NCBI RefSeq assembly: GCF_002379095.1
Contig: NZ_NBZV01000002.1
Span: forward strand, 183,185-247,184
Direction: 5' to 3'
Source of the DNA: Polaromonas sp. AER18D-145
GTDB taxonomy: Bacteria > Pseudomonadota > Gammaproteobacteria > Burkholderiales > Burkholderiaceae_C
DNA length: 64,000 bases
Of this stretch, positions 1 through 64,000 are shown in pieces. Both the position numbers and the translations under genes were made by a program. A model generated the notes under the pieces. It made no database searches and had not been told where the DNA came from. It saw nothing but the letters and a program-made list of their open reading frames with translations. Each line of letters opens with the position of its first letter. The first letter of the stretch is position 1.

Positions 1-1161
1 CATGGCGCCGGCTTCTTCCACCCCGAGGCGGCCCTGCACCGCCTTCACGTCGCCGCTGTCGACGGTGGAATACACCAGCACCGGGCCACGCGCGAGCAAA
101 GGCTGGGCCCAGGCGAGTACCTCAGCCGCCACATCGGCGCCCGAGGCGATGCGCAGCGGGTCGATCGCCAGGGTGGGATGGCCCTGCTTCATGAAGTCCA
201 GCACCTGCCGGTTGGTCGCCAGCGAGCAACTGCCCGACACCACCGCCTGCAGGCCGCGGGCGGCCGGCAAACGGCTGGCCTGGTCCGATGGCGTGATGCC
301 GAAATTGGCCGGCAGGCCGATGGCCACACCGGAGCCGGCCGTGACCAGCGGCATGCCCTGGAATGCCGGACCCAGGCGCAGCAGGTCCTCATTGGACACC
401 GCGTCCACGATGGCCACGCCCACACCTTCTGCCTGCAGCTGCGCCATGCGCTCGCGCACCGCCGCCGCGCCGCGCGCCACGACCTTGTGGTCGATCAGGC
501 CGACACGCCGTTTTGTCTGCGACTGCAGCACCCGCACCAGGTTCGCGTCCACCATCGGCGTCAGCGGGTGGTTCTGCATGCCGCTTTCATTGAGCAGCAC
601 ATCACCAACGAACAAATAACCCTTGAACACCGTGCGCTGGTTGTCGGGGAAAGCCGGCGTGGCGATCGTGAAGCCGGTGTTCAGCGCGTCCATCAGCGCT
701 TCGGTCACCGGGCCGATGTTGCCGCGGGCCGTGCTGTCGAAGGTCGAGCAGTACTTGAAATAGATCTGCTGCGCGCCCTGGGCCTGCAGCCAGGCCAAGG
801 CGGCCAGAGATTCGGCCACGGCCTGGTCGGGCAGTACCGTGCGCGACTTCAGCGCGACCACCACGGCATCCACGTCAGCGCCCAAGGGCCCGGCAGGAAC
901 GCCAATGGTCTGGACCACCCGCATGCCGGCACGCACGAGGTTGTTGGCCAGATCGGTCGCGCCCGTGAAATCGTCCGCAATACAGCCTAAACATAGAGCC
1001 CCCACGCTCGCCACTTCGTGTGCGTCGCTGCCCCCCGAGGGGGCGCTGCGCCTGCGGCCCGGCAAAGCCGGTTCCGCGGCCCCGGCTGGTGGGGAGGGAG
1101 CCTCAACGCTCGCCACTTCGTGTGCTTGGGGCGGCCCGGCGCGGCGCTCGATCTTGCTCAT
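1..1161 (-). CDS. otnK: 3-oxo-tetronate kinase OtnK (3' end outside window) with a repeat-derived N-terminal extension
   Basis: Four-carbon acid sugar kinase of the DUF1537 family, which phosphorylates 3-oxo-tetronate made by L-threonate/D-erythronate dehydrogenases. I read 387 codons from 1161 to the window edge; the C-terminal part is missing. The kinase core begins around residue 57 with LGCIADDFTGATDL, the usual start of the family, and continues with GSCSLATNRQ in the middle. The start at 1161 overlaps the stop of ltnD by four bases (ATGA), which supports it. The first ~53 residues do not belong to the family: they are translated from a dispersed GC-rich repeat (998-1125) and contain AHEVASV twice (residues about 13-19 and 47-53). 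An internal start just before the core is possible, but I see no good ribosome binding site there. Substrate is inferred from the ltnD neighbour. Confidence 0.85.
   Translation of the reverse strand, partial: MSKIERRAGPPQAHEVASVEAPSPPAGAAEPALPGRRRSAPSGGSDAHEVASVGALCLGCIADDFTGATDLANNLVRAGMRVVQTIGVPAGPLGADVDAVVVALKSRTVLPDQAVAESLAALAWLQAQGAQQIYFKYCSTFDSTARGNIGPVTEALMDALNTGFTIATPAFPDNQRTVFKGYLFVGDVLLNESGMQNHPLTPMVDANLVRVLQSQTKRRVGLIDHKVVARGAAAVRERMAQLQAEGVGVAIVDAVSNEDLLRLGPAFQGMPLVTAGSGVAIGLPANFGITPSDQASRLPAARGLQAVVSGSCSLATNRQVLDFMKQGHPTLAIDPLRIASGADVAAEVLAWAQPLLARGPVLVYSTVDSGDVKAVQGRLGVEEAGAM
998..1125. repeat. Dispersed CCCCGAGGGGG-type repeat inserted in frame in otnK
   Basis: The segment contains CCCCCCGAGGGGGCGCTGCG and a GC-rich tail, and is bounded by two identical 20-base direct repeats at 1004-1023 and 1106-1125 (ACGCTCGCCACTTCGTGTGC). 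The offset between them is 102 bases, exactly 34 codons. A shorter related copy lies just after envZ at about 17628-17690. Confidence 0.8.
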
Positions 1162-2048
1162 GGTTTTTTCGGCAGTTCAATGCCCGGAAAAATCTTGATC
1201 ACCGCGCTGTCGTCCTCTTTCGCAAAACCGGCCGTCGAGGCCTGCATGAACATCTGGTGCGCGGTTGATGACAGCGGCAGCGGAAACTTGCTGGCGCGCG
1301 CCATGTCGAGCACGATGCCGAGGTCTTTCACGAAGATGTCCACCGCCGACAGCGGCGTGTAGTCGGCCGCCAGCACATGGGCCATGCGGTTTTCAAACAT
1401 CCAGCTGTTGCCCGCGCTGTGCGTGATCACCTCGTACAGCGCGGCCGGGTCCACCCCTTCGCGCAGGCCCAGCGCCATGGCTTCGGCGGCCGCGGCGATG
1501 TGCACGCCCGCCAGCAGCTGGTTGATGATCTTGACCTTGCTGCCGGCGCCGGCCGCGTCACCGAGCTTGTAGACCTTGGCGGCCATGGCATTGAGCACCG
1601 GTTCGGCCTTCGCATACGCTACCGGCGCACCGGAGGTCATCATCGTCATCTCGCCGCTGGCGGCCTTGGCCGCGCCGCCGGAGATCGGGGCATCGATGTA
1701 GAGCAGGCCGAGGTCGGCCAGACGTTTTTCCTGCGCCATGGACCAATTGGCGTCCACCGTGGAGCACATCACAAACACGCTGCCGGGCTTCATGGCCGCC
1801 GCGCAGCCCCCGGGGCCGTACAACACGGCCTCGGTCTGCGCCGCATTGACCACCACCGACACCAGCACGTCGCAGGCCGCCGCCAGTTCGGCCAGTGAGG
1901 CACAGGCCACACCGCCGCCTTCGGCAAAGGCCTGCGCCGCCCCGGGCCGCACGTCAAACACATGCACCCGATAACCGGCGCGGCGCAACGATTGCGCCAT
2001 GCCGCTGCCCATGGCACCGAGACCGATCACACCTGCTACAAGACTCAT
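1158..2048 (-). CDS. ltnD: L-threonate dehydrogenase-like NAD-binding protein (beta-hydroxyacid dehydrogenase family)
   Basis: Oxidises a four-carbon sugar acid (probably L-threonate) to the 2-oxo acid with NAD, feeding otnK downstream. The 296-residue protein has the N-terminal dinucleotide motif GLGAMG (G9-x-G11-xx-G14), the substrate motif DAPISGG at about 119-125 and the catalytic Lys173 with Asn176 (KIIN) of the 3-hydroxyisobutyrate dehydrogenase superfamily. I chose ATG at 2048 over GTG at 2051 because GGAG lies seven bases upstream of the ATG. It overlaps otnK by four bases, so the two are translationally coupled. It could be another tetronate or hydroxyisobutyrate dehydrogenase; the otnK partner makes the tetronate assignment the best one. 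Confidence 0.85.
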   Translation of the reverse strand: MSLVAGVIGLGAMGSGMAQSLRRAGYRVHVFDVRPGAAQAFAEGGGVACASLAELAAACDVLVSVVVNAAQTEAVLYGPGGCAAAMKPGSVFVMCSTVDANWSMAQEKRLADLGLLYIDAPISGGAAKAASGEMTMMTSGAPVAYAKAEPVLNAMAAKVYKLGDAAGAGSKVKIINQLLAGVHIAAAAEAMALGLREGVDPAALYEVITHSAGNSWMFENRMAHVLAADYTPLSAVDIFVKDLGIVLDMARASKFPLPLSSTAHQMFMQASTAGFAKEDDSAVIKIFPGIELPKKP

Positions 2049-2184
2049 CACATCGCTCCTTCAGCCCAGGTCATTTTTGAATTTTGAAATCCGCTGCACG
2101 CGTTCAGGTTGTCGCGTCGGCCGCCATGAAGGCGCCCACAGGGTCTGCGGCCAAGAAGCCGACAGGACCTCGAACGCAGGACAT

Positions 2185-2212
2185 ATTTATATGGTCATCA
2201 TACAACTTGCCC
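2185..2212. promoter_or_regulatory. Candidate GntR/FCD operator upstream of ltnD
   Basis: The 210-base gap between the regulator gene and ltnD is locally AT-rich and contains TGGTCATCATACAAC, whose ACAA half-site matches the palindrome TTGTCGTACAA located before the regulator gene. FCD regulators usually bind short palindromes of the form TnGTnnnACnA. Match only by eye. Confidence 0.35.
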
Positions 2213-2260
2213 GCAATTGATCCTCTTCAGGTTTTCCCGAGTCAGGACCAGGCGAACGGC

Positions 2261-3034
2261 TCAGTGCCGAAGGGCGTCGGAAAGAAGGGCGCTGGCCAGC
2301 TGCACGCCCTCCTGCTGCCAGAAAGCCGGGTCGGCCTGCTCGATGCGGCGGATCGCGTTGTCCATGTGGCGGGCGGCGGCCTGGCGCGCCTGCAAGGGGT
2401 CGCCGGCCTCGATCGCCTGGGTAATGGCTTCGTGCTCCTCGCGCACCTGCCCGGCAAAGTCGGCCCGGCGCGCCTCGTTGGCCCGGGTGACCCGCGTGAC
2501 GCCGCGCAGGAACTGGCGCAGGTAGTCCAGCGTGCTGATCAGAAACGGGTTTTGCGCCGCGTCGGCAATCGCGCGGTGGTAGTCCACGTCTTCGTCGGCA
2601 CCGTCGCCGCCGGCCTTGACCGCCTTGTCGAGGGCGGACATCGCCTGGCGGATGCGCTTGATATCGGCCGCCGTGCGGCGCTGCGCGGCCAGCGCGGCGA
2701 CCTCGGCCTCCAGCGCGCGGCGCACCTCCACCATCTGGATGACCGCCTGCATGGACGCGGCCGAACGGGTGTCGAAGTTCAGCGGCGCAAAGGCGGCCCG
2801 CTTCACAAACACCCCGCTGCCCTGACGTGATTCCACCAGACCCAGCGACTTCAGGCGCGAGACGGCCTCGCGCACTACGGTGCGGCTGACTGCGAATTGC
2901 TCGACCAGCGCGGCCTCGGTCGGCAGCTTGTCGCCCGCCGCCGGCCGGCCGGCGCGAATTTCGGCCGACAGGGCCTCGGCGACCTGTTCGGACAAGTGAA
3001 CGCCGGGCGTGATGGACTGGAAACGGTGGCTCAT
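2261..3034 (-). CDS. GntR-family transcriptional regulator, FCD subfamily
   Basis: A 257-residue DNA-binding regulator. The N-terminal winged helix runs to about residue 80 (AGDKLPTEAALVEQFAVSRT then VREAVSRLKSLGLVESRQG), followed by the all-helical FCD ligand-binding domain with its metal-binding His/Asp pattern (DYHRAIADAAQNP, EEHEAITQAIEAGD, ARRHMD-like end). It is encoded on the same strand and 210 bases upstream of ltnD-otnK, so it is the likely local repressor of tetronate catabolism, relieved by a sugar acid. An operator-like palindrome (TTGTCGTACAA) sits 16 bases upstream of its start, suggesting autoregulation. Family certain; ligand inferred. Confidence 0.85.
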   Translation of the reverse strand: MSHRFQSITPGVHLSEQVAEALSAEIRAGRPAAGDKLPTEAALVEQFAVSRTVVREAVSRLKSLGLVESRQGSGVFVKRAAFAPLNFDTRSAASMQAVIQMVEVRRALEAEVAALAAQRRTAADIKRIRQAMSALDKAVKAGGDGADEDVDYHRAIADAAQNPFLISTLDYLRQFLRGVTRVTRANEARRADFAGQVREEHEAITQAIEAGDPLQARQAAARHMDNAIRRIEQADPAFWQQEGVQLASALLSDALRH

Positions 3035-3049
3035 GGTGATCCGGAAAAT

Positions 3050-3060
3050 TTGTCGTACAA
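3050..3060. promoter_or_regulatory. Palindrome TTGTCGTACAA before the GntR gene
   Basis: A perfect TTGT-N3-ACAA inverted repeat, fitting the FCD-GntR operator pattern, located 16 bases before the regulator start. Probable autoregulatory site. Confidence 0.45.
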
Positions 3061-3094
3061 CTCTACAACATCCGGCCCGCCGCTTCCGCGAGAT

Positions 3095-3766
3095 TTAAAA
3101 CACCAGGGTCTTGACACCCACCTCCGTGCCCAGCAGGCAGACATGCGCCTTCTGGAAGGCAAACACCCCGACCGTCACCACCCCGGGCCACTGGTTGACC
3201 TCGGACTCGAAGGCCAGCGGCTCGGTGATCTTCAGGCCGGTCACGTCCAGAATGTGCTGGCCGTTGTCGGTGACCAGCGGCGCGCCGTTTTTCAGCCGCA
3301 GGGTGGCGCTGCCGCCCAGCGCCGCAAACTGGCGCCGGATGCGCTGCGCCGCCATCGGAATGACTTCCACCGGCACCGGGTAGTCGCCCAGCGTCTGCAC
3401 CAGCTTGGATTCGTCGGCAATGCAGACAAACTTGCGCGACTGGGCGGCCACGATTTTCTCGCGCGTCAGCGCCGCGCCGCCACCCTTGATCATGTAGCCG
3501 GCGCGGTCGATCTCGTCGGCGCCGTCGATGTAGACCGCCAGTTCCTCGACATCGGCCGCCTCAAACACCGTGATGCCGAGCGCCTGTAGGCGTTCGGTGG
3601 AGGCCACCGAGCTGGACACCGCGCCGGCAATCGTGTCCTTGATGCCGGCCAGCGCGTCAATGAACTTGTTGACCGTGGAGCCGGTACCGACACCAACAAT
3701 GCTGCCGGGTTCGACATAGGCCAGGGCGGCCTGGCCAACCAGTGTTTTGAGTTCGTCTTGGGTCAT
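3095..3766 (-). CDS. rpiA: Ribose-5-phosphate isomerase A
   Basis: Interconverts ribose 5-phosphate and ribulose 5-phosphate in the non-oxidative pentose phosphate pathway. The 223-residue protein shows the family signatures [21 protein letters not shown] and [11 protein letters not shown], the last two carrying the catalytic Asp/Glu/Lys set. I start it at ATG 3766 ([10 protein letters not shown]). A longer reading frame up to 3832 would overlap the divergent pyrD leader and adds residues not typical of RpiA. Divergent from pyrD with 76 bases between starts. Length is normal. Confidence 0.96.
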
Positions 3767-3842
3767 GTCGGTCCGGAAATGAAAGGGATGAATGGGGTTT
3801 GCGACAATGGGGGCTGCCGCACAGAACAACACAAATTATCCA

Positions 3843-4895
3843 ATGTCCCTGCTCCCCTACGCCCTCGCCCGCCCTTTTTTATTTGGGCTGGATCCGGAAA
3901 CCGCCCATGAACTGACCATGGCCTCGCTGGCCGGCACGCAACGCACGCCGCTGGCGCTGGCCTACTGCTCGGGCCGCGTGGACGACCCCCTCACCCTGGC
4001 CGGCCTGAAGTTTCCCAACCGCGTCGGGCTGGCCGCCGGGCTCGACAAGAATGCGCGCTGCATTGACGGGCTGGCCGCCATGGGTTTCGGGTTTGTCGAA
4101 GTCGGCACCGTCACGCCGAAAGCGCAGCCGGGCAACCCCAAGCCACGCATGTTCCGCCTGCCGCAGGCCAATGCACTGATCAACCGGCTCGGCTTCAACA
4201 ACGACGGGCTGGACGCCTTCCTCGCCAATGTGCAGAAGTCCACGTTCCGCCGCCAGCGCGGCGCCAGCCCGCTGCTGCTGGGCCTGAACATTGGCAAGAA
4301 TGCCGCCACGCCGATAGAGAACGCGGTGGACGACTACCTGATCTGTCTCGATGGCGTCTACCCGCATGCCGACTACGTGACCGTCAACATCTCCAGCCCC
4401 AACACCAAAAACCTGCGTGCGCTGCAAAGCGACGAGGCGCTGGACGCCCTGCTGGGCCGCATTGCCGAGCGCCGCGAAGCCCTCGCCCGGCAGCATGGCA
4501 AACACGTGCCGATTTTTGTGAAGATTGCGCCCGACCTCGACGAGGCGCAGGTCGAGGTGATTGCCGCCACCCTGAAACGCCACGGCATGGACGGCGTGGT
4601 GGCCACCAACACGACGCTGAGCCGCGACGCCGTCAGGGGCATGCCACATGCCGAAGAAGCCGGCGGCCTCAGCGGTGCGCCGGTGCTGGCCGCCAGCAAC
4701 CGCGTCATCCGCCAGCTGCGCGCGGCGCTTGGCAAGGGTTTCCCCATCATCGGCGTGGGCGGCATCATGAGCGGCCGGGACGCCGTCTCCAAGATCGAGG
4801 CCGGCGCCGACGTGGTGCAGATCTACACCGGGCTGATCTACAAGGGGCCTGGTCTCGTCACGGAAGCGGCGCTGACGATCAAAAAGAGCCGTTAG
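3843..4895 (+). CDS. pyrD: Dihydroorotate dehydrogenase (quinone), class 2
   Basis: Membrane-associated flavoenzyme of pyrimidine biosynthesis that oxidises dihydroorotate to orotate with quinone as acceptor. The 350-residue protein carries [29 protein letters not shown], the substrate loop [11 protein letters not shown], the FMN-contacting KIAPDL and TNTTLSR, and GVGGI near the C-terminus. The amphipathic N-terminus ([19 protein letters not shown]) is the class 2 membrane helix. ATG 3843 is chosen; an in-frame start at 3792 would add 17 residues not seen in the family. Stands alone as a single gene, divergent from rpiA. Confidence 0.97.
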
Positions 4896-4990
4896 GGCGA
4901 ATGGCACTTACTTAAGGCGCGAATACCGAGAAACCTGTCCCCGGCGTTGAGCCGGGATGACAAACGGAAACGTGGATGACGCCTGAAGTT

Positions 4991-5018
4991 GTCATTGCGG
5001 GCTTGACCCGCAATCCAT
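4991..5018. repeat. Dispersed palindromic repeat (GCGGG...CCCGC type)
   Basis: GTCATTGCGGGCTTGACCCG plus 8 bases; 27 of 28 bases match a second copy at 62575-62602. A related palindrome (CCGGCGTTGAGCCGG) lies just upstream near 4938-4953. Nothing else is seen in the pyrD-to-HTH gap (4896-5079). Confidence 0.75.
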
Positions 5019-5079
5019 GCCTCGCGGGCCTGTGCGGTGGAACATGTGGCGTAACACGCTCATGAATTGATAGTGGACG

Positions 5080-5520
5080 CTATCCCGGCAATTCTGCCAG
5101 CCGCTTTGCCGCTTCCAGCTTGCCCATTTTCCGCAGGCTCGCAATCGCCGGCAGCTGGCTGGCGCGGGGACGGGTCTTGCCCTCTTCCCATTTGTAAACG
5201 GACTGCACCGACACGTTGAGGAGTTTCGCAGTCGCGGCCGCGGTCAGCCCGAGCCGGCGCCGCTGGGCGGCGAGCCCCTTGGCGCTGAAGCGCAATCCGC
5301 TGCCGGCGCCCTCTTCGGTTTCCTCGGGCGCAGAAGCCTTCCTGCCGGACTTGAGCACGCGGCTCAGCTGCTTTTCGAGTGCCAGCACACGCCTTTTGAG
5401 GGCGGCAATATCGGTGCGGTATTGCGACGAAGCTTTTTTCAGCGGCTGGGTTTCCGCGCGGGCGTCCTTGCGGGCAACCCGGGAAATTTCGGCTTTGAGA
5501 ACAGTAGCGATATTGGGCAC
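5080..5520 (-). CDS. Small coiled-coil plus helix-turn-helix regulator
   Basis: A 146-residue protein with a basic, helical N-terminal half (about 30-60: RTDIAALKRRVLALEKQLSR, probably coiled coil) and a C-terminal XRE-like helix-turn-helix at about 85-130 (RRLGLTAAATAKLLNVSVQS followed by VYKWEEGKTRPR). It starts with GTG at 5520, preceded by AAGGAG nine bases upstream. Alone between two repeat-containing gaps. Likely a DNA-binding protein; target unknown. Alanine-rich C-terminal helices resemble those seen in other short betaproteobacterial HTH proteins. Confidence 0.7.
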   Translation of the reverse strand: MPNIATVLKAEISRVARKDARAETQPLKKASSQYRTDIAALKRRVLALEKQLSRVLKSGRKASAPEETEEGAGSGLRFSAKGLAAQRRRLGLTAAATAKLLNVSVQSVYKWEEGKTRPRASQLPAIASLRKMGKLEAAKRLAELPG

Positions 5521-5875
5521 GTCGGGAATCTCCTTGCTGGATGGACGATGACTTCTCCTCCGATTGTAGGATGCCCGAATGACAAGCCGTATTGTGGGCT
5601 ATCCCCCGGGCTTGGCGGGGACAGGCGCCCGGGCACTGCCAGCGACCGCTTGCACGCCTCAGCCGGCATGCTGTGCGACGGGCTGGCGGCTGCATCATTG
5701 CTATTTATTTGATAGCTGACTGTGCCCGCCCAACATGGGCTTTCGGCTGATTCGATTATGAATGGCAGTACCACCACAGCCAACGAGCGAGGCTGGCGGC
5801 CCACCTTCAGCAGGCGCTGCGGCGCGTAGATAGCTGTTCCATCCAGACGTCCCCGGCGTGGGCCTGCGCCCGGCC
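5521..5875. other. Gene-free stretch with an AT-stem repeat
   Basis: No credible gene. It holds the leader of the HTH gene at its left end and a dispersed repeat at 5700-5742 (GCTATTTATTTGATAGCTG followed by a GC-rich half). The rest shows no structure I recognise. Confidence 0.6.
5700..5742. repeat. AT-stem dispersed repeat
   Basis: Stem GCTATTTATTTGATAGC followed by TGACTGTGCCCGCCC and GGGCT. Same family as the copies at 7230, 12436, 17739, 23914, 26120, 41811, 46868, 50412, 54871, 55681, 58902 and 62528. Confidence 0.8.
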
Positions 5876-6133
5876 TCAATCGGGCACAAACTGTTGCTTG
5901 AACCGCAACTCGTCGTCGGGCAACTCCAGCGTGACCAGCTGGCCCATCTTGTTGTCAGTCGTTCGGCAGGCCGCGAACAGGCTGGCCTTGCCCTTGAAGT
6001 TGTAGCCGTCCATGTCGATCAGCATGTAGGGGTAAGGCACAAACACCTGGTGCAGGAAGATGCTCCGGTGCCGGTTGCGCGGCGACGGAAAAAGCTTGTA
6101 GTTGTCGGTGGTGATGCTCTTTGCGGTGGCCAT
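5876..6133 (-). CDS. Conserved hypothetical protein (85 aa)
   Basis: I do not recognise a named domain. The protein is compact, without signal peptide or membrane segment, aromatic-rich in the middle (HQVFVPYPYMLIDMDGYNF) and ends in FKQQFVPD. It starts 9 bases after the slyX stop on the same strand and its initiation codon is ATG (6133), so it is probably co-transcribed with slyX. Codon use looks like that of the neighbours, which supports a real gene. Function unknown. Confidence 0.65.
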   Translation of the reverse strand: MATAKSITTDNYKLFPSPRNRHRSIFLHQVFVPYPYMLIDMDGYNFKGKASLFAACRTTDNKMGQLVTLELPDDELRFKQQFVPD

Positions 6134-6142
6134 GCGGTTGTT

Positions 6143-6361
6143 TCAGTAGTGCGGCGGCAGGTCGTCGCCGGCGCGGGTCAGGGTGGCGGCGCCGGCCTCG
6201 GGCAGTTGCTGGCGCAGCTGGCTGAGCTCGCGCATCAGCAGGTCGATCTGCTGCTGCTGGCGGACGATGACCTGGTTGAGTTCGTCGAGCAGGTCTTCGC
6301 TGAAGCTGGCCTTGATCTCCAGGTCGGTCAGACGTTTTTCAATCTCGGTGGCGGTTTCCAT
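6143..6361 (-). CDS. slyX: SlyX family protein
   Basis: A 72-residue, mostly helical protein with the SlyX pattern: IEKRLTDLEIKASFSEDLLD, ELNQVIVRQQQQIDLL, and a short C-terminal tail ending DLPPHY (the PPHY ending is typical of SlyX). Predicted coiled coil over most of its length. The function of SlyX is not established; in enterics it neighbours slyD, which is not the case here. First gene of a two-gene unit with the 85-residue protein. Confidence 0.85.
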   Translation of the reverse strand: METATEIEKRLTDLEIKASFSEDLLDELNQVIVRQQQQIDLLMRELSQLRQQLPEAGAATLTRAGDDLPPHY

Positions 6362-6492
6362 ACCCCCTATTGGACACGAGTTCGCGGCCCGCGCACCCGC
6401 CGCTTTCCTACACGCAGATACGCCGGCGTCCTCTGTGGCCTGCCGGGCGCCCGCGCCATCATGAATGCTTTACTTCTTCGACTGGAACCACC

Positions 6493-6912
6493 ATGAGCAT
6501 TCTCGGCAAGATCTTCGGCAAAATTTTTCCGTCGGCCCACGCCGCGCAAGTGCCCGCCCCGGCGGCGCCAAGTAGCGATGACGTCTCGGCTGCCGCAGCG
6601 GCAGCCGGAGCGGCCAGAGCGGCCGCCGCCACTGCCGCCCCCGCCCCGATGGCGCAGGTCGACGTGGAAGCGCTGCTCAACGACATGGCGCAGAAAAACC
6701 CGCAAAAGCTCAACTGGAAGACCTCCATTGTTGACCTGATGAAGCTGCTGGACCTCGACAGCAGCCTGGGCGAGCGCAAGGAACTGGCGAAAGAACTGGG
6801 TTACACCGGCGACACCAGCGACAGCGCCGCCATGAACATCTGGCTGCACCGCCAGGTCATGAACAAGTTGGCCGCCAACGGCGGAACAGTCCCGGCCGAC
6901 CTGCGCGACTGA
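6493..6912 (+). CDS. DUF3597 family protein
   Basis: A 139-residue protein. The N-terminal part (1-50) starts MSILGKIFGKIF and is followed by a low-complexity Ala/Pro stretch. The C-terminal 85 residues (VDVEALLNDMAQKNPQKLNW, KTSIVDLMKLLDLDSS, RKELAKELGY) match the DUF3597/LysM-adjacent small helical domain, which in other proteins is fused to LysM. I chose ATG 6493, downstream of GGAA; a reading frame opening at 6370 would overlap slyX leader sequence and looks non-coding. Function unknown; 53 bases before the GlsB-like gene, possibly one operon related to stress. Confidence 0.75.
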   Translation: MSILGKIFGKIFPSAHAAQVPAPAAPSSDDVSAAAAAAGAARAAAATAAPAPMAQVDVEALLNDMAQKNPQKLNWKTSIVDLMKLLDLDSSLGERKELAKELGYTGDTSDSAAMNIWLHRQVMNKLAANGGTVPADLRD

Positions 6913-6965
6913 GCGGCCCTTCCGCGCCAGCCTTCCCTTCAACCTTTTTTCTGGAACACACATTC

Positions 6966-7217
6966 ATGGGCATTCTCTGGACCATTCTTATTGGCTTTAT
7001 CGTTGGCCTGGTCGCCAAATTCCTGATGCCGGGGCGTGACCCGTCCGGCTTCATCATCACGGTGCTGATCGGTATCGTCGGTTCGGTCCTTGCCAGCTAC
7101 CTGGGCGGGGCGCTGGGCCTGTACCAGGTCGGCGAGTCCGCCGGTTTCATCGCGGCCGTGCTGGGCGCCATGCTGCTGCTGTTCATCTACCGCATGGTGA
7201 GCGGCAAACGCGGCTAG
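6966..7217 (+). CDS. GlsB/YeaQ/YmgE family stress-response membrane protein
   Basis: An 83-residue inner-membrane protein of the transglycosylase-associated/GlsB family. Three hydrophobic segments are visible (residues about 2-20, 30-50, 58-77) with the glycine-rich signatures GFIVGLVAKFLMPG and GIVGSVLASYLGG. Members are induced by general or envelope stress, but the biochemical role is not known. Directly downstream of the DUF3597 gene and probably expressed with it. Confidence 0.88.
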   Translation: MGILWTILIGFIVGLVAKFLMPGRDPSGFIITVLIGIVGSVLASYLGGALGLYQVGESAGFIAAVLGAMLLLFIYRMVSGKRG

Positions 7218-7229
7218 GCTTTCCCCATC

Positions 7230-7279
7230 AAAAACAGCTGCAGCGCCCACAAGACGGGTGCTTTCAGCTATTTTTTTTG
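7230..7279. repeat. AT-stem dispersed repeat that ends the oxidoreductase gene
   Basis: AACAGCTGCAGCGCCCA, GACGGGTGCT, then AGCTATTTTTTTTGA. The minus-strand oxidoreductase gene ends inside the AT stem: its last codons (K-N-S-stop) are read from it. Confidence 0.6.
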
Positions 7280-8370
7280 AGCAATTCGCTGACATGGCGG
7301 CCTATCGCCAGCGCGCTGGTCAGACCCGGCGACTCGATGCCGAACAGGTTGACCAGGCCCGCCACACCGTGTTCGGCCTGGCCCTGGATCAGGAAGTCCC
7401 GGGCCGGCTGGTCGGGCGCCTGGATCTTGGGGCGTATGCCGGCATAACCGGCGAGCAGCGCGCCATCGGGCAGGCCCGGCCAGTACTTGCGCACCTCGGC
7501 GTAAAACGCGTCGCCGCGGCGCGGGTCCACCACCAGGTCGTCGGGCGAATCCACCCACTGCACATCAGGGCCGAACTTGGCTTGGCCGCCGAGGTCCAGG
7601 GTCAGGTGCACGCCCAGGCCGGCCGCCTCGGGCACCGGGTAAATCAGGCGGCTGAACGGCGAACGGCCCGACAGCGTGAAGTAGTTGCCCTTGGCGTAAT
7701 GGCTGGGCGGCACATGCTGCGCGTCCAGCCCCGCAAAGCGACTGGCCAGCACCTGCGCATGCAGGCCGGCGGCGTTGACCACGCTTTGCGCCGCCAGTTC
7801 GGTGCCATCTTCTGCTACCAGAACAATAGCTGATGGCCTACAGTGCGCCCGGGCCAGCGGCGAATTGAGCACCACCATGCCGCCGGCGTTCGCGAGGTCG
7901 CCCTGCAGCGCCAGCATCAGGGCGTGGCTGTCCACAATGCCGGTGCTGGGCGACAACACGGCCGCCACGCAATCCAGCTCGGGCTCCAGCGCCTGCGCCT
8001 GCTCGCGCGTGAGCAGCACCAGGTCAGGCACCCCGTTGGCGGCGGCTTTGGCGATGATGGCCTGCAGCTGGGGAATCTGCGATGCATGGGTGGCGACGAT
8101 CAGCTTGCCGCAGCGGCTGTGGCCGATGCCGCGCTGCGCGCCATACTCGTACAGCAACGCCTTGCCTTCCACGCACAGCCGCGCCTTGAGCGAGCCCTGC
8201 GGGTAATAAATGCCGGCGTGGATCACCTCGCTGTTGCGCGAACTGGTACCGGTGCCTATGGCGTCCGCCGCTTCCAGCACCATCACCTCGCGCCCCTGCA
8301 GCGCCAGCGCGCGGGCCACCGCCAGCCCGACCACACCCGCGCCTATCACCACCACATCCACGCTGTCCAT
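7264..8370 (-). CDS. FAD-dependent oxidoreductase of the DAO / L-2-hydroxyglutarate oxidase type
   Basis: A 368-residue flavoprotein with the N-terminal FAD-binding motif [17 protein letters not shown] (residues 6-22), the DAO-family [14 protein letters not shown] region typical of LhgO-like enzymes, and a C-terminal GIRPKIQ...FLIQG...[20 protein letters not shown] stretch. This subfamily oxidises L-2-hydroxyglutarate or related 2-hydroxy/amino acids and passes electrons to the respiratory chain. It is the last gene of a minus-strand cluster, its start codon directly following the amidohydrolase stop. Residues about 174-186 ([11 protein letters not shown]) coincide with sequence resembling the AT-stem repeat (7814-7851). 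Family sure, substrate not. Confidence 0.8.
7814..7851. repeat. Possible AT-stem repeat remnant inside the oxidoreductase gene
   Basis: GCTACCAGAACAATAGCTG followed by CAGTGCGCCCG looks like the AT stem plus GC half of the dispersed family, here within coding sequence and in frame. Confidence 0.4.
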
Positions 8371-9411
8371 CTATGCCCCCTGTTCAAAACCGTCGATGAC
8401 CTGGACCGCATTGGTGCCCAGCGCCTCGGCCGCATAACCGCCCTCGAGCACAAACACCGTGGGCAAGCCAAGCGCCGACAGGCGCCGGCCCAGCCGGCCG
8501 AAGTCGGCCGCCTGCAGCGCAAAGGTGGAGATCGGGTCACCCTCGAAGGTGTCCAGCCCCAGTGACACCACCAGCGCCTGCACGCCATGCCGCGTGATGC
8601 GCCGGCAAGCCTGCTCCAGCGCCTCGAACCAGGCGCTGGCCGGCGCGCCCGCGGGCAGCGGCAGATTCAGGTTGAAGCCCAGGCCGGCGCCCTTGCCCGC
8701 CTCGTCGGCATGGCCCAGGTAAAACGGGTACTCGGTCAGCGGGTCGCCGTGCAGGCTGACAAACAGCACGTCGGCGCGATCGTAAAAAATGCTTTGTGTG
8801 CCGTTGCCGTGGTGGTAGTCCACGTCGAGCACGGCCACGCGGTCTGCGCCGCCATCGCGCAAGGCCTGCGCAGCGACGGCGGCATTGTTCAGAAAGCAGT
8901 AGCCGCCCATGAAGTCGGCGCCCGCATGGTGGCCGGGCGGGCGACTGCAGCAAAACACCGCGCGTGCACCTTGACCCATCAGCGCCGCCGCGCTGGCCGC
9001 GGCGTCCGCCCCGGCCTTGGCAGCCAGCCAGGTGCCGGCTGACAGCGGCGAACCGTTGTCCATCGAATACAGGCCCAGGCGGGCAATGAAGTTGGCCGGT
9101 TCGACGTCGCTGCGCAGGGTGCGCACCGGCCAGACCGACGGGAAAGGCTGGCGGGCCGCGTTGCCGGGCTCCAGGCTCAGCCAGTGGTCCCAGGCGTGCT
9201 CGAGAAACGCGAGGTAAGGCGCGCTGTGCACCTGGCCCAGCAGCACGCGGCTGTCGACATGCGGCTCGCGCAACTCGTGGCCGCCCTGCAGCAGGCGCTG
9301 CTGGACAAACGCGGCGCGCGCCGGGGTTTCAAAACAGGGCACGCGCTCGCCCCGGAAAAATTCGAAGGCGGGCGCATGCAATGCGTGCAGGTCGCTGAAC
9401 AAGGTGATCAT
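8371..9411 (-). CDS. Histone deacetylase family amidohydrolase (acetylpolyamine amidohydrolase-like)
   Basis: Zinc-dependent deacetylase of the class II HDAC/AphA fold. Visible motifs are SRPPGHHA (catalytic His pair), GGYCFLNNAAVAA, the metal site DVDYHHGNGTQ and GLDTFEGDP with the third metal Asp, and LEGGYAAEALG near the end. Bacterial relatives remove acetyl groups from polyamines or other small amides. I use ATG 9411 (346 residues); TTG 9420 is possible. It lies 41 bases after the N-formylglutamate amidohydrolase-like gene and abuts the oxidoreductase gene, so the three are likely one operon that strips acyl groups from an amide before oxidation of the product. The last point is inference. 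Confidence 0.85.
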   Translation of the reverse strand: MITLFSDLHALHAPAFEFFRGERVPCFETPARAAFVQQRLLQGGHELREPHVDSRVLLGQVHSAPYLAFLEHAWDHWLSLEPGNAARQPFPSVWPVRTLRSDVEPANFIARLGLYSMDNGSPLSAGTWLAAKAGADAAASAAALMGQGARAVFCCSRPPGHHAGADFMGGYCFLNNAAVAAQALRDGGADRVAVLDVDYHHGNGTQSIFYDRADVLFVSLHGDPLTEYPFYLGHADEAGKGAGLGFNLNLPLPAGAPASAWFEALEQACRRITRHGVQALVVSLGLDTFEGDPISTFALQAADFGRLGRRLSALGLPTVFVLEGGYAAEALGTNAVQVIDGFEQGA

Positions 9412-9452
9412 GGCCCGCAATTATCCGCGAGCCCTGCCACTCATCAGGGCGG

Positions 9453-10301
9453 CTACAGCTTGCGCGGGTCTGTTTGCAGCAGCAGTTGCACCAGCGATTG
9501 CAGGCTGGCTTTCAAAGGCACAGCCCCTTCGTGCATGTCCAGCGTCTGCTCGTCCATGTAGAGCTTGCGGTTGACCTCGAGCTGGATGCTGTGGCGCTGC
9601 TGCTGCGGCTCGCCATAACGGCGCACGAGCTCCACGCCCTTGTAGGGGTGGTTGTAGGAAACGCTGTAGCCCAGGCCCTGGAGGTGCTCGCACACCAGCC
9701 GGGCCAGCGGCTCGCTGGACGTGGAACCATCGCGGTTGCCGACCACGAAGTCGGCATGCGCCTCGCCCGGGAACTCGGTGGCGTGGCTGGACGCGATGGC
9801 CGGCATCGAGTGGCAGTTGAGGTGGATGCTGTAGCCGTGGCGCTGGTGCGCGCTGTCGATGGCCTGGGCCACTGCGGCGTGGTAGGGCTCCCAGCAGCGC
9901 GCAATACGCGCCTGCACCTCGGCCACGCTGAGCTTGCGCTGGTAAATCGGCACGCCATCGTCGGTGGTGCGCCAGACCAGGCCCTTGCCCAGACGCACCT
10001 TGCTCATCACCTTGGCATCGGTGGACACAGGGTCGGGCCAGGCCTCGTCAAACAGGCTGACGTCCATCTCGGTGGTGTCGCGGTTGGCGTCGAGGTAGCT
10101 GCGCGGGAAGAAGGCCTCGACCCAGCCCGCGCCCAGCGCGGGTGCGAAGTCGTAGAGCTTTTCGACATGGGTGTCTTCGGCGCGACGCAGGGTCAGCAAC
10201 TCGCAGCCAAAGACAAAGTCCTCGGGGTAAGCGGTTCCGCTATGGGGTGAATCGAGCACCAGGGCCGTCGTGCCGGGCAAATAGCGAAGGAATGGGTTCA
10301 T
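9453..10301 (-). CDS. N-formylglutamate amidohydrolase family protein
   Basis: A 282-residue member of the FGase family (PF05013). Starts at ATG 10301 (MNPFLRYLPGTT); a longer frame to 10391 is not family-like. The conserved segments LVLDSPHSGTAYPEDF, DTHVEKLYDF, ANRDTTEMD, YHAAVAQAIDSA, HLNCHSMPA and the DFVVGNRDG loop are present, including the His/Glu residues expected to bind metal. HutG2-type enzymes deformylate N-formyl-L-glutamate in histidine breakdown, but no other hut gene is nearby. With the HDAC-like and FAD genes it more likely acts on another N-acyl amino acid. Confidence 0.8.
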   Translation of the reverse strand: MNPFLRYLPGTTALVLDSPHSGTAYPEDFVFGCELLTLRRAEDTHVEKLYDFAPALGAGWVEAFFPRSYLDANRDTTEMDVSLFDEAWPDPVSTDAKVMSKVRLGKGLVWRTTDDGVPIYQRKLSVAEVQARIARCWEPYHAAVAQAIDSAHQRHGYSIHLNCHSMPAIASSHATEFPGEAHADFVVGNRDGSTSSEPLARLVCEHLQGLGYSVSYNHPYKGVELVRRYGEPQQQRHSIQLEVNRKLYMDEQTLDMHEGAVPLKASLQSLVQLLLQTDPRKL

Positions 10302-10424
10302 GGCTCTGATTGTGATCGGGTCGGCACCCCCTTGATGGCGTGTCGACCAAGGCCATGTTGCGGCCGGGGGATGCATGGGTGCCGGCCGCACCGCCCAGGC
10401 GGTTCGCAGCCGGCCGGGGTCGGC

Positions 10425-11384
10425 TTAGTCCAGGCTGATCTTTGCGAATTTCGCGATACGCTGCATCTTGTCGATTTCTTTCCTGATCTGGGCCGCAAAG
10501 TCGGCCGGCGACGATCCGGAGGCAAACAGCCCTTGTGCACTCAGCTTGGCGCGCACGCCAGGCTCCTGCAGGGCTTTGACCACGGCCAGCTGGAGGCGGT
10601 TGACCACAGCCGGTGCGGTGCCGGCGGGCGCCACCAGGCCAAACCAGGACGGATCGTTGCTGGAAAACAGCGACAGCTCCGCGTAGGTCGGCGTGTTGGG
10701 CAGCACTTCCAGGCGTTTGTCCCAGGACACGGCGATCGCCTTGAGCTTGCCGGACTGGATGAAAGGCAGCGAAGCGGCAACCTGGTCGAAATACACCATC
10801 ACCTGCCCGCCGACGACATCGTTCAGGGCCGGGCCGGCGCCACGGTAGGGAATGTGGACCATGAAGGTGTTGGTCGTGCTTTTAAACAGCTCGCCCCACA
10901 TGTGGCCGATGGTGCCGTTACCGGGCGAGGCGTAGCTGAGCTTTCCCGGGTTGGCCTTGAGGTACTTGATCAAATCGGCAAAGTTGTTGACTGGCAGGGC
11001 GGCATTGACGACCACCACACCCGGCGCCTTGACCAGCTCGGTCACGGCAACAAAGTCCTTGATCGGGTCGTAAGGCAATTTCTTGTAGACAGCGGGATTG
11101 ACGCCATGCGTCGACAGCGTGGCCACGCCCAGTGTCAGCCCGTCGGGTGCGGCCCGGGCGACTTCCGCCATGCCGATGGAGCCGCCGGCGCCACCGCGGT
11201 TTTCTACGATCACCGGCTGCCCCAGAACCCGCGCCAGCGGCTCGGACAGGACGCGCGCGGTGATGTCGGTCGCTCCACCCGGAGGAAAGGGAACCACCAG
11301 CCGCACGGGTTTGCTGGTTTGCGCCAAAACCAGTCCTGGAAGTAATGAAGTGGCTGTCAGTGCAATAAGGTGTCGTCGCTGCAT
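10425..11384 (-). CDS. Bug/TctC-family periplasmic solute receptor
   Basis: A 319-residue tripartite tricarboxylate transporter receptor. Starts MQRRHLIALTATSLLPGLVL (twin-Arg-less Sec signal, cleavage near LAQ), followed by VRLVVPFPPGGATDITARVL, VIVENRGGAGGSIG, ANPGKLSYASPGNGTIGH and IPYRGAGPALNDVVGGQV, all standard Bug motifs. ATG 11384 is used rather than the longer frame. First gene of the minus-strand cluster and divergent from the lysR gene, so it probably captures the substrate degraded by the three downstream enzymes. No TctA/TctB permease is encoded nearby, as is usual for Bug proteins. Confidence 0.9.
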   Translation of the reverse strand: MQRRHLIALTATSLLPGLVLAQTSKPVRLVVPFPPGGATDITARVLSEPLARVLGQPVIVENRGGAGGSIGMAEVARAAPDGLTLGVATLSTHGVNPAVYKKLPYDPIKDFVAVTELVKAPGVVVVNAALPVNNFADLIKYLKANPGKLSYASPGNGTIGHMWGELFKSTTNTFMVHIPYRGAGPALNDVVGGQVMVYFDQVAASLPFIQSGKLKAIAVSWDKRLEVLPNTPTYAELSLFSSNDPSWFGLVAPAGTAPAVVNRLQLAVVKALQEPGVRAKLSAQGLFASGSSPADFAAQIRKEIDKMQRIAKFAKISLD

Positions 11385-11474
11385 GTGAGTTCCATGAAGT
11401 AAATCTGTAAAGCCATTGTGAATGACACCCGACGGTGGCGCGGCCTGAAACAGGTGAAGTATTCGACTCAATTC

Positions 11475-11489
11475 ATTCCATATTGGAAT
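11475..11489. promoter_or_regulatory. LysR-type operator between the Bug and lysR genes
   Basis: ATTCCATATTGGAAT is a perfect 6-3-6 inverted repeat with the T-N11-A architecture of LysR-type boxes, 22 bases before the lysR start and 90 bases before the divergent receptor gene. Confidence 0.65.
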
Positions 11490-11511
11490 AACATCGCTAT
11501 AAAATCAATTT

Positions 11512-12447
11512 ATGAAACGACTCCAGCCGCCGATTCACCTGCTCAAGGCCTTCACCGCCACCGCGCGTTTCGGCAGTGTGTCGCGCGCCTGCGAGGCCCT
11601 GCACCTGACACAAAGCGCGGTCAGCAAACAGATCAGCGAGCTCGAGCAGATGACCGGCGTGCTGCTGTTCGAACGGATACGCCAGCGGCTTACCCTGACC
11701 CCGGCCGGCGTGCGTTACGAAGCAGCCATCCGGCCCCTGCTCGCGCAACTTGAGGCCGCCACACTCGACCTCATCACCAGCGCCGATGGCGGCGGCGCGC
11801 TGCACCTGTCGACGCTGCCCACGTTCGGCGCGAAATGGCTGATCCCGCGCCTGCCCGAGTTCCAGAAAGCGCAGCCGCGGATTGCGCTGCATTTTGTGCC
11901 CTACCTGCAGGGTTACGACTTCCAGCGGGCCGACCTGGACTGCTCCATCCTGTTCGGCAACGGCACCTGGCCAGGGGCGGTGGCCGACTACCTGGCCGGC
12001 CGCGACGTCGTGCTGATTGCACCACCGGCCTCACCGGACCAGCCGGCCCTGCGCCAGGCGCAGGACATCGCGGGCTTCACGCTGCTGCAGCACGTGAGCG
12101 TGCCGCACGCGTGGACGCGCTGGTGCGAAGCCCACGAAGTAGCCGGCGTCAACACGCTGATGGGGCCGCAGCTGGACCAGTTCCACAGCCTGATCCGCGC
12201 CGTGATGGCGGGTATGGGCCTGGCGCTGGTGCCGCGCTGCCTGGTCCAGGACGACATCGCGGCCGGACTGGTCTCAGCCCCCCTGAAGGACGGCTACATG
12301 GACGAGATGGGTTACTACCTGTGTTACCCCGAGTCGCGCCGCCATCTCGAGCCGCTGATCGGGTTCCGGCAGTGGCTGCTGGACGCGGTGCACCGGGAGC
12401 AAGCCGGCGGGTCGATGGCCGCGCCGGCGTCAGACGCTATCAAATAA
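11512..12447 (+). CDS. LysR-family transcriptional regulator (GcvA-like)
   Basis: A 311-residue regulator. Winged helix at residues 5-65 (LLKAFTATARFGSVSRACEA, LHLTQSAVSKQISELEQ, VLLFERIRQRLTLTPAG), followed by a periplasmic-binding-protein-like effector domain. It is divergent from the Bug-FGase-HDAC-oxidoreductase cluster with a T-N11-A palindrome in between, so it is the likely regulator of that cluster. The coding region runs into an AT-stem repeat: the last residues (AIK-stop) are read from GCTATCAAATAA. Ligand unknown. Confidence 0.88.
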   Translation: MKRLQPPIHLLKAFTATARFGSVSRACEALHLTQSAVSKQISELEQMTGVLLFERIRQRLTLTPAGVRYEAAIRPLLAQLEAATLDLITSADGGGALHLSTLPTFGAKWLIPRLPEFQKAQPRIALHFVPYLQGYDFQRADLDCSILFGNGTWPGAVADYLAGRDVVLIAPPASPDQPALRQAQDIAGFTLLQHVSVPHAWTRWCEAHEVAGVNTLMGPQLDQFHSLIRAVMAGMGLALVPRCLVQDDIAAGLVSAPLKDGYMDEMGYYLCYPESRRHLEPLIGFRQWLLDAVHREQAGGSMAAPASDAIK

Positions 12448-12495
12448 ATAGCTAACTGCACAACAGGAACAATGGCTCAGGCCTGATTTCCCCTG
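12436..12495. repeat. AT-stem dispersed repeat ending the lysR gene
   Basis: GCTATCAAATAAATAGC stem, then ACTGCACAACAGGAAC and GGCTCAGGCCTGATT. Provides the lysR stop codon TAA. Confidence 0.7.
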
Positions 12496-12528
12496 TAGAT
12501 CCGGCCGCCCATCGGACCCCGCCCCGGT

Positions 12529-13356
12529 TCAGCCGCTGACAGGCCGGTCGGGCAGCAGCTCGCTGGTGTGCGCCACTTCAAAACTCCCCGCTCCGCCAGA
12601 GCTGCGGTAATCCCAGCGTTCGAGCCGGCCTTGCAGGGCGGGGGCGGCCGGGTCGCATGACAGCAGGTTGACGGAGTTGGGCGCCTCGCGCCGGATGCGT
12701 GAGGACAGCGCGGTACCGGCCTGCACGCACCAGAGGCGCCGCGGCAGGCCGTCCACGCAGGAGGACAACTCGCAGACATACGGCAGGTGAATATGGCCCC
12801 CCATGACGATGTCCGCGCCGGCAGCAGCCCAGGCGCGCACCGCGGGCTCCCAGCCGCGCAGGCGGTCGTGTTCGTCCGCGGCGCGCAGCACATACACCGG
12901 CTGGTGCACCACCACCACGCGCAGCTGCCCGGGCCCGGCCTGGCGCAGGCGCGCGGCCACCCGCTTGATCTGCCGGTCCGACACCTCGCCATTCTTGTGC
13001 CGCCAGCGCCGCGTGGTGTTCACCGCGGTCAGCTGCAGCCAGGCGGTGTCCAGCACCGGTTCCAGTTCGGGCCCGAAGGCCTGCAGGTAACGCGCATAAG
13101 GCGTGACCAGGCGCTGCCAGGGGTTGAACAGCGGGATGTCGTGGTTGCCGGGCAGGGCCAGCAACTGCGGAATCTGCAGGCGCTCGCAAAACGCCCGGGC
13201 CGCGTCAAACTGCGCCGACGTTGCGCGCTGTGTGATGTCGCCCGACAGCACCAGCACGTCGGGGCGCTGCTGCCGCACCAGCGCCACCAACGCCTCCATC
13301 ACCGGCGGCTGCGCCGTGCCGAAATGGGGGTCGGAGATCTGCAGCAGCTTCTTCAT
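12529..13356 (-). CDS. Metallophosphoesterase
   Basis: A 275-residue calcineurin-like phosphoesterase. The five metal-binding blocks are all present: SDPHFG (residues 8-13), LSGDITQR, LPGNHD, VVVHQPVY and GGHIH. Similar to cyclic-nucleotide phosphodiesterases of the CpdA/Icc type, though substrate cannot be assigned from sequence. Its start overlaps the last base of the upstream lipid-kinase stop (TGATG), so the two are translationally coupled and may act together on phospholipid-derived phosphates. Confidence 0.88.
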   Translation of the reverse strand: MKKLLQISDPHFGTAQPPVMEALVALVRQQRPDVLVLSGDITQRATSAQFDAARAFCERLQIPQLLALPGNHDIPLFNPWQRLVTPYARYLQAFGPELEPVLDTAWLQLTAVNTTRRWRHKNGEVSDRQIKRVAARLRQAGPGQLRVVVVHQPVYVLRAADEHDRLRGWEPAVRAWAAAGADIVMGGHIHLPYVCELSSCVDGLPRRLWCVQAGTALSSRIRREAPNSVNLLSCDPAAPALQGRLERWDYRSSGGAGSFEVAHTSELLPDRPVSG

Positions 13357-14324
13357 CAGACCACTTCCACCCGGTCGGCCAGCGCGGGAACCAGCAGCAG
13401 CAGGGGCTGGTCGGCCACCTCGAACACCAGCGGCGCCTGCATCCAGCTGACCTCGCCATCGGTGGCCACCTTGACGCGCCGGCGCCCGCGCGGCGTGACC
13501 GTCAGGCGGCGAAACGAAAAGCTGTTGATGTTGTCGGCATCGCCGAGCCGCCCCAGCAGGCCGCGCAGCAGCAGGCCGAACAGCGCCAGCGTGCCAATGG
13601 GGCGCACCACCACCCCGGCCAGTTGGCCGTGAACCACCGCATTGGCGTCTTTTTCGGCAATGCCCACGCGCGTGAGCTGCAGGTGGTTGTTGCCAACAAA
13701 CAGGGTCGGCGTGCGCAGGGCGGCCACCTGGCCGGCCGATTCGATCTGCAGCTGAAGCTGGCTGCGCATCTGCAGCAGCGAGGCCATGCCCGAGACAAAA
13801 GCCACCAGGCGGCTGCGGCCGAACTGCTGCTTCCAGGCTTCCCTGTCCTCCAGCAGTTGCGGGTACAGGCCCAGACTGGCATTGACCAGAAACAGCCGGC
13901 CATTGACCTGGCCGACCTGGACCGGCGACACGCTGGCGCCGACCAAGGCCTTGGCTGCCGCCTCGGTCTCCTGCGGGATCGCATGGACACGGCCGAAATA
14001 ATTGAAGGTGCCCTGCGGCAGGACGCCGAAGGGGCAGCCGCTGCCCAGCACGGCGCGGGCCACGGCATTGATGGTGCCGTCGCCACCTGCAGCCACCACC
14101 ACGCCACCCCGGGCCTTGGCCTGCCGGACAGCGCCACGCGCCACCTCATCGATCTGGTCGGGCTTGTCCATCGGCAGGAACTCGAACTCGCGGCCGGCCT
14201 GCGTGAACACGCGGGCCATCACAGCCTGTTCGTCGTCGCTGTTGTGGTGGCCCGAGCCGGAGTTGATGACAATCAGCAGGGGGCCTCGGCGCGCGGCGTC
14301 CTGCGCCAGAAAATGAACATTCAT
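13356..14324 (-). CDS. Diacylglycerol/lipid kinase family protein
   Basis: A 322-residue protein of the DAGK catalytic superfamily (PF00781). Near the N-terminus it has the nucleotide-binding signature LLIVINSGSG, then VVVAAGGDGTINAVARAV (GGDGT loop), FGVLPQGTFNYFGR and, later, VATDGEV, the characteristic end motif. Such soluble kinases phosphorylate diacylglycerol, ceramide or sphingosine. I start at ATG 14324; a GTG two codons upstream is an alternative. First gene of a coupled pair with the metallophosphoesterase. Confidence 0.85.
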   Translation of the reverse strand: MNVHFLAQDAARRGPLLIVINSGSGHHNSDDEQAVMARVFTQAGREFEFLPMDKPDQIDEVARGAVRQAKARGGVVVAAGGDGTINAVARAVLGSGCPFGVLPQGTFNYFGRVHAIPQETEAAAKALVGASVSPVQVGQVNGRLFLVNASLGLYPQLLEDREAWKQQFGRSRLVAFVSGMASLLQMRSQLQLQIESAGQVAALRTPTLFVGNNHLQLTRVGIAEKDANAVVHGQLAGVVVRPIGTLALFGLLLRGLLGRLGDADNINSFSFRRLTVTPRGRRRVKVATDGEVSWMQAPLVFEVADQPLLLLVPALADRVEVV

Positions 14325-14423
14325 GCCCACCAGCTTACGGGCCGGCCCTGTTTCCGTCTGTCAGGCAAATGCCCTTCCGCCGCGTCCGGCACGCCCGACC
14401 GGATCGCAGCCTGGCGCACGTCG

Positions 14424-15140
14424 TCACTTCATCTGCACGGAGCCCGACACGTTGACCAGCACGGTGCTTTTGCCGGCTTCGACCGGAATCGACGAATCCG
14501 ACATCGCGGCCTTGGCTTCCATGGCCATCATGCGCGGACGGATGGGGCCCTGGTCGTTGGCGTTGATGGCGACTTCCCGCAGCGTGTAGCCGGAAAAACC
14601 GAAACCCCGGGCGATCTCGCTGGCCTTGGCCTTGAAACGCTCGATCGCCTGCGCCTGTGCATCACCCTCGACGCGGGCACGGGCCTCGCGGCTCAGCGCA
14701 AAACCGACGTTGCCCATGCTCAGGGTCTGGACCTTGCCGGCCGCCGCCGTGATGCGCGCAAAGTCGCGGCCTTCCAGCACCATCTCGGTGCTGCCCTGCC
14801 AGCCGTTGATCTTGCCGTCCTTGCCGTAACGCGGGTACAGGCTGAAGTTGCCGGTGCGCACATCCATCAGGCCGGGCTGGGCGGTTTTCCTGGCCTCGGC
14901 CAGTGCCGCTTCCAGGGCCAGCTTGAGCTGGTTTTGCACCGTGGCGGCATCGCTGCCGTCCCGGGTGGTCGTCATCGCGATGGACAGCAGGTCCTGCTGC
15001 ACTTCGACGGCCGCGCTGGCCGACAGCTGCGCGACGTTTTGCAGCGGGGCAAAGGGTCCGGGCAGCTGGTTCTGGGCAAACAGGCCGGTGCTTGCGGCCA
15101 GCAGCGCGCAGGCGGCGAAAAGATGGGTGGCTTTTTTCAA
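14424..15140 (-). CDS. SIMPL-domain (DUF541) periplasmic protein
   Basis: A 238-residue secreted protein. No ATG fits; the likely start is TTG 15140, which directly gives a signal peptide (KKATHLFAACALLAASTGLF, cleavage after FAQ or nearby) and is preceded by a purine-rich AAAGTGA. The mature part has the SIMPL signature ASAAVEVQQDLLSIAMTTTR, followed by alternating strands and helices to the end. SIMPL proteins are linked to oxidative-stress tolerance or outer-membrane function, mechanism unknown. Divergent from ompR with 273 bases between. Confidence 0.82.
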   Translation of the reverse strand: MKKATHLFAACALLAASTGLFAQNQLPGPFAPLQNVAQLSASAAVEVQQDLLSIAMTTTRDGSDAATVQNQLKLALEAALAEARKTAQPGLMDVRTGNFSLYPRYGKDGKINGWQGSTEMVLEGRDFARITAAAGKVQTLSMGNVGFALSREARARVEGDAQAQAIERFKAKASEIARGFGFSGYTLREVAINANDQGPIRPRMMAMEAKAAMSDSSIPVEAGKSTVLVNVSGSVQMK

Positions 15141-15324
15141 GGCGTCACTTTCAGTTGAATTAATAAACAGCTGGCGCGCGCAACAAACCGCACCACCGGC
15201 GAAACGATAAGCAGCTTTCAATGTCCGGCCTGTCAGCATCGGCCGCCAATGGTTGCCATCCAAAGGCCCAAGCCTGCCATTGGCACGCATCTATCCCTTA
15301 TCGCGCTTGCCCACAACTGCAACT

Positions 15325-15334
15325 TTTGTAACAG
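15325..15334. promoter_or_regulatory. Left arm of a 10-base inverted repeat upstream of ompR
   Basis: TTTGTAACAG, the exact reverse complement of CTGTTACAAA at 15391-15400. Both contain GTAACA, close to the GnnACA half-site of OmpR-family regulators. Candidate autoregulatory site. Confidence 0.5.
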
Positions 15335-15390
15335 TCTGTCAAAGTGCACGAAAAATCTCGAATCCGCGTTTTTAGCCCGCAGAATCGGCT

Positions 15391-15400
15391 CTGTTACAAA
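15391..15400. promoter_or_regulatory. Right arm of the ompR inverted repeat
   Basis: CTGTTACAAA, 14 bases before the ompR start codon. Occupation would be expected to hinder initiation of transcription or translation. Confidence 0.5.
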
Positions 15401-15413
15401 TTACGATCGCCTT

Positions 15414-16151
15414 ATGACACAAGCTAGCAACTCAACCCGCGCTGACAAGATCCTGATTCTTGACGACGATGCCCGCATCCGCGACCTGCTGCGCCGCTAC
15501 CTGACGCAGGAAGGTTTTGAAGTCATCCTGGCCGAGGACAGCAAGGCCCTGAACCGCATCATGATGCGCGACGCCGTGGACCTGATCGTGCTCGACCTGA
15601 TGATGCCTGGCGAAGACGGCCTGTCCATCTGCCGGCGCCTGCGCGCTGCCAACGACCGCACCCCCATCATCATGCTGACCGCCAAGGGCGAAGACGTGGA
15701 CCGCATCGTCGGCCTCGAGGTCGGCGCCGACGACTACCTGGCCAAGCCGTTCAATCCGCGCGAACTGCTCGCACGCATCCATGCGGTGTTGCGCCGCCGT
15801 CCCGCGGTCGAAGTCCCGGGCGCGCCTTCCAGCGAGCAGGAAGTGGTCAATTTCGGGCCCTTCAGCTTCGACATGGGCTTGCGCACCCTGCAGAAAAACG
15901 GCGAGGAACTGCCACTGACCACCGGCGAGTTCGCCATGCTCAAGACGCTGGTGCGGCACCCGCGCCAGCCGCTGTCCCGCGAAAAACTGGCGCAGTTGGC
16001 GCGTGGCCGGGAGTTCGAGCCCTTTGACCGCAGCCTGGACGTGCAGGTCTCGCGCCTGCGCAAGCTGATCGAGGTGGACGCTGCGGCGCCCCGCTACATC
16101 CAGACCGTGTGGGGCATAGGCTACGTCTTCGTGCCGGACGGCACGAACTAA
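15414..16151 (+). CDS. ompR: Two-component response regulator OmpR
   Basis: A 245-residue OmpR/PhoB-type regulator. Receiver domain at 11-125 with the acidic pair LDDDARIRDLL, phosphoacceptor Asp61 (VLDLMMPGEDG), LTAKGED and DYLAKPFNP (Lys). A winged-helix output domain follows from about 145 (LTTGEFAMLKTLVRHP, REKLAQLARGREFEPFDRS, RYIQTVWGIGYVF). Start ATG 15414. The RREFEPFDRS-like segment and RGREF are typical of true OmpR orthologues in proteobacteria. Forms an operon with envZ 78 bases downstream. An inverted repeat with OmpR-like half-sites precedes it. Confidence 0.92.
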   Translation: MTQASNSTRADKILILDDDARIRDLLRRYLTQEGFEVILAEDSKALNRIMMRDAVDLIVLDLMMPGEDGLSICRRLRAANDRTPIIMLTAKGEDVDRIVGLEVGADDYLAKPFNPRELLARIHAVLRRRPAVEVPGAPSSEQEVVNFGPFSFDMGLRTLQKNGEELPLTTGEFAMLKTLVRHPRQPLSREKLAQLARGREFEPFDRSLDVQVSRLRKLIEVDAAAPRYIQTVWGIGYVFVPDGTN

Positions 16152-16229
16152 AGCGCCACTTGCCACCGGACGCCAGACTCCCCTCAGGCTGACCGGGCCG
16201 ACCCACCTCTCCCGTCCCCGAGTCCCCGA

Positions 16230-17627
16230 ATGCAAGGCACGCGCGCCGTCCACCTGGAAACTGCCCCCGCCGCACTGGAAACCGCTCCCGCGCCGCTGGA
16301 GATGCGCCCGCGCGTCGGCCTGAGCCTGTTCTGGCGCACCTTCCTGTTCCTGTCGCTGCTGCTGATTGGCTGCATCGTCGCCTGGCTGCAGACCTTCCGG
16401 GCGCTGGAATTCGAGCCGCGCGCCGTGCAAAGCGCCAGGCAGCTCGCCTCGCTGGTCAACCTGAGCCGTGCGGCGCTGAAATACTCCGACTCCATCACCC
16501 GGGTCTGGCTGATCAAGACCCTGGCCGAGGAAGAAGGCGTGCGCATCTCGCCGCGCGAACCGCGCGACAAGTTCGAGCACTTTGTCAACGATCCCTTCAG
16601 CGAGCGCATTGGCGACGAACTGACGGCACGCATGGGCGAAGGCACGGTGGTGGCCCGCTCCGTCAACGGCGTCCCCGGCCTGTGGGTCGGCTTCAACATC
16701 GACGGCGACTCCTACTGGCTGCTGACCGACCCTTCGCGGCTGGGCCCCCTGCAGGGCGGCACCTGGCTGATCTGGCTGATCACGGCGGCCATCCTGTCGC
16801 TGGTCGGCGCCGCGCTGATTGCGCGCCTCATCAACCGGCCGCTCAAGCAGCTGTCGTTTGCGGCCAGCCGCATGCGCGACGGCGACTTCGACGCCAGCCT
16901 GCTTGACGAGCAGGTGGCGACCAGCGAGATCCGCGAGGTCAACATCGGCTTCAACCGCATGGCCGAGCAGCTCTCCAAGATCGAGGAAGACCGCGTCATC
17001 ATGCTGGCCGGCATTTCGCACGACCTGCGCACGCCGCTGGCGCGGCTGCGGCTGGAAACAGAAATGAGCGTGGCCGACCCGGAGGCCAGGGCCCACATGG
17101 CCGCCGACATCACCCAGCTCGACGCCATCATCGACAAGTTCCTGGACTACGCCCGGCCCGACCCGCCGCAGCTGGCGTCGGTGTCGCTCAATGCCATCAT
17201 CGAGGCGGCCGTCTATTCCGTGGGCGAATACACCGACATGCGCGTCAATGTGTCGCTTCCAGGCCAGGTTGTGGTGCTGGCCGACGAGGTTGAGCTGTCC
17301 CGCGTGATCGCCAACCTGCTGGAAAACGCGCGGCGTTATGGCAAGACGCCGGAAACCGGCATCGCCGTGGTGGACATCGCGGCCAAGGAACGCGACCAGT
17401 GGGTGCTGATCAAGGTGCGCGACCACGGCACCGGCGTCGCGCCGCAGGCCCTGAACAACCTGACCAAGCCCTTTTTTCGCGGCGACGCGGCCCGCACCGC
17501 CGCCACCGGGGCCGGCCTGGGCCTGGCGATTGTCGAGCGAACCCTGCACCGCATGGGCGGCGTGTTCGCGCTGGCCAACACCAGTTCGGGCGGACTGGCT
17601 GCGCACATCAAGCTAAGAAGGGGTTAG
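16230..17627 (+). CDS. envZ: Osmosensor-type histidine kinase EnvZ
   Basis: A 465-residue inner-membrane sensor kinase. Two membrane helices (about 33-54 and 179-200) enclose a ~125-residue periplasmic domain. HAMP follows to about 250, then HisKA with the phosphorylated His264 (GISHDLRTPLARLRLE) and a catalytic domain with the N box NLLENARRYG, DHGTGVAP and GAGLGLAIVE. The cytoplasmic N-terminus before TM1 contains a small internal repeat (ETAPA twice, residues 10-21). Partner of OmpR. The gene ends at TAG 17625-17627, where a GC-rich dispersed repeat begins. Confidence 0.92.
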   Translation: MQGTRAVHLETAPAALETAPAPLEMRPRVGLSLFWRTFLFLSLLLIGCIVAWLQTFRALEFEPRAVQSARQLASLVNLSRAALKYSDSITRVWLIKTLAEEEGVRISPREPRDKFEHFVNDPFSERIGDELTARMGEGTVVARSVNGVPGLWVGFNIDGDSYWLLTDPSRLGPLQGGTWLIWLITAAILSLVGAALIARLINRPLKQLSFAASRMRDGDFDASLLDEQVATSEIREVNIGFNRMAEQLSKIEEDRVIMLAGISHDLRTPLARLRLETEMSVADPEARAHMAADITQLDAIIDKFLDYARPDPPQLASVSLNAIIEAAVYSVGEYTDMRVNVSLPGQVVVLADEVELSRVIANLLENARRYGKTPETGIAVVDIAAKERDQWVLIKVRDHGTGVAPQALNNLTKPFFRGDAARTAATGAGLGLAIVERTLHRMGGVFALANTSSGGLAAHIKLRRG

Positions 17628-17690
17628 CCCCCACGCTCCCCGAGGGGGCGCTGCGCCTGCGGACCCGCGGCCCCAGCCGACAGGGAGAAA
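17628..17690. repeat. CCCCGAGGGGG-type dispersed repeat after envZ
   Basis: GCCCCCACGCTCCCCGAGGG, then GCGCTGCGCCTGCGG and CGCGGCCCC: a shorter version of the element in otnK (998-1125). Confidence 0.7.
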
Positions 17691-17738
17691 TCTCACCGGT
17701 CGCTCGTTGCGTGCACTTTATGCATAAAATCGCCTCTC

Positions 17739-17781
17739 AGCCCTTATCCGACGGGCGCAAGCGGCTATCAAAACAATAGCG
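17739..17781. repeat. AT-stem dispersed repeat ending ispF
   Basis: CAGCCCTTATCCGACGGGCG, then GGCTATCAAAACAATAGC. The minus-strand ispF gene ends inside the AT stem (its last residues LLF and TGA stop). Confidence 0.75.
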
Positions 17782-18265
17782 CCACGGCACGTGCTTCGAT
17801 GCTCAGCCCCTGCCCTACCGGACCCAGTTTTTCAGCGGTTTTGGCTTTGACGTTGATACGCGACCCGTCCAGGCCCAGCGCATCGGCCAGGCACTGGCGC
17901 ATCGCCGGGATGTAGGCGGCCAGCTTGGGGGCCTGCGCAACCACGGTGCTGTCGATGTTGCCTATGCGAAGTCCGCGTTCGGCCAGCAGGCGGCCGGTTT
18001 CACGCAGCAGCACCACCGAGTCCGCCCCCTTGAAGCGGACATCGGTGTCGGGGAAATGGCTGCCGATGTCGCCCAGCCCGGCCGCGCCGAGCAGGGCGTC
18101 GATGATGGCGTGGATCAGCACGTCCGCGTCCGAGTGGCCGAGCAGGCCGGTGCTGTGCGGCACGGTCACGCCGCCAATGATCAGCGTGCGGCCCGGCACC
18201 AGCGCATGGGTATCCCAGCCTTCACCGATCCGGAATGGGGGCGCAACGGAATCAGGCAGCGTCAT
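17768..18265 (-). CDS. ispF: 2-C-methyl-D-erythritol 2,4-cyclodiphosphate synthase
   Basis: MEP-pathway enzyme forming the cyclic diphosphate from CDP-ME 2-phosphate. The 165-residue trimeric zinc enzyme shows [12 protein letters not shown] (D-x-H metal site), [26 protein letters not shown] and the C-terminal [11 protein letters not shown]...EARAVALL. Overlaps ispD by four bases (ATGA), giving the usual ispDF pair on the minus strand. The last residues and stop codon lie in an AT-stem repeat, so the native C-terminus has been slightly altered or extended. Confidence 0.97.
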
Positions 18266-19068
18266 GGCGCGGTTTCATCAGTGAGGGTTGTGGCAGGCGC
18301 TGTTTTTGGGGCGGCAGCCTTGCGGGCACGCGGCTTGGCCCGGCTTTTGATCAGGGCCTCGGCCAGCAAAAAATCTTCCGGGTAGGTGACCTTGAAGTTG
18401 TGGGCACTGCCGCGCACCAGCTGCGGCGCCACGCCGGCCGCTTCCATGGCACTGGCTTCGTCGGTCACCGGCTCACCCAGGATTTGCGCCATCTTCAGGG
18501 CCTGCATCAGGGCGCCCAGGCGGAACATCTGCGGTGTTTGGGCCAGCCATTTGTCCGAGCGGTCCACGGTGGCGACCACGCGTTCGTCCCGACCCTGCTT
18601 GAGCGTGTCGGGCACCGGCTGGGCCAGCAGGCCGCCCACCGGGTCGCAGTGGCAGGCATCGATCAGGCGCTCGATCAGCGCGGGCGTGACCAGGCAACGC
18701 GCCGCATCGTGGACCAGCACCCAGTCATCGGGTTCGGCGCCGCTGGCAGCCAGCTGCTGCAGGCCATTGAGCACGCTGGCGGCCCGTGTGGCACCGCCGC
18801 AGGGCGCCACCTCATAGCCGGCCTGGGCTGGCCCGCTGAAAAAATCGTCACCGGGGGCCACCACCACGAGGCAGGAATCAATGCGAGCCACCCCGGCAAA
18901 AGCCTGCAGCGTGTGCTGCACCATGGGCACGCCGGCGATCGGCTGGTACTGCTTGGGCAAGGCCGCGCCCTGCGCCGCGTTGTCACCCATGGCGCGCATG
19001 CCCTGGCCCGCACACGGAATCAGCGCAAAAAAGCGGGGAACCAGGGATTTCGGCGGGATCGGCGTCAT
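18262..19068 (-). CDS. ispD: 2-C-methyl-D-erythritol 4-phosphate cytidylyltransferase
   Basis: MEP-pathway enzyme that makes CDP-ME from MEP and CTP. The 268-residue protein has the nucleotide-binding start [14 protein letters not shown] (with a glycine-rich insert), [24 protein letters not shown] and [10 protein letters not shown]. It is longer than the usual ~230 residues because of a basic Ala/Pro/Thr tail after residue 240. The N-terminal loop departs from the classic AAGxGxRM pattern, having a few extra residues. Upstream and coupled to ispF; divergent from mfd. Confidence 0.94.
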
Positions 19069-19121
19069 GGCTTGATCATAGATTCTAAAATCGGGGCTTC
19101 AAAGGCCAGCCAGGGCCGTTC

Positions 19122-19160
19122 ACACCCCACTCTGCACCGTTTGGGGTGTTTTCCTTTTTT
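19122..19160 (+). terminator. Terminator-like hairpin in the mfd leader
   Basis: ACACCCCA (19122-19129) pairs with TGGGGTGT (19142-19149) and is followed by a T-rich run. No plus-strand gene lies upstream, so it would act on a leader or short RNA starting between ispD and mfd; possible attenuator. Confidence 0.45.
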
Positions 19161-19195
19161 CCGCCGCTTTCCTGTCACCTTATTCCGACTGTTTC

Positions 19196-22100
19196 ATGGA
19201 TTTACCCAAACTGCTCCCTGGCAAACGCTACACCCTGCCGCAACCCGCCGGCTCTGCCGACGCCCTGTTGCTGGCGCAGCTGGGCCTGAGGGAAAAAGCC
19301 GCCGGCCGGCTCACGGCCATCGTCACGGCGGACGCGGCCACGGCGCAACGCCTGCTCGACGAGCTGGCCTTTTTTGCACCGGCCCTGCGCTGCGCGCTGT
19401 TTCCCGACTGGGAAACCCTGCCCTACGACACCTTCTCGCCCCACCAGGACCTGATCAGCGAGCGGCTGGCCACCTTGTGGCGCATCAGCCAGCACGACAA
19501 GGAGACCGGCGCCGACGTGGTCATCGTACCGGCCACCACGGCGCTGTACCGCCTGGCGCCGCCGTCCTTCCTGGCCGGCTACACCTTTCACTTCAAGGTC
19601 AAGCAAAAGCTCGATGAGGCCAGACTCAAGAGCCAGCTGACCCTGGCCGGCTACACCCATGTCTCGCAGGTCGTCAGCCCCGGCGAATACGCGGTGCGCG
19701 GCGGACTGATCGACCTGTTCCCCATGGGCTCGGCCGTGCCCTACCGCGTGGACCTGTTCGACGACGAGATCGACTCCATCCGCACCTTCGACCCCGACAG
19801 CCAGCGCAGCCTGTACCCGGTGCCTGAAGTGCGCCTGCTGCCGGGCCGCGAGTTCCCGATGGACGATGACGCGCGTGCCAAGTTCAGGAACCGCTGGCGC
19901 GAACTGCTGGACGGCGACCCGACCAAAAGCCGCATCTACAAGGACATCGGCAACGGCGTGGCGACGGCCGGCATCGAGTATTACCTGCCCCTGTTCTTCG
20001 ACGACACTGCGACCGTGTTTGACTACCTCGGCACCGACGCCACCGTGGTGCTGCACGGCGACCTGGAGCCGGCCTTCCAGCGTTTCTGGCAGGACACCAA
20101 GGACCGCTACCGCCTGGTGCAGGGCGCGCCGGACCGCCCCGCCCTGCCGCCGGAAGCGCTGTTCCTCGGCACCGAGCAGTTTTACGCACGTGCCAACGAC
20201 TATGCGCAGCTGGCGTTGAAGGCGCGAAGCCCTCACCCTAGCCCTCTCCCAGAGGGAGAGGGGATTACCGGGGATTTACTCCCTCTCCCTCTGGGAGAGG
20301 GCAGGGGTGAGGGCTCCCCCTACGCCGAATTCAATTCACTACCGCCCATGTCCGTCGTGCGCGGCGCAGAAGACCCGCTGGCACGCCTCAAGGCACACAT
20401 CCGCAACACGCCGCAGCGGGTGCTGCTGCTGGCCGAAAGCGACGGCCGGCGCGAAAGCCTGCTCGATTTCCTGCGCGCCAGCAGCGTCAGTCCGCCGGCT
20501 TTTGATTCGCTGGAAGACTTCCAGACCAGCAGCGAAAAACTCGGCATTGCGACGGCGGCCCTGAACACCGGCTTCAGCTGGCTGGCCGGCGACATTGACT
20601 TCGTCACGGAAACCGAGCTGTTTGCCGCGGGTGTCGTCACCCGGCGGCGCAACCGCAAGCAGGAACAGGTCAGCGACGTCGAGGCGCTGATCAAGGACCT
20701 CTCCGAGCTCAATGTCGGCGACCCGGTGGTGCACAGTGCCCACGGCATCGGCCGCTACAAGGGCCTGGTCAACATGGACCTGGGCCAGGGCAACACCGAG
20801 TTCCTGCACCTGCAGTACGCCGACGACGCGACGCTGTATGTGCCGGTCAGCCAGCTGCAGCAGATCAGCCGTTACACCGGCGTCAGCGCCGACGAGGCGC
20901 CGCTGCACCGTCTGGGCAGCGGCCAGTGGGAAAAGGCCAAACGCAAGGCCGCCGAACAGGTGCGCGACTCCGCCGCCGAGCTGCTCAACATCTACGCCCG
21001 CCGGGCCGCGCGCGAAGGCCACGCCTTCCGCTATTCGCCCGACGACTATGAAAGCTTTGCCAACGATTTCGGCTTCGAGGAAACCGCCGACCAGCGCGCC
21101 GCCATCCACGCCGTGATCCAGGACATGATCAGCCCGCGCCCCATGGACCGGCTGGTCTGCGGCGACGTCGGCTTCGGCAAGACCGAGGTGGCCCTGCGCG
21201 CCGCCTTCATCGCCATCACCGGCGGCAAGCAGGTGGCGCTACTGGCGCCCACCACCCTGCTGGCCGAGCAGCACTACCAGACGCTGGTGGACCGTTTTGC
21301 CAAATGGCCGATCAAGGTCGCCGAGATGAGCCGTTTCCGCTCGGGCAAGGAGATCACCGCCGCCATCAAGGGCATCGCCGATGGCAGCATCGACATCGTG
21401 GTCGGCACGCACAAGCTGCTGAGCCAGGACGTGAAGTTCCAGCGCCTGGGCCTGCTCATCATCGACGAGGAGCACCGCTTCGGCGTGCGCCACAAGGAAG
21501 CGATGAAGGCCATGCGCGCCGAGGTCGATGTGCTGACCCTGACCGCCACGCCGATCCCGCGCACGCTGGGCATGGCCCTCGAAGGCCTGCGTGACCTCAG
21601 CGTGATCGCTACCGCGCCGCAGCGGCGCCTGGCCATCAAGACCTTTGTGCGCAGCGAAAGCAACGGCGTGATCCGCGAGGCGGTGCTGCGCGAACTGAAA
21701 CGCGGCGGCCAGGTCTACTTCCTGCACAACGAGGTCGAGACCATCCAGAACCGCCGAGAAAAACTCGAGGCCCTGCTGCCCGAGGCGCGCATTGCCGTGG
21801 CGCACGGCCAGATGCCGGAGCGCGAACTCGAGAAAGTCATGAAGGACTTTGTGGCGCAGCGCTACAACCTGCTGCTGTGCTCGACCATCATCGAGACCGG
21901 CATCGACGTGCCCAGCGCCAACACCATCGTGATGAGCCGCGCCGACAAGTTCGGCCTGGCGCAGCTGCACCAGCTGCGCGGCCGCGTGGGCCGCAGCCAC
22001 CACCAAGCCTATGCGTATCTGATGGTGCCCGACATCGAAGGCCTGACCAAACAGGCCAGCCAGCGGCTTGAAGCGATCCAGCAGATGGAAGAACTCGGCT

Positions 22101-22741
22101 CGGGCTTTTACCTGGCCATGCACGACCTGGAGATTCGCGGCACCGGCGAGGTACTCGGCGAAAACCAGAGCGGCAACATGATGGAGATCGGCTTCCAGCT
22201 CTATAACGAGATGCTCAACGAAGCCGTGGCTTCGCTCAAGGCCGGCCGCGAGCCCGACCTGCTGGCCCCGCTCAACGTCAGCACCGAGATCAACCTGCAT
22301 GCGCCGGCCCTGCTGCCGAGCGACTACTGCGGCGACGTGCACCTGCGCCTGAGCTTCTACAAAAAACTCGCAACCGCCAAGAACACCGACCAGATCGACA
22401 ACCTGCTCGAGGAAATCGTGGACCGCTTCGGCAAGCTGCCGGCGCAGGCGCAGACGCTGATCGACGTGCACCGCCTGCGCGTGATCGCCAAACCCTACGG
22501 CGTGGTCAAGGTCGATGCTGCGCCCACCGTGATCAACATCACCTTCAGGAAGGACCCGCCCATCGATCCGATGGCGATCATGCATCTGATCCAGAAGAAC
22601 AAACACATCAAGCTGGCCGGCAACGACAAGCTGCGCATCGAACGCGAACTCAAGGAACCCAAGGACCGGGCGCAAATGGTTCGCGATGTATTGAAATCCC
22701 TCGGACAACCCAAAACCACCACGGAAGCCACGCCCGCATGA
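19196..22741 (+). CDS. mfd: Transcription-repair coupling factor Mfd with a translated repeat
   Basis: Large ATP-dependent translocase that removes stalled RNA polymerase at DNA lesions and recruits UvrA. The 1181 residues contain the UvrB-homology N-terminal region, the RNA-polymerase-interacting domain (VGDPVVHSAHGIGRYKGLVN, about 505-560), and the RecG-like motor with Walker A GDVGFGKT (about 655), DEEH (about 756) and TATPIPRTLGMAL, plus the C-terminal TRCF domain. Between residues about 344 and 374 it carries a low-complexity SPHPSPLPEGEG...LPLPLGEGRGEGSP segment, encoded by an 88-base palindromic repeat (20228-20315) read through in frame. It overlaps serB by four bases. Confidence 0.97.
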   Translation: MDLPKLLPGKRYTLPQPAGSADALLLAQLGLREKAAGRLTAIVTADAATAQRLLDELAFFAPALRCALFPDWETLPYDTFSPHQDLISERLATLWRISQHDKETGADVVIVPATTALYRLAPPSFLAGYTFHFKVKQKLDEARLKSQLTLAGYTHVSQVVSPGEYAVRGGLIDLFPMGSAVPYRVDLFDDEIDSIRTFDPDSQRSLYPVPEVRLLPGREFPMDDDARAKFRNRWRELLDGDPTKSRIYKDIGNGVATAGIEYYLPLFFDDTATVFDYLGTDATVVLHGDLEPAFQRFWQDTKDRYRLVQGAPDRPALPPEALFLGTEQFYARANDYAQLALKARSPHPSPLPEGEGITGDLLPLPLGEGRGEGSPYAEFNSLPPMSVVRGAEDPLARLKAHIRNTPQRVLLLAESDGRRESLLDFLRASSVSPPAFDSLEDFQTSSEKLGIATAALNTGFSWLAGDIDFVTETELFAAGVVTRRRNRKQEQVSDVEALIKDLSELNVGDPVVHSAHGIGRYKGLVNMDLGQGNTEFLHLQYADDATLYVPVSQLQQISRYTGVSADEAPLHRLGSGQWEKAKRKAAEQVRDSAAELLNIYARRAAREGHAFRYSPDDYESFANDFGFEETADQRAAIHAVIQDMISPRPMDRLVCGDVGFGKTEVALRAAFIAITGGKQVALLAPTTLLAEQHYQTLVDRFAKWPIKVAEMSRFRSGKEITAAIKGIADGSIDIVVGTHKLLSQDVKFQRLGLLIIDEEHRFGVRHKEAMKAMRAEVDVLTLTATPIPRTLGMALEGLRDLSVIATAPQRRLAIKTFVRSESNGVIREAVLRELKRGGQVYFLHNEVETIQNRREKLEALLPEARIAVAHGQMPERELEKVMKDFVAQRYNLLLCSTIIETGIDVPSANTIVMSRADKFGLAQLHQLRGRVGRSHHQAYAYLMVPDIEGLTKQASQRLEAIQQMEELGSGFYLAMHDLEIRGTGEVLGENQSGNMMEIGFQLYNEMLNEAVASLKAGREPDLLAPLNVSTEINLHAPALLPSDYCGDVHLRLSFYKKLATAKNTDQIDNLLEEIVDRFGKLPAQAQTLIDVHRLRVIAKPYGVVKVDAAPTVINITFRKDPPIDPMAIMHLIQKNKHIKLAGNDKLRIERELKEPKDRAQMVRDVLKSLGQPKTTTEATPA
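20228..20315. repeat. CCCTCACCC...GGGTGAGGG palindromic element inside mfd
   Basis: Outer arms AGCCCTCACCC (20228-20238) and GGGTGAGGGCT (20305-20315) are exact reverse complements. Inner CCCTCTCCCnnnGGGAGAGGG hairpins lie on both sides. Same family as 46729-46843. Confidence 0.85.
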
Positions 22742-23448
22742 CCCTTGCTGAAACCCTCCCCGGCCTTGCTGTCAAACGCCCCATGCCTGGCCTGAAACTC
22801 AGCGACTTCAAGCTGGTTGCCTTCGACATGGACTCGACGCTGATCAACATCGAGTGTGTCGACGAAATCGCCGATGCCGCCGGCCGCAAGGCCGAAGTGT
22901 CCGCCATCACCGAAGCGGCCATGCGCGGCGAAATCGCCGACTACAAGGAGAGCCTGCGCCGGCGCGTGGCCCTGCTCAAGGGCGTCAGCGTGGACAGCAT
23001 GGACGAGGTCTACCACCAGCGGCTCAAGCTCAACCCGGGCGCCGCCGAACTGGTGCATGCCTGCAAGGCGGCCGGCCTGAAGGTGCTGCTGGTCAGCGGC
23101 GGTTTCACCTTTTTCACCGACCGTGTGCGTGATGAACTCGGCATCGACTACACGCGCTCGAACGTGCTGGAAGTCGAGAACGGCCTGCTGACCGGCCGCA
23201 TGGTGGACCAGCCCTGGGGCGACATCTGCGACGGCGAGGAAAAGAAAAAGATGCTGCTGGAAACCTGCGCCATGCTCGACATCCAGCCCACCCAGGCCAT
23301 CGCCATCGGTGACGGCGCCAACGACCTGCCGATGATGGGCGAGGCCGGCCTCTCCGTGGCCTACCACGCCAAACCGAAGGTGCGTGAACAGGCCATGGTC
23401 GCCATCAACGAGGGCGGGCTTGACCGCCTGCTTGAAGTACTCAAATAA
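22738..23448 (+). CDS. serB: Phosphoserine phosphatase
   Basis: HAD-superfamily enzyme catalysing the last step of serine biosynthesis. The 236-residue protein has the nucleophile motif FDMDSTLI (Asp30, Asp32), the SGGFTFF motif II, a conserved Lys (KKKMLLE region) and the metal-binding IAIGDGANDLPM. It lacks the N-terminal ACT-like domain found in longer SerB proteins. The start overlaps the mfd stop (ATGA), so expression is coupled to mfd. Confidence 0.95.
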   Translation: MTLAETLPGLAVKRPMPGLKLSDFKLVAFDMDSTLINIECVDEIADAAGRKAEVSAITEAAMRGEIADYKESLRRRVALLKGVSVDSMDEVYHQRLKLNPGAAELVHACKAAGLKVLLVSGGFTFFTDRVRDELGIDYTRSNVLEVENGLLTGRMVDQPWGDICDGEEKKKMLLETCAMLDIQPTQAIAIGDGANDLPMMGEAGLSVAYHAKPKVREQAMVAINEGGLDRLLEVLK

Positions 23449-23551
23449 CCGGCCCAACATCCAGCGCCGGGCCCGGCGGGAACGCTGGACAATCGCGGCC
23501 AGTCTGGGTACTGTAGAAAAAACAGGAAAAACCACCCAACGGAGAAACACC

Positions 23552-23881
23552 ATGGCCCTCGACCACGCGCATCCACTCGATGTCATCAATGTCCAGCCCC
23601 TCGCCGGGAAACTGCATGAAGTCAAAACCCACAGCCTGCTCAAGACCGGGAAGCTGCAGTTGATGCGCCTGGTACTGGCGGCCGGCCAGAGCGTGCCCGA
23701 ACACCAGGTCCCTGGCGAAATCACCATCCAATGCCTGGAGGGTGAAGCCGTGGTCAGCACCCGCGGACTTTCGCGCTCGCTGGGTGCCGGCGAGCTGATG
23801 GTTCTGCCCGGCGGCGAACCACATGCGCTGAAAGCCACCACGGCCGCCTCACTGTTGGTCACCATCCTGCTGAACCCCTGA
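23552..23881 (+). CDS. Small cupin-like protein
   Basis: A 109-residue single-domain cupin. The conserved beta-barrel motifs are present in reduced form: GQSVPEHQVPGEITIQCLEG (motif 1, with His and Glu) and GELMVLPGGEPHALKA (motif 2, with His). Starts at ATG 23552, preceded by GGAGAAACACC. Such stand-alone cupins are often metal-binding regulators or enzymes of unknown substrate. 103 bases after serB; may be part of the mfd-serB transcript. Confidence 0.75.
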   Translation: MALDHAHPLDVINVQPLAGKLHEVKTHSLLKTGKLQLMRLVLAAGQSVPEHQVPGEITIQCLEGEAVVSTRGLSRSLGAGELMVLPGGEPHALKATTAASLLVTILLNP

Positions 23882-23913
23882 ATCGGGCGTTGCCGGGTCG
23901 ACAAGGCCGGAAT

Positions 23914-23957
23914 GCTATTTATTTGATAGCTGCTTGCGCTTGCAGGGAAAGGGCTGC
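23914..23957. repeat. AT-stem dispersed repeat
   Basis: GCTATTTATTTGATAGCTG followed by CTTGCGCTTGCAGGGAAAGG, between the cupin gene and the receiver gene (convergent). Confidence 0.8.
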
Positions 23958-24006
23958 GTGGCCTTTTCAATATTCAACGGTGAGCTGCATCCCGGACGCC
24001 CAGGCA

Positions 24007-24402
24007 TCAGGCCTCCGGCAGCAGCACGGTGCGGGCGGTTTCGGCAATGCAGTAGGCGAAGAACTCGTCGAGTTCGTTGGATTTGTCGAACACCGCATCG
24101 GCGCCCAGCGCCATGCTGCGCTGGCGAATATCGGTCGTGGCGAAATTGGTCAGCACCACCACCTTCTGGTGAGGCTCACGCTGGCGACAGCCGGCCAGCA
24201 CGCCCAGGCCGCTGCCCTCGCGCAGGAACATGTCGACGACCGCCAGTTGCCACTGACCATCATGCAGCGAGAGCCAGCGCCTGGCTTCCGATTCGGTGGT
24301 GGCATGACCGACCACGATCACCGAAGCGATCTCTTCCAACGTCTCGATCAGGTTGTCGAGGATGGTCTGGTTGTCCTCGACGAGATAGGTAATGAGTGCC
24401 AC
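24007..24402 (-). CDS. Stand-alone receiver-domain response regulator
   Basis: A 131-residue CheY-like protein with no output domain. Acidic pair VEDN (Glu9-Asp10), phosphoacceptor Asp57 (AVVDMFLREGSG), Thr85 (VVVLTNFA) and Lys107 (VFDKSNELDEF) are all present, so it should be phosphorylated. No kinase is encoded nearby. It ends the minus-strand cluster of a GAF protein and several tiny proteins (24.0-26.0 kb), which may together form a signalling module. Acts in the cytoplasm. Confidence 0.88.
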   Translation of the reverse strand: MALITYLVEDNQTILDNLIETLEEIASVIVVGHATTESEARRWLSLHDGQWQLAVVDMFLREGSGLGVLAGCRQREPHQKVVVLTNFATTDIRQRSMALGADAVFDKSNELDEFFAYCIAETARTVLLPEA

Positions 24403-24455
24403 GAACTTTCCTGTCTCTGGTTTTCAGCGCTGGCGATCGTTGGGACTGGCGGGCC

Positions 24456-24713
24456 TCAGTGGGCGGGAAGCGGATCCTCGGCGAATGAGGGGTCGCCAGC
24501 CGACAAATCCTGGTGTTGCAGGCCAACCGCTTGCTGAAGGTGTGCCGCTTTCAGGCGTGCGTGGGCCGCGTCCAGCGCGGCGAAGGCAGCGTTGGTGGCA
24601 CGCCGGTCGGGTACCGGCGCTCGCAGCAGCATGTCGTAAGTTGCCCGCAGGAAATCGTAGTCGGCCAGGGCCACAGTGGGGCGCATGTGACAGCTGGTGA
24701 GGTGTGCCTGCAT
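24456..24713 (-). CDS. Small hypothetical protein, paralogue of the 66-aa protein at 25448-25648
   Basis: An 85-residue protein. I place the start at ATG 24713 because GGAG lies seven bases upstream; a longer frame to 24818 has no such signal. Its middle (LADYDFLRATYDMLLRAP, then AALDAAHARLKAA) aligns with LADYDEARADYMRFLSMD and VAMDEAHIRFKLA in the small protein 700 bases upstream, sharing LADYD, a central helix and an (A/M)DxAHxR(L/F)K motif. No known domain. Helical, soluble. It lies between the GAF and receiver genes. Confidence 0.6.
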   Translation of the reverse strand: MQAHLTSCHMRPTVALADYDFLRATYDMLLRAPVPDRRATNAAFAALDAAHARLKAAHLQQAVGLQHQDLSAGDPSFAEDPLPAH

Positions 24714-24878
24714 TTCAACTCCGGCTTGGTGGATCCACAGTGCAGGGTCGGCTGCACCGGCCCCTTGATGCCATCCATTGTGGGCAAGCCGGCGTGCTGG
24801 CGGCATAGGCCAACTCAATCTCCGGCTGTCGGAGATTACCTACCTACCTACCCACCCGCCGCCGGTGCGGCAACCACG

Positions 24879-25331
24879 TCAGTCCAGATGCTCGAGCAGC
24901 AGCGGCGCAATCATTTCCAGAAAACGGTATTCGCCTTCCGGCAGGTGCCGGGCTTCGGGGTCCATCTGGCACAGCGTGCCGTACAGATGCCGGGGGCCGC
25001 GCGACAAAGGCAAGCCGACATAGGCATTGATCACCCCGCGCTGAAAATGGGTGGCCAGGCGCGCGTCGGTCAGGACATCCTCGCTGACAAAGGCCTGGCC
25101 GGCCTGCACAAAACTGCAAAGCGAGTGGTCACGGGGCGTGGGTGGCAACGGGGACGCCACCTGGCCGAGCCGGTCGTGAATGCCCACGTTCAGCATCACG
25201 TCACCGTCGAGCTTGTAGATGGCCGTGTAGCGGTGCGGCGCGCGCCGGTTCAGGAAGGCAAGCGCACCGGGCACCCCATGGTCCGCCAGCACTGCCTTGA
25301 ATTTGGCAATGTCGTCAAAGCAGTCTTGCAC
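24879..25331 (-). CDS. GAF-domain protein
   Basis: A 150-residue protein formed by a single GAF domain: FKAVLADHGVPGALAFLNRR, TAIYKLDGDVMLNVGIHDR, the SLCSFVQAGQAFVSEDVLTD region typical of GAF, and AYVGLPLSRGPRHLYGTLCQ. GAF domains bind small ligands or chromophores and sense metabolites or redox state. Initiation is at GTG 25331. There is no attached output domain, so it may work with the receiver protein encoded downstream. Starts 117 bases after the 66-residue protein's stop. Confidence 0.82.
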   Translation of the reverse strand: MQDCFDDIAKFKAVLADHGVPGALAFLNRRAPHRYTAIYKLDGDVMLNVGIHDRLGQVASPLPPTPRDHSLCSFVQAGQAFVSEDVLTDARLATHFQRGVINAYVGLPLSRGPRHLYGTLCQMDPEARHLPEGEYRFLEMIAPLLLEHLD

Positions 25332-25447
25332 AGGGGTCTTTCAGTAGATGGCCGGACGGCCGTGGCGTGGCGTGGTGCCGCGATTGTAGGCACCCAGGCG
25401 AAGACCGGTTGGATGGACCGGTTGTGGGCGTCGGCCCGCCAGGACCG

Positions 25448-25648
25448 CTACAGCGGGCGCAGATGGGTCGGTGGGTCGAAGTCGCCCATCGCCAGCTTGA
25501 AGCGGATATGGGCTTCGTCCATGGCCACCATCGCGTCGTTGACCGCCTTGTAGTCGGGCGGGTCCATGCTCAGAAAGCGCATGTAGTCAGCCCGCGCCTC
25601 GTCATAGTCGGCCAGGGCCTGCTGGGCTTTGGAGAGGGGGACAAACAT
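25448..25648 (-). CDS. Small hypothetical protein (66 aa), paralogue of 24456-24713
   Basis: Helical 66-residue protein starting at ATG 25648 with AAGG nine bases upstream. It shares the LADYD...(M/A)DxAHxR(F/L)K pattern with the other small protein of this cluster. No named domain is recognised. The gene follows the 54-residue Pro-rich reading frame by 9 bases, so it is probably the third gene of a small operon (26004 down to 25448). Confidence 0.65.
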   Translation of the reverse strand: MFVPLSKAQQALADYDEARADYMRFLSMDPPDYKAVNDAMVAMDEAHIRFKLAMGDFDPPTHLRPL

Positions 25649-25657
25649 GGCCAGGCC

Positions 25658-25822
25658 TTAAATGGCGGGCTGAACCGTACCGGGCTCTTCCGGATGGGCC
25701 GGCGGGGGCACAGGACCGAGGTCAGGTTCGACAGGGAATTCAGCCGGTGCCGGCACGGTTTTTCCGCCAGGCGACAGAGGCTCACCATTTTCGGAGGGAT
25801 GGGGACGATGGGTGGACGACAT
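25658..25822 (-). CDS. Small proline-rich protein (54 aa)
   Basis: A 54-codon frame: starts MSSTHRPHPSENGEPL and ends PEEPGTVQPAI. Proline, glutamate and glycine dominate and it is probably disordered. It begins 5 bases after the stop of the upstream small membrane protein and ends 9 bases before the start of the 66-residue protein, which argues for a real gene despite the absence of a clear ribosome binding site. Function unknown. Confidence 0.45.
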   Translation of the reverse strand: MSSTHRPHPSENGEPLSPGGKTVPAPAEFPVEPDLGPVPPPAHPEEPGTVQPAI

Positions 25823-25827
25823 AGGAG

Positions 25828-26004
25828 TCAGAACGGGGCGATCCAGGCTTCCACCGGAACCTCCGCAGTGGCCAGGACGGCAGCGGCGGCGATGCCCACG
25901 GACACCGCCGAAACATAAGCGATCAGCGCTCCCAGCACACGCCGGGGCGGTGCGCTGGACAGCCAGGCTGGCTGGACAGGGTTGGCATCTGGTTGACTGG
26001 ACAT
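25828..26004 (-). CDS. Small single-span membrane protein (58 aa)
   Basis: Reading from ATG 26004 gives MSSQPDANPVQPAWLSSAPP, then one hydrophobic helix (LGALIAYVSAVSVGIAAAAV, residues about 24-43) and a short tail ending WIAPF. In-frame starts further upstream (26040, 26079) are possible, but none has a clear ribosome binding site. First of three closely spaced tiny genes. A perfect hairpin (TGTCAGC-GAAG-GCTGACA, 26061-26078) lies upstream. Function unknown. Confidence 0.5.
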   Translation of the reverse strand: MSSQPDANPVQPAWLSSAPPRRVLGALIAYVSAVSVGIAAAAVLATAEVPVEAWIAPF

Positions 26005-26060
26005 AGGGTGATTTTTGATGGGCGGCTGGGCGTCCGCCATAGGCGGAATCTGAAAGGAAC

Positions 26061-26078
26061 TGTCAGCGAAGGCTGACA
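26061..26078. promoter_or_regulatory. Perfect 7-bp hairpin upstream of the small-gene operon
   Basis: TGTCAGC (26061-26067), loop GAAG, GCTGACA (26072-26078). No T-run follows on either strand, so it is more likely an operator or RNA leader structure than a terminator. Confidence 0.4.
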
Positions 26079-26119
26079 AGGTGAAATGCAGTGATCACCA
26101 CGCGACAGCCATCACTCTC

Positions 26120-26172
26120 TTTTTGATAGCAGCCAGCGCAATCACCGCAAGGGCTGGGGTCCAATCCAGCCT
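26120..26172. repeat. AT-stem dispersed repeat (half stem)
   Basis: TTTTTGATAGCAGCCAGCGC, then GCAAGGGCTGGGGTCCAATC: the GC half of the family with only one arm of the AT stem. Confidence 0.65.
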
Positions 26173-26205
26173 CATGACTAGCGCTGCCGACCCGGGAATC
26201 CCGGC

Positions 26206-26829
26206 TTAGAGCTTGGGAATACGCAGCGTCTTGCTCAGCATCAGGGTGCCGGACAGGACAAACAGCAGGGACAGGGGATGCAGCGCCCAGGGGCCGGCCA
26301 TCCAGACACCGCCGTAAAGCTGATCACCGAGGCGGTCCTGCCAGGCCGCCACCGCCAGCAAGGCGGTCAACAGCACGCTGGTGGGAATGGGTGTGCCCTC
26401 GAAATAGGCCACCTTGTCGGCGCCTGCCGACAGCGTTTCAGCCGTGACGTTGTAACGAGCCAGCCGACTCACGCCGCAGCAGACGAAGTAGATCAGCGCA
26501 ATCCAGTCCCAGCCGCCACGCAGACCCGCCGCGAACGCCAGTGCCGCAGGCGCCACCCCAAAAGAGATGATGTCCGCCAGCGAATCGAGTTCGCGCCCCA
26601 GCGCCGAATGCTGGCTGCGCCAGCGCGCCACGCGTCCGTCGAGCACGTCAAAAATGAAGGCCGCAGGCGCCATCGCCGCCGCCGCATAAAACCAGGCCTT
26701 GGCCCCCTCCACCGCATACAGCATGGCCAGAAAAACACCCGCGACCCCGCAGGCCGCATTACACAGCGTGAGGAAGTCCGCGAGGTGGAACTCCCGGAGC
26801 ATGGAGAAATGTCTGGTCTTGTCAGTCAA
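26206..26829 (-). CDS. pssA: CDP-diacylglycerol-serine O-phosphatidyltransferase
   Basis: Integral membrane enzyme making phosphatidylserine, the precursor of phosphatidylethanolamine. The 207-residue protein carries the CDP-alcohol phosphatidyltransferase motif as D61-xx-D64-G-xx-A-R69-x8-G78-xxx-D82-xxx-D86 and about six membrane helices. Only TTG (26829) or an internal ATG (26802, MLREFHLADF) can start it; both keep the full motif. It resembles the short, Bacillus-type PssA rather than the E. coli peripheral enzyme. A related phosphatidylglycerol or inositol synthase is less likely, given the HxADxxTLxN start. Confidence 0.85.
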   Translation of the reverse strand: MTDKTRHFSMLREFHLADFLTLCNAACGVAGVFLAMLYAVEGAKAWFYAAAAMAPAAFIFDVLDGRVARWRSQHSALGRELDSLADIISFGVAPAALAFAAGLRGGWDWIALIYFVCCGVSRLARYNVTAETLSAGADKVAYFEGTPIPTSVLLTALLAVAAWQDRLGDQLYGGVWMAGPWALHPLSLLFVLSGTLMLSKTLRIPKL

Positions 26830-26871
26830 GGGCGCCTGCTTTCATCGGTGGTCATGTCGGCGCGGCCAGCC

Positions 26872-27038
26872 TAGGAGCCTGTCGGACTTGGGAATCGTCG
26901 GCTGCAAATCGACCGCAGCGGTCCATTTTTCACCGTCTTTTTGTCCCATAGCTGGGCTATGGGCCTGCACATCCGGCAAAAACTGTCCTCGCCGGGGCCG
27001 ATTTTCGCTTTCGACGCCCCAAGCCCGACAGGCTCCTA
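26872..27038. mobile_element. MITE-like element with 21-bp terminal inverted repeats
   Basis: A 167-base non-coding segment bounded by TAGGAGCCTGTCGGACTTGG at the left and its near-perfect inverse (CCAAGCCCGACAGGCTCCTA) at the right: 20 of 21 terminal bases match. No open frame inside. A single end-like sequence (TAGGAGCCTGTC) recurs at 58084. Confidence 0.75.
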
Positions 27039-27062
27039 GCGGCCTGCCATGCCGTACTTTAC

Positions 27063-27551
27063 TTATTTCTGCGGCACCGGGACCGGTACCAGCAGCACCG
27101 GCGCATTGGTCTGCGGCTCGATGCGAACCGACGTGGCGCCAGCCGGCACGACCACGGTTTCGACTTCGCGAATCACCCCGCCACCGGCGACACTGCCGCT
27201 GGCATTGCCGTAACCCATTACACGGGCCTCACAGGCCGAGCGGTCTTCGCCGGTGAGCGCTTCGCAGCGCAGGCGGGCGTTGGCCTCAAACTGGGCGCCG
27301 CTGTTGTCAAGCTTGCCGCTGCGTTTTTCGGCTGCGGCATTGTTCACTTCCCTGAGGCAGGTGGCCTGGTCCTGCTGGGACCGGCCTTCCATACAGGCGG
27401 CGCGCTCCTTTTGCGTATTGCCCGAAGCATCAATGCCCGTGGTGCCGGTTGCCGTGATGGGCGCCTGCGCCAGCGCAGCCCCCATGAGCAGGGACAGCCC
27501 CAAGCCGGCCCATGCGTGGCGCGCGCGAAAAATGAGGGTGGTTTTGATCAT
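27063..27551 (-). CDS. Secreted hypothetical protein (162 aa)
   Basis: Starts at ATG 27551 with AGGAG seven bases upstream. The N-terminus is basic then hydrophobic (HAWAGLGLSLLMGAALAQAP), a Sec signal cleaved near ALAQ. The mature part has four cysteines in two CxxG/CL-type pairs (RAACMEGRSQQDQATCLREV and ARLRCEALTGEDRSACEARV), probably forming two disulfides in a helical hairpin arrangement, and a valine-rich C-terminal tail with a VPVPVPQK end. No known family name. Probably periplasmic. Confidence 0.7.
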   Translation of the reverse strand: MIKTTLIFRARHAWAGLGLSLLMGAALAQAPITATGTTGIDASGNTQKERAACMEGRSQQDQATCLREVNNAAAEKRSGKLDNSGAQFEANARLRCEALTGEDRSACEARVMGYGNASGSVAGGGVIREVETVVVPAGATSVRIEPQTNAPVLLVPVPVPQK

Positions 27552-27679
27552 GTCGTGCTCCTGAACGGTGAAAGATGCCCCAGTCTAGGGAGGCGGACAC
27601 GGCCGGCCTGAGGGATATCACGCCCGCCGCGCAGCGCCACGCACGCGACTGTCTGTAGGACGGGTCTTTCAGCGGCCAC

Positions 27680-27701
27680 AAAAAAGGCGGCCATGGCCGC
27701 C
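27680..27701 (-). terminator. Rho-independent terminator of the DUF2726-like gene
   Basis: On the minus strand GGCGGC-CATG-GCCGCC followed by TTTTTT, 45 bases after the stop codon of the gene ending at 27746. Confidence 0.85.
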
Positions 27702-27745
27702 TGGACAGGCTCGGGGGACCGCCCCCGCCCGTAGGAACGTCAGTG

Positions 27746-28534
27746 CTACCTGGCACGCGGGCCGTCGGTCGGCATGGTGAAGGAGTCTTCCCACTGTGTC
27801 GCGAAACGGCCCGGCTTGTCTCGGGTCATGAAGGAGCCGGTGCCCTCCGGGTTGAAGCCGATGTTGCGGTTCTTTTCCCTGGGGTCGGGCTCGGCAACCT
27901 GTTTGTCCTTGATCTCCTTGAGGGCGGCGGCCTTGGCCGCGCGCACTTTCTCGCTGGTGAACTCATCGAGCGCCGCATGAAAGCTGCTGTCGCCGCCACG
28001 GGTCTCCTCGGCCTCGGCCTCGGCCATCGGGACCTCGCCCAGAAACGCCGCCCGCATGGCGCCGCCCGAGGGCAGGCTGCCACTGCGCACCGTGGTGTAG
28101 CCAATACCGCATTCCAGCAACAGGCTCTCCTTCATGTCCTTTTGCGCCCGGGGAAGGCCCCGTTTTCCCGGCACATCGACACAGCCGACCACCTTGCCCT
28201 CCAGGGTGCAGACGCTGAAGCTGCAGTAAACCCCCTCCAGCAGTTCGTGCCAATGCTGGTCCTTGTTTTCGGGCCGGTTTTTCGTGCTCGGAATCGTGAA
28301 ACGCATGACAGGCACCTTGATCATCACGGCATGATCCGCAAAAGCCGTGCGCAGCCACTTCCACACCTCCTGCTCCTCGCTGGTCATCAGGCCGCGGGCG
28401 TTGAGCAGCCAGCGCGCCGGCAAACGCAACTTCTGCTCGACGCGGCGGCGTGACCAGCCCCAATGCGCCAGAACCCCCAGGCCGACGCCCAGCGAAAGGC
28501 CCAGCGCAGTCATCAGCCATGTGGATAGGTTCAC
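27746..28534 (-). CDS. DUF2726-like protein with N-terminal membrane anchor (copy 1)
   Basis: A 262-residue protein starting at GTG 28534, preceded by AAGGAG. An N-terminal membrane helix (TWLMTALGLSLGVGLGVLAH) is followed by a domain with MTSEEQEVWKWLRTAF, HELLEGVYCSFSVCTLEGKV, VVGCVDVPG and a KDMKESLLLECGI stretch: the pattern of DUF2726, a nuclease-like fold. The C-terminal third is charged and Ala/Glu/Lys-rich (coiled-coil-like). The gene 28639-29112 encodes a shorter homologue directly upstream. Domain assignment is by pattern and not certain. Role unknown; probably cytoplasmic domain anchored to the inner membrane. Confidence 0.7.
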   Translation of the reverse strand: MNLSTWLMTALGLSLGVGLGVLAHWGWSRRRVEQKLRLPARWLLNARGLMTSEEQEVWKWLRTAFADHAVMIKVPVMRFTIPSTKNRPENKDQHWHELLEGVYCSFSVCTLEGKVVGCVDVPGKRGLPRAQKDMKESLLLECGIGYTTVRSGSLPSGGAMRAAFLGEVPMAEAEAEETRGGDSSFHAALDEFTSEKVRAAKAAALKEIKDKQVAEPDPREKNRNIGFNPEGTGSFMTRDKPGRFATQWEDSFTMPTDGPRAR

Positions 28535-28638
28535 GGTATCTCCTTCTTGTGTGGGCACGCTGCCCAATGCAACCGCGCGTCTGGCCGCCAGCATAAATCA
28601 CAAACACCCCGCCGGTCAAAACATGGCGTCCGCAACGG

Positions 28639-29112
28639 TTACCAAATGAAGCAGCGCGGCCGGCGCTCAGGAATTGACGGCGCCCCCCAGCGGAAAGGCA
28701 CGGACCAGGCGCTTTGGCTCCGTACCAGTGAGGAGCCCTGTCGCTCCCCCACGACATCCACGCAGCCGATCACGGTTCCGTCCGCGCCGCATACCGTGAA
28801 CGTGCAGTAGACGCCGCTCAGGCGCTTGTGCCAGACCTTGCTTTCTGCGGGGGTGGTGGGTGCGGTGTAGCGCACCAGCGGGATCTTGAGCATGACGTGG
28901 TAGTCCGCAAAGACCGCGCACAACCACTGCCAGACGTCGTGTTCATCCGGGCCGACCAGCTCGCGCGCCGTGATCGGCCACTGGCTGGGGGCACTCATGC
29001 TGCGGAGGGCTGCACGTCGCAGATGACTTCTGTAAAGCAGGCTGCAGGCGCCCACCGCAGACACCATCAGCAAAGCCCCCAAGCCCACCCGCTCCGTCAA
29101 GTCATTGAGCAC
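28639..29112 (-). CDS. DUF2726-like membrane-anchored protein (copy 2, shorter)
   Basis: A 157-residue homologue of the downstream gene product. It has an N-terminal hydrophobic helix (VGLGALLMVSAVGACSLL), the matching block DEHDVWQWLCAVFADYHVML, KIPLVRYTAP, RLSGVYCTFTVCGADGTV and IGCVDVVG, but it ends soon after, lacking the D...K...LL segment and the long charged tail. It may be a shortened paralogue or a decaying duplicate. Upstream (29159-29196) lie sequences similar to those in front of the S24 repressor gene, suggesting shared control. Confidence 0.7.
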   Translation of the reverse strand: MLNDLTERVGLGALLMVSAVGACSLLYRSHLRRAALRSMSAPSQWPITARELVGPDEHDVWQWLCAVFADYHVMLKIPLVRYTAPTTPAESKVWHKRLSGVYCTFTVCGADGTVIGCVDVVGERQGSSLVRSQSAWSVPFRWGAPSIPERRPRCFIW

Positions 29113-29158
29113 GTGTCCTCCCTCTTTTTAGGGGAGTCTACCCACATCCCGGAAAAAA

Positions 29159-29196
29159 GATAATTTTTCTATCTAAAACAGAATTATTTTTGTCTC
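29159..29196. promoter_or_regulatory. Operator-like sequence in front of the DUF2726-like pair
   Basis: On the minus strand GATAGAAAAATTATC (29173-29159) matches 13 of 15 bases of GATAGAAAATTTGTC at 29910-29924; TTTTGTCTC at 29188-29196 resembles ATTTGTCTC at 29919-29927. It is 47 bases upstream of the gene starting at 29112. Confidence 0.5.
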
Positions 29197-29266
29197 CGAT
29201 ACGTCAACCCCCGGCTGGCGCATGGCGCACTGCGCCCGGTATCCGGGTCTGCGTCACTCGTTCCGG

Positions 29267-29884
29267 CTAGCGGAATTTTTTGGTGAATTCGCGCACGACA
29301 CCGATGATCTCGGCAGTGCCCAGGGGACGGATGGGGTAGCGCACATTGAGCGGCTTGAGAAACAACTCGCCACCATCCATGATGAGCTGCTTGAAGGTCG
29401 TCTTGTTCTCGCCGTTGAGGGCGATCACATAGTCGCCCGGCACGGCCTGCATTTCGGGCTCCACGATCAGCAGAGAGCCTTCGGGGAAGGAATCGATGCT
29501 GTCGCCAACCATGCTGTCTCCCTGAACACGCAACGCAAACGTGTGACGTTTGATGGCAATGGTCACCGGCACCCTCTCCAGCCCGTCCTTGGGATTGAAG
29601 TTGTCAATGACCGTGTAGTTTCCGGCCTGCACTTCCGAGATCAGCGGCACTTCAGCCCGCACGTCAAAACCCGGGCGGACGTTGGAACCACCAGACATCA
29701 ACTCGGCCACGAAAACGCCAAGCAGTTCTGCCACCCTGCGCTGGTTGGAACGTTTTGGCGCGGTGCCGTCCGGTCTTTCCCATTGTTGTACGGCCCCGCG
29801 GCTGACGCCTGCAGCGTCAGCAAATTGCGGCTCGCTCATGGCCAGCCGTTTGCGGCCTTCCCGGATTAATGTATGAACGCTCAT
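29267..29884 (-). CDS. S24-family self-cleaving repressor (CI/LexA-like)
   Basis: A 205-residue phage-type repressor. An XRE helix-turn-helix covers residues 5-62 (MSEPQFADAAGVSRGAVQQW), a linker follows, and the C-terminal S24 domain has the Ala87-Gly88 cleavage site (SEVQAGNY), the catalytic Ser124 (QGDSMVGDS) and Lys165 (TTFKQLI). All residues needed for RecA-stimulated autocleavage are in place, so it should lift repression after DNA damage. Neighbouring genes are not obviously phage genes. Two 15-base operator-like repeats lie just upstream and one in front of the DUF2726-like pair. Confidence 0.88.
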   Translation of the reverse strand: MSVHTLIREGRKRLAMSEPQFADAAGVSRGAVQQWERPDGTAPKRSNQRRVAELLGVFVAELMSGGSNVRPGFDVRAEVPLISEVQAGNYTVIDNFNPKDGLERVPVTIAIKRHTFALRVQGDSMVGDSIDSFPEGSLLIVEPEMQAVPGDYVIALNGENKTTFKQLIMDGGELFLKPLNVRYPIRPLGTAEIIGVVREFTKKFR

Positions 29885-29909
29885 AGTCTATAGGTTAGGC
29901 CTCCGCCTC

Positions 29910-29943
29910 GATAGAAAATTTGTCTCTGGATAGAGAATTTAGC
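29910..29943. promoter_or_regulatory. Tandem operator-like sites upstream of the S24 repressor
   Basis: GATAGAAAATTTGTC (29910-29924) and GATAGAGAATTTAGC (29929-29943) match at 12 of 15 positions, 19 bases apart. The last lies 45-59 bases upstream of the repressor start. Likely autoregulatory sites. Confidence 0.6.
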
Positions 29944-29997
29944 GCTCCTGCGGAACGCGGCTTCGGTGGTAAGTGACCGTGAAAAGGACCTGAAACC

Positions 29998-30018
29998 GGC
30001 GCCGGGGCGGCGCCTTTT
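29998..30018 (+). terminator. Orphan plus-strand terminator hairpin
   Basis: GGCGCC (29998-30003), loop GGGGC, GGCGCC (30009-30014), then TTTT. No plus-strand gene precedes it; it may end a short untranslated RNA divergent from the repressor (roughly 29944-30018). Confidence 0.55.
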
Positions 30019-30183
30019 AAACAAGCTCTGTGCGTAGCCTGTTCTTCTTCTTGATTCTTCTTGGTATTGCTGGAGGATCTGGGTATGGAATTACATAAAA
30101 AAAGGCACTCAAAACCCTGTTAATCCTTTGTATTAATTTTCAAAATGTATGGAATGCCCCAAGAAGCTGCCCGCGACACGACG
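30019..30183. other. AT-rich gene-free stretch
   Basis: Contains runs such as ATAAAAAAAGG and TAATTTTCAAAAT, noticeably less GC-rich than surroundings. No gene or clear structure. Together with the S24 promoter region (29885-30018) it forms a ~300-base gap. Confidence 0.5.
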
Positions 30184-30816
30184 CTAACTGTCCTTGAGCA
30201 AAAACTGCATGCTGGTTCCCGCCAGTTCCAGCACGTCGTTGTGGGCCAGCGGCACCGCATCGGCACCTACTGGCTGGCCATTGAGCGTCGGCGGGACCCC
30301 GCCTTCCATGTGGGCCACGTAGTAGCCGTAGCGCCGGTGGGAGACGGCCACGACGCTGACATCGGGCTTGCCGAAAGTGGTCACCGCCTTGACCACAGGC
30401 ACCTCCAGTCCGGCCGAAGAGCCCGAGAGCACCTTGAAGCTGGCGTGCAACGTCCCACTCCCCCCCGGCGCAGCGTGGCCATCGAGCTTCATCGCCGCCG
30501 TCTCGTGGTAGCCGGTATCTTCCGAGGCCGAGAGGTACTGGATCCTGAAGTTTCCAATGGCGATCATGTCGTTGTCGTGCAGCAATTGCCGTGACTTGAT
30601 CATCTTGCCGTTGATATAGGTGCCGTTGGTGCTGCCCAGGTCTTCGACATACACGTCGGCCAGGCCCTCCAGTTCAAACACGCAGTGCTCGCCGCTGACC
30701 ACCAGGTTGTTGAACACAATGTCGTTGTGCGGCCGCCGGCCCAGCGTCGTGCGGTCCTTGTGCAGGTAGACGTGTTTGATTTCGACACCCTCGACCGATG
30801 CAATGAGTTGCGGCAT
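30184..30816 (-). CDS. FHA-domain protein
   Basis: A 210-residue cytoplasmic protein. The N-terminal forkhead-associated domain (about 20-95) has the phosphothreonine-binding residues: GRRPHNDIVF (Gly26-Arg27), SGEHCVFE (Ser41, His44) and GSTNGTYING (Asn64-Gly65). The C-terminal part (about 125-205: TFGKPDVSVVAVSHRRYGYY, LNGQPVGADAVPL, DVLELAGTSMQFLL) looks like a second, degenerate FHA domain. Start ATG 30816, preceded by GGAGG. FHA proteins read phosphothreonine from Ser/Thr kinases or serve type VI secretion or division; no kinase is encoded here. Confidence 0.88.
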   Translation of the reverse strand: MPQLIASVEGVEIKHVYLHKDRTTLGRRPHNDIVFNNLVVSGEHCVFELEGLADVYVEDLGSTNGTYINGKMIKSRQLLHDNDMIAIGNFRIQYLSASEDTGYHETAAMKLDGHAAPGGSGTLHASFKVLSGSSAGLEVPVVKAVTTFGKPDVSVVAVSHRRYGYYVAHMEGGVPPTLNGQPVGADAVPLAHNDVLELAGTSMQFLLKDS

Positions 30817-30912
30817 AAGGCCTCCCGGCTGCGTCAAGACTGCCGCGGTGCGCCCTTCGCACAGCGGCCTGTTCATCGTATGCCTGACGCTGCCCGGAAA
30901 CAAGCCCCCGGG

Positions 30913-31125
30913 TCAGCGCCGGCGCAAGGGTTCCAGCAGGCCGCCCAGCCCGTTGTGGTCGATTTCCAGCATCAGCGCCAGCAGGCGACCGATCTCGTTC
31001 CTGGGAAAACCTTCCCGGGCAAACCACGCCAGATAGTTGCCCGGCAGGTCGGCGATCAGCCGCCCCTTGTACTTGCCAAAAGGCATCTCGCGCGTCACCA
31101 GCAGTTGCAGGTCTTCCGGCTTCAT
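30913..31125 (-). CDS. DUF3820 family protein
   Basis: A 70-residue protein with the DUF3820 pattern MPFGKYKGRLIADLPGNYL, WFAREGFPRNEIGRLLALML. The MPFGKYKG block is also found in exonuclease-associated small proteins; function is not established. It overlaps the SUI1-type gene by four bases (ATGA) and is translated as the second gene of that pair. Mostly helical after the GKYKG turn. Confidence 0.85.
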   Translation of the reverse strand: MKPEDLQLLVTREMPFGKYKGRLIADLPGNYLAWFAREGFPRNEIGRLLALMLEIDHNGLGGLLEPLRRR

Positions 31126-31484
31126 GCGCCCGCACGCTTGACGGTCCAGCCCTGTTTGGTGAGCAAGTCCACCACCAGCGCGGCATGGTCGCCCTGCACC
31201 TCGATCACGCCGTCCTTGACCGTGCCGCCGGAGCCGCAGGCCGTCTTGAGCTGTTTGCCGACCAAAACCAGCGCCGCGTCCTGCAACGCAAGCCCCTTGA
31301 CCAGGGTCACGCTTTTGCCCCCGCGACCTTTGGTCTCGCGCGACACCCGGACAATGCCGTCGGACGGGGCCAGCGGCCGCGTCTGGCGGCACACACACTG
31401 GGCCAGCGCCTTGCGGCAAGCCGGGCACATGCGCCCCGCGTCGGTCGAATAAACGAGTCCGCCGGGGCTTGAATGACTTTTCAT
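31122..31484 (-). CDS. yciH: SUI1/YciH-type translation initiation factor homologue
   Basis: A 120-residue member of the eIF1/SUI1 family. A zinc-binding-like N-terminus (GRMCPACRKALAQCVCRQ) precedes the SUI1 domain: VRVSRETKGRGGKSVTLVKG, LKTACGSGGTVKDGVIEVQG and a final DLLTKQGWTVKRAG. Bacterial YciH influences start-codon discrimination. I chose ATG 31484; the longer frame lacks family similarity. Overlaps the DUF3820 gene. Confidence 0.92.
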   Translation of the reverse strand: MKSHSSPGGLVYSTDAGRMCPACRKALAQCVCRQTRPLAPSDGIVRVSRETKGRGGKSVTLVKGLALQDAALVLVGKQLKTACGSGGTVKDGVIEVQGDHAALVVDLLTKQGWTVKRAGA

Positions 31485-31628
31485 GGAATGCACCGATGTG
31501 AGGAAAACGGCCTCAGAGCCCATCGCCCCAAGCGTCACCGGCTATCGTACAGCGATGCGGGCAGGACCCCCGGTAAACCGGCGCGGCATCGGCTGCAGCC
31601 CGCGCAGGAGGCAGAGCCGGACACAGGC

Positions 31629-32180
31629 TCAGATGTGGCCGACGGGCTGCGGGGTGTGCCGCAGGTGAAGCGACAGGCCCAGCGCCTCCATGTGGTTGCC
31701 GTCGCGGCCGAGAATGGTTTCGGCCAGGGGCAGGAAATACTCCTCCTCGAAACGCGCATGCGCGGAATAGGCGTGAACCAGTTTCTCCACGGCATCCAGA
31801 TCCAGATCGACAGACTGCGACTTTGCCACGGCCTTGACGGCGGGCTCCAGCTTTTTCCACATCGCCTCGATCTGGCGGTGCTCCGCAGTCAGGCGCTGCA
31901 CCATGGCCTGGACCTCATCGGCTTCCCGCCCCCGGCCGGCGCTGCGCAACACGGCGGGGAACAGCTCGCGCTCCTCGTCCGCATGATGTTCGTACACCGC
32001 GTGGTGGAACAAGCCCAGCGTGTCGGTGGCGATGGTTCGCGCCTGGGCCGCAGCCGCCTGGAGCGCAGGCAATTCCTCGAAAGCCTGAAGCTTCGAAAGA
32101 ATGCCCAGATGGCACTGGGAAAAACCGGTCAGCGGCTCGCTGGAATGGCCCGGGTCATGCGCGGCAGGATGGGTTGTCAT
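31629..32180 (-). CDS. Hemerythrin-domain protein
   Basis: A 183-residue protein with a hemerythrin/HHE four-helix fold that binds a di-iron centre. Helices carry the expected ligands: ALFHHAVYEHHADEE-type motif (here GLFHHAVYEHHADEERELFP), AEHRQIEAMW, and HARFEEEYFLPLAE. Such proteins bind oxygen or NO, or detoxify reactive species. Start ATG 32180. Divergent from the universal stress protein with a perfect FNR box between; TATATT lies on the minus strand exactly 32 bases (centre to centre) from the box, so the transcript could begin at or next to the start codon. Confidence 0.88.
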   Translation of the reverse strand: MTTHPAAHDPGHSSEPLTGFSQCHLGILSKLQAFEELPALQAAAAQARTIATDTLGLFHHAVYEHHADEERELFPAVLRSAGRGREADEVQAMVQRLTAEHRQIEAMWKKLEPAVKAVAKSQSVDLDLDAVEKLVHAYSAHARFEEEYFLPLAETILGRDGNHMEALGLSLHLRHTPQPVGHI

Positions 32181-32186
32181 GCGGCC

Positions 32187-32192
32187 AATATA
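32187..32192 (-). promoter_or_regulatory. Probable -10 element of the hemerythrin gene
   Basis: TATATT on the minus strand, five of six matches to TATAAT, at the spacing from the FNR box expected for a class II FNR-dependent promoter. Confidence 0.55.
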
Positions 32193-32214
32193 GGGGGGCG
32201 CCTGTGCGTCTGGC

Positions 32215-32228
32215 TTGATGCACATCAA
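32215..32228. promoter_or_regulatory. FNR/ANR box
   Basis: TTGAT-GCAC-ATCAA is a perfect match to the FNR/ANR consensus TTGAT-N4-ATCAA. It lies between the hemerythrin (start 32180) and Usp (start 32290) genes. Confidence 0.85.
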
Positions 32229-32289
32229 TAAAGCGGCCGCCCGCCACCGCAAGATAAGGGCCTGTTCATCATCAGCAGACAAGGCTCCC

Positions 32290-32730
32290 ATGTTCAAGAA
32301 CATTCTTCTGGCGACCGACGGTTCCGAAGCCTCTGCCCACGCGGCCGAACTGGCTGTCAACCTGGCGCGCACCCACGGCGCCAAACTCACCGCCCTGTAT
32401 GTCGTGGACCCCTACCCCTACCTGAGCATCGGCGAGACCAACCCCCTGGGCGTTCAGGCCTACATGGCCGCGGCCCAGCAACACGCCGCGCAGGCCCATG
32501 CCAAGATCGCGGCGCTGTGCGGTGCGCCGGGCGCGGGGATCCAGCTCGAAGCGCGCATGGCCGAGAACGTATCGGCCGCCAGCGGCATTGTCCAGACGGT
32601 CAAGGACGAAGGCGCCGACCTCGTCGTCATGGGCTCCCACGGCCGCGCCGGCATCGTCCGGCTCATGCTGGGCAGCGTGGCCTCCAAGGTGGCAGCCGAG
32701 TCGCCGGTGCCGGTGCTGATCGCGCGCTAA
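32290..32730 (+). CDS. Universal stress protein, UspA family
   Basis: A 146-residue cytoplasmic Usp domain. ATP-binding type: starts MFKNILLATDGSEAS, and the C-terminal motif is GSHGRAGIVRLMLGSVASKV (G-xx-G-x9-G-S/T) followed by SPVPVLIAR. Proteins of this kind accumulate under anaerobiosis or starvation. An FNR box 62 bases upstream with a GATAAG hexamer (32253-32258) downstream of it suggests induction at low oxygen. Start ATG 32290. Confidence 0.93.
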   Translation: MFKNILLATDGSEASAHAAELAVNLARTHGAKLTALYVVDPYPYLSIGETNPLGVQAYMAAAQQHAAQAHAKIAALCGAPGAGIQLEARMAENVSAASGIVQTVKDEGADLVVMGSHGRAGIVRLMLGSVASKVAAESPVPVLIAR

Positions 32731-32745
32731 GCGGGGAGGCGGGAC

Positions 32746-34356
32746 CTACCAGCCGGCTGCGGCACCGTCACTGCGTGGGTCCGTGCCGCCTTCGTAGCTG
32801 CCGTCCGCATGAAGGATGATGGCGCCGGCGTGGCCCATGACCTCGTCATAGGGCTGGACCACATCGACCACATGGCCGAGTTCGCGTAGCCGCTCCACCG
32901 TGGCCTGCGGAAACCGTGACTCGAGCTTGAGCGAGTCGCTGTCCTGTCCCCAGGTGCGGCCCAGCAACCAGCGCGGGGCGGTGATCGCCGCCTGCGGGTT
33001 CATGCCGAACTGCGCGATGCGGCTGAACACCGCACTCTGCGACTGCGGCTGGCCGTCGCCGCCCATGTTGCCGTAGACCATCGTGCGACCGTCGTCCAGC
33101 CGGGCCAGCGCCGGGTTCAGCGTGTGGAAGGGCTTGCGACCGGGCGTCAAGGGATTGAGCGCCTGCGCATCCAGTGAAAAACTGCACCCCCGGTTCTGCC
33201 ACTGCACGCCCGACTCCGCCAGCACCACGCCGCTGCCGAACTCGTGGTAGATGCTCTGGATGAAACTCACCGCCACGCCGTCGCCGTCGATGACGCCCAT
33301 CCAGACCGTGTCGCCCGGGCCTTGGCCCTGACCCCAGTTCGCCACGTGGTCGGGTGAAATACGGGCGGCCATGGCGTCGAGGGCTGCACTGCCCAGCCAG
33401 TGGCCGGGTACCTCTTTCATCCAGCGCGGATCGGTGATGAAGTTGTCGCGGATGTTAAAGGCCTGCTTGGTCGCCTCCACGCAGGCATGCACATAGGACG
33501 CGCCCAGCGGATCCATGCGCTGCGCGTCGAATAGCCGGTCGAGCTGCCCGAGGATCAGCAGCGACACCAGACCCTGGGTCGGCGGCGGCATGTTGTACAG
33601 CGTTCCCAGCGAGTGGGCCATGGCCAGGGGCTCCTTCCAGACCGCCGTGTGCCCGGCCAGGTCGGCCAGCGCCACCGGGCTGCCGGCCGCGGCCAGGTCA
33701 CGCGCCATGCTGAGCGCCAGATCGCCCTGGTAAAAGTCGGCCAGGCCGGCACGCGCCAGTTGCTCCAGCGTGTCCGCGAGCCGCGGCTGGCGAAACAGCG
33801 CGCCTGCAGCCGGCGCCTGGCCGCCCGGCAGAAAGGTCTCGGCAAAGCCGCTCACGCCGGCAAGTTCGTGCACGCGACCGGCCGTGCACTGCGACTGGCT
33901 TTGCGTGACCGGCATGCCGTCACGCGCATACACCATGGCGTCAGCCAGCAGCCGACTCAGCGGCAGGCGGCCGCCCAGCGCTTCGCGTGACCAGCTGTAT
34001 GCCGCATCCCAGCCGGAGATCGTGCCGGCCACCGTGTTGGCGGCCACGCCGCCGCGAAACGGGATCTGCCTGAGACCGCGCTCGAGGTAGGACTCGCGCG
34101 TGGCCGCCCCGGCCGCCGCGCCGCAGGCTTCGAGCCCGCGCGGCGCTTCGCCGGGGCGGGCGATCAACCAGAAGCCGTCGCCACCGATGCTGTTCATGTG
34201 CGGGTAGACCACGGCGATGGTGGCGGCCGCGGCAATCATGGCCTCAATGGCGTTACCGCCCTCGCGCAGAACGGCCATCGCGCTTTGCGTGGCCAGCGCA
34301 TGCGGCGCGGTCACCATGCCGCGGGTGCCGCGCGCAGGGCTGGGGTTGTGGTTCAT
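32746..34356 (-). CDS. Gamma-glutamyltransferase family protein
   Basis: A 536-residue Ntn-hydrolase of the gamma-glutamyltransferase/glutathione hydrolase superfamily. The large-subunit part includes GGNAIEAMIAAAATIAVVYP and SIGGDGFWLI; the auto-processing nucleophile Thr is in GDTVWMGVIDGDG, followed by the small subunit with MVYGNMGGDGQPQSQ. No signal peptide, so cytoplasmic, like YwrD. It begins 24 bases after the last ABC transporter gene, so it probably cleaves imported gamma-glutamyl or related peptides. The exact substrate is unknown. Confidence 0.88.
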   Translation of the reverse strand: MNHNPSPARGTRGMVTAPHALATQSAMAVLREGGNAIEAMIAAAATIAVVYPHMNSIGGDGFWLIARPGEAPRGLEACGAAAGAATRESYLERGLRQIPFRGGVAANTVAGTISGWDAAYSWSREALGGRLPLSRLLADAMVYARDGMPVTQSQSQCTAGRVHELAGVSGFAETFLPGGQAPAAGALFRQPRLADTLEQLARAGLADFYQGDLALSMARDLAAAGSPVALADLAGHTAVWKEPLAMAHSLGTLYNMPPPTQGLVSLLILGQLDRLFDAQRMDPLGASYVHACVEATKQAFNIRDNFITDPRWMKEVPGHWLGSAALDAMAARISPDHVANWGQGQGPGDTVWMGVIDGDGVAVSFIQSIYHEFGSGVVLAESGVQWQNRGCSFSLDAQALNPLTPGRKPFHTLNPALARLDDGRTMVYGNMGGDGQPQSQSAVFSRIAQFGMNPQAAITAPRWLLGRTWGQDSDSLKLESRFPQATVERLRELGHVVDVVQPYDEVMGHAGAIILHADGSYEGGTDPRSDGAAAGW

Positions 34357-34380
34357 GTCAGGTACTCCTTGGAACGGCCA

Positions 34381-35367
34381 TCAGGCCAGGTACAGCGGAT
34401 ACAGGCAGGCCACGGAGCGCCTGCCGTCCAGCAGGGTCTGCGGCGGGTCGATCTGCGCGCAGTCGCCGCGCGCATACGCGCAGCGCGAGCGGAAGCGGCA
34501 ACCCGCCGGAAGATTGGCGGGACTCGGTATCTCGCCTTGCAGGCTCACCGACAGCGGCGCATCAAAGCGGGGAAAGGCCTGCATCAGGCCGCGGGTATAG
34601 GGATGGCGCGGCATTGCGAGGATCTCGCGCGTGGCGCCCATCTCGACAATGCGGCCCAGGTACATCACCGCGACTTTCTCGCACAGGTAACTCGCCACAC
34701 CGAGGTCGTGCGTGACAAACACCATGGCCAGGCCCTGGTCGCGCTGCAGGTCGCGCAGCAGGTTGAGCAGCTGCGCCTGCACCGACACATCGAGGCCGGC
34801 CACCGATTCGTCCGCCACGATCACCCGAGGCTCGCAGGCCAGCGCACGCGCCACCGCGACGCGGCGCACCTGCCCGCCCGAGAGTTCGGACGGGTAACTG
34901 TAGCGCAAGGCCCGGGGCAGGCCGACCTGCGCGAGCAGTTCGTCCACCCGGCCCGGGATCTCGCGCTCGTCGCGCAGCCGGTGCAGGCGCACCGGCTCGG
35001 CCAGCAGCCCGGCGACATTCATGCGCGGGTTCAGCGAGCCGCGTGCGTCCTGGTAAATGTAGGCCACCTCCCGCGAGAACTGCCGCTTGCGAGCCGCGTC
35101 AAAGGTCGACAGGTCGGCGGCACCCACCATCACCCGGCCGTTGCTGGCCGGCTCCAGGCCCAGCATCACGCGCACCAGCGTGGACTTGCCCGAGCCGCTT
35201 TCGCCCACCAGCGCCAGCGATTCGCCGGGCGCCAGCGTCAGGCGAATGCCGTCCAGCGCCTTGAGCTGGCGCCCGCCCTCCAGCGGAAAGGATTTCTCGA
35301 CGTCGAGCAGGGAAAACAGCGGCAGCTCGCCGCTGGCGGCTTCAGGGGGCATGGATAAATTCCTCAT
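34381..35367 (-). CDS. Peptide ABC transporter ATP-binding protein (DppF/OppF type)
   Basis: A 328-residue ATPase. Walker A GESGSGKST, Q loop in YIYQDARGSLNPR, signature LSGGQ (YPSELSGGQVRRVAVAR), Walker B VIVADE with a Ser in place of the usual Pro (DESVAGLDV), and the H loop VFVTHD. The oligopeptide-type C-terminal region has the cysteines CRFRSRCAYARGDC and HPYTRGL. Start ATG 35367 overlaps the stop of the upstream ATPase by four bases. Fourth transporter component of the operon 39819-34381. Confidence 0.92.
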   Translation of the reverse strand: MRNLSMPPEAASGELPLFSLLDVEKSFPLEGGRQLKALDGIRLTLAPGESLALVGESGSGKSTLVRVMLGLEPASNGRVMVGAADLSTFDAARKRQFSREVAYIYQDARGSLNPRMNVAGLLAEPVRLHRLRDEREIPGRVDELLAQVGLPRALRYSYPSELSGGQVRRVAVARALACEPRVIVADESVAGLDVSVQAQLLNLLRDLQRDQGLAMVFVTHDLGVASYLCEKVAVMYLGRIVEMGATREILAMPRHPYTRGLMQAFPRFDAPLSVSLQGEIPSPANLPAGCRFRSRCAYARGDCAQIDPPQTLLDGRRSVACLYPLYLA

Positions 35368-36305
35368 AGATGCCAGCAGGCCAGGGTCACCTCGCCATGC
35401 GTGACTTGTGGCGGCCGCTGAGCACTGCATTGGGCCGTGGCGTAGGCACAGCGCGGCGCAAAACGGCAGCCGCCCGGCATGGCCGACAAGGGCGGAACCA
35501 CGCCGGCGATGGGCTCCAGCCGCTCGGCGCCAAACTCTATCGCGCTGGCGCGCAGGCCACGCGTGTAAGGGTGGGCCGGGTGGTTCAATACCTTGAATGC
35601 CGGACCTTCCTCGACGATCTGACCCGCATACATCACGGCCACGCGATCGGCAACCTGGGTCGCCAGCGCCAGGTCGTGCAACACAAAAATGGCCGAGGCG
35701 CCAAGCGCGCGCACGCGCTCGAGCAGCAGGCTCATGATCTGGGCCTGTATCGTCACGTCGAGCGCGCTGGTCGGCTCGTCGGCAATCAGGAGCTCAGGCT
35801 CGCAGGCCATCGCGATCGCGATCATCACGCGCTGCTGCATGCCGCCCGACAGCTCGTGCGGAAAGGCCGACAGGCGCGCCTGCGGGTCGGCAATGCCGAC
35901 GCTGTCCAGCAGTTCGACAGCGCGCGTGCGGCAGGCGCTGCGTGATAGCCCGCGGTGGCGGCGCAGCGGCTCCGACAGGTGATCGAGTACGGTGAAGCAG
36001 GGGTTCAGCGCAGCCGAGGCATCCTGGAAGATCATGCCCATGCGGGTACCGCGCAATCCGCGCAATTTGCTTTCGGGCGCGCTGGCAATATCGGTGTCAC
36101 CGACCATCAGCCGGCCTTCGAGCGCGACCTCGGGCGGGCGCAACAGGCCCATCGCCGCAAAAGCCAGTGTGGACTTGCCGGCGCCGGACTCGCCGATCAG
36201 CGCAAGTGTCTGCCCGGCCGGCAGGCGCAGCGACACATCGTCGAGCACCGCCACCCCCTTGCGCCGAAGCGTGAAATGTTCGACGGACATCAGGTCTGTG
36301 CTCAT
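35364..36305 (-). CDS. Peptide ABC transporter ATP-binding protein (DppD/OppD type)
   Basis: A 313-residue ATPase with Walker A GESGAGKST, Q loop MIFQDASAALNP, signature HELSGGMQQRVMIAIA, Walker B LLIADEPTSALDV and switch His in FVLHD. The C-terminal part has HPYTRGL and the cysteine cluster GCRFAPRCAYATAQC. Overlaps both neighbours by four bases (36302-36305 with the permease, 35364-35367 with the next ATPase). Energises import together with the other ATPase. Confidence 0.94.
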   Translation of the reverse strand: MSTDLMSVEHFTLRRKGVAVLDDVSLRLPAGQTLALIGESGAGKSTLAFAAMGLLRPPEVALEGRLMVGDTDIASAPESKLRGLRGTRMGMIFQDASAALNPCFTVLDHLSEPLRRHRGLSRSACRTRAVELLDSVGIADPQARLSAFPHELSGGMQQRVMIAIAMACEPELLIADEPTSALDVTIQAQIMSLLLERVRALGASAIFVLHDLALATQVADRVAVMYAGQIVEEGPAFKVLNHPAHPYTRGLRASAIEFGAERLEPIAGVVPPLSAMPGGCRFAPRCAYATAQCSAQRPPQVTHGEVTLACWHL

Positions 36306-37204
36306 GCGCCCTCCCCCCGCGTGCGCGGATCCAGCGCATCGCGCAGCCCCTCAGCCAGAAGGTTCAGGCCGACAAGCAGGACGGCCAGCGCGATGCCCGG
36401 CATGCCGGACATCCACGGCGCCATGCTGATGAAGCCTCGGCCCTCGCTGATCATCAGCCCCCAGTCCGGCGTCGGCGGCACCACGCCGAGACCCAGGAAG
36501 GACAGGCCCGAACCCAGCAGGATGGCAATCGAAACCCGCATGCCGGCCTGGATCAGGATAGGCGAGGCGATGTTGGGCAGCACATGGCGCAGGATCACCT
36601 CGCGCTCGGGCACGCCCATGAGCCGTGCCGCCTCGACAAAGGGCCGCGACTTGACCTGCAGCACATCGGCCCGCACGGTGCGCGCGAACGGACCGACGAA
36701 GGACAGCGCCAGCGCATAGATCACGTTGGTCATGCCGAGACCGAGCACGGCCATGAAAGCCATGGCCATGATCAGCTCGGGAAAAGCCAGCAGCCCGTCG
36801 ACCAGGCGCATCGCGGCCCATTCGATGCGCCCGCCGCGCAGCCCCGCGAACAGGCCCAGCGGCACGCCGACCAGCAGCCCCAGCGCCACCGAGGCAAAGC
36901 CTATCCAGAGCGCCGAGCGGGCGCCGTAAAACAGGCGCGACAGAATGTCCTGGCCATAGGAGTCGGTGCCCATCCAGTGCGCCACGGATGGCCCTTGCAT
37001 GGCATCGACGAAGTTCTGTTCCGTCGGCGGATAAGGCGCCAGCCATGGCGCGAACACGGCCACCACCAGGAAGAACAGCACGATGCCGCCGCCGGCCAGC
37101 GCCTTGCGCTGGCGCCGCAGCAGCTTCCAGGCGCGCTGCAGCCGGCCCGGTGGCCGTTCGTCCGCAATGGCTTTCAGGCCGGTGGAAAAAAACTCATCGG
37201 CCAT
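36302..37204 (-). CDS. Peptide ABC transporter permease (DppC/OppC type)
   Basis: A 300-residue inner-membrane permease with the N-terminal OppC region, about six membrane helices and the EAA loop EAARLMGVPEREVILRHVLP, which docks to the ATPases. FPELIMAMAFMAVLG and GLSFLGLGVVPPTPDWG are typical of this family. Starts at ATG 37204 (MADEFFSTGLKAIADE), within the end of the DppB gene (11-base overlap). Confidence 0.94.
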   Translation of the reverse strand: MADEFFSTGLKAIADERPPGRLQRAWKLLRRQRKALAGGGIVLFFLVVAVFAPWLAPYPPTEQNFVDAMQGPSVAHWMGTDSYGQDILSRLFYGARSALWIGFASVALGLLVGVPLGLFAGLRGGRIEWAAMRLVDGLLAFPELIMAMAFMAVLGLGMTNVIYALALSFVGPFARTVRADVLQVKSRPFVEAARLMGVPEREVILRHVLPNIASPILIQAGMRVSIAILLGSGLSFLGLGVVPPTPDWGLMISEGRGFISMAPWMSGMPGIALAVLLVGLNLLAEGLRDALDPRTRGEGA

Positions 37205-38192
37205 GTTTGCGCAGCCTTGGATCAAGAATGGAATAGGTCTGATCAACGGTGAAGTTGACCGCGATAAACAGCAGCGCGGTCATCATGATGCCGGCCTGCA
37301 CCACGAGGTACTCGCGCGTCTGCACGGCGTTGGTAATCATCATGCCGAGACCGGGCAGCGTGAACACCACCTCGGTCATGACCGCGCCGCGCAGCATGCC
37401 GCCCAGCTGCAGGCCGATCACAGTGACCAGCGGCATCAGCACATTGCGCATGCCATGCACCAGGATCACGCGCCACTCGGGCTCGCCGCGCGCGCGGGCC
37501 GCCGCCATGTAGGGTTGCTCCAGCACCTCGAGCAGGCTCGAGCGCGTGACCGTGGCGATCAGCCCCACGTACCAGGCGCCCAGCGTCAGCGCGGGCAGGG
37601 CCAGGTGCCACAGACCGGTGCCGAAATCGCTCCACGGGGAAACATAGCCCATGCTCGGGAACCAGCCCAGCGAGACACTGAACACCCAGATCAGCACCAC
37701 GCCGAGGTAAAAGCTCGGGAAGGCGTTGCCGCCAATCGCGACCGCGCTCGCCGCGAGGTCGACCCAGCTGTTGCGCCTGACCGCGGCCAGCACCCCGAGC
37801 GGGATGCCGACCAAGAGCGCGATCAGCAGCGAACACGCGGCCAGCGTCAGCGTGACCGGCAGCGCCTGCAGCACCGCCTGCTCGAAGATGTCCTGCTTGC
37901 TGACATACGAGCTGCCCCAGTCGCCCTGCACGAAACGGCCCAGCCACTGTGCATACTGCGCCGGCAGCGGCCGGTCCAGCCCGAGCTCGTGGTAGAGCTT
38001 GTCGTAAGACTCGCGCGAAAAATCCGAGCCGAGCATGATGGCCACCGGATCGCCCGGGGACAGCTTCAGGAACATGAAGCTCACCACCGAGACCACCAGC
38101 AGCACCAGCGCGGTCTGGGCCATGGCACCGAGCGCGCGCCGGATCACGGCCCGGCCGGGCCAGGTTTTTTTCTGGGCGTGCTGCACGGACAA
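37194..38192 (-). CDS. Peptide ABC transporter permease (DppB/OppB type)
   Basis: A 332-residue permease with six predicted membrane helices. VSVVSFMFLKLSPGDP, the large periplasmic loop, EQPYMAAARARGEPEWRVIL (EAA loop) and LPGLGMMITNAV are diagnostic. It begins with TTG 38192, one base after the stop of the binding-protein gene; GTG 38186 is an alternative. Confidence 0.92.
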   Translation of the reverse strand: MSVQHAQKKTWPGRAVIRRALGAMAQTALVLLVVSVVSFMFLKLSPGDPVAIMLGSDFSRESYDKLYHELGLDRPLPAQYAQWLGRFVQGDWGSSYVSKQDIFEQAVLQALPVTLTLAACSLLIALLVGIPLGVLAAVRRNSWVDLAASAVAIGGNAFPSFYLGVVLIWVFSVSLGWFPSMGYVSPWSDFGTGLWHLALPALTLGAWYVGLIATVTRSSLLEVLEQPYMAAARARGEPEWRVILVHGMRNVLMPLVTVIGLQLGGMLRGAVMTEVVFTLPGLGMMITNAVQTREYLVVQAGIMMTALLFIAVNFTVDQTYSILDPRLRKHGR

Positions 38193-38193
38193 C

Positions 38194-39819
38194 TCAGGCC
38201 AGCGACACGGTGTGCAGGTTCAGCAGGTCCGCCGGAACGTACTCGAAACCCTGGACTTTCTTGCTCATGATCTTGAAGACCTTCATGTGCGCGAGCACGG
38301 CCAGAGGCGCATCGGCCATCAGCGCATCCTCGGCTTCGATGTAGAGCTTGCGGCGGACCGCGAGGTCGATGGTGTCGGCAGCGCCTGCGGCGGCCTTGTC
38401 GAACACCGGGTTGCTGTAGCCCACGAAGTTCCAGGGCTTGCCGGTGGACCACTCAGGCGTGATGGTTTCATCCGGATCCAGGTCAGCCACCCAGGCTTCG
38501 TCGTACATGTCGAAGTCGCCCGCGTTGCGCCGCTGCACCCAGATGGCACGGTCCACCAGTTCGATTTTGGGCTTGATGCCGATCTGCGCAAGCATGGGTG
38601 CGAGCAGCTGGGCATTGCGCGTGCCCATGCCGCCGGATCCGGTGAAGCCTTCAGTGACGATGTAGGTCGGCTGGATTTCCCCCTGGATTTTGGACTTGGC
38701 ACGAAACGCCTTGGCCTTGGCCAGATCGAAATACTGGCCGCGCCCGCTTTTGGCGATGTTGGCATCGTAGAAGTTGCTCATGGGCGGCGAGATGCAGCTG
38801 TAGGCCGGAATGGCCTCGCCAAAGTAGCTCTGCTGCACGATCACCTTGCGATCAATGGCGAAGGCCACGGCCTGGCGCAAGGCCATGTCGTTGAACGGCG
38901 CGCGCTTGTTGTTCATGCCGACGAAGGCGTAGTTGCCCTCGACCTGCCCGTACACCGTCAGGTTGGGGTTCTTGCGCAGTTGCGGAATGAACTGGAACGG
39001 GCACACCGACAGCCCGTCGACCTGGCCCGACATCATGGCGGCCACGCCCGCGCTCGGCTCCTTGATCAGGCGGATCACCACCTTGTCCAGGTAAGGCAGG
39101 CCGGCTTCAAAATACTCGGGGTTGCGCACCAGCTCGATCGAATCGTTCTCCTTCCAGCTCGCGAGTTTGAACGGGCCGGTGCCCACCGGCGCGCGGCCAA
39201 AACCGGCGCCGGCCTGCTCGACCGCTCGCCGGCTGACGATGGTGCCGGCGCGCCCGGTGCTGCCGGTCAGCGCCACCGGCAGGAACGCATTGGGCTTGTT
39301 GAACCGCAGGCGCAAGGTCAGCGGGTCGATGATGTCAATGCCGGCCAGCGTGGCCAGCTTCCAGGCATGCGGCGACTTGACCGCCGCATCCTTGACGCGC
39401 TCCAGGCTCCACTTGACCGCCTCGGCATTGCAGGGGTCGCCATTGTGAAACTTGACGCCGGGGCGCAGCTTGAAGACATGCGTCTTGTCGTCGGTCATGT
39501 CCCACTTCTCGGCCAGGTCGGGCGCAAAGCTGACAACCTTGCCGTCGAAGCTGACCTTGAGCAGGCCGTTGAAAACATTGTTGATCACCTTGATCGAACC
39601 GGCCGACGCGGTGAAATGCGGATCGAGGGTGTCGATCGCGTCGAGCCAGGCCAGCGTGAGCGTACCGCCCATCTTGGGCGCGGCATGCGCCGTCCCCATG
39701 CCCACGGCTGCTGCGGCTACCAGCCCAAGGCCGGCGCCGGCCCCCTTGAGAATGTGGCGGCGGCTCATCTGGGTTGCCAGGGTTGCCGCGAGCGCGGCCT
39801 TGTGGTCGATATCAGTCAT
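38194..39819 (-). CDS. Peptide ABC transporter substrate-binding protein (family 5)
   Basis: A 541-residue periplasmic solute-binding protein. The N-terminus has a twin-arginine signal (MSRRHILKGAGAGLGLVAAA, cleaved near AHA). The mature part has the family 5 features GGTLTLAWLDAIDTLDPHF, FKLRPGVKFHNGDPCNAEAV and FAIDRKVIVQQSYFGEA. ATG 39819 is chosen; a longer frame to 39936 precedes the signal peptide. First gene of the transporter operon. Ligand probably a di- or oligopeptide or a gamma-glutamyl compound, judging from the co-transcribed GGT. Confidence 0.93.
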   Translation of the reverse strand: MTDIDHKAALAATLATQMSRRHILKGAGAGLGLVAAAAVGMGTAHAAPKMGGTLTLAWLDAIDTLDPHFTASAGSIKVINNVFNGLLKVSFDGKVVSFAPDLAEKWDMTDDKTHVFKLRPGVKFHNGDPCNAEAVKWSLERVKDAAVKSPHAWKLATLAGIDIIDPLTLRLRFNKPNAFLPVALTGSTGRAGTIVSRRAVEQAGAGFGRAPVGTGPFKLASWKENDSIELVRNPEYFEAGLPYLDKVVIRLIKEPSAGVAAMMSGQVDGLSVCPFQFIPQLRKNPNLTVYGQVEGNYAFVGMNNKRAPFNDMALRQAVAFAIDRKVIVQQSYFGEAIPAYSCISPPMSNFYDANIAKSGRGQYFDLAKAKAFRAKSKIQGEIQPTYIVTEGFTGSGGMGTRNAQLLAPMLAQIGIKPKIELVDRAIWVQRRNAGDFDMYDEAWVADLDPDETITPEWSTGKPWNFVGYSNPVFDKAAAGAADTIDLAVRRKLYIEAEDALMADAPLAVLAHMKVFKIMSKKVQGFEYVPADLLNLHTVSLA

Positions 39820-39951
39820 GTTCAAACTCCTGTGTTGAAAAAAAAATGAACGAAAGGGGCCCATCACCTCGCGCCGCGTGTTTGGCAGGCGCACATGGGT
39901 GATAACTGGGGGATCAGGCATGGATGGCCGGGACAAGGCCAGGCGTTAAGG

Positions 39952-40623
39952 TTATGGGTCGTGAGCGGAAGGTAAAACCTTCACGAGGTCCGTGACTGTG
40001 TCCAGCACATGCTCACGCATGGCCAACTCGCAGCGTTGCGGGTCACCGCTGCGCAATGCGTCAATCAGGTGCTGGTGGTCGGCGCGCGCACTAGGCGGAC
40101 GGTCCGCCTGAAGCACCCAGATGCGCATGTGCGGCTCGACCAGGGAATGCAGGCTGGCAATCTGGCGCAACAGGCGCGGACGTCCACTCGCGGCACACAG
40201 GGTCTCGTGGAACAGACGATGGGCCGATGTCCAGTCGGGCTGAATCGTGGACTGGTCATCAATCCGATCAATGATGTCCTCCAGTTGCCGGATCGTGCGC
40301 TCGGTCATGTTGGGCAGCGCCAGCCGCACAGCCAGCCCCTCCAGCACCGCGCGCATCTCGAACACCTCCTGCATGTCGCTGACATTGAGCTGGTTGACCG
40401 TCACGCCGCGGTTCGGCCGGATCGTGACCAGGCCCTCTGTCGACAGACGTCGAAGCGCTTCACGCACCGGCATGCGGCTGGTGCCTATGTCGAGTGCGAT
40501 GGCCTCGGGCATCAGGCGCTCGCCGGCACGGTAACGTCCCGTCCGGATAGCGGCGTGAATGTGCCGGTAGGCCTCATCCTCGGCAGTTCCTGGACCAGTG
40601 TGACTATCAAGATGGGACTGCAA
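39952..40623 (-). CDS. GntR-family transcriptional regulator, FCD subfamily
   Basis: A 223-residue regulator. Winged helix at about 15-82 (RYRAGERLMPEAIALDIGTS, RMPVREALRRLSTEGLVTI), followed by the FCD ligand-binding domain with its His/Asp residues (HRLFHETLCAASGRP, DHQHLIDALRSGD, CELAMREHVLD). Start TTG 40623. It is on the same strand and 132 bases upstream of the transporter operon, so it most likely controls peptide uptake and hydrolysis. A direct repeat GGATACGC-GGATACG (40680-40694) upstream may be an operator. Confidence 0.87.
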   Translation of the reverse strand: MQSHLDSHTGPGTAEDEAYRHIHAAIRTGRYRAGERLMPEAIALDIGTSRMPVREALRRLSTEGLVTIRPNRGVTVNQLNVSDMQEVFEMRAVLEGLAVRLALPNMTERTIRQLEDIIDRIDDQSTIQPDWTSAHRLFHETLCAASGRPRLLRQIASLHSLVEPHMRIWVLQADRPPSARADHQHLIDALRSGDPQRCELAMREHVLDTVTDLVKVLPSAHDP

Positions 40624-40958
40624 AAGAGCTCCAGTGGCATGTTGATTCCGTCAGGGTCATCGTTCACCCCTGGATCAGTGGATACGCGGATACGTTGATT
40701 CAAACAACGCAATTACCGGGCCAGCTCAAACCAAGGCGCAGCAGCACAGCGTCGGGGCAGGATGCACACCCGTGGGGCAGTTGTGGACGGGAACGCACCA
40801 ATCCCGGCCCACACGCCCAGGTTGGCGCGAAGTGCCGCAGCCTGGCGATCCGAAAGTCCTCGTTGTGATTCGCGACGCCGTTGAGTGACGCGTACCGCTG
40901 CGCCGGGTTGCTCACCGGCAGCCCCGATGCAGAACGCGCCTGCTCGCGAAAGACCGCT
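40624..40958. other. Gene-poor stretch upstream of the GntR gene
   Basis: About 335 bases. It contains the direct repeat GGATACGC-GGATACG at 40680-40694. A minus-strand frame at 40700-40915 (71 codons) has no family resemblance and looks like a decayed or spurious frame. No other structure is seen. Confidence 0.5.
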
Positions 40959-41744
40959 TTAGCGGAAGCTGATTCTCAGAGGCGAAAGCGGCGCATCAAA
41001 CGCCGCCGTCCAGGTCTCGCCCGGCGCCACCGGCCAGGCGTCGGTCCAGGTGCCGGTGGTCACCACGTCGCCCGGTTGCAGCTCGGGCGCACCGGGGCAG
41101 CTGCGCAGCTCCGCCAGGAAATGCTGCAATGCGTGCAGCGGGCCGTCGAGCACATTCGCGCCCACGCCCTGGTCCACCTGCCGCCCGCCGCAGGACAGCG
41201 TGATGTGCGCCCCTGCCAGACGCTCCTCCAGGGCCTGCGCGTCGCGGGCCAGCCCGGCCACCGGCACACGCGCGCCGACCAGCAGGCGTGCATGCAGCGC
41301 CCCGTCGGCCACGGTGTCGGCCGCCACGAACTTCCACCCGGGCTGGTGCGACTGCACGATCTCGAAACCGGGCGCGACCCACGCAATACAGGCGAACAAC
41401 TCGTCGAGCGAGGCATTCGCCGGCGGCGTGGCGGCGATACCGAAGACCGCTTCCGGCTCCAGCCGCGGCTGGCAGGTTCCCGCCAGGGACACCTCGCCCT
41501 GCCCTTCGCAGTACGACAAGGTGGTGTCCCAGACCGTGCCCCAGATCGGCCCAAACACCTGGTAGCGCGGCCAGATGGTGCGGTTGGTAAAACCCACCTT
41601 GTAGCCGCGCGGGTGTTCACCGCGGTCCATGCGCAACTGCCGCACCGCCAGCGCGCGCTGGTAAGCCTCGGGCACGTCCAGGCCCGAGGCAGCGGGCCAG
41701 AAACCGGCATGGTCGTGATGGTGGAGAAGTTGCTCGGGCGTCAT
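40959..41744 (-). CDS. 2-keto-4-pentenoate hydratase / fumarylacetoacetate hydrolase-family protein
   Basis: A 261-residue enzyme of the FAH superfamily, MhpD-like branch. YKVGFTNRTIWPRY, RLEPEAVFGIA, CIAWVAPGFEIVQSHQPGWK, ADTVADGALHARLLVGAR and GDVVTTGTWTDAWPV contain the metal-binding acidic residues and the lysine of hydratases. Likely hydrates a 2-oxo-pent-4-enoate from aromatic meta-cleavage or a related acid. ATG 41744 is chosen over 41801. No other meta-cleavage gene is nearby, so the natural substrate is open. Confidence 0.82.
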   Translation of the reverse strand: MTPEQLLHHHDHAGFWPAASGLDVPEAYQRALAVRQLRMDRGEHPRGYKVGFTNRTIWPRYQVFGPIWGTVWDTTLSYCEGQGEVSLAGTCQPRLEPEAVFGIAATPPANASLDELFACIAWVAPGFEIVQSHQPGWKFVAADTVADGALHARLLVGARVPVAGLARDAQALEERLAGAHITLSCGGRQVDQGVGANVLDGPLHALQHFLAELRSCPGAPELQPGDVVTTGTWTDAWPVAPGETWTAAFDAPLSPLRISFR

Positions 41745-41810
41745 GGGGCAAAGCTTAACGCCGATGACCGGATTCCGCACTTCAGGAGGATGACACGCCA
41801 AAACAGCCGC

Positions 41811-41850
41811 CAGCCCAATCCGGACGGGCGCCAGCAGCTATCATTTTGAG
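41811..41850. repeat. AT-stem dispersed repeat
   Basis: CAGCCCAATCCGGACGGGCG, then CAGCAGCTATCATTTTGAGA. Lies between the hydratase start and the gst side. Confidence 0.75.
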
Positions 41851-41852
41851 AG

Positions 41853-41969
41853 TCAGCAGAAGAGGATGGCCAGCAGCGCCGGGTCGTCGGCCCAGTGCAT
41901 CAGCGCGTAGCCGCCAAGGCGGTAGGCGGTGTAGACGGCCTGCGCCATCAGCTGTTCGAGCGCCAGCAT
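41853..41969 (-). CDS. Possible small protein (38 aa) after gst
   Basis: From ATG 41969 reads MLALEQLMAQAVYTAYRLGG and ends with ALLAILFC. Hydrophobic-amphipathic in composition. It starts 17 bases after the gst stop and lacks a clear ribosome binding site. Could be real or a chance frame. Confidence 0.25.
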   Translation of the reverse strand: MLALEQLMAQAVYTAYRLGGYALMHWADDPALLAILFC

Positions 41970-41986
41970 CGGTGGACGGTAGGCCC

Positions 41987-42631
41987 TCAGGCCTTGGTCT
42001 GCGCAGCCTTGCGGTCGGCCACGACTTTCTGGGCCGAGGGCCGCTCGCCAATGAGCTTGACATAGCTCTTGTAGTCCACCCCGCCGGCCAGCAGCAGGTC
42101 TTCGCCAAACGCGGCCTTGCTGGCCATGCCCACCAGCGGCAGGCTGGCAAAGGCGGCGCAGTCGGCCTGGGTGAAGCTGTCGCCGGCCACATAGGGTGAA
42201 AACTTCGCCAGTTTTTTGAAGGCGGCGATGTTGCTTTCGAGCTGCTTGCGGATGCGGGCCAGGTTGCCCTCGCTCAGCGGCTCGGCGCCGAAAAAGGTCG
42301 CGCCATAAAGCTGGCGCGCGACGATCTCCAGGTGCCAGTCGATGAAGGTCGTGAGTTCGCGCACCTTGGCAGCGGCAAAGGCGTCGGCCGGCAGCAGCGG
42401 CGGCTGCGGGTAGGCGGCCTCAATGTAGTCCAGGATGGCCTGGCTTTCGCAGAGGCCGCCCTGCGCCGTGCGGATGAAGGGAATCTTGCCCAGCGGCGAG
42501 TCGCCCAGAACCGCTTCGTCCTTGCTGTACGTGCCCACGTTTTCTTCGGCAAACGGCACGCCTTTTTCAAGCAGCGCGAGCTTGACCTTGTTGTAGTAAT
42601 TGGAAATGGGAAGGCCGCAGAGCGTCAGCAT
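41987..42631 (-). CDS. Glutathione S-transferase
   Basis: A 214-residue cytosolic GST. Thioredoxin-like N-terminal domain (GLPISNYYNKVKLALLEKG), the glutathione-binding PLGKIPFI and CESQAILDYIEAAYP (E-S-x-A-I motif), and the all-helical C-terminal domain with FTQADCAAFASLPLV. ATG 42631 is used. Typical length. It conjugates glutathione to electrophiles, with the substrate unknown. Confidence 0.92.
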   Translation of the reverse strand: MLTLCGLPISNYYNKVKLALLEKGVPFAEENVGTYSKDEAVLGDSPLGKIPFIRTAQGGLCESQAILDYIEAAYPQPPLLPADAFAAAKVRELTTFIDWHLEIVARQLYGATFFGAEPLSEGNLARIRKQLESNIAAFKKLAKFSPYVAGDSFTQADCAAFASLPLVGMASKAAFGEDLLLAGGVDYKSYVKLIGERPSAQKVVADRKAAQTKA

Positions 42632-42837
42632 GGGAAAAGTCTCCTGGGTTGTTGGCGCCAAGTTTATGCCAGCCCGGCCCGGCCAGCGTGCAACGGCGGT
42701 GACAGTCGCGGCGCCAAGCCCCGGGGGGCCAGGGCTGTCTGTGTGACATCTGAGCCTTCTCCTCCATTTGAAGGACGACAAGCCGCAGCGCCAGCGCGAC
42801 GATTTCCCCCTCATCCACTTCATAAACTGGAAACACC

Positions 42838-43623
42838 ATGAGCAACTACTACTGGGACGAAACGCAAATGAAGGCCGACGGCGCCAACCCGACCATCCTG
42901 GCGATCGGCGACTCCTGGTTCTGGTACCCCTTTTTCGGGGGCAGCCTGACCAACTACCTGGGCCAGATCGTGGCGCCCAAAAGCCATGTCATCCTGGCCA
43001 AGGGCATGAACGGCGCCGAAGCCTTTGACTACGTGGACGGCAAATACGCCGACAGCGTGCGCAGCACGCTCAAGCTGTACGGCGCCGGCCTGTCGGCCGT
43101 GTTCCTCAGCGGGGGCGGCAACGACTTCGCCGGCTTCAACGACATGCGGCCGCTGCTCAAGGACAGCTGCTCGGGCGAAACCACGGCCAACGGCTGCTTT
43201 CGCAGCGGGGCACAGGGCCTGCCGGGGTTTCTGGAACGCATGGATACCTACTACCGCAAGCTGATTGGCGTGGTCTACACCCGCACCACCCTGGACTGCC
43301 TGATCGTGATGCACACCTACGACTATGCGATCCCGGACGGCAAGGGCGTGTTCGGCAAGGATGGCTGGCTGCAGCCCGCGCTGACGGCCGCCGGCGTCAA
43401 ACCCGAGCTGCACCAGGCCTGCGTGGTCCACCTGCTGGACGCCTTCTACAAGGTGCTGGACAACATCACGAAGATGGACCCCGCCCACCTTCACGTGGTG
43501 GACAGCCGCGGCACGCTGGGCCCCGGCGACTGGGCCAACGAGTTGCACCCCAAGGGCTCGGGCTTCAAGAAAATAGCCATGCAGTGCTGGAAACCCGCGC
43601 TGAAAAACATCGGGCTGGCCTGA
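42838..43623 (+). CDS. SGNH/GDSL-type hydrolase-like protein
   Basis: A 261-residue protein with the SGNH hydrolase blocks: IGDSWFWYPFFGG with the nucleophile Ser26 (block I), VFLSGGGNDFAGF with Asn95 (block III) and the C-terminal Asp231-x5-His237 (DWANELHPKGSGF, block V). No signal peptide, so probably cytoplasmic or exported by another route. Possibly a lipase, esterase or acyl hydrolase. ATG 42838 follows CACC without a clear Shine-Dalgarno. Alone, divergent from gst. Confidence 0.8.
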   Translation: MSNYYWDETQMKADGANPTILAIGDSWFWYPFFGGSLTNYLGQIVAPKSHVILAKGMNGAEAFDYVDGKYADSVRSTLKLYGAGLSAVFLSGGGNDFAGFNDMRPLLKDSCSGETTANGCFRSGAQGLPGFLERMDTYYRKLIGVVYTRTTLDCLIVMHTYDYAIPDGKGVFGKDGWLQPALTAAGVKPELHQACVVHLLDAFYKVLDNITKMDPAHLHVVDSRGTLGPGDWANELHPKGSGFKKIAMQCWKPALKNIGLA

Positions 43624-43671
43624 GCGGCCTGAGAGCCGGGGCGCCAGCGCGAGGAGGCTCTGTGCCGTTAA

Positions 43672-43769
43672 CCGTTCGCCCTGAGCTTGGCCTGCCCTGA
43701 GCCCGTCGAAGGGTCGAAGGGCCCTTCGTCAAGCTCAGGACAGGCTTCGACACGCTCAGCCCGAACGGT
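43672..43769. repeat. GTTCGCCCTGAGC-type palindromic repeat
   Basis: CGTTCGCCCTGAGCTTGGCC at the left and CGACACGCTCAGCCCGAACG at the right, reverse complements at their ends, with GTCGAAGGGTCGAAGGGCCC between. Copies at 51942 and 52086. Confidence 0.8.
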
Positions 43770-43805
43770 GTGGCGTCATGAATGACTAAAACATCCAAAG
43801 GCAGC

Positions 43806-44123
43806 CTACGCCGGGTCGGGAAACAGCGGCGTCAGCAGGCGCACGGCAATGTTGAAGCCGTCGCCGGCAGGCGTCACGCGCACCACCTGCGCCTCGCAGG
43901 TCAGCGGGTGGGTCCGGCCCGCACCGGGAAACTCCAGCACCAGTTCCAGGGTGGCGCCCAGCTCGTAGCTGCGCTCCGACTGGAAGTACAGCCCGGTCGC
44001 ACTCAAATCATGGGTTATGCCCTCGTCGCCGTCGATGGTCAGGCGCACGGCCACGCCAAAACGCTGCGCCGCCCGATGCTCCAGCACCACGGCCTTCTTT
44101 TCGTCCCCGGCGGTTGTTTGCAT
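43806..44123 (-). CDS. PilZ-domain protein
   Basis: A 105-residue protein consisting of one PilZ domain. The c-di-GMP binding elements are EHRAAQRFGVAVRL (an RxxxR-like start) and HDLSATGLYF, close to the D/NxSxxG motif. Starts at ATG 44123. It probably responds to c-di-GMP and affects motility, adhesion or exopolysaccharide; its partner is unknown. Convergent with the upstream SGNH gene across a palindromic repeat and divergent from argE. Confidence 0.85.
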   Translation of the reverse strand: MQTTAGDEKKAVVLEHRAAQRFGVAVRLTIDGDEGITHDLSATGLYFQSERSYELGATLELVLEFPGAGRTHPLTCEAQVVRVTPAGDGFNIAVRLLTPLFPDPA

Positions 44124-44353
44124 GGTCCTGTCCCTGAAATGCCCGGAAACGGGCGTAGCCCCCAATCTAGGGCATGGGCGCGCCCCGTGTGTAGGCGCCC
44201 CCGCAGGCTGCGTGTGGGACAGCAGGCAGGCCGGGTGATGGGTTTTCCCGAAACGGCAAGGCCGATCTGGCAGCGCACAGGTAATATGTATGCCTATCTT
44301 CTTCACATCCTTCTTTACATCCTCTTCAGCCCCACAGCTTGAGGCTCCCCACC

Positions 44354-45574
44354 ATGAATGCTCCCCTGCCCGGCGCCACCCTGCAATCGGTCACCGCCGC
44401 CGACCTGGCCGCCCTGCCCCTGATCGAAAAATGGGTCTCGTTTGCCTCGGTCTCGCGCGACAGCAACCTGCCCATCATCGAATGGACGCAGGCCCTGCTG
44501 GAGGGCTATGGCGTCGAATGCCGCCTGGTCCATGACGACAGCGGCAAAAAGGCCAACCTCTGGGCCACGCTGCCCGCCTTTGACGGCGAAACCAAAACCG
44601 GCGGCCTGGTGCTGTCGGGCCACACCGACGTGGTGCCGGTCGACGGCCAGCCCTGGGACACCGACCCGTTTGTCGCGCAGGTCATCGGCGACAGGCTCTA
44701 CGGCCGCGGCGTGACCGACATGAAAGGTTTTGGCGCCACCGTGCTGATGATGGTGCCCGAGCTGCTCAAGCGCCAGCTCAAGCAGCCGGTGCACCTGGCC
44801 TTCAGCTACGACGAGGAAGTCGGCTGCATCGGCGTGCGGCGCCTGATTGCCGACATGGTGGACCAGGATTACCGGCCCGCCGGCTGCATCGTGGGCGAGC
44901 CCACCGGCATGCAGGTGGTGATTGCGCACAAGGGCAAACATGCGTACAAGACCTCGGTGCGCGGTTTCGAGGCGCATTCGTCGCTGACGCCGCAGGGCGT
45001 CAACGCGGTCGAGATCGCCTGCGAATTTGTCACCAAGCTCAAGGCCATGCAGCGCCGGCTGGTGGCCGAAGGGCCGTTCGATGCGGTGTACGACGTGCCG
45101 CACACCACCATCCACACCGGCGTGATTGCCGGTGGCACCGCGCTCAACATCATTCCGCGCGACTGCGACGTGACCTGGGAAATCCGCCACCACCACATGA
45201 ATTCACCGGTGACGCTGTTCAACGAAGCCAAAGAGTTCGCCGACAGCCTGCTGCCCGCCATGCAGGCGGTGGCGCCCGACACCGGCATCACGCACAAGCT
45301 CAACTCGGTGCTGCCCGGCTTTGCCACCGACGCGGACAGCGAGATTGCGCAGCTGTGTTTCCGTTGCGCGGACGTGGACCCGGCCAGCGGCGCAGGCAAG
45401 GTCTCGTTTGGCACGGAAGCTGCTCTGTTTCACCAGGTCGGCGTGCCCACCATCGTCTGCGGCCCCGGGCACATTGCCCAGGCGCATCAGCCCAATGAGT
45501 GGGTCACGCTGGACCAACTGGCCTGGTGCGAGCGTTTCATGCGGCGCCTGGCCGACGAAATCTGCATCGCCTGA
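44354..45574 (+). CDS. argE: Acetylornithine deacetylase (ArgE-type M20 peptidase)
   Basis: A 406-residue M20-family zinc hydrolase. Metal ligands appear in SGHTDVVPVDGQPWDTDPF, GRGVTDMKGF, the general base FSYDEEVGCIGV and CIVGEPTGMQ, followed by GKHAYKTSVRGFEAHSS and the final GPGHIAQAHQPNEWV (C-terminal His). These match ArgE, which deacetylates N-acetylornithine in arginine synthesis, better than DapE. ATG 44354 (preceded by GAGG) is used. In many betaproteobacteria ornithine is made by the cyclic route, so the role may also be degradation. It is followed by a Bug receptor gene 46 bases downstream. Confidence 0.87.
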   Translation: MNAPLPGATLQSVTAADLAALPLIEKWVSFASVSRDSNLPIIEWTQALLEGYGVECRLVHDDSGKKANLWATLPAFDGETKTGGLVLSGHTDVVPVDGQPWDTDPFVAQVIGDRLYGRGVTDMKGFGATVLMMVPELLKRQLKQPVHLAFSYDEEVGCIGVRRLIADMVDQDYRPAGCIVGEPTGMQVVIAHKGKHAYKTSVRGFEAHSSLTPQGVNAVEIACEFVTKLKAMQRRLVAEGPFDAVYDVPHTTIHTGVIAGGTALNIIPRDCDVTWEIRHHHMNSPVTLFNEAKEFADSLLPAMQAVAPDTGITHKLNSVLPGFATDADSEIAQLCFRCADVDPASGAGKVSFGTEAALFHQVGVPTIVCGPGHIAQAHQPNEWVTLDQLAWCERFMRRLADEICIA

Positions 45575-45620
45575 ACCCCTTCACCCCCTTGTCAACACCA
45601 GAACAGAAGAGCTCCACAAC

Positions 45621-46604
45621 ATGATCAAGCGCAGAACCCTCCTGGGCGCCGCCATTGCGGCTGGCCTGAGCACCGGCCTCACCTTGGGCGTCGGCCCGGC
45701 CACGGCCCAGGCCACGGGCAAAACCGTGCGCATCGTCGCGCCCTATGCCGCCAGCGGCGTGCAGGACCTGCTGGCGCGCGCCATCAGCAACGAGCTCGGC
45801 ACCGCCCTGGGCCAGACCGTGATTGTGGAAAACCGCGCCGGTGCGGGCGGCACCATTGGCACCGGCTTTGTCGCCAAGTCCGAGCCGGACGGCAGCACCA
45901 TGGTGATGGCCGCGGCCAGCCACAACATTGCCGGTTCGCTCTACACCAAGCTCGCCTACGACCCGCAGAAAGACTTCACGCCGCTGGCCCACATCGGCAC
46001 CGCCGGTTATGTGCTGATGATCCACCCCGACGTGCCCGCCAAAAACGTGGCCGAGTTCATCCGTTATGCCAAGGCCAACCCCGGCAAGCTGAACTACGCC
46101 ACCGCCGGCATGGGCAGCGCGACCCATCTGTCCATGGCCTACTTCAACGGCCTGGCTGGCATCGACCTGGTGCATGTGCCGCTCAAAGCCACCGGCGAAG
46201 CCATCAACGAAGTGATCTCCGGCCGCGCCCACGCCGTGATTGCCGCCAGCATTGGCGCCCTGTCCTTTGCCAAAGACAGCCGCATCCGCCTGCTGGGCGT
46301 GACCTCGCCGCAACGCAGCAAGTACCTGCCCGCGCTGCCGACGATTGCCGAAAGCGGCCTGCCCGGTTATGCCTTCGACTCCTGGTTCGGCCTGCTCGGC
46401 CCGGCCGCCACGCCGGTGGCCGAAGCCACCCGCATCAACGGCGCCATGGCCAAGCTGCTGAAAGACCCGGTCGTCCTGGAGCGCCTGGACAAACAGGGCA
46501 TCGAGCCCAAGGCCATGAGCAACGCCGACTTCAGCAAGCTGCTGGCGCTGGACTACAAACGCATGGCCGATGTTGTGAAGGCGTCGGGCGCGAAGATCGA
46601 ATAA
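45621..46604 (+). CDS. Bug/TctC-family periplasmic solute receptor
   Basis: A 327-residue Bug protein. Signal peptide MIKRRTLLGAAIAAGLSTGL (cleavage near ATAQA), then VRIVAPYAASGVQDLLARA, TVIVENRAGAGGTIGTGF and ANPGKLNYATAGMGSATH. Starts at ATG 45621. Located 46 bases after the ArgE-type gene, so it probably delivers an N-acyl amino acid or related carboxylate. A strong rho-independent terminator follows at 46652. Confidence 0.92.
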   Translation: MIKRRTLLGAAIAAGLSTGLTLGVGPATAQATGKTVRIVAPYAASGVQDLLARAISNELGTALGQTVIVENRAGAGGTIGTGFVAKSEPDGSTMVMAAASHNIAGSLYTKLAYDPQKDFTPLAHIGTAGYVLMIHPDVPAKNVAEFIRYAKANPGKLNYATAGMGSATHLSMAYFNGLAGIDLVHVPLKATGEAINEVISGRAHAVIAASIGALSFAKDSRIRLLGVTSPQRSKYLPALPTIAESGLPGYAFDSWFGLLGPAATPVAEATRINGAMAKLLKDPVVLERLDKQGIEPKAMSNADFSKLLALDYKRMADVVKASGAKIE

Positions 46605-46650
46605 GTTGCTGCGCGGTGATGGCAGCGTCGCCATCACCTGCGCATCGTCC

Positions 46651-46677
46651 AAGGGCCGCTTTTTGCGGCCCTTTTTC
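46651..46677 (+). terminator. Rho-independent terminator after the Bug receptor
   Basis: AGGGCCGC-TTTTT-GCGGCCCT followed by TTTTT. Perfect 8-bp stem, 47 bases after the stop codon. Confidence 0.92.
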
Positions 46678-46728
46678 ATGGCGCTTCATGGCAACCACTC
46701 AAGTCGCTGCACGCAGCATGCTTTTCTT

Positions 46729-46843
46729 GCCCCCTCGCCCTCCGGGAGAGGGTTGGGGTGAGGGCCAGCAGGCCACCACATGCGGCAGCTCTATGCACCG
46801 GCCGCCAACCCTCACCCCCGCCCTCTCCCAGGGGGAGAGGGAG
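46729..46843. repeat. CCCTCTCCC-type palindromic repeat
   Basis: CCCCCTCGCCCTCCGGGAGA, then GGGTTGGGGTGAGGG, ending CCAACCCTCACCCCCGCCCT and CCCAGGGGGAGAGGGAG. Inverted arms like the element inside mfd. Confidence 0.8.
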
Positions 46844-46867
46844 TCAAACCAGAACAAAAGAGGCTTC

Positions 46868-46911
46868 CAGCCCAATCCGGACGTGCGCCGTTAGCTACAG
46901 GATTGATAGCA
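46868..46911. repeat. AT-stem dispersed repeat
   Basis: CCAGCCCAATCCGGACGTGC, then GTTAGCTACAGGATTGATAG. Adjacent to the CCCTC palindrome. Confidence 0.7.
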
Positions 46912-46932
46912 GACAACGCTACCTGGCCAAAC

Positions 46933-47514
46933 CTACCTGCACAGCTGGTCTTCGCAGGGCACGCCGTCGTTGTCGCCGTCCATCTTGGTGCCGGGGCAGT
47001 TTTTCAGGAACCAGGTGGCTTCGGCGCACGAGGTCATCTGCGAGCAATGCTGCCGGCCGTCGCAGACATAGGAGGCCGTTGCGGCACGCGAAGGCGCCAG
47101 GTCCAGCAAGGGTTGGCTTGGAGGGGACGCCGCTTCACTGGCGCGACCGGCCGGGGCCACCTTCTGGTAATACGCATAAGCCTGCCACCCTATCGCGGCC
47201 ACCAGCAACAGGCCCACCACCGTCTTCAGACCACTGCCGGGCGAGTTGCCCGACCGGCTGACGCGCACGGGGCGAGGGCTGGAGGCGGGCTGGTACGCGG
47301 CCTGCTGCGCATCGGCCCCCTGCACATTCACCGCGCGCTTTTTGCCCTGGGGGTTAAGCGCCACCTCGAAGCTCAAGGCCTCATTCAGCACCGGCCGGCC
47401 ACCGCGCCGGTATTCGGAGATGTGGACAAAGATGTCCTGCCCGCCCTGACTGGGGCTGATGAAGCCGAAGCCCTTGTCGTCGTTCCAGCTTTTGAGGGTG
47501 CCTTCGAAGCGCAT
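46933..47514 (-). CDS. Cold-shock-like domain fused to a membrane helix and an excalibur domain
   Basis: A 193-residue three-part protein. Residues 1-66 form a cold-shock/OB domain (GTLKSWNDDKGFGFISPS, DIFVHISEYRRGGRP). A single membrane helix follows (GLKTVVGLLLVAAIGWQAYA, about 95-115). The C-terminus is an excalibur calcium-binding domain (DGRQHCSQMTSCAEATWFL, then DGDNDGVPCEDQLC) with paired cysteines. The OB domain would be cytoplasmic and the excalibur domain periplasmic. This combination occurs in Comamonadaceae; role unknown. Start ATG 47514. Confidence 0.85.
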   Translation of the reverse strand: MRFEGTLKSWNDDKGFGFISPSQGGQDIFVHISEYRRGGRPVLNEALSFEVALNPQGKKRAVNVQGADAQQAAYQPASSPRPVRVSRSGNSPGSGLKTVVGLLLVAAIGWQAYAYYQKVAPAGRASEAASPPSQPLLDLAPSRAATASYVCDGRQHCSQMTSCAEATWFLKNCPGTKMDGDNDGVPCEDQLCR

Positions 47515-47739
47515 GGGTGGGGCTTAGTGTGTTCGATTGATCAATGCGGGAATGACCACGCGGTCGAAAGACTTGCTGATTTTGGAAACCTCAACAAACC
47601 GGCCTTCAACTGAAGTTCATGAGAACCAGAATATGGAGTGACGCTGCCTGGCCGACCGTTCGAGCCCGTGTTGGCTCCTCAACGAGGTCAATTCTGAGAA
47701 CTGGGAAGTCGAGTTTTGAGGGTGCAGAGGCCCTTCCGG

Positions 47740-48192
47740 TTAGGCGGATGGTTTTGTCGAAGCGAACCCTCGAGCCAAGAGGGCGCGAGCATCGTCTAGC
47801 GACCGAGCCTTAATGGTTTGAATATGGACATATCCTCGAGTAGACAAATCATTGACCCACCACGAGTTCCCATTGTTAGCGATTATAAAATTTACCCCCA
47901 GCAGAATTAAGAAATCAGACCAACCGCGGAGGCTTGCACACAAGTCGGAGTATGTAGTGAATAGAGATCCGTAGATCGGCTGTTTAGTACAAAGTGCCGT
48001 TGCTAGAACCGGGTCTGTAGTGCTCTGATTTGCAAACCAAAGCAAAGTCGTAGCTGCAAGCGCAATCGCGGAGGGAACCCAAAGTTTCTTAAAGAGGAGC
48101 CAACTTGGCCCGACAAGCAGAGCTGGCCAAGAAAATCCATTTTTTACGATCCTCTGTGGTAGCAGTGGATGTTCGTAGACAGAAAAGTTCAT
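47740..48192 (-). CDS. DUF2628-like membrane protein
   Basis: A 150-residue protein starting at ATG 48192 (MNFSVYEHPLLPQRIVKNGF). The motif VKNGFSWPALLVGPSWLLFK with following hydrophobic segments (ALAATTLLWFA and SDFLILLGVNFIIANNG) is typical of DUF2628 proteins, which have a GFSWPAF-type start and two to three membrane helices. The ending NDLSTRGYVHIQTIKARSLD also fits. GC is lower than flanking genes. First gene of an atypical-composition stretch. Function unknown. Confidence 0.75.
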   Translation of the reverse strand: MNFSVYEHPLLPQRIVKNGFSWPALLVGPSWLLFKKLWVPSAIALAATTLLWFANQSTTDPVLATALCTKQPIYGSLFTTYSDLCASLRGWSDFLILLGVNFIIANNGNSWWVNDLSTRGYVHIQTIKARSLDDARALLARGFASTKPSA

Positions 48193-48318
48193 GCGATGTC
48201 TTTGGCTCTGCGCTAGTAGCTTCTGAGGGGCCGCGTTCACGTTAACACGGGGGCTATAAATACAAAACACACATAGTACGGGATTTGTTACAAATTCCCA
48301 TCATCTAATTGGAGGAGA

Positions 48319-48376
48319 GGCTGCGGCCGGAGACGGGGTGCCCCGTGGGGCGCACCGGCACCGGATGCAGCCTTTT
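48319..48376 (+). ncRNA. Nested hairpin structure followed by TTTT
   Basis: Outer GGCTGC/GCAGCC (48319-48324, 48367-48372), middle GCCGG/CCGGC (48326-48330, 48355-48359) and inner ACGGGG/CCCCGT (48333-48338, 48341-48346), then TTTT. It could be a terminator, the end of a small RNA or a mobile-element end. RNA status is a guess. Confidence 0.4.
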
Positions 48377-48448
48377 GAGAACAGTTATATAAATGTTGAG
48401 TGACGTTTATTCGAAACTTTGAGACATTCTAGAGAATCCCCCCCCGCC

Positions 48449-48605
48449 CTAACAGGCTGCTGAAATACTGTTTTTGATACGGTGTGCCGAAAAGTTCGAC
48501 CGCTCAAAACGGCCTACAAGCGATTTTTGGGAGCCAGGGAAGGGGTAGCCACCCATGAAATCACCAATTTCGTCGTTCGCCAGAGGTATTTCAGCAGCCT
48601 GCTAA
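48449..48605. mobile_element. MITE-like element with 16-bp perfect terminal inverted repeats
   Basis: CAGGCTGCTGAAATAC (48453-48468) and GTATTTCAGCAGCCTG (48586-48601) are exact reverse complements, flanked by direct CTAA (48449-48452 and 48602-48605), a probable target duplication. Non-coding inside. Confidence 0.85.
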
Positions 48606-48640
48606 ACATGTACAGCTTCCAGTCCCTTTGTAGAGAATAG

Positions 48641-49141
48641 CTATCGAACGTAGGTGTTGATCCGGGTATCAACGTTAATCGTCTTGCTGTCTGGCTCTCT
48701 CATACCGCAAGTGCCATACATCATTGATCTCTTAGCATCCACAATAGGAGTATTGTTGTAATTTGAATTAGCCGTAACCTCGTAATCGCGTTTTGCTCTC
48801 TCGCATGCGATAGTGTCAACTCGCTCTGCTTGCAGATCGGGCTGTGTTCGTCGGGGCGCTGAACCCGCAGAGCTGGCCCCCTTTTGCTGGTCGCGCAGTT
48901 GCTCTCTGAGTTGTTCATTTTCCCGGCGCAACTGGGACTCCCGACTACCTGAAAAGTCGAGTGAGTTTCTCTGAGTCTGAAGTTTTTCGCTAGTCCTGGC
49001 TCCATTGCATGGAGCATCAGAGAACTCGTACTTACCACCTGCGCTTTGGCATTTATAAACATGCTGTTGTGCACTGGCATTTCCACCAGTAGCCAGCGCC
49101 AATGCTCCTAAGAAAATTACATTCCCGATTATTTTTCTCAT
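48641..49141 (-). CDS. Secreted DUF4124-like protein
   Basis: A 166-residue protein with a signal peptide (MRKIIGNVIFLGALALATGG, cleaved near ASA). The beginning of the mature part, VYKCQSAGGKYEFSDAPC, is the DUF4124 pattern (VYKCxxxGxxxYSDxPC). A coiled coil follows (about 60-90: SQLRRENEQLREQLRDQQK) and then two more cysteines (ACERAKRDYEV, MYGTCGMREP). Probably periplasmic. Lower GC than the core genes. ATG 49141 is used. Confidence 0.75.
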   Translation of the reverse strand: MRKIIGNVIFLGALALATGGNASAQQHVYKCQSAGGKYEFSDAPCNGARTSEKLQTQRNSLDFSGSRESQLRRENEQLREQLRDQQKGASSAGSAPRRTQPDLQAERVDTIACERAKRDYEVTANSNYNNTPIVDAKRSMMYGTCGMREPDSKTINVDTRINTYVR

Positions 49142-49333
49142 GGCCGCTCTTTCGACGCAAATTTTTTTACAAACTAACACTTGAGGAAAACCCTTGTCAA
49201 TCATATTCGACTCCCCTTATCACCTTTAAAACGCCTGAGAAAAAAGGCCAGCAAAGGTTTTCAATGGGGGACGCCGGGTATGGTGTGAAGCCCCGTGTAG
49301 CGAAGCGCTACCTCTCTGCCTGTTCCCGAGGAT

Positions 49334-49732
49334 TCAGCATACGTTCTTGAGCATGCGCTCTACGTCGTTGTAGTCCTTGTAGCCCTTGTAGCTTTGTGTC
49401 CGCTGAACAATCGGACTGATGTCCCCTTTGTATACCTGCTTCCGCTCAGCAGAGAAATTGCTGATCGCCACAATTGACTCTGTTTTTTCTTTGCAGGAGT
49501 AGAGGAGAAGCTGAATTGTGAACTTGAACCGGATACCGTTTTCCATCACCTGTTCTTTTTTCCACGAGATACGCTTTCGCACAGCTTTGCGACCCTCGTG
49601 ATCGTGAATATTTCCTCGATCCCACTCGATGATCATTTCGGGGTCGTCATTCAGCAATACCCAGTCAGAAGCAAAACACTGGCTGGAGAAAACACCTAAG
49701 AACACGAAAATATAGAAATTCACTTTAGTCAT
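49334..49732 (-). CDS. Secreted surface-adhesin-E-like protein
   Basis: A 132-residue protein with a Sec signal peptide (NFYIFVFLGVFSSQCFA) and a mature part of about 110 residues: DWVLLNDDPEMIIEWDRGNI, RISWKKEQ, LLYSCKEKTESIVAISNFS. The spacing of tryptophan, RxSW and the internal YxC resembles surface-adhesin E/CNP1-type periplasmic domains, but the match is weak. GC content is clearly low for this genome. Start ATG 49732. Function unknown. Confidence 0.65.
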   Translation of the reverse strand: MTKVNFYIFVFLGVFSSQCFASDWVLLNDDPEMIIEWDRGNIHDHEGRKAVRKRISWKKEQVMENGIRFKFTIQLLLYSCKEKTESIVAISNFSAERKQVYKGDISPIVQRTQSYKGYKDYNDVERMLKNVC

Positions 49733-49945
49733 TGATGGGGACTCTCATGGCGCATTCCGGTGATGCAAGTCGATCGGCGATTCCCAACTTTCCCTCGTTC
49801 GTGCAACACGAGGACCATAAGTAAATTACACACCAAGTATGCAGTTCGGTCTACAGCCCGTCATCCCGCAATCAGACTAGACAGACACATTCTTCCTCAT
49901 GACGCGGCCAAGCTTAAGCCGATCCAGCCATTGAAAAAACAGCTT

Positions 49946-50371
49946 CTAAGCCTGCCAAACCCCATACCCCAACTCCCGCAACGCAATCCCCAGTTCCACC
50001 TCCATGTCGCGCGCGCCTTCGTACGGCATCGGGTTGTACATGGCGTACAGGCCGGGCAGCAGGCGCACACCCCACTTCTGCACATACACGTTGGACTGGA
50101 TGCCGGCCTTGTGTTTGTCGAAACGCACATCGGGGTCCAGCCCCGTCATGCCCACGTAAACAAACGGTTGGCCGAGCTGGTAGTCGGGGTTGGCGCGGCG
50201 GAAGCGCCCCACGTTCCAGACCTCGTCGGACAGCTCGATCACATACACGTGGTAGTGGTGGCTGCGCGGTGTGCGTGGCGGTTTTTTTGCGCGCGGCTTG
50301 GCCGGGGCGGCATCGGCTGTTGCGGCCGGCGGGCTTTTCTTTCGGGGGGTCTTGCGGGGCGCGGTAGCCAT
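49946..50371 (-). CDS. GIY-YIG-nuclease-like small protein with basic N-terminal tail
   Basis: A 141-residue protein. The first 45 residues are Lys/Arg/Pro/Ala-rich (TAPRKTPRKKSPPAATADAA), probably disordered and nucleic-acid-binding. The rest has HVYVIELSDEVWN, FVYVGMTGLDPDVRFDKHKA, which resembles the GIY-YIG signature (YVYVIEL...YVGxT...R...H) although the catalytic pattern is incomplete. Starts at ATG 50371. Conserved in Comamonadaceae with unknown role. Confidence 0.65.
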   Translation of the reverse strand: MATAPRKTPRKKSPPAATADAAPAKPRAKKPPRTPRSHHYHVYVIELSDEVWNVGRFRRANPDYQLGQPFVYVGMTGLDPDVRFDKHKAGIQSNVYVQKWGVRLLPGLYAMYNPMPYEGARDMEVELGIALRELGYGVWQA

Positions 50372-50411
50372 GGTGGCTGAAGTATGCGGCAAGTGGCCGG
50401 GCGCGCAGGGT

Positions 50412-50462
50412 GCTACCAAATAAATAGCTGGTTGCGCCCGTGTTTCAAGGGCTGGAGGCTGA
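50412..50462. repeat. AT-stem dispersed repeat
   Basis: GCTACCAAATAAATAGCTGG, then TTGCGCCCGTGTTTCAAGGG and CTGGAGGCTG. Confidence 0.75.
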
Positions 50463-50550
50463 TTTTGATGCAAGAAATCTGCGAACGTGCTTCCACAAAT
50501 CAAGTCCGGCATACCCCTTCAGCGGGTTCCGGGGTGCCGGCTTGTCTTCT

Positions 50551-51780
50551 TCAGCTGTTTCGCTGTGCGTCGCGCCGGCGCAGCGCCCAGGCGAAGAACA
50601 CGCCCTCGGCCGCCATGACGGCGCCGCCCAGCGCCACCACCGCACCGGTGCCGATTTGCGCGATCAGGCTGGCGGCCACCACCACGCCGACCGACTGGCC
50701 CAGGAACAGGGACGAGGCGAACAGCGAGACCGCTGTGCCGCGCGCGCCGGGCGCCATCTGGGTGGCGTTGGCCTGCATGGTGTTGTGGAACATGAAAAAA
50801 CCAAAGCCGGCCAGCAGGCTGGCGGGCACGGCGGGCAGCCAGTGCGGCGTGAAGGCCAGCACCAGCGCGCACACCCCCACCAGAAGGCCGCCCAGCAGCA
50901 CCAGCTTTTGCTGGCCAAAGCGGTGGATCATGTGGCGCCCCACCGCCATGTACATCACGCCGCCCAGGCCGAACAGCGCCACGATGGCCCCCGCCAGCGA
51001 CAGCGACAGGCCCAGCGAGCGGTGCAGGTGCGAGGCCCAGATGGCCAGCACGCCAAAACCCACCGCCCCTTCGACCAGCGCCATCAGCAGCACCACACGC
51101 GACCACGGGCCGGTGATGATAAGCAGCGCCTGCTTCACAAAGCCGGGGCGCGCGCCCTGCGGCGTTGCGGCCGCCAGCGCCGGCACGGCTGGGGCCGCCT
51201 GCTGCCGGCGCAAGTCGCCCCACAGCAGCAAACCCACCACGCCGAACAGCAGCGTCAAAAAAGCAAAGGCCCAGCGCCAGCCGAGCGCGTCGGTCAGCAG
51301 GCCGCCGGCGAGCTGGCCGCCCACAATGCCCAGCGTGCTGCCCAGGCCGGTGCGCGTGAGCATTTCCTGCAGCTGGTCGGACGGCACGGTGTCGCCGACC
51401 CAGGCCATGGTGAGCGGAATCAGGGCGGCCGCGCCCAGCGCCATCAGCAGGCGCGCCCAGACCAGCATGTCCAGGCTGGTGGCCAGCGTGGCCGCAACGC
51501 TGCCGACGCAGCAACCCAGCGTGGCAAAGGTGACGATGCGGAACTTGCCGAACCGGTCGCCCAGCGGGCCGTAGAACAGCTGCGCCACGCCGTAGGTCAC
51601 CGCAAACACCGACACCACCAGCGCCGCCTGCCCCAGGCTGACGGCAAACACGCGCGCCAGTTCGGGCAGCATGGCGTCGCAAATGCGCTGCGCGGCCATG
51701 CTGGCAAAGGTGGCCAGCGAGAGCAGCACGATGGAGCGGCGCGTGGCCGCGGACAAAGGGGCAGAAGCGGGAGTGGTCAC
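50551..51780 (-). CDS. MFS transporter
   Basis: A 409-residue, 12-helix major facilitator. Motif A is in GPLGDRFGKFRIVTF, with WARLLMALGAAALIPLTMAW and a second-half equivalent VGRHMIHRFGQQKLV. The pattern resembles YnfM-type and other drug/proton antiporters; substrate unknown. No ATG fits well; GTG 51780 is my choice, TTG 51810 an alternative. Isolated gene; the 5' side faces a repeat-rich gap. Confidence 0.85.
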   Translation of the reverse strand: MTTPASAPLSAATRRSIVLLSLATFASMAAQRICDAMLPELARVFAVSLGQAALVVSVFAVTYGVAQLFYGPLGDRFGKFRIVTFATLGCCVGSVAATLATSLDMLVWARLLMALGAAALIPLTMAWVGDTVPSDQLQEMLTRTGLGSTLGIVGGQLAGGLLTDALGWRWAFAFLTLLFGVVGLLLWGDLRRQQAAPAVPALAAATPQGARPGFVKQALLIITGPWSRVVLLMALVEGAVGFGVLAIWASHLHRSLGLSLSLAGAIVALFGLGGVMYMAVGRHMIHRFGQQKLVLLGGLLVGVCALVLAFTPHWLPAVPASLLAGFGFFMFHNTMQANATQMAPGARGTAVSLFASSLFLGQSVGVVVAASLIAQIGTGAVVALGGAVMAAEGVFFAWALRRRDAQRNS

Positions 51781-51941
51781 GCAAAGATGGGGTTGATTGA
51801 CGCGCTGCAAGCGTCATGGGGCCAGGCGCCGGCCCATTGTAGGCAGGACCTGGCCTGCGCGCTTGGCGCGCCGACGGTGCGGGTGCGCCGGCGAGACCGT
51901 CCGCCTGAGGCCAATAGGGTTCATTGAAGCGCTGCAACCCT

Positions 51942-51991
51942 GTTCGCCCTGAGCTTGTCGAAGGGCTTCGACAGGCTCAGCCCGAGCGGTG
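51942..51991. repeat. GTTCGCCCTGAGC palindromic repeat (short copy)
   Basis: GTTCGCCCTGAGCTTGTCGA at the left; CGACAGGCTCAGCCCGAGCG at the right. Confidence 0.85.
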
Positions 51992-52085
51992 TAGTGATGC
52001 GCGCTTGGCAAGCAGGCGCGACCCGCGCGCCAGCGGGATCGTCCGCTTGGGGAGACTTCCATCAATCATGACAGGCAACTGCTAC

Positions 52086-52200
52086 CGTTCGCCCTGAGCC
52101 GCCTGTCCTGAGCTTGACGAAGGGGTCGAAGGGTCGTCACAGTGCAAGCAGGCTTCAACCCTTCGACAAGCTCAGGACAGGCCAAGCTCAGCCCGAACGG
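52086..52200. repeat. GTTCGCCCTGAGC palindromic repeat (long copy)
   Basis: GTTCGCCCTGAGCCGCCTGT at the left; CAAGCTCAGCCCGAACGG at the right, with inverted TCCTGAGCTTGACGAAGG / CCTTCGACAAGCTCAGGA inside. Confidence 0.85.
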
Positions 52201-52278
52201 TGTTGTGTCATGAACTACGGAACATCAATAACGAACCTGGCCAGGTGGCAAGCGGGCAGTATTGCGCCCAACGCCCGA

Positions 52279-54747
52279 TCAGCGCACCTGGCCGGGCGGC
52301 AGGGGCGCGTACTGCGGCGCGCGTTCGCCCTGCGGCAGGCCGATCACCACGCCGGGCTGCGCCATACCACCACCACCGCCGCCGCCCGACATGGGGCGGG
52401 CGCCGGGAACCGACTCCCAGCGCGGGTCACCGCCGGGCGGGGGGGCCGTGGTAGCCGGTGGCGGGCTGTACACGGGCGGGTTATAGGACGGCTGTGGCGC
52501 GTTGACCGGTGGCGGTGTATAGGCCGGCATGGCCTGTTCCTCGGCCGGCGGCTGCCGCGGCGTGACTGGCTGCGACGGGGACGGGAAAAGCCCGCGCAGC
52601 CAGTCGTTCACCTGGTCGATCACCGGCTCACTTGTCGGATCGGTCCGGCCGCTGCCCCGCGGCGCGTCGAAACGCGCGTTGGTGTCCACCACCCGGCTGC
52701 GCAGCGCCTGCTGGAAAAAATCACCGACGATGGGCAGCGCGCTGTGGGCACCCTGGCCCCAGTAGTCGCTGAGCGTCACGCGGTTGTCGTTGAAGCCGAC
52801 CCAGGCGCCCGCCACCAGCCGCGAATGCATCATCACAAACCAGCCGTCGGTGTTGTCCTGCGTGGTGCCGGTTTTGCCGGCCACATCGGCCTGGATGCCG
52901 TAACGCGAGCGGATACCGGCACCGGTGCCGCTGTCGATCACGCCGCGCATCACGTCCAGCAGCACCTGCGCCGAAGGAATGGACAGGGCCTGCTCGGGCA
53001 CCGCGGCCTGGAAGGTGGCCAGCACCTTGCCGTTGCGGTCTTCCACGCTGGTGATCAAGAGGGGCTCGATATAACTGCCGCTGTTGGCGATGGTGCTGTA
53101 GGCCGACACCATTTCCTTCAGGGTCACCGGGCTGGTGCCCAGCGCCAGCGAGGGCACCACGTCGAGCTTGCTTTGCCGCACGCCCATGGCCTGCGCCAGG
53201 CTGGCCACCTTGGCCGGGCCCACACTCTGCATGACCTGGGCGGTGATGGTGTTCTTGGAATACACCAGACCGTCGCGCAGGCTCATGGGCGCGTAGCTGG
53301 GCGCAGTGCCGTCCCGGGGCCGCCAGACCGCGCCGTTGCCCAGCGGAATCTCCACGTCGCCGTCCATGAAGCTGTCGGTCGGCCGGGCACCGTTTTCAAA
53401 GGCGGCGCCGTACACAAAGGGCTTGAAAGTGGAACCCGGCTGGCGGCGCGCCTGCTGCACGTGGTCAAACGGGTCCTGCACAAAGTTGCGGCTGCCCACC
53501 CACGCCCGCACATGGCCGTTGCGCGGGTCCATGGCCACAAAACCGGCCTGCAGCCGCGTCTTGTCCTGCCGCAGCGCCAGCATGAAGTCCTTGTCGGCCT
53601 GCAGCTGCTTGAGGGCCTCTTCGTCGGTCTGGCCGGACTCGCGGGCGGCCTTGTACTCGGCGCTCTCGCGCACAAAGGCTTTCACGATGTCTTTTTTGGC
53701 GGCCCAGGCGCGTGGCCCCCATTCGCCGTTGGCCACGCCCTGCAGCTTGTCGGCCTGGCGCGCCAGCGCCTGGTTGGCCTGGGCCTGCAGCCGCGAGTCA
53801 ATGGTGGTGCGCACCACCAGCCCGTCGGCATGGATGTTGTAGTCGTTGCGGTCGGCCCACTCGATCAGCCAGCGGCGCACAAACTGGGCAAAGTGCGGCG
53901 CGGGGCCGAGCGGCTCGGTCTGCCGCTCGAAGTCGATCTTGAGCGGCCGTTTCTTCAGGGCCTGGAACTTTGCCTCCGGCAGCTTGCCGTGCTTGACCAT
54001 TTGCGCCAGCACGATGTTGCGGCGTTGCGTGGCGCGCTCGGGGTTGAGCACCGGGTTGTAATAACTGGTGCCCTTGAGCATGCCGACCAGCGTGGCGCTT
54101 TCCAGCACGTCGAGCTTGTCGGCCGACTTGTCGAAATAGGTGCGCGCCGCCATTTGAATGCCGTAGGCGTTGTACAGGAAAGGCACGGTGTTGAGGTAGG
54201 TCTCGAGGATCTCGTCCTTGGTGTAGACCGCCTCGATCTTCAGCGCGGTGATGGCCTCCTTGATCTTGCGCGTCACCGTGGCCGAGCGCCCAATCTCCTT
54301 GGGGTACATGTTGCGGGCCAGCTGCTGCGTGAGGGTGGAGCCGCCCTGCAGGTCGCCGGTGAAGGTCTTGAACACGGCCGAGACGGTGCGCTTGAGGTCG
54401 ATGCCGTGGTGCTCGTAGAAGCGGTGGTCTTCGGTGGCAATCAGCGCGGTGATCACATTGGGCGACATGTTGGCCAGCTTGACCCAGTCGCGGTTGGCGC
54501 GCTTGAACACGGCCAGTTCCTTGCCGTCGATCGACAGCACGCTGGCGGGTTTTTCTTCCTTGGCCTTGCGCAGGTCGCTGATGCTGGGCGTGAAGGGAAC
54601 CAGCAGCAGCGCATACAGCAACAACAGCCCGGGAATGGCGGCCACCGAAAGGGCGACGCCGCGCCGGGTGGGGTTGCGCAGGCGGCGCAGGGTTTCAGCG
54701 GCAAAGGCGGCGGCAAGGGGCTGGAGACGGGCGAACATTTTTTTCAT
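52279..54747 (-). CDS. mrcA: Penicillin-binding protein 1A (class A, bifunctional)
   Basis: An 822-residue inner-membrane peptidoglycan synthase. After a membrane helix (about 31-52) comes the GT51 glycosyltransferase with Glu106 in ATEDHRFYEHHG, STLTQQLARNMY and KEIGRSATVTRKIKE. The transpeptidase has the SxxK nucleophile in PGSTFKPFVYG (about 437), the SKN triad in LVYSKNTITA and KTGTT (about 622). The ~110-residue C-terminal tail is very rich in Pro, Gly, Ala (ARPMSGGGGGGGMAQ). It polymerises and cross-links murein. Long tail and size match betaproteobacterial PBP1A. Start ATG 54747. Confidence 0.93.
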   Translation of the reverse strand: MKKMFARLQPLAAAFAAETLRRLRNPTRRGVALSVAAIPGLLLLYALLLVPFTPSISDLRKAKEEKPASVLSIDGKELAVFKRANRDWVKLANMSPNVITALIATEDHRFYEHHGIDLKRTVSAVFKTFTGDLQGGSTLTQQLARNMYPKEIGRSATVTRKIKEAITALKIEAVYTKDEILETYLNTVPFLYNAYGIQMAARTYFDKSADKLDVLESATLVGMLKGTSYYNPVLNPERATQRRNIVLAQMVKHGKLPEAKFQALKKRPLKIDFERQTEPLGPAPHFAQFVRRWLIEWADRNDYNIHADGLVVRTTIDSRLQAQANQALARQADKLQGVANGEWGPRAWAAKKDIVKAFVRESAEYKAARESGQTDEEALKQLQADKDFMLALRQDKTRLQAGFVAMDPRNGHVRAWVGSRNFVQDPFDHVQQARRQPGSTFKPFVYGAAFENGARPTDSFMDGDVEIPLGNGAVWRPRDGTAPSYAPMSLRDGLVYSKNTITAQVMQSVGPAKVASLAQAMGVRQSKLDVVPSLALGTSPVTLKEMVSAYSTIANSGSYIEPLLITSVEDRNGKVLATFQAAVPEQALSIPSAQVLLDVMRGVIDSGTGAGIRSRYGIQADVAGKTGTTQDNTDGWFVMMHSRLVAGAWVGFNDNRVTLSDYWGQGAHSALPIVGDFFQQALRSRVVDTNARFDAPRGSGRTDPTSEPVIDQVNDWLRGLFPSPSQPVTPRQPPAEEQAMPAYTPPPVNAPQPSYNPPVYSPPPATTAPPPGGDPRWESVPGARPMSGGGGGGGMAQPGVVIGLPQGERAPQYAPLPPGQVR

Positions 54748-54870
54748 CGGGTGCCAGTGTAGGGGTTGCCCGCGCGGGGGGCTGTAGGACGCCGGTGGAA
54801 GGCGACGGGCGGGCAGCAGGGCCGGCTGGGCGCCAGCCCCGATTTTGCCGGATGGTCAGCGTCAAAAATG

Positions 54871-54922
54871 GCCTTGACCCAAGCGGTACCTGCGCCGGCA
54901 GCTATGGTTTTTATAGTAGCCA
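54871..54922. repeat. AT-stem dispersed repeat (divergent copy)
   Basis: GCCTTGACCCAAGCGGTACC, then CGGCAGCTATGGTTTTTATA and GTAGCC. Confidence 0.55.
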
Positions 54923-54998
54923 CCAGTCGTCACCGACGTTACCGGCCAATACCGACAGTTACCAGCCATCGCAGGTCTTCGCGCGGTTGAGCCGCGAT

Positions 54999-55610
54999 TC
55001 AGGCTTTCCGCTTCAAAGGCTGCCAGCCCGCAAACTTGGGGTAATGGCGCGCCACCACGGCGCCGTCGAAATCCCAGGCGATGCACTTGCCCAGGTGGTA
55101 AGGCGGCTCGGCGCTGCCGGACTCCGCGAGGCCGGCCTGTGCGCGCAGATGGCCGCGGTACACCGGCACCGTCTGGTAGGCGGCCGTGGCCATGTTGAAC
55201 AGCATCTCGCGCAGGTGGGTGCAGCCGCGTATGCCGCCCAGCGCCTTTTCAATGGCCTGGCGCCAGCCCGGCCCCATGGTTGCGCCCACCATCAGCTGCA
55301 TCGGGTCAATGCCCTGCTGGCATTCGTCAAACGGCGCGTGGTCACTAACGCTGGCAATTTCGCGAATCACCAGGCTGTCGTCCACCGTGGCGCGTATGGC
55401 CATGCCGTGAATCGGTGTGCCGGGCGCCACCTCGCGCTCCGAGCGGGCATGTGCATAGGTACGCACGTCGGTCATTTCAGCCTCGATGTCCCACAGGCCG
55501 TCCTCGCGCTGGTAGCCGCGGTAGACGACGGCGCGGGTGTGCAGGTGTTTTCGGGCTTGCGGTGCGGGCAGTGGCATGGGGTGGAAAGGGTCCAGGGCAA
55601 AAGAGACCAT
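54999..55610 (-). CDS. DUF2889 family protein
   Basis: A 203-residue protein matching DUF2889: RKHLHTRAVVYRGYQREDGL, WDIEAEMTDVRTY, PIHGMAIRATVDDSLVIREI, GWRQAIEKALGGIRGCTHLR and WDFDGAVVARHYPKF. Found next to metabolism genes in betaproteobacteria; function unknown. No signal peptide. Start ATG 55610. Not associated with either neighbour (PBP1A side separated by an AT-stem repeat). Confidence 0.85.
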   Translation of the reverse strand: MVSFALDPFHPMPLPAPQARKHLHTRAVVYRGYQREDGLWDIEAEMTDVRTYAHARSEREVAPGTPIHGMAIRATVDDSLVIREIASVSDHAPFDECQQGIDPMQLMVGATMGPGWRQAIEKALGGIRGCTHLREMLFNMATAAYQTVPVYRGHLRAQAGLAESGSAEPPYHLGKCIAWDFDGAVVARHYPKFAGWQPLKRKA

Positions 55611-55680
55611 TTTCCCAGCAAGACGGACTCCGTGCCGCCCTGGCGCGCTGCCTATGGCAAATCAAGGCACCAAATCGGCC

Positions 55681-55727
55681 CCAGCCCAATAGGTACGGGC
55701 ATAAGCAGCTACGACTTTGATAGCGTT
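55681..55727. repeat. AT-stem dispersed repeat
   Basis: CCAGCCCAATAGGTACGGGC, then ATAAGCAGCTACGACTTTGA and TAGCG. Confidence 0.7.
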
Positions 55728-55770
55728 TACCCGGCGCATCGAGCGTGGCATCCATCATCTGTGTGCCTCC

Positions 55771-55808
55771 GTATTGCAGACAAGCCATATATTGCTAGAA
55801 TGCAATAC
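55771..55808 (+). promoter_or_regulatory. Promoter and operator of the toxin-antitoxin pair
   Basis: TTGCAG (55774-55779) and TAGAAT (55796-55801) form a -35/-10 pair with 16-base spacing. GTATTGCA (55771-55778) and TGCAATAC (55801-55808) are a perfect inverted repeat straddling them, a likely antitoxin site. The TSS would be just before the start codon at 55811. Confidence 0.65.
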
Positions 55809-55810
55809 AC

Positions 55811-56098
55811 ATGGATGCCCAGTTGATTGCCCGAGCCAAAGAGGTCCGCAATGACGGCTCCATTGTTGAAGTGGTGGTGTGGCGCGTTCCCCGGGCGATT
55901 CACCCGTGTACGCATCCCTTCAACTACCGGCTGTACTTTGGCGCCGGTGGCGTGTGCCGGGTGCGCTACGACAACGAGCAAGGCAAAGGGGATCACCGGC
56001 ATGCGGGTGAATCCGAAGAGCCCTACCGCTTTGAATCGCTGGAACAACTGCTGGCTGATTTCCAGCGCGATGTAGAAAACTGGAGGACCTCCTCATGA
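55811..56098 (+). CDS. tumE: TumE-type toxin (DUF6516 family)
   Basis: A 95-residue basic protein of the TumE/DUF6516 family: VRNDGSIVEVVVWRVPRAI, HPFNYRLYFGAGGVCRVRYD, NEQGKGDHRHAGESEEPYRF and LLADFQRDVENW. In known systems it is a probable ribonuclease toxin encoded with an HTH antitoxin. Start ATG 55811, only three bases after the inverted repeat in the promoter. It overlaps the antitoxin gene by four bases (ATGA). Assignment rests on the family pattern and gene pair. Confidence 0.8.
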   Translation: MDAQLIARAKEVRNDGSIVEVVVWRVPRAIHPCTHPFNYRLYFGAGGVCRVRYDNEQGKGDHRHAGESEEPYRFESLEQLLADFQRDVENWRTSS

Positions 56099-56457
56099 AA
56101 GCCATCATTGAAATTGCCCCACGCGGTTCTGTATTCAAGGTCGCCGCGGCCCAGCTGAAGGCTGCAGAGTCAACGCCCGGCTACCTGGCCGACTACCACT
56201 TGAGCTTTGAGTCCGCCCGCGCCCTGTTCTCCGAGTTGACCCCCGCGCGCATCGACCTGCTCGAAGCCTTGCGCCAGTGCGGCCCCTGCTCTGTCTATGC
56301 CCTCGCGAAAAACACGGGGCGCAACTATTCCAACGTTCACACCGACGTGAACAAACTGGAGGAACACGGCCTCGTCAAGCGCACCCCCGACGACACCGTG
56401 TTTGTGCCGTTTGAATCGGTGGAAATCCATCTGGCTTTGTTCCGGCACGCGGCCTGA
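56095..56457 (+). CDS. tumA: TumA-type antitoxin (HVO_A0114-like HTH protein)
   Basis: A 120-residue protein. An N-terminal segment (about 20-50, ESTPGYLADYHLSFESARAL) is followed by a winged helix (LTPARIDLLEALRQCGPCSV, YALAKNTGRNYSNVHTDVNK, LEEHGLVKRT). It is the second gene of the pair and should neutralise the TumE protein and repress the promoter through the inverted repeat upstream. This order, toxin first, is common for this family. Confidence 0.82.
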   Translation: MKAIIEIAPRGSVFKVAAAQLKAAESTPGYLADYHLSFESARALFSELTPARIDLLEALRQCGPCSVYALAKNTGRNYSNVHTDVNKLEEHGLVKRTPDDTVFVPFESVEIHLALFRHAA

Positions 56458-56632
56458 GCGGCGTTAACAGCCCCCTTCCATCTTCCGCCATCCATGGCGG
56501 GCATACCCGAAACGCTGGTCGATGCGGCATGGATCCCGGATCGGGGTCCGGGATCACAAATCAGGCTGCAGACCTTCTGCACAGTGCGCAGTCAGCTCTG
56601 TTTTCCATAGCAGACAGCGCTCAACCGGCGCA

Positions 56633-57379
56633 TCAGTCCCAGGTCAGATTGTTGCAGGCCTCGCACTCCTGCTTGAAAACACCCATCCAGACCAGCAGCG
56701 CGTGGACCTTGCAGCCCACGCAAACGCCCAGGACGGCTTCCATCCACATGAAGCCCAGGCAGATCCAGACCAGCACCAGCGGAATCCAGCGCGGCATGAA
56801 GTTGGACGTTGTGGTCAAGAGGGCGTGGCCGGTCAGCCCATTGACCCAGCCGGCAAAAACCTCCGGATTGAAAAAGACCAGACAGCTCACGATCATCGTG
56901 GCACCGATCGACCAGGCAAAGCGTTTGGGCAGCAACGGCTTCCAGACGGGCTGGCTGCCTTTGGCCAGCAGGCTGCTGATGAAAATCGTGGGGGACAGCC
57001 GCGAGCTCCATACGAACATGCCCGCGATCATTTCAAACAGGGCATAAAACAGCACATAGGTCTGTTTCGAGTATTCAAAAGTGCGGCGGACCGCTTCGAC
57101 GTTGTAGAGAATACGCCCGTCAAAATCGGTGTCGAAGGTGTCCTTGATGACATTGCCCGTGACCACCCAGTGCGATGAGAACAACACGTCATAAAGCGTC
57201 AAGCCCATGTAGAGCGGGATCACCAGCATCAGTCCGGCACGTATACGCACCGCCGTGTCGTTGATGAAGACACTTTGTTCGCCCGGGTCGCGGTACCAAA
57301 GCTTCTGGAAGACGTTTCCCAGACTCCTGAACGCATTCATCATGATCATCAGTCCTTCACGGGTATTTATAACCGACAT
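56633..57379 (-). CDS. DUF4395-like membrane protein
   Basis: A 248-residue membrane protein with about six hydrophobic segments. The C-terminal part, WMEAVLGVCVGCKVHALLVW and FKQECEACNNLTWD, shows the cysteine pattern (ExxxGxCxGCxxH...) of DUF4395, here extended with another CxxC. Long N-terminal extension relative to the ~130-residue core family. The cysteines may bind a metal or be redox-active. Divergent from the cytochrome c gene, so the two may share an electron-transfer role; this is inference. Confidence 0.65.
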   Translation of the reverse strand: MSVINTREGLMIMMNAFRSLGNVFQKLWYRDPGEQSVFINDTAVRIRAGLMLVIPLYMGLTLYDVLFSSHWVVTGNVIKDTFDTDFDGRILYNVEAVRRTFEYSKQTYVLFYALFEMIAGMFVWSSRLSPTIFISSLLAKGSQPVWKPLLPKRFAWSIGATMIVSCLVFFNPEVFAGWVNGLTGHALLTTTSNFMPRWIPLVLVWICLGFMWMEAVLGVCVGCKVHALLVWMGVFKQECEACNNLTWD

Positions 57380-57548
57380 CTTATATAGTTTTTGTCCTTT
57401 TCAAGCATGGGCAAAACCGGGGCCGCAGATGCCAGCGCAGCCACTGGTTTGTCTGCCACAATCACACAAGGTACACGCCACATGTCTGCGCGGTACCCAG
57501 GAATCGCGACGCTGTTACTCGGCCGCTACAAGCGCAAAGGTGATGACC

Positions 57549-58085
57549 ATGGCAAGGATTTCGATGTTTGCACTGAAGCCTGCATTCGACGCGATAACGG
57601 CGAGACGCCGCAGCCTCCTCTACGGCGCCGCCTTCGCGCCGGCCCTGTTGCTCGCCGGATGCGCCGTGGAAGTGGAGAACACGCAGGCTGCCCAGGAGGT
57701 CGCACGGCTCTCCAGGCCGCCCGGTTCGGTCTCCATCGGGTGGCGCGTCTTCCAGGACAGGTGCGCAAGCTGTCATGGCGCCGCTGCGACAGGCACGGCG
57801 AACGGACCCGACCTGTTGCCCAGGGTTCGGGAAATGGGCTCACGCCAGTTCGTGAGTCTCGTGCTCAAGCGCTACGACTGGAATCTCCCGGCGGCGCAAG
57901 CCGGCAGTGAGGGCGCAGCGCGGGAAGCCTTGATCGACGAGATCCTGGAGCGCAGAAGGAACTTCAAGCCCACGATGCCCGCGTGGGATGGCGAACCCAT
58001 CGTGACCACCCATATCGTTGATCTCCATGCCTATCTCTCGGCGCGCGCGCAAGGCACGCAGGGCCCGGGTCGTCCGCTACCCTAG
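57549..58085 (+). CDS. c-type cytochrome lipoprotein
   Basis: A 178-residue protein starting at ATG 57549 with AAAGG eight bases upstream. N-terminal arginine-rich region and lipobox (APALLLAGC, about 27-35), so a lipoprotein. The mature part carries one haem c site (QDRCASCHGAAATGTANGPD) and a methionine ligand candidate in KPTMPAWDGEPI, with a final AYLSARAQGTQGP. It belongs to small monohaem cytochromes (cytochrome c-555/CccA-like). Electron partner unknown. Confidence 0.82.
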   Translation: MARISMFALKPAFDAITARRRSLLYGAAFAPALLLAGCAVEVENTQAAQEVARLSRPPGSVSIGWRVFQDRCASCHGAAATGTANGPDLLPRVREMGSRQFVSLVLKRYDWNLPAAQAGSEGAAREALIDEILERRRNFKPTMPAWDGEPIVTTHIVDLHAYLSARAQGTQGPGRPLP

Positions 58086-58215
58086 GAGCCTGTCTGCCTT
58101 TGCGGACCCCGGATCAAGTCCGGGGCAGGCTCTGATCCGCCATCCATGCCACACACACACGCGCGCCGGTGGTCATGCAACATGGATCCCGGGTCCAGCC
58201 CGGGATGACAAGTCA
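58086..58215. repeat. Cluster of short palindromes after the cytochrome gene
   Basis: Begins with TAGGAGCCTGTC, the end sequence of the MITE at 26872 (single end), followed by CCGGATCAAGTCCGGGGC and CATGGATCCCGGGTCCAGCC, hairpin-forming repeats like those at 56527-56556. Confidence 0.55.
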
Positions 58216-58222
58216 GGGACGC

Positions 58223-58648
58223 CTACGACGCCACCACCGAATGCCACCAGATCCTGAAGTCGCGGCACAGGCCGCCGGCTTCAAACTCGGCCACCGCCAC
58301 GCCGTCGAGCACCAGGCGCGGCAAGGGGTCGCCCGGCTGGCGCGCGAGCTGGCTGGTGCCGGTGGAGGCGGCCCACATCGCAAACATTTCTTCCGAAGTG
58401 ACCTGGTACGTGGTGTGCCAATGCGCCATGCCGCCCAGCGCCTCGGCATGCAGGATGTCGAAGGTGAGCACGATGTCGGTCTGCAGCTTGATGCGCTGCC
58501 AGTACTGCCTGATCTGCGCGTGCCCGGTCTGCACCGCAAACGGCGTGTTGTGGTACTGGCCGTCTTCGGTGAACAGCGAGGCCAGCAAAAATTCGTCCTT
58601 GGTCTCCCACGCCTTTTTGTAGTTTTCCATGAAGCGCTGCATCAGCAT
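58223..58648 (-). CDS. SnoaL-like / NTF2-fold protein
   Basis: A 141-residue single-domain protein of the SnoaL/NTF2 fold: FMENYKKAWETKDEFLLASL, FTEDGQYHNTPFAVQTGHAQ, IRQYWQRI, HWHTTYQVTSEEM and FRIWWHSVVAS. Such proteins are small binding or isomerase proteins. The conserved Asp/His cavity of catalytic members cannot be judged. Start ATG 58648. No operon partner. Confidence 0.85.
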   Translation of the reverse strand: MLMQRFMENYKKAWETKDEFLLASLFTEDGQYHNTPFAVQTGHAQIRQYWQRIKLQTDIVLTFDILHAEALGGMAHWHTTYQVTSEEMFAMWAASTGTSQLARQPGDPLPRLVLDGVAVAEFEAGGLCRDFRIWWHSVVAS

Positions 58649-59079
58649 TTTGGGGGCCTCCGGTTGTTGATATTCTGGTCACTCGTAACGCCCCCGTTGC
58701 GGCGTAGCGCGGCGGGGCATCCTGGCCACAGGATAATTCATCAAAGAAGAACTTCCACGCCTGCCCCGACCCCTGCCCCACAACGCCAGGAATGACGCCA
58801 CGCTGCGGTTCGCACTGCAGGCCGGGTGGGCGCACGGGCGCCACGGGTGGTGTGGTGTGCAAGTCGATCTGCCGCCCGCCCGCCTTGTGAGTCAAATCGT
58901 GCTCTAGCCCTTATTCTGCGGGCGCAAGCAGCTACCTTTTTTATAGCGTAAACCTTTCGCACTGCGCCTTGCCCGGTGACGCACAAAGGCCGCCGCGGTC
59001 AGGCGCCGGCGACTCTGGCCTACACCCCTGGCGCCCTGCCGGCGCTAGGCTGAAGCTATAAAACCCTGAGGAGTTAGCC
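58649..59079. other. Gene-free stretch with an AT-stem repeat
   Basis: About 430 bases. Only a dispersed repeat (58902-58948) is recognised. Other frames in it are short and without family resemblance. Confidence 0.6.
58902..58949. repeat. AT-stem dispersed repeat (complete copy)
   Basis: CTCTAGCCCTTATTCTGCGG, GCGCAAGCAGCTACCTTTTT, TATAGCG: the clearest full copy of the family. Confidence 0.8.
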
Positions 59080-59289
59080 ATGACCCAGCCCGGCGTAGAA
59101 CCCGAACGCATCACCATGAACAACCTGGCCAACTGTGCGCAGTGGGCCAAAAAGCTCAATGTGACCGACGAACGGCTGCGCGAAGCGATTCAGGTCGTGG
59201 GCGACAAGGCCACAGACGTTGAAATGCATCTCAAGGGCGTGCGCAGCACCACCAACGACGACCGTATGCGTGATCTCCGTGACGCATAA
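59080..59289 (+). CDS. DUF3606 family protein
   Basis: A 69-residue helical protein of the DUF3606 family: RITMNNLANCAQWAKKLNVT, DERLREAIQVVGDKATDVEM. The pattern (xLxxWAxxLxVxxxxLxxAVxxVGxxxxxVxxxL) is seen in short stress-related proteins. Start ATG 59080, preceded by GAGGAG. It lies 49 bases before the PLD-family gene and may be in its transcript. Confidence 0.85.
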   Translation: MTQPGVEPERITMNNLANCAQWAKKLNVTDERLREAIQVVGDKATDVEMHLKGVRSTTNDDRMRDLRDA

Positions 59290-59338
59290 CTGCCCCACCC
59301 AACTCCGGCCAGGCTTTTGATGCCAACACCCGCCTGAC

Positions 59339-60622
59339 ATGATGGAATCTTTCCTTGGAAGCGCTCTGCACGGGGCGGCCGCGCTTTTTCTGGGCCTGGC
59401 AACGTTGCTGGGCCTGGTCATCTGGTCGATCAAGCGGCACAACAGCCCGAAACTGAAAATCGAATCCGGCGAGTCCATCGACGAGCTGATTCCCTCACTG
59501 GCCGGCCTGACCCTGAGTACGGCCGTGGCAGGCAACTCGGTGGCCCTGCTGGAAAACGGCGCCTTCTTCGACGTGCTGATTGGGCGCATAGGCGCCGCGC
59601 GGCAAAACGTGCACTTTGAAACCTTTCTCTGGAAAGACGGCGTGCTGGGCCAGCGCATGGCCAACGCGCTTTCCGAACGGGCCAGGGCCGGCGTGAAAGT
59701 GCGCGTGCTGCTGGACGCCACCGGCTCCAAAGGCGTCGGCAAGGCGACGCGCCGGCAAATGAAAGACGCCGGCTGCAAGCTGGTGTTCTTTCATGAAAAG
59801 GCGCTTCGCAACATTGGCGTGATGAACGAGCGCGATCACCGCAAGCTGGTGGTGATTGACGGGCGCGAAGCCTTTGTGGGCGGCCACTGCGTGGTGGACG
59901 AGTGGCTGGGCAACGCCGAAGACGGCCAACATTACGCCGACCTCAGCGTGCGCCTGCACGGCCCCATCGTGCACAGCGTGCAGGCCGCCTTCAGTGAAAA
60001 CTGGGGCGGGCAAACCGGCGAACTGTTTGTGGGCAAGGACGTGTTTCCCGAGCTGGCGCCCACCGGAAATGTGACCATTCACGCCGCCTACGCCAAGCCG
60101 GAAGGCTCAGCCCCGGCCGTCAAGATTCTTCACCACACCGTGATCTGCCTGGCGCAAAAGCGCATCTGGATCCAGAACCCCTACTTCATCCCCGAGCCCG
60201 AGGCGATTGACGCTTTTGGCGCCGCCGTCAGGCGCGGCGTGGATGTGCGGGTGATGATGCCCTCGACCAGCGGCTCGGACAACCCCATGGTGCAACACGC
60301 CGGCCACCGCAACTTTGAAAAACTGCTCAAGTGCGGCGTGCGCCTGTTTGAGTACCCGCACACCCTGCTGCACCAGAAGGTGATGACGGTGGACGGCGTG
60401 TGGAGCGCGATTGGCTCGAGCAACTTTGACGACCGGTCGTTTGACACCAACGACGAAATCACGCTGGGTATTCACGATGCCGCCATGGCAGCGCAGCTCG
60501 ATGCCGTGTTTGAAAAGTATGTGGCACGCTGCCAGGAGATTGACCTGAAGGCCTGGCAGCAACGCGGCTGGTGGCACAAGGCCAAAGACAACATGTATTA
60601 CCTGTTCAACGAGGTGCTGTGA
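59339..60622 (+). CDS. Phospholipase D-family cardiolipin synthase-like protein
   Basis: A 427-residue PLD-superfamily enzyme. An N-terminal membrane helix (ALFLGLATLLGLVIW) precedes two HKD motifs: DHRKLVVIDGREAFVGG (about 166) and LLHQKVMTVDGVWSAIGSSN (about 344). The architecture and length match ClsB-like cardiolipin synthases. It would make cardiolipin at the inner membrane. Start ATG 59339. Confidence 0.87.
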   Translation: MMESFLGSALHGAAALFLGLATLLGLVIWSIKRHNSPKLKIESGESIDELIPSLAGLTLSTAVAGNSVALLENGAFFDVLIGRIGAARQNVHFETFLWKDGVLGQRMANALSERARAGVKVRVLLDATGSKGVGKATRRQMKDAGCKLVFFHEKALRNIGVMNERDHRKLVVIDGREAFVGGHCVVDEWLGNAEDGQHYADLSVRLHGPIVHSVQAAFSENWGGQTGELFVGKDVFPELAPTGNVTIHAAYAKPEGSAPAVKILHHTVICLAQKRIWIQNPYFIPEPEAIDAFGAAVRRGVDVRVMMPSTSGSDNPMVQHAGHRNFEKLLKCGVRLFEYPHTLLHQKVMTVDGVWSAIGSSNFDDRSFDTNDEITLGIHDAAMAAQLDAVFEKYVARCQEIDLKAWQQRGWWHKAKDNMYYLFNEVL

Positions 60623-60927
60623 GTGTCGCGCGCCCCACGGGGCTGCAAGGCCTGGCCCGGAGCCACGCCCACCCGCTGCCCGGCGGCGCCCGGCCAAGCG
60701 ACCGGGCGGTGCCAGATGGCCGAGCGAAACAGGCTGGATAAGGGACATCCCGAATGCAGCGGGCCCGGGCTTGAGGTTCAATGGATTCGCCCAGGACAAC
60801 AAACCGCCCGCGACCAGGGCGGCGTCAACCCCCCGCGTTCATGCAGGGAGCGCCATTTTGCGCAGCCACCGGGTTGAGGTCATGGGGCGCTGATTCCATC
60901 ACCCATCACCATCAAAGGAAACGTGTC
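60623..60927. other. Gene-free stretch before the lectin-like gene
   Basis: About 300 bases, GC-rich, no gene recognised. The ribosome binding site AAAGGAA of the next gene is at its right end. Confidence 0.5.
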
Positions 60928-61602
60928 ATGCGTAAATTCAAATCCATTGCCGTCGCCACCGCGGCGCTGGCCCTGCTCACCGCCTGTGCCAGCATGGAGG
61001 GCACAGGCCCCATGAGCTTTTTTGTCACCAGCGCGGGCAGCGGCAAGGGCGGCGACCTGGGGGGCCTGGCCGGTGCCGACGCCCATTGCCAGAAACTGGC
61101 CACCGCTGCGGGTGCCGGCAACAAGACCTGGCGCGCCTACCTGAGCACGCCGCCCACCTTTGCCACAGCCACCACACCCGCCGGAGCCGCCACCCATGCG
61201 CGCGACCGCATTGGCAACGGCCCCTGGTACAACGCCAAGGGCAAGCTGATTGCCCGCGACCTGGCCCACCTGCACAACGGCAACAAAATCGCCAAGGAAA
61301 CCGCGCTGGACGAGCGCGGCAGCGCCATCAAGGGCCGGGGCGACAACCCCAATGAGCACGACATCCTGACCGGCTCCCGTGCCGACGGCACCGCTTTTGC
61401 GCCGCAGACCGACACCACCTGCAAGGCCTGGACCAGCGCCACCGACGGCTCGGCCATCGTCGGCCACCATGACCGCGTCGGGCCCAACACCGACAACTGG
61501 TCCAAGTCCTGGAACTTCTCGCACCAGTCTGCTGGCTGCAGCCCTGAGGCGCTGGTGCGCACAGGCGGGGCCGGCAAGTTCTATTGCTTCGCAGCCAACT
61601 GA
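60928..61602 (+). CDS. Lectin-like (DUF1554/endostatin-fold) lipoprotein
   Basis: A 224-residue lipoprotein. The signal peptide MRKFKSIAVATAALALLTAC has a lipobox at LLTAC, so Cys20 is acylated. The mature part (FFVTSAGSGKGGDLGGLAGA, DAHCQKLATAAGAGNKTWRA, DILTGSRADGTAF, CSPEALVRTGGAGKFYCFA) matches the C-type-lectin/endostatin-like DUF1554 family with two or three disulfides. ATG 60928 follows AAAGGAA. Outer-membrane or periplasmic; binding partner unknown. Followed by a terminator. Confidence 0.82.
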   Translation: MRKFKSIAVATAALALLTACASMEGTGPMSFFVTSAGSGKGGDLGGLAGADAHCQKLATAAGAGNKTWRAYLSTPPTFATATTPAGAATHARDRIGNGPWYNAKGKLIARDLAHLHNGNKIAKETALDERGSAIKGRGDNPNEHDILTGSRADGTAFAPQTDTTCKAWTSATDGSAIVGHHDRVGPNTDNWSKSWNFSHQSAGCSPEALVRTGGAGKFYCFAAN

Positions 61603-61633
61603 TTCCCCGGGGGCATTGCGCCCCCCGTTAGCG

Positions 61634-61659
61634 TCCCGGCCTTGTGCCGGGATTTTTTT
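61634..61659 (+). terminator. Rho-independent terminator
   Basis: TCCCGGC-CTTGT-GCCGGGA followed by TTTTTTT, 31 bases after the lectin-like gene. Confidence 0.93.
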
Positions 61660-61827
61660 CGCAAACCATGGCCTGCGCGTCGTCACCCACCCGGCGCCAG
61701 GCCCTGCCTGCCCGCACTGACTGCCCTGCGCGTGCGGGCGCGAAAGCTGCTTGACGCAGGTCAAACCGCCGCCCCTGTTTGGCGCCATCATGCGCACAGT
61801 GCCTCAACCCACTGCGAAGGAATCACC

Positions 61828-62109
61828 ATGACCGACACCGCCCTCGCCACCGTTCCCCAACGCAAACTCTGGGTGCGCGCGCTGCTGATGCTGCTGATGG
61901 GTGCGGCCTTCCAGCTGGCCGCCTGGGTGCTGGTGGCCGTCGCCCTGCTGCAGCTGGGCTTTACCGCCTTCACCGACCAGCCCAACCCGCGCCTGCAAGC
62001 GTTTGGCCGCAGCATGGGCCGCTACCTGGCGCAAATTGCGGGCTTCGTCGCCTTCGCCACCGAGACCCTGCCCTTCCCCTTCAGCGACTGGCCGACCGGC
62101 GAGCTGTAA
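61828..62109 (+). CDS. DUF4389 family membrane protein
   Basis: A 93-residue protein with two hydrophobic stretches (LLMLLMGAAFQLAAWVLVAV and LAQIAGFVAFATE). The pattern FTxxPNxxLxxFGRSMGRYLxQI and FxxxETLPFPFSDWP fits DUF4389. Start ATG 61828, preceded by AAGGAA. Function unknown. It is 37 bases before the VOC gene and probably in its transcript. Confidence 0.85.
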   Translation: MTDTALATVPQRKLWVRALLMLLMGAAFQLAAWVLVAVALLQLGFTAFTDQPNPRLQAFGRSMGRYLAQIAGFVAFATETLPFPFSDWPTGEL

Positions 62110-62146
62110 GCAGCAGGCAGGCTGAAACGACCGCGGAGGATTTGCC

Positions 62147-62503
62147 ATGACCACGCCACCCGAAATTTGCCGCATCAACTACGTCGAGCTGAACGTGCGC
62201 AACATGGACCAGGCCAAGGCCTTCTACGGCCAGGCGTTTGGGTGGACCTTCACCGACTACGGCCCGGCCTACACCGAGTTTTCAGACGGCGCGATGAAAG
62301 GCGGCTTCACCACGCTGGCGCCGCCCTCGCCCACCGGCGGCCCGCTGGTCATCCTGTACGCCAACCAACTCGAAGCCGTGCGGGGCAGCGTGCTGGCCGC
62401 CGGTGGCACCATCAGCCGCGAGATTTTCCCGTTTCCGGGCGGGCGGCGCTTTCACTTCAAGGATATGGACGGCTATGAACTGGCGGTCTGGTCCAAAGAC
62501 TAG
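62147..62503 (+). CDS. VOC-family protein (glyoxalase/bleomycin-resistance fold)
   Basis: A 118-residue VOC protein: INYVELNVRNMDQAKAFYGQ, AFGWTFTDYGPAYTEF, the second repeat VRGSVLAAGGTISREIFPFP and FHFKDMDGYELAVW. It has one glyoxalase-type betaalphabetabetabeta unit duplicated. It could be a small-molecule-binding or lyase protein. Start ATG 62147, preceded by GGAGG. The substrate is unknown. Confidence 0.87.
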   Translation: MTTPPEICRINYVELNVRNMDQAKAFYGQAFGWTFTDYGPAYTEFSDGAMKGGFTTLAPPSPTGGPLVILYANQLEAVRGSVLAAGGTISREIFPFPGGRRFHFKDMDGYELAVWSKD

Positions 62504-62527
62504 ATCATGCGTCAAATTGGCCTGTGG

Positions 62528-62570
62528 CCCTTTATCCACGGCGCCAGCAGCTACTACTTTCATAGCTAAT
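62528..62570. repeat. AT-stem dispersed repeat
   Basis: GGCCCTTTATCCACGGCGCC, then AGCAGCTACTACTTTCATAG. It is directly followed by the GCGGG...CCCGC repeat. Confidence 0.7.
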
Positions 62571-62574
62571 TGCT

Positions 62575-62602
62575 GTCATTGCGGGCCTGACCCGCAATCC
62601 AT
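62575..62602. repeat. Dispersed palindromic repeat, second copy
   Basis: GTCATTGCGGGCCTGACCCG plus 8 bases; one mismatch from the copy at 4991-5018. Confidence 0.8.
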
Positions 62603-62757
62603 TGCGTGTCAGCCGCATCCAGACTGATCCTGATCCACACAATGCGCGGGCGATCCGCTGGTGTGAAAAGTCGGGTTTTAGCGCGACTGGCGAAGTGCAA
62701 ACGCCGGATGGAATGGCGCTGCCGATGGTCTGTGTGCACCCCGCCCGCTGGTGCTGA
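62602..62757 (+). pseudogene. 3' remnant of a GNAT acetyltransferase gene (AAC(6')-type)
   Basis: An open frame without a proper start reads RIQTDPDPHNARAIRWCEKS, then GFSATGEVQTPDGMALPMVC and stops at TGA 62755-62757. This is the C-terminal acetyl-CoA-binding end of a GNAT acetyltransferase (NARAIRxxEKxGF). The 5' part is absent: the dispersed repeats at 62528-62602 sit exactly at the break. Remaining about 50 codons. It is probably not expressed. Confidence 0.75.
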
Positions 62758-62778
62758 CCGCCGGCTGACGGCAATTAA

Positions 62779-63942
62779 CTATCTCAACTCGCCCATCATC
62801 GTGGCGGACGCACGTACCCAAGCTTCCGTCTGGCTGTGGTTTACCTGATGCAAGTAGAGAACGGTTCCGCTTGGCACATCAACACCAAATACTTGGCCAC
62901 CATAACCAAGAAACCAAAAACTGGCTGGCGCCAAACGCAAACTGAGCTTGTGAGTTTGATAGCCGTAACCTCTACCAGCCGAGGGAGTCACAAGGTTGGC
63001 AGTCGCGGTGCTTAAATACTTTGCCATGCAGCTGTCTGTCTTCTTCATTTCGTCAATCAGGAAGTACCCAATTCTCAAATAATCTCTGGGCGCAGCGCTG
63101 AACCCCACATGACCAAGGACTTTCTTGTCTGCATTTCTCAACCAGGCCCCCGTCCGCTCGGGCCGGCTTGGTATCCAGACATTCTTCTCAAAGTAAGCGC
63201 CAAAATCTGTCTTGGTCGCTGCCTCCAGTACATAAACCAAAGCAATGGTGTCGTAATTCTTATAGCTAAAGCCAACCCCGGGCGCTTGGTAGCCAGAGAA
63301 TTTTTTCATTCTCGATAGCAAATCGACGTCGAGCCCCCGAGGCAAAAACATATTGCCCAGCACGTAACTTTCGTTGGGCTCAGGGTGCCCAGTATTAAAG
63401 TCGCCCTGATAGGCGCCGCTCGTCATCGTCAACAACTGGGCTATCGTGGAATCACCATACGACGTTGACTTCAAGTCAGGTACATAAACTTCCGCTTTAT
63501 CGTCCAGGCTTTTGATGGAGCCATCGCATAAAGCCTTGCCGATTGCCACCGCAACCAGGCTTTTGGAAATAGAGTACGCCAGGGGCGTCGATTCAGCAGA
63601 AGCGGATTTGGAATACTGCTCAAAGAAAATTTGCCTATTTCGACTCACAAGAGCTGCTCTTGTAGCGCCGGAACTCATGATCTTATTGGCATCTACAACA
63701 AGCTTTTTTTCTGCGTCGTTTGCCGGAGCAGCACTAGGCAAACTCGACGGCTCAGAAGATGCCTTCAATAGCAAAGTATTTGCTGAGAAGCGGTACCCGC
63801 CAGTTGCTTCGAGCGGCAGATCACTCTGAGCCAAAGCCCCGCACGACGCTACCCCCCGCGTCACAATAGTTGTCGCCCCGATAGAACCTAAAACCCAGGG
63901 GACGGCGATGAAGGATAGAAGTGGCTCGATACGGACAAGCAT
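62779..63942 (-). CDS. Serine hydrolase of the beta-lactamase/penicillin-binding fold
   Basis: A 387-residue class C-like serine hydrolase. A hydrophobic N-terminus (LLSFIAVPWVLGSIGATTIV) suggests a signal or anchor. The nucleophile is in YSISKSLVAVAIGK (S-x-x-K), YKNYDTIALVYVLEA gives the Y-x-N motif, and GYGGQVFGVDV is the third-strand equivalent, as in esterase/EstB-type relatives. Codon use is less GC-rich than in the neighbours. Start ATG 63942. It might be an esterase or peptidase; resistance to beta-lactams is not implied. Confidence 0.8.
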   Translation of the reverse strand: MLVRIEPLLSFIAVPWVLGSIGATTIVTRGVASCGALAQSDLPLEATGGYRFSANTLLLKASSEPSSLPSAAPANDAEKKLVVDANKIMSSGATRAALVSRNRQIFFEQYSKSASAESTPLAYSISKSLVAVAIGKALCDGSIKSLDDKAEVYVPDLKSTSYGDSTIAQLLTMTSGAYQGDFNTGHPEPNESYVLGNMFLPRGLDVDLLSRMKKFSGYQAPGVGFSYKNYDTIALVYVLEAATKTDFGAYFEKNVWIPSRPERTGAWLRNADKKVLGHVGFSAAPRDYLRIGYFLIDEMKKTDSCMAKYLSTATANLVTPSAGRGYGYQTHKLSLRLAPASFWFLGYGGQVFGVDVPSGTVLYLHQVNHSQTEAWVRASATMMGELR

Positions 63943-64000
63943 TCAAGGACCGTGCAGTAGCACGGTTGTTGCCGCCTGAAAGCGCGGCGGTGGAAGAAGT

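Follow-up and report, generated by a model that had tools for sequence, protein, structure and literature searches.

A cellular CI-like S24 repressor of Polaromonas located between matching operator-like sites, with differing downstream genes in Variovorax

Our analyses have identified, in a 64,000-nucleotide stretch of DNA from Polaromonas sp. AER18D-145 (referred to below as the window), a cellular S24 repressor resembling the CI proteins of phages that lies between matching operator-like sites (Table 1). The explanation that we favor with moderate confidence, on the basis of sequence comparisons, is that this protein likely represses its own promoter as well as a forward promoter downstream of its gene, and that both are predicted to be released by DNA damage.

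Table 1. Features of the repressor locus and of a candidate site elsewhere in the genome (positions refer to the window unless a locus is named)
Feature	Position	Strand	Remarks
duB	27746..28534	-	Predicted membrane-anchored DUF2726-like protein; long N-terminal helix; GTG start
duB promoter-like sequence, TTGACC-18-TATGCT	28590..28619	-	Free of operator-like sites
duA	28639..29112	-	DUF2726-like paralog of duB; 157 aa, truncated here; 229-238 aa at full length
TAGACT	29135..29140	-	Candidate -10 of the downstream promoter; 18 bp after the downstream site
Downstream operator-like site GATAGAAAAATTATC	29159..29173	-	13/15 identical to the GATAGAAAATTTGTC site; 46 bp before the duA GTG
Weak second GACA/GATA box	29180..29194	-	Upstream of the downstream site; by eye; ~21-bp register
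S24 self-cleaving repressor gene	29267..29884	-	205 aa; XRE-type HTH and S24 peptidase; A87-G88, S124, K165
TAACCT	29892..29897	-	Candidate -10 of the repressor promoter; by eye; TAACCT or TACCCT in the clade alignment
Proximal upstream operator-like site GATAGAAAATTTGTC	29910..29924	+	-26 to -40 from the repressor ATG
Distal upstream operator-like site GATAGAGAATTTAGC	29929..29943	+	Direct repeat; 19-bp register with the proximal site
FHA-domain gene	30184..30903	-	Lies upstream of the repressor throughout this clade
GATAGA...TTTTTCTATC pair, C72 candidate site	L263 3165-3189		Before a 594-aa gene between the selenoneine genes senA and senB

Characteristics of the repressor

The product of the repressor gene matches the Peptidase_S24 family (E 3e-20, 72.4 bits; cut-off 23.3), and its N-terminal region matches HTH_3 slightly below the cut-off of 23 (E 2e-4, 21.7 bits). 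The S24 domain with its Ala-Gly site and Ser/Lys dyad, together with the N-terminal HTH, places the protein among the S24 self-cleaving HTH repressors of the CI/LexA kind, and the solved structures nearest to it are those of lambda CI. A first-pass annotation of this DNA had credited the repressor with a complete cleavage apparatus, and rightly so: all 121 sequences in an alignment of the window's protein with the best 120 of 1005 homologs have Ala87, Gly88, Ser124 and Lys165, and residues 26-36 of the HTH are almost invariant there. The nine closest named matches are Polaromonas contigs (88-96% identity). The repressor is under strong purifying selection, its median dN/dS of 0.062 (45 pairs) comparing with 0.061 for pssA, 0.172 for the FHA gene and 0.173 for duB.

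The protein shares the S24 domain and the predicted cleavage mechanism with LexA and differs from it in its XRE-type HTH; identity with LexA was ruled out by a score of 44.5 bits against the cut-off of 110.95 in the LexA equivalog model. The genome searched (a 4.8-Mb assembly of 135 contigs, the window being on contig C2) carries a second S24 gene (L001 1168-1878), which, from its N-terminus, we take to be of the LexA type. There is no perfect LexA box (CTGT-N8-ACAG) in the window; two of the 13 one-mismatch cases are near, at 29514 within the repressor gene and at 27794 within duB. A link with a defence system was also considered and rejected (two weak HTH matches for the repressor and none for the four neighbours tested).

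The best phage-family match of the repressor is PHROG family 4 (phrog_4, transcriptional repressor; residues 6-202, E 1e-34), and the nearest named phage repressors, of the P22 C2 type, are 36-37% identical to it. Both matches would suit a leftover prophage immunity repressor, kept for blocking phages with the same operators, a view that we regard as very improbable, since its close relatives reside on chromosomes or very large replicons, a scan of viral contigs yielded one relative at 29% identity, and the 358 phage records matched are all below 60% identity. The pattern matches in viral contigs say nothing in its favor, those listed being mostly AT-rich, with an S24 relative (26-33% identity) encoded in only 2 of 149 stretches. 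Neither adjoining phage genes (none was named among six ORFs tested at 26.2-30.9 kb) nor close viral relatives were found, in agreement with the cellular rather than prophage setting proposed earlier. Domain order and cleavage residues are shared with P22 C2 and lambda CI; the Polaromonas gene differs from these in that it has no named phage neighbours or divergent cro and in that operator-like sites flank it.

Operator-like sites upstream of the repressor gene

The three matching sites that had been noticed earlier, two in the repressor's own promoter region and one at 29159, are real and above chance. Scored with a matrix derived from repressor-upstream sites only, they reach 28.2, 26.4 and 25.0, and the next-best scores in the window are 11.7 (overlapping a site) and 9.8 (non-overlapping). 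Site matches with at most two mismatches number 5 (one overlapping the 29159 site) against 0.78 expected, and 0 of 100 shuffles reach 5. When the site set is followed into related genomes, all three sites are found in each of the ten clade loci, with a weak downstream site in L017, and they recur in Variovorax.

The tandem upstream repeats (CTATC-N14-CTATC on the coding strand) are kept in every locus of this clade (the window and L009-L017), with a spacer one base shorter in L011. For 22 further loci the best upstream match exceeds every control stretch in 19, and the site lies at -39 to -41 in 16; it is weaker in L088 (4.8% of controls as high) and L095 (2.4%), and in the remaining further loci 0 to 8% of shuffles match the score. 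The repressor of L094 was recovered for residues 86-205 only, which renders its upstream test and its place in the tree void. All 11 repressor-bearing Polaromonas genomes have the pattern CTATCN{10,15}TTTCTATC exactly once, each time a short way upstream of the repressor; among 12 repressor-less genomes (picked from 75) one has it, there within a simple repeat. The candidate -10 hexamer TAACCT ends 7 bases before the ATG, which suggests a leaderless repressor mRNA.

The downstream site and the forward promoter

The downstream region was scanned in 32 loci (after removal of paralogs below 60% identity and of loci whose repressor DNA was identical) with a matrix of 20 Polaromonas upstream sites only, and scored against control stretches, of which most non-Polaromonas loci have only 39-42 each. 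The best downstream match is above every control stretch in 28 of the 32 loci. It is weak in L017, where 1.4% of controls reach its score, and the matrix scan finds no downstream site in L078 (same genus as the window, genome G464), L093 and L097; in L011 the top score falls on the adjoining weak box instead, and the L091 match beats its 40 controls, but 9.5% of shuffles equal it.

The downstream site likely gates a forward promoter, because it stands exactly 18 bp before a conserved TAGACT (TAGTCT in L011) in 10 of 10 clade loci. Its position past the repressor stop ranges from 64 to 106 bp in the same loci. Of the 22 loci outside the clade, 13 carry a downstream element built as an inverted pair that spans 34-35 bp, with GATAGA ... 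TCTATC or a close variant of it; the pair in L068 spans 38 bp, L072 and L092 have a single 15-bp palindrome, and L087, L091 and L095 are near-misses. A forward promoter-like sequence (TGGATA, TAGATA or CTGATA, followed after 17 bp by TATATT or TACATT) lies inside the element in 8 of the 22, with scores, from a promoter matrix that does not come from a tool, that 0 to 20% of shuffles equal. By consensus, the window's downstream promoter is a weak one whose score 18% of shuffles reach; TAGACT falls within the top promoter match in only 2 of the 10 clade loci, and a promoter scan tool run on the window did not report this promoter.

Alternatively, the downstream site could have no target gene and serve the repressor's autoregulation only, as an auxiliary operator that acts, for instance, through DNA looping across the gene. 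Its persistence in loci with a broken or missing duA, and in those whose next gene is apparently convergent, would fit such a role. We consider this unlikely in view of the exact 18-bp spacing to a -10-like hexamer, which all ten clade loci share despite a 42-bp variation in how far the site lies from the repressor gene, and of the promoter-like sequences within the element in other loci.

duA and duB as supposed targets

The first-pass annotation had placed the downstream site before a pair of DUF2726-like genes and had taken control of both to be the purpose of an SOS-inducible switch. The location is confirmed, the site lying at a promoter-like sequence that faces the pair. The family name holds in a weak sense only: duB falls below the cut-off of DUF2726 (PF10881; 22.8 bits against 24.7), a profile search gives no DUF2726 match for duA, and a whole-genome search for the family returned zero matches at E 1; on the other side, the homolog P0001, 91% identical to duB, bears PF10881 in its precomputed annotation, and duA is 43% identical to duB over 93 aa.

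Control of both genes was not supported in that form, and we judge it improbable as the purpose of the switch. The order repressor-site-duA-duB (repressor-site-duB in L017) is found in 10 of 10 clade loci, and transcripts from the downstream promoter could run on into duB. Against this, duA is full-length in only four of the ten loci (L012, L013, L014 and L016), being broken in the window (a truncation that had been missed), L009, L010, L011 and L015 and absent in L017, other genes take the place of the pair in Variovorax, and duB has a site-free promoter-like sequence of its own (TTGACC-N18-TATGCT), which is kept in 10 of 10 clade loci and reported independently by the scan tool. A similar sequence (TTAACC...TATGCT) precedes duB in the repressor-less locus L041, in which the FHA gene lies next to duB and the repressor, duA and the site are all missing; this assembly is 84% complete with 6% contamination, so both loss and a primitive state are possible there. 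The sequence is not clearly shared by distant duB homologs (L042-L049). In a survey of duB homologs (34 matches, four without a locus left out), the loci from repressor-less Polaromonas genomes contained an exact site match in 0 of 23 cases and a one-mismatch match in three. With duA in decay and duB equipped with a promoter-like sequence of its own, the downstream promoter may at present have little output in Polaromonas.

The duB family is expanded in Polaromonas, with members in 19 of 61 genomes searched and up to 4 matches per genome, and the genome of the window has a split duB copy on contig C42. A nuclease function for duB was considered and rejected: the AlphaFold model has a mean pLDDT of 72 and a pTM of 0.50, and its best PDB match has an E of 0.44, with some nucleases among the weak matches and none significant. 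None of the papers found in a search for DUF2726, judged by title and the start of the abstract, concerns this locus.

Distribution of the repressor and its downstream genes

The distribution of the repressor is patchy. At E 1e-30 it was found in 12 of 87 genomes from the window's genus, one match being distant; at E 1e-40 it was found in 17 of 101 genomes assigned to Variovorax, in 1 of 10 genomes of a third genus and in 4 of 399 family-wide. It also occurs on the Variovorax paradoxus VAI-C record CP063167.1. In Variovorax, the repressor and the same kind of downstream element precede genes unrelated to the DUF2726-like pair. Such cargo, defined as same-direction neighbours within ~0.5 kb of the repressor stop from ORF-based gene calls, includes families of small proteins (viz. 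78-101 aa in L068, L071, L080 and L081; 78 aa in L067 and L096; 67-96 aa in L080, L090 and L094) as well as a GAF-like family recognized by eye in L018 and L086, the sigma-70 factor of L088 and isolated cases. Pfam searches with six Variovorax cargo proteins named only the sigma-70 factor. The next downstream gene in L072, L082, L083 and L092 is apparently convergent, which leaves the element without an obvious target.

The ten DUF2726 loci form one clade in the repressor tree (98/95), and the other cargo labels scatter on poorly supported deep branches; the 14 labels, which are our own, need 16 changes, and 10 of 28 inner branches are starred. Since the repressor-plus-downstream-element unit precedes unrelated genes in Variovorax, it is probably this unit, and not the DUF2726-like genes, that selection keeps.

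Several further observations concern the surroundings of these loci. A SUI1-like gene lies further upstream of the FHA gene. Four kb from the repressor, a 150-aa protein (24879-25331) appears GAF-like by eye, with no Pfam family above cut-off, and has homologs (31-40% identity) near repressor relatives in Variovorax L018 and L019. In L018 (5195-5884) and L086 the first repressor has a head-to-head neighbour, a divergent second S24 repressor with an N-terminal CxxC extension and 50-53% identity to the query repressor, which lacks a strong site of the GATA-N7-TATC kind. Between pssA and the next gene, a stretch of ~165 bp (26871-27040) with inverted ends (taggagcctgtcgg ... ccgacaggctccta) has the look of a REP/MITE-type element.

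Specificity of the sites and a candidate second target

The loose pattern GATAGANAANNNNNC is not enriched in the genome of the window, with 13 exact matches against 31 for the reversed control. Three of the 13 are at the repressor locus, and nine of the other ten are inside open frames of 140-948 aa; each of the six such frames tested against Pfam has a family above cut-off (viz. LytTR, actin-like, Rieske, QueC, transporter and lyase). The tenth match, GATAGAAAAACCATC (contig C72, L032), is intergenic, with a matrix score of 13.9; the LytTR match, inside a gene, scores 15.8. The C72 site GATAGACTTCGATGGTTTTTCTATC precedes a gene for a 594-aa protein, with senA (minus strand) on its other side and senB after that gene. 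The 594-aa protein resembles the N-terminal part of a ~2000-aa protein family in the genus.

Standalone copies of the 594-aa gene were compared in 13 genomes (nine repressor-bearing, four without the repressor). In five of the nine repressor-bearing genomes, these five being close relatives, the C72-type site scores above all controls (13.9, 18.0, 13.9, 11.7 and 8.1). The site is weak in G025, where 3.7% of controls score equally high, and is missing from G260, G016 and G472 and from all four repressor-less genomes. These comparisons only hint that the 594-aa gene may be a second target of the repressor. The motif ATAGACT is kept in the promoter region of all 13 copies, with or without the repressor, and this conservation in an unrelated promoter region lends support to TAGACT being a real -10 in the genus. 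Paralogs of the repressor (50-56% identity; nine rows, several copies), which served as a negative control, gave best scores of -10.8 to 4.7 and no strong site.

Proposed mode of action and relation to known systems

We propose that the repressor binds palindromes of the GATA-N7-TATC-like kind. The upstream pair would cover the -35 region of the repressor promoter and lead to autorepression, and the downstream site would cover the -35 region of the forward promoter just past the repressor stop, which in Polaromonas would face duA and then duB. Upon DNA damage, activated RecA would stimulate cleavage at Ala87-Gly88, and both promoters would open; inducibility by DNA damage is a prediction from the cleavage residues alone.

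As judged from the Variovorax cargo, the locus may represent a switch complete in itself whose neighbours can be exchanged, most akin to FddR of Francisella, the nearest described system to the Polaromonas unit. FddR is a co-opted lambdoid S24 repressor with a tiny regulon, autoregulation and a palindromic operator, whose paralogs pair with different genes while the motif is unchanged (PMC13148647). The Polaromonas unit appears alike in its cleavage residues and, as far as can be read from sequence, in its palindromic operator at its own promoter, its autoregulation and its very small regulon (one candidate target elsewhere), as well as in having different partner genes with the same motif. 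It differs in that FddR units are divergently transcribed pairs with the motif GTG-N11-CAC, whereas in Polaromonas the upstream FHA gene is co-directional, the partner follows the repressor on the same strand and has a separate operator set, the motif is GATA-N7-TATC-like, and the genome also has a LexA-type gene. AlpR of Pseudomonas aeruginosa is likewise a self-cleaving repressor of a small cellular DNA-damage locus, and controls the activator AlpA, which switches on lysis genes (PMC7969949); genes of this kind were not seen at the Polaromonas locus. A literature search, mostly outside subscription papers, did not reveal any account of this family of repressors in Polaromonas or Variovorax.

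A broader reading, which we put forward tentatively and hold to be less probable than the two-promoter explanation itself, is that of a transferable DNA-damage switch of Comamonadaceae, in which tandem operators precede the repressor gene and an operator-promoter-operator socket follows it. Its cargo (DUF2726-like membrane proteins, several small unknown families, a sigma factor and a GAF-like protein) would be exchanged while repressor, operator code and socket geometry stay fixed, and it would act beside the LexA network and be starting to recruit targets elsewhere.

If true, this would constitute a further FddR-like case, in LexA-bearing bacteria, of SOS-like networks that expand from small autonomous repressor units whose partners can be swapped; it would also provide a precise operator code, GATA-N7-TATC-like and 18 bp from a -10-like hexamer. 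The locus further shows strong selection acting on a regulator and its sites beside a decaying gene, a caution against naming a switch for the genes next to it.
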